Assembly: GCA_030637775.1 (NCBI GenBank)
Contig: DAOWFY010000168.1
Location: 1-6,241, forward strand
Origin: DAOVGU01 sp030637775 [NCBI: bacterium]
GTDB taxonomy: Bacteria > Ratteibacteria > UBA8468
DNA: 6,241 bases
Reading direction: 5' to 3'
Shown one piece after another: positions 1-6,241 of the stretch (positions are counted from its first letter, which is position 1; every line of letters begins with the position of its first letter). A model generated the notes under the pieces. That model was not told where the DNA came from, did not search any database, and saw nothing but the letters and a program-made list of their open reading frames with translations. A program made the translations under genes and the position numbers.

Positions 1-761
1 CACGGGAAGCAAAAGGAGAAATTATCCTTTTCACCGATGCCGACTGTGTCGCTGATGCCGACTGGATAAAGGAGATGGTAAGACCATTTGCCAATCCCGA
101 GGTTATTGGTGTAAAAGGAGCATACAAAAACAGAGAGGAACGGCTAATCGCTCGTCTGGCTCAGGTAGAATTCGAAGAAAGATACCGACTCTTAGAAAAG
201 AATAGAGAGGGGATAGATATGGTTGATACTTACTCTGGAGGTTTTCGACGAGACATCTTCCTTAAGATGGGAGGTTTTGATACCTCCTTTTCGGTAGCGA
301 ATAATGAAGACACAGAATTTTCTTATCGGCTTTTTTTTCAGAATTATAAGTTAGTCTTTAATCGCAGAGCGATTGTCTACCATTTAGGTCATCCCAAAAC
401 CCTCATTCAGTATTTAAGATTAAAATTTGGTCGGGGTTACTGGAGGATGGTTGTTTATAAACGTTTTCCCAAAAAAATGGGTAAGGATTCCTATACTCCG
501 CAAATAATGAAATTGCAGGTACTGCTCTTTTATCTTTTTATCTTAAGCGGCTTCTCAATAACAATTGTTCCGGCAGCAGGTTATTTTCTGCTTTTTACGG
601 CGGTGCTCTTCTTGACCAGCACAATTCCATTTTTTCTTCTATCCCTTAAAGAAGGACTGTTGCTGGGACTGGCCTCACCCCTATTTCTAACAGCAAGAGC
701 CGCTTCCTTGGGGGCAGGGGCAATTATCGGTCTATTTCATCGCCGGAGAAAGATTTTATGA
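1..761 (+). CDS. Family 2 glycosyltransferase with C-terminal membrane region (5' partial)
   Basis: This is the 3' part of a glycosyltransferase that would transfer a sugar from a nucleotide-sugar donor at the inner face of the cytoplasmic membrane. The reading frame is open from base 3, upstream of the first in-frame ATG at 75. Those upstream codons give the GT-A metal-binding signature (ILFTDADC, visible residues 8-15), so the true start lies outside the window and ATG 75 is internal. Further on come SGGF (78-81), the acceptor-side acidic pair in NNEDTEF (100-106), and a YHLGHP segment, all in family-2 order. From about residue 170 to the end are two to three hydrophobic stretches (roughly 170-192, 194-213 and 217-244) and then a basic tail, HRRRK. 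The TGA stop overlaps the start of the next gene. What is seen supports the family firmly. The donor and acceptor sugars are unknown. Its neighbour suggests capsule, exopolysaccharide or O-antigen synthesis. Confidence 0.9.
   Translation, partial: REAKGEIILFTDADCVADADWIKEMVRPFANPEVIGVKGAYKNREERLIARLAQVEFEERYRLLEKNREGIDMVDTYSGGFRRDIFLKMGGFDTSFSVANNEDTEFSYRLFFQNYKLVFNRRAIVYHLGHPKTLIQYLRLKFGRGYWRMVVYKRFPKKMGKDSYTPQIMKLQVLLFYLFILSGFSITIVPAAGYFLLFTAVLFLTSTIPFFLLSLKEGLLLGLASPLFLTARAASLGAGAIIGLFHRRRKIL
745..752 (+). promoter_or_regulatory. Shine-Dalgarno site of the sugar transferase
   Basis: GGAGAAAG lies inside the last codons of the glycosyltransferase, with GGAG ending 9 bases before the ATG at 758. 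It supports that start and shows that this genome uses canonical ribosome binding sites, in contrast to the ligase gene at 3926. Confidence 0.7.
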
Positions 762-1792
762 ATCGAAAACAGAGCTTTTTTTCATGGAGAGCAACTCCGA
801 AATTACAAACTGTATGCCAAATAGCTGTGGATTATATTTTAGTCTTTTTTATTTTCTCTGCTGCTATTAAATTCTCTTCCGCCCTGCATTTAAACAGTCT
901 ATCTGCTTTAACATTGGTCATCTTCTGGTTGGTTGGTCTTTATAAAAAGCAGAGAAGCATTATGAATATATTGGAAATGCAAAAGCTCTGCCGGGGAGTC
1001 CTTTTTGTTTTCTTTATTTTAATGCTATCTTCCCTTCTAAAATTTGATTTCCTCAAACCTCTTTCGGTTGTTAAGACCTGTATTAGCATTTTTCTCGTCA
1101 TTGGTATGGAGCGCTTCCTATTTTTTAAACTGGAGCAGTATTTTCTTTTAAGAGGGGGGAAAAAGAAGATGACTATTTATGGAAACTTGGCTTCCTATTC
1201 TTCTCCTCACGGTCACCAGAACTTCTTTACCAAAGCACTTAAGAGAATAGCCGACATTGTCTTCTCCGCACTGCTTTTAGTTATTTCTTCACCGTTATTC
1301 ATAATTTTGGCTATTTTGATCAAAAGAGATTCTCCGGGAGCTGTTTTTTTCAGGCAGGAAAGAGTGGGCAAGAACGGAAGGCTCTTTTCTATGTTTAAGT
1401 TCAGGACGATGTATGCCGAGGCGAATAAGTATGATTATCATCCCCGAGGGAGAGATGACGCAAGGATAACGAAGATCGGAAGAATGCTCAGAAAAACAAG
1501 TCTTGATGAACTTCCTCAATTGATGAATGTTATTACCGGTGAGATGAGTTTGGTTGGACCCAGACCGGAGATGCCCTTTATCGTTAAGGAATACAGCCAG
1601 ATACAAAAACAAAGGCTAACTGTGAAACCAGGCCTTACCGGACTCTGGCAGATAAGCGCAGATAGAAGCAAACCCATCCATGAAAATATGGAATATGACC
1701 TTTATTACGTAAACAACCACTCTCCTCTGCTCGATTTAGCTATTATTCTGAGAACAGTGATTTCGGTGATTAGGGGAATCGGCGCCCACTAA
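758..1792 (+). CDS. Polyprenyl-phosphate sugar-1-phosphate transferase (WbaP/PglC family), short form
   Basis: This 344-residue membrane enzyme is expected to transfer a sugar-1-phosphate from a UDP-sugar to undecaprenyl phosphate, starting a repeat unit of a surface glycan. The N-terminus has about four hydrophobic segments (roughly 21-40, 47-62, 78-95, 103-123). The catalytic domain begins near 160 with a re-entrant-type hydrophobic helix (164-188). It contains QERVGKNG (200-207), FKFRTM (213-218), the Asp-Glu catalytic pair in DELPQL (D250/E251), [11 protein letters not shown] (261-271), PGLTGLWQ (291-298) and a YDLYY segment (313-317). In PglC the aspartate of this pair carries the phosphosugar. 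The usual long WbaP-like proteins have a Rossmann-like domain between the membrane and catalytic parts. Here only about 35-40 residues remain, including a possible first strand (KKKMTIYGN, 135-143). ATGA overlap with the upstream gene indicates translational coupling. The last 23 bp overlap cysN on the other strand. Family is certain; sugar specificity is not. Confidence 0.93.
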
Positions 1793-3026
1793 TTATGGTA
1801 GTTATAATACCGCCGGCACAAATATTATTCCCTTTTACCAAAACAAACCTTCCCAATTCGGCCAGATCATTAAACGTTTTAACAGCAATTGGCCTTTTAG
1901 TTTTAATCATAACCTCCCCCACTTCAAGATTTCTCAATATGCCGGCATCCTTTTCAATTACCTGAAGGGAGGACGAATTAATCCTCTTTTTAATTTCGGT
2001 AACTCGACAACTAATTTCCTGTGTAGTGCATCTTAAAGTGATCCTTTCTTTCTTGCCAAAATCCTCTTTTAGCATCCAGAAGAGATTGGCTCCAAACGTA
2101 TCGGTTAAGAAAGGCTCTTTACCCGGTTCGCAGAGGACATCTCCCCGATCTAAAAATACCGGTTCCTGGGTTGTAATTCCAATGCTTTCGCCGCTATCGC
2201 CTCTATCGATATTTTCTTCACAGAATTTTTCAATAGATTTAACTCTTGTCATTTGGCCACTCGGCAAAATCTTAATCTCCTGACCTTGCCTGATACTACC
2301 GGCCTCAATCCTTCCTACCGTTATTCTTTTGCCGTTGATCCTGTAGACATCCTGCACCGGAAATATTAAGGGTTTGTTCTCTGCAGGCAATCTATTCTTC
2401 AAAGAGTCAAGGCTTTCCAATACGGTTGGTCCTTTATGCCAGGGGATATTTTTCGATTTTCCGGCTACATTATCACCTTTCGTTGCCGAAATCGGTATAT
2501 AAAAATATGGTGTAATATCTATTGTACGAAGAAATTTTTCCACCTCTTGTTTAACCCTACGGAATCTCTTCTCGCTAAAATTTACTAAATCCATTTTATT
2601 TAGAATAACAACTACCTGATAAAGACCCAGCATCGCCAATATATAGGCATGGCGCTTTGTCTGTTCGGCAACTCCCTGATTGACATCAACAATTAGAAGA
2701 CCGGCTTCGGCTTGCGAAGCCCCGGTGATCATATTCTTGACAAACTCTATATGGCCGGGGGCATCGATTATTACATATTCCCTTTTGGGGCTTTTAAAGA
2801 AGGTCTGGGTTGTATCGATGGTTACCCCCTGCTCCCTTTCTTCTTGTAGGTGGTCCATCAAGAAAGCAAATTCAAGCTTTCTTCCCACTCCTTTTGAGGC
2901 TTTCTCTACCTCCTCTATTTTATCCGGAGGCAGAGAATCGGTATCAAAAAGAAGCCTCCCGATAAGGGTTGACTTACCATGGTCAACATGGCCGACGATG
3001 ACAAATTTCAGAGATTCCTTTTCCAT
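1770..3026 (-). CDS. cysN: Sulfate adenylyltransferase subunit 1 (CysN), EF1A-like GTPase
   Basis: This is the regulatory GTPase subunit of ATP sulfurylase, which couples GTP hydrolysis to APS formation by CysD. All GTPase motifs are present: GHVDHGKST (12-20), the switch I region EQGVTID (65-71), DAPGH (88-92), NKMD (143-146) and SATKGDN (180-186). Two beta-barrel domains follow (about 218-300 and 305-410), ending in [10 protein letters not shown]...AGGII, which is typical of CysN. At 418 residues it is shorter than E. coli CysN (about 475) and has no fused CysC kinase. DAPGH and [10 protein letters not shown] read like elongation factor 1A, where E. coli CysN has DTPGH and RNMATGAS. The assignment rests on the adjacent cysD, only 8 bp upstream. 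Its ribosome binding site is weak (AAAG), so translation may depend on cysD. Its stop codon lies inside the convergent sugar transferase gene, and no terminator is evident. Confidence 0.9.
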
Positions 3027-3034
3027 ATCTTTAA

Positions 3035-3835
3035 TTACATATATCCCAGTGCCCTCAATTTCTGCATCATATAGGCAGATTCTTTATCCTGGGCGCGGCC
3101 ACTTCTTTCCGAGACCTTAGATATTTTTAACTCCTCAACTATTTTATCGATGGTGTCGGCATCTGAATCCACCGGATTACAGCAGGTTTCACATCCGATA
3201 CTGCGGTATCTTTTGCCATTTTTAGCAAAATACAAAGATACAATGGGGATATTTTCTCTTTTTATGTATTGCCATACATTTAACTCTGTCCATCCTAATA
3301 AAGGGTGAATACGTAGGTGCTCTTCATCCTTTGCTTTGGTCTTGTACTGATCCCAGAGTTCTGGTGGCTGATTTTTGTAGTCCCACTCAAAATCTTCATC
3401 CCTTGGAGAAAAGATTCTCTCTTTAGCTCTGATGCCATGTTCATCCCTTCTGATGGCAAGGTATAAGGCTCGGAAACCATATTTTGCAATGGCCTTCTTA
3501 AGGTTATTTGTTTTTAATTCTGTGCAACATTTAAACCTACCTTTCTCTGGGCTCATTCCCTTATTCATTGCCTCTTTGTTTTTGGCGACAATTAGATTAA
3601 GGTTCCATTCCTTGGCATATTTGCCCCTGAACTCATATATCTCCTTAAATTTATATCCGGTATCCAGATGCATAATCGGAAAAGGGATTTTGCCATAAAA
3701 TGCCTTCCTGATAAGCCAGAGAGCCGTTGTACTATCCTTACCGATCGACCAGAGCATCGCGACATTTTTAAATTGCCGATATGCCTCTCTGATTATAAAA
3801 ATGGTTTGATTCTCCAATTTTGTAATATGGTCCAT
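3035..3835 (-). CDS. cysD: Sulfate adenylyltransferase subunit 2 (CysD) with APS-reductase-like cysteines
   Basis: This is the catalytic ATP-pyrophosphatase (PAPS reductase/ATP sulfurylase superfamily) subunit, which makes APS from ATP and sulfate. The PP-loop SIGKDS is at 30-35, HLDTGYKF at 56-63, RRDE at 129-132, RAKERIFS at 136-143, [10 protein letters not shown] at 182-191 and SERSGR at 242-247. The order and the ERSGR...RALGYM tail match CysD rather than CysH. Residue 1 ([10 protein letters not shown]) corresponds to the E. coli CysD start, which supports ATG 3835. At 266 residues it lacks the roughly 30-residue stretch that E. coli CysD (about 302) has before its RTLGC motif. The only five cysteines are C103, C104, C215, C218 and C219, in the CC...CxxC arrangement that binds a 4Fe-4S cluster in APS reductases. 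There is no C-terminal catalytic cysteine, so reductase activity is unlikely. It is first gene of a cysDN pair, transcribed leftward from the divergent spacer. Confidence 0.9.
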
Positions 3836-3846
3836 TTCTTATTTTA

Positions 3847-3852
3847 ATTATA
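3847..3852 (-). promoter_or_regulatory. Candidate -10 element for cysD
   Basis: Read on the - strand this is TATAAT, 11 bases upstream of the cysD ATG. It is followed by the same TTAAAA as the rightward -10 element. There is no good -35 at 16-18 bases; TTGTTT at 14 bases is the nearest. Transcription from it would begin only about 5 bases before the start codon, giving a nearly leaderless message, so this call is tentative. Confidence 0.35.
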
Positions 3853-3878
3853 TCACAAAAAATGAAAAACAATAAAGG

Positions 3879-3907
3879 TTGCAATTACTTTAGAAAAAAA
3901 GTATAAT
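3879..3907 (+). promoter_or_regulatory. Sigma70-like promoter for the acyl ligase gene
   Basis: TTGCAA at 3879-3884 and a perfect TATAAT at 3902-3907 are separated by exactly 17 bases. Transcription would be expected to begin near 3913-3915, giving a leader of only about 12 bases before the ATG at 3926. Promoter-like hexamers arise easily in AT-rich DNA, but this spacing and position at the head of a divergent gene are convincing. Confidence 0.65.
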
Positions 3908-3927
3908 TAAAAATTATTAAAAATTAT
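3908..3927 (+). repeat. Perfect 10-bp tandem repeat before the ligase start codon
   Basis: TAAAAATTAT is present twice head to tail (3908-3917 and 3918-3927). The second copy runs into the first two bases of the ATG at 3926. It fills the whole stretch between the -10 hexamer and the start codon, where a Shine-Dalgarno sequence would normally lie, and contains no purine-rich GGAG-like core. Confidence 0.75.
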
Positions 3928-5431
3928 GGAAAGTTTACCGGTGACCCTTAATGAAATATTGAAGAGGCAGGCAGATACCTCTCCCCAGAAGCTCGCCATC
4001 ATCTATAAGGAGAGAAAAATTAGCTATCGAGAATTGGATGAAATTACTAACAGATTGGCTAATAGTTTAGTTGGCCTTGGCATCAGGAAGGGTGACCGAG
4101 TGGGGATAATGCTGCCCAGGATTCCGGAGTTGGTTATTGCTTACTTGGGTCTGAGCAAGTGTGGCGCCATAAGCTTTCCATTAAGTAATGAAATTTCGTC
4201 GGCAGAAATAGAAAACATCCTATCTGAGACTCAGCCTTTCGCCTTAATTGTACACAGCACATTTCTGAGGCTGGTCAGAAATTTCGCTGCAGGAAATTAT
4301 CTGATTGTTCTTGGTGGGAAAGCGAAAAAAGGCAACTATTACTTTGAGGAACTGCTGAAAGAAGGAAAGAGCCAAGCCCCTTTAGTCTCGGTCTCTCCCG
4401 AGGATACCTTCTACCTTAATTATACTTCCGGTATAACCGGGAGTCCTAAAGGAGCAATCACCACACATTCTAACATTTTTTATAATACGCTTGCTTCCGT
4501 GGATGCGTTGGGGCTGAGAGAGGATGACATTCATCTATGCATGTTTGCTTCCTATAGTCATCCTCACGAAATCTTTGCCCGAGCATTCTACTTAGGAGGA
4601 ATCATTGTTCTCGCAGACAGCATTTATCCCAAGTCCCTCGCCCGGGAAATCTTACGTAATCGTGTGACCGTCATGATGGCTCTACCACCCTTTTATGAGA
4701 TGTTACTGGAGGCCGCCGAGATCAGGCCATTTGATCTTAGCTCTTTGAGAATAGCTGAAAGTGGAGGGATGCATACCCAAGAGGATTTGAAGCAACGGTT
4801 TAGGAGAAAGTTCGGTATTCCTATCCTTGCCGTCTGGGGTAGTACGGAAACAACCGGAATTGCCATCGCCAATTCTCCCAACAATAAACAAAAGGAAAAT
4901 TCGGTGGGTAAGGTCTGTAAACATTATCGGGTGAAGGTTCTCGATGAAGACAGAAAGGAAGTGCCTACCGGAAAGGTGGGAGAACTTGTTTTTGAGGGAC
5001 CGGCTATTGTCAGTGGCTATTATCAAAAGCCTGAGGAGGTTAAACAACTACTTCCTGATGGGTGCTACTTTAGCGGTGATATTGGAAGAAGGGATGAAGA
5101 AGGCTATTTTTTCCTTCGGGGCAGGAAATCAGGAATGCTGAAGGTAGGAGGCTGGAAGGTCTATCCCTTAGAAGTAGAAGTTGTTTTAAATTCCCATCCT
5201 CACATCCAGGAGGCGGTGGTAGTAGGGTTGAAAGATAGGAAGAGGGGTGAGGTTCCTAAAACCCTTATAGTTTTAAAGCCGGGAAGGAATTTAACTATAA
5301 GAGCGATAATCGATTACTGTAGAAAACGTTTGGCTCGTTATAAAGTTCCGAAGGCAATAGAATTTGCCGATGCTCTCCCTAAATTAGCCAGTGGAAAGAT
5401 CGATCGGAAAGCTCTTGATGATGTCTCTTAA
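3926..5431 (+). CDS. Class I adenylate-forming enzyme (acyl-CoA synthetase/AMP-dependent ligase)
   Basis: This 501-residue soluble enzyme is expected to activate a carboxylic acid with ATP to an acyl adenylate and then pass it to CoA or a carrier protein. The core motifs are in order: P-loop YTSGITGSPKG (166-176), WGSTETTG (304-311), FSGDIG (382-387), the hinge region GRKSGMLKVGGWKVYP (399-414), and PKLASGKIDR (485-494) with the catalytic lysine K491. The length is normal for the family and both the large N-terminal and small C-terminal domains are complete. Two positions differ from the usual consensus: Ile170 in the normally SGTTG loop, and Gly403 where Asp or Glu is common. The start at 3926 places LNEILKRQADTSPQKLAI where family members usually begin, but no Shine-Dalgarno precedes it. 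It shares its last 11-14 bp with a dehydrogenase gene, so both probably serve one pathway. The acid substrate cannot be read from sequence. Confidence 0.92.
   Translation: MESLPVTLNEILKRQADTSPQKLAIIYKERKISYRELDEITNRLANSLVGLGIRKGDRVGIMLPRIPELVIAYLGLSKCGAISFPLSNEISSAEIENILSETQPFALIVHSTFLRLVRNFAAGNYLIVLGGKAKKGNYYFEELLKEGKSQAPLVSVSPEDTFYLNYTSGITGSPKGAITTHSNIFYNTLASVDALGLREDDIHLCMFASYSHPHEIFARAFYLGGIIVLADSIYPKSLAREILRNRVTVMMALPPFYEMLLEAAEIRPFDLSSLRIAESGGMHTQEDLKQRFRRKFGIPILAVWGSTETTGIAIANSPNNKQKENSVGKVCKHYRVKVLDEDRKEVPTGKVGELVFEGPAIVSGYYQKPEEVKQLLPDGCYFSGDIGRRDEEGYFFLRGRKSGMLKVGGWKVYPLEVEVVLNSHPHIQEAVVVGLKDRKRGEVPKTLIVLKPGRNLTIRAIIDYCRKRLARYKVPKAIEFADALPKLASGKIDRKALDDVS
5406..5411 (+). promoter_or_regulatory. 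Shine-Dalgarno site of the dehydrogenase
   Basis: GGAAAG inside the end of the ligase gene lies 6 bases before ATG 5418 and 9 bases before ATG 5421. It supports a start at one of these two adjacent codons but does not choose between them. Confidence 0.55.
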
Positions 5432-6241
5432 AAGCAAAGCATTGTTGGTAAAGGCAGTGGATGACCCAATACCGGGAATCCCTCGTCCCGGTCCCTATCA
5501 ACGCTATCGCTATCCTCGATTAGAAATTGTGACCCGGAGGATGAAGGTTGTTCAGCCAGGCCATGTAAGATTGAAGGTCATTTTAGCCGGAGTCTGTGGA
5601 ACGGACATCCATCTTTTGGAAAGCAATAAAAGTACGGGCTACGTGAACTGTTCTGCCCCAGCTTCCATTCCCCGAAAAGGACGGATCTTAGGGCATGAAT
5701 GCGTAGGTCAAATTATTGAGGTTGGTGAGGCCGTCACTGGGCTGCAGCCGGGAGATATCGTGGCTTGCGAAAGTATCATCAGTTGTGGCGTCTGTATCCC
5801 ATGCCGACAGGGCGCCTTCAACCAATGTTCCCGGGCACGACTTTTAGGAATGGAGGAAGACGGCATCTTTGCCACCTATGCCGATCTTCCACAACGGATC
5901 TGCCATCCGATTGAGGGCCTGGAGCAAAAGCCACAGGGATTGGTACAGGCTGCCTGTCTTGAACCAGCCGCAGTAGCCTATGTTGCCTTTGAGTATGCGC
6001 GGGTGCAGAGCGCTGAACATGTCCTCATCTTTGGCGGGGGGCCCATCGGGCTCTTTTTGGCAATGCTGGCTAAATGCATCTTTGGAAGTTTGTGGGTTGA
6101 ACTCATTGAGCCGTTGAAATTACGAAGAGAACTGGCTAACCGGTGGGCAGACCAGGTCTTCACCCCTCGGCAATTCTGGGCAAGAAAGACCGCCGCCCTG
6201 CCCTACTATGATGCTGTCTTCGAAGCCAGTGGCGAACTTGA
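5418..6241 (+). CDS. Zinc-dependent medium-chain dehydrogenase (3' partial)
   Basis: The frame is open from ATG 5418 to the right edge (274 residues seen, stop outside). It encodes an NAD(P)-dependent dehydrogenase of the alcohol/polyol dehydrogenase superfamily. The catalytic zinc site is C60 (GVCGTDIH), H93/E94 (LGHE) and E182 (LEPA). The structural zinc cysteines are C123, C126, C129 and C137. The Rossmann fold begins with the glycine-rich FGGGPIG (205-211), and an acidic E230 sits at the end of the second strand, which would suit NAD more than NADP. The first catalytic cysteine lies about 20 residues later than usual, and the C60-H93 interval is about 8-10 residues longer than in common members, so this is a distinct subfamily I do not recognise. 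It overlaps the ligase by 14 bp (or 11 bp from ATG 5421), indicating coupled translation. The gene is clearly GC-richer than those to its left. Substrate unknown. Confidence 0.9.
   Translation, partial: MMSLKSKALLVKAVDDPIPGIPRPGPYQRYRYPRLEIVTRRMKVVQPGHVRLKVILAGVCGTDIHLLESNKSTGYVNCSAPASIPRKGRILGHECVGQIIEVGEAVTGLQPGDIVACESIISCGVCIPCRQGAFNQCSRARLLGMEEDGIFATYADLPQRICHPIEGLEQKPQGLVQAACLEPAAVAYVAFEYARVQSAEHVLIFGGGPIGLFLAMLAKCIFGSLWVELIEPLKLRRELANRWADQVFTPRQFWARKTAALPYYDAVFEASGEL

Follow-up and report, generated by a model that had tools for sequence, protein, structure and literature searches.

An ATP sulfurylase CysD subunit with a predicted iron-sulfur site matching that of APS reductase

The catalytic CysD subunits of ATP sulfurylase from Pseudomonas syringae (PDB 1zun) and Escherichia coli (NP_417232.1) share their fold, PP-loop, CysN partner and ER.GR tail with the protein examined here. 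To our knowledge, ATP sulfurylase CysDN is a textbook enzyme that has been described without a metal cluster. E. coli CysD differs from the protein in carrying His-Thr in place of C103-C104, Leu in place of C218 and 29 extra residues between positions 203 and 209. Assimilatory [4Fe-4S] APS reductases (CysH; 2goy and 7lhr) resemble it in fold, in a CC plus CxxC cysteine arrangement and in a lysine five residues past the first cysteine, but they possess a catalytic ECGxH motif and form their own clade at 100/100. With respect to gene context, the sulfated capsule locus of Vibrio sp. KMM 8419 likewise has CysDN within a polysaccharide locus. In the accessible part of that report (PMC11641403), CysC and sulfotransferases make and use PAPS, whereas the genome studied here yielded no APS kinase match. 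The same part of the report treats PAPS genes together with sulfotransferases as the hallmark of sulfated polysaccharide loci, and the loci described below contrast with this pattern.

The window, meaning the whole stretch of DNA that was analysed, is one entire contig of 6241 bases from a 1.4 Mb genome that is 83.5% complete and divided into 177 contigs. Its features are collected in Table 1. Polysaccharide genes lie beside cysDN in the window and, as judged by eye, also in the sister genome G001 and in locus L010. CysN accompanies CysD in 65 of 75 loci, a count that includes the window's own locus and one duplicate.

Table 1. Genes and predicted functional sites of the window
Feature	Position	Strand	Basis or remark
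Family 2-type glycosyltransferase, 5' end off contig	3..761	+	Pfam PF13632/PF00535
Bacterial sugar transferase, convergent with cysN	758..1792	+	Pfam PF02397
cysN, 418 aa, GTPase subunit without APS-kinase domain	1770..3026	-	TIGR02034, 351.0 versus cut-off 336.1 bits; 8 nt after cysD
cysD-like gene, 266 aa, ATP sulfurylase catalytic subunit	3035..3835	-	ORF, ATG start, NF003587
C215 and C218 codons (predicted ligands 3 and 4) plus that of C219 (not fully conserved)	3179..3193	-	Face GCEPC of 2goy
K108 codon, lysine 5 residues past first predicted cluster cysteine	3512..3514	-	Invariant; faces 7lhr lysine
C103-C104 codons, for predicted cluster ligands 1 and 2	3524..3529	-	Invariant 68/68; face CC of 7lhr
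PP-loop SIGKDS codons, residues 30-35	3731..3748	-	S30, G32, K33, D34, S35 invariant in 68-row alignment
AMP-forming acyl ligase, divergent from cysD	3926-5431	+	Exosortase-associated TIGR03098, 251 bits, below cut-off 592
Zinc dehydrogenase, divergent from cysD	5391-6239	+	

The window protein exceeds the cut-off of the broad CysD model NF003587/PRK05253 (352.8 versus 195 bits) and retains the S-x-G-K-D-S PP-loop of CysD as SIGKDS. Its top match in the PDB is 1zun, both by sequence and by Foldseek. The stricter CysD model TIGR02039 gives 274.1 bits, below its cut-off of 396.6, and the protein is therefore classed as a CysD variant, not as the E. coli type. As expected, the match to this model is split into two stretches because 29 residues are missing from the window protein. 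Scores against the APS reductase model TIGR02055 (62.1 bits, cut-off 235.3) and against PRK02090 (72.7 bits, cut-off 154) fall below threshold. A preliminary description of this DNA had reported that the C-terminal ECGLH-type catalytic cysteine of reductases is absent and that the partner gene is cysN. Both points hold: ECGxH occurs in none of the 67 CysD rows and in all 17 CysH rows compared, and cysN starts 8 nt downstream of cysD. The missing motif and the adjacent cysN therefore identify the window protein as ATP sulfurylase.

Only five cysteines (C103, C104, C215, C218 and C219) are counted in the translation, just as the preliminary description had listed them. Its by-eye comparison with E. 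coli CysD is reproduced by alignment. The segment FKCCTELKT faces AKHTDIMKT, such that C103-C104 stand for His-Thr, and RSIGCETC faces RTLGCWPL, such that C218 stands for Leu. The lysine proposed to complete the APS reductase pattern also falls into place: K108, five residues past C103, faces the lysine of HECCRLRK in the APS reductase chain 7lhr. Residues 140-141 and 145 of this chain, as counted here, correspond to C103-C104 and K108, and C215 and C218 align with GCEPC of the APS reductase 2goy. We take the 7lhr and 2goy residues that face the window cysteines to be cluster-binding residues. The preliminary description had further linked this pattern to the loss of a CysD segment of about 30 residues. 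The segment is indeed absent, with 7 residues (203-209) where E. coli CysD has 36, but the link fails. CysDs with 34-42 residues in the 203-209 interval also carry all four cysteines, and the 29-residue deletion was rejected as part of the Fe-S pattern because such long proteins keep both the segment and the set.

Conservation of the cysteines was followed in a 68-row alignment (A1) of the window protein and 67 bacterial or archaeal loci, drawn from the best 80 of 377 relatives found in genome contigs. Five cut or masked loci were left out (L059, L063, L069, L073 and L074), as were eight loci that lack the set and are the least similar of the best 80, at 42-50% identity (L070-L072, L075, L076 and L078-L080). 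C103, C104, C215 and C218 are kept in 68 of 68 rows, and K108 is likewise invariant. Loss of these cysteines in close homologues, which had been named beforehand as evidence against a cluster, was thus not found. Pairwise identity in the alignment has a median of 71% and a minimum of 52%, and 66 positions are invariant. The position of C219 holds cysteine in 64 rows, valine in 2 and threonine in 2; because of these four exceptions, C219 was rejected as a needed ligand. Apart from this position, the next-best cysteine column reaches 14 of 68 rows. Because the rows are this diverged and no other cysteine column but that of C219 approaches the four, their invariance exceeds chance. The only cysteines that never change are the four with counterparts among the APS reductase ligands.

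Among the best 80 of 377 relatives, the CC pair is found in 72, and all four cysteines are present in 68 of these 72. In L063, L069, L073 and L074 the CC pair is present and the second half is cut or masked; L059, outside the alignment, has all four. Carriers among these 80 include Planctomycetota, Omnitrophota, WOR-3, Sumerlaeota, Nitrospirota and Acidobacteria, and also Diapherotrites, Aenigmatarchaeota, Thermoplasmata, Methanofastidiosum and Methanoperedens. G001, which belongs to the same genus as the window genome, encodes a CysD that is 93% identical. No match to window CysD was obtained in G002 and G003, two genomes of the window's family that are 77% and 83% complete. The distribution of the gene in this family is patchy.

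It is probable that the window protein is the CysD of a CysDN ATP sulfurylase and that C103, C104, C215 and C218 ligate one iron-sulfur cluster, most likely [4Fe-4S], at the site of the CysH cluster. We infer the bound cluster, its type and its role from the homology of the ligands. Together with the GTPase CysN, the subunit would convert ATP and sulfate to APS and PPi. The [4Fe-4S] cluster most likely sits where APS reductase holds its own and, with K108, would shape the sulfate/APS end of the active site. It most likely performs no redox chemistry on the substrate, because the catalytic ECGxH cysteine of the reductase is absent.

A predicted model of window CysD (pLDDT 81, with residues 133-157 and 159-169 below pLDDT 50) matches CysD 1zun with Z 20.5 (rmsd 1.6, 170 residues aligned) and APS reductase 2goy with Z 20.4 (rmsd 2.2, 196 residues aligned). 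Values for 4bwv (Z 21.5) and 2oq2 (Z 20.6) are similar, and all four are tied within about 1 unit. The latter two are presumably enzymes without a cluster, and since they score equally well the fold fits the proposed site but cannot discriminate a cluster from none. DndC and the tRNA thiolases TtuA/NcsA were also considered as relatives and rejected; they belong to different families, and TtuA and NcsA rank lower among the structure matches. These proteins are other PP-loop enzymes with Fe-S, according to the accessible sections of PMC10853773.

Two trees, of 63 and 84 rows, were built from hand-chosen rather than sampled rows after the motif columns had been removed. The larger retains 84 of 93 rows following removal of 9 duplicates; the truncated L106_asD and L168_H are excluded from both. 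The tree program warns of long branches for E. coli CysH, L195, L103 and L199. CysD and CysH split at 100/100 in both trees, and the window protein lies in a clade of 26 CysD rows, all with four cysteines, whose support is 90/97 (63 rows) and 90/88 (84 rows). The preliminary description had offered two readings. Homology lends good support to the first, a subunit of ATP sulfurylase that carries an Fe-S cluster (invariant matching ligands, adjacent CysN, missing ECGxH, score above the NF003587 cut-off). The second, an intermediate of CysD and CysH, finds no support as an activity, since the two separate at 100/100.

Among the 67 distinct CysD rows of the 84-row tree, the two halves of the site tend to occur jointly: both CC and CxxC are present in 51, neither is complete in 13 and one only is present in 3; the rows being hand-chosen, 51 of 67 is no measure of prevalence. 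Three branches have the set. The first holds the short form, including window CysD. The second combines short and ~300-aa forms, several of which adjoin a CysH in which the same cysteines occur along with ECGxH (L104, L108, L109). The third consists of long forms, placed with E. coli CysD at 100/100 (L091, L089, L183-L191). The set is missing from the E. coli type (HT or YT, CxxL), from three alphaproteobacterial CysDs (RV, ExxI) and from L192-L195. CysDs with the set, here termed FeS-type, that are probably assimilatory (L104, L108, L109, L158, L088, L092) share the four cysteines, an ERSGR/ERAGR tail and a place in the CysD clade with the window protein. They differ by their ~300-aa length, extra residues before the CC pair and, for L104, L108, L109 and L092, a neighbouring CysH. 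Long FeS-type CysDs (the third branch) also share the four cysteines and have CysN in the same stretch, but they keep the ~30-residue segment and group with the E. coli protein.

Several individual loci depart from these patterns. The alphaproteobacterial CysDs of L070-L072, with RV and ExxI for the four cysteines, adjoin CysN-CysC fusions and CysH-like genes. L196 and L197 (CysDs of 268 aa) have CC but CxxI, that is, three of four ligands, and may represent a three-cysteine site or a decaying one. In the long CysD of L141, CSMC replaces CC and GCQLC is present, which may be a rearranged ligand set. One genome, G080, encodes three CysDs: a short FeS-type (L026), a ~300-aa FeS-type beside CysH (L104) and a long form (L141). 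The CysH-type proteins L150, L151, L153-L156 and L161 contain a CysD-like GKDS PP-loop and an ER[AS]GR stretch in addition to CC, CxxC and ECGxH.

With gains and losses at equal costs, the 84-row tree requires 5 changes if the set is at the root and 6 if it is not. When losses cost twice as much as gains, a root without the set is cheaper (7 versus 9). Correlated loss can be assessed with no more than 3-4 independent pairs (p 0.25). The set is found in each large CysD branch and in CysH; at equal costs it is therefore ancestral and was lost in E. coli-type CysD. The site common to CysD and CysH looks like a retained ancestral site. Less certain is the full scenario, in which it was inherited from the CysD/CysH common ancestor and E. 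coli-type CysD lost it. The window protein is a genuine variant of a known enzyme, CysD, with an apparently undescribed, predicted Fe-S site that is most simply an ancestral feature. No description of Fe-S cysteines in CysD, or of a cysD-cysN-PF01663 operon (see below), was found in the open-access subset of the literature that was searched. The accessible portions of PMC6286981, PMC10322725, PMC10853773, PMC7356697, PMC2275785, PMC3578206 and PMC11641403 do not mention the cysteine set in CysD. The available part of the first, which presents a CysD tree that includes ANME sequences, is silent on an Fe-S site in the protein.

FeS-type cysDN genes are often followed by a third gene. Where cysN is in view (62 loci), the following ORF of at least 80 aa on the same strand encodes a PF01663 protein in 39, and it overlaps cysN by 4 nt in 12 of those 39. 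PF01663 (type I phosphodiesterase/nucleotide pyrophosphatase, or NPP) was assigned by Pfam on two representatives. The gene is absent directly after cysN in the other 23 of 62 loci, some of which are contig ends. NPP-like matches occur in 54 of 72 loci with FeS-type CysD, some being weak matches to long proteins, and in none of the 8 loci whose CysD is of the E. coli or RV type. Ten further short loci (2.1-3.9 kb) have no NPP-like match. Other recurrent neighbours are a TauE-type permease, present in 15 loci, and a DUF2061 protein, present in 7, with one representative of each scanned.

The PF01663 proteins of most bacteria are ~415-460 aa long (L024 has one of 707 aa), and a form of ~240 aa is found mainly in archaea. 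The ~240-aa type is found in L036-L040, L042, L043, L046, L050, L053 and L059, all archaeal except L046 (Hydrothermota), and seems to be a core of minimal size in which the six metal-ligand positions are all retained. In a 34-row alignment of 33 of the 39 NPP proteins and the window genome's own, D13, D200, H204, D250, H251 and H389 are invariant in 34 of 34; we assume that these are the metal ligands of the AlkP superfamily. A further alignment (A3) comprises 21 rows. For the L003 protein, a predicted structure of pLDDT 92 fits phosphonoacetate hydrolase 1ei6 at Z 27.9 and Xac NPP 2gsn at Z 27.1. By its predicted fold and the six metal-ligand residues, the L003 partner is a member of the NPP/AlkP superfamily.

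In the window's genus, cysN is followed by the convergent sugar transferase, and the NPP gene sits on another contig. The single NPP protein of the window genome is 42% identical to the L010 protein, and the neighbours of its gene look, by eye, like Wzz, DegT, Gfo/Idh, WecB and GalU. Among four one-contig chromosomes, only G079 has the 420-450 aa NPP type, and the others have longer, weaker relatives. Matches to the 452-aa NPP query in G064 and G110 are pieces (30-43% identity) of 683-727 aa frames, and those in G070 are pieces of 574-696 aa frames.

The fate of APS in these organisms was approached through searches for enzymes that use it. APS kinase was sought in 52 genomes and PF01507 in 53, covering 50 of the 80 loci plus further genomes (G001 and G061 are the same genome, counted twice). 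No match to APS kinase PF01583 was found in the window genome (83.5% complete) or in G001 (93% complete), and none in 29 of the 52 genomes with FeS-type CysD. Some match exists in the other 23, and it covers at least 149 of 152 positions in 11. In 21 of the 29 kinase-less genomes there is no PF01507 match above 100 bits other than CysD. Six have an ECGxH-bearing CysH (G072, G074, G085, G095, G096, G106), and two (G090, G092) have long multidomain PF01507 proteins. G001 shows only one weak further PF01507 match (21.5 bits). Sulfotransferases PF13469 and PF00685 were searched in 29 genomes (27 loci plus further genomes); neither was found in the window genome or G001, and each family matches in 1 of 29. 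Dissimilatory APS reductase PF12139 matches in 1 of 32 genomes (29 loci plus further genomes), and its absence from the other 31 has no positive control since the profile also matches none of 14 control genomes.

Many of these genomes are therefore without a known APS user, and the adjacent NPP-fold enzyme becomes the best candidate, as a transferase or a hydrolase. APS may be used directly, without PAPS, in genomes that lack both the kinase and a further PF01507 protein. In the window organism it probably serves the modification of polysaccharides (glycans) rather than cysteine synthesis. We tentatively suggest, as a possible and still doubtful general model, a PAPS-free sulfation route in bacteria and archaea. 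FeS-type CysDN and the NPP-fold PF01663 metalloenzyme, whose genes adjoin and at some loci are joined by one for a TauE-type or DUF2061 membrane protein, would together turn sulfate into APS and modify surface glycans or lipids with APS as the direct donor, replacing APS kinase and sulfotransferase. Under this model, CysD would originally have been of the Fe-S type, and the E. coli type would have arisen from it by loss of the cluster.

FeS-type CysDN might instead serve cysteine synthesis, with the missing APS kinase and CysH being gaps in incomplete genomes such as the window's, which is spread over many contigs. At least 15 of 53 genomes do have an ECGxH-bearing CysH (G039, G065, G071, G072, G074, G076, G080, G085, G086, G095, G096, G097, G101, G106, G107), and the 11 of 52 with a nearly full-length APS kinase also agree with this explanation. 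It is nevertheless unlikely. The one-contig chromosomes CP070770, CP070807, CP070728 and CP070715 (1.8-3.4 Mb) have no non-CysD PF01507 match above 100 bits, and their only APS kinase match is a 41-position fragment in one of them. Sister genome G001, at 93% completeness, has no APS kinase and only the weak PF01507 match noted above, and polysaccharide genes are among the neighbours of cysDN in the window.

Other roles for the four cysteines must be weighed against a cluster that shapes the active site. They might hold a [4Fe-4S] redox or oxygen switch, such that APS is made only while the cluster is intact, that is, under anoxia. Many carriers among the best 80 relatives are MAGs of typically anoxic lineages, including methane-cycling archaea, which we take to be anaerobes, and the set is missing from E. 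coli CysD. However, it is also found in CysDs beside CysH, which are probably assimilatory, and in Acidobacteria MAGs of unknown oxygen tolerance, and the sequence carries no sign of regulation; a switch is accordingly improbable. Quite improbable is a site for zinc or another metal, or a set of disulfides, in place of an Fe-S cluster. Four cysteines could coordinate zinc, and the fifth, C219, is nearly invariant (64/68). Adjacent CC ligands are a signature of APS reductase, however, and the match to these enzymes runs position by position and includes the lysine and the S[IL]GCxPC context. That the window protein is itself an APS reductase or a bifunctional enzyme, as its fold and cysteine set might suggest, can be dismissed, given that it lacks ECGxH, scores below both reductase cut-offs, is placed outside CysH at 100/100 and adjoins cysN, and that in L104, L106, L108 and L109 a CC-bearing CysD is adjacent to a separate ECGxH-bearing CysH.

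If much of the CysD family has an iron-sulfur site, the APS reductase cluster did not originate together with reduction chemistry and would predate the split of the APS-making from the APS-reducing enzyme. The role of that cluster would then be testable in an enzyme without redox chemistry on its substrate. In genomes lacking APS kinase, the genes linked to FeS-type cysDN suggest a use of APS that has gone unrecognised.
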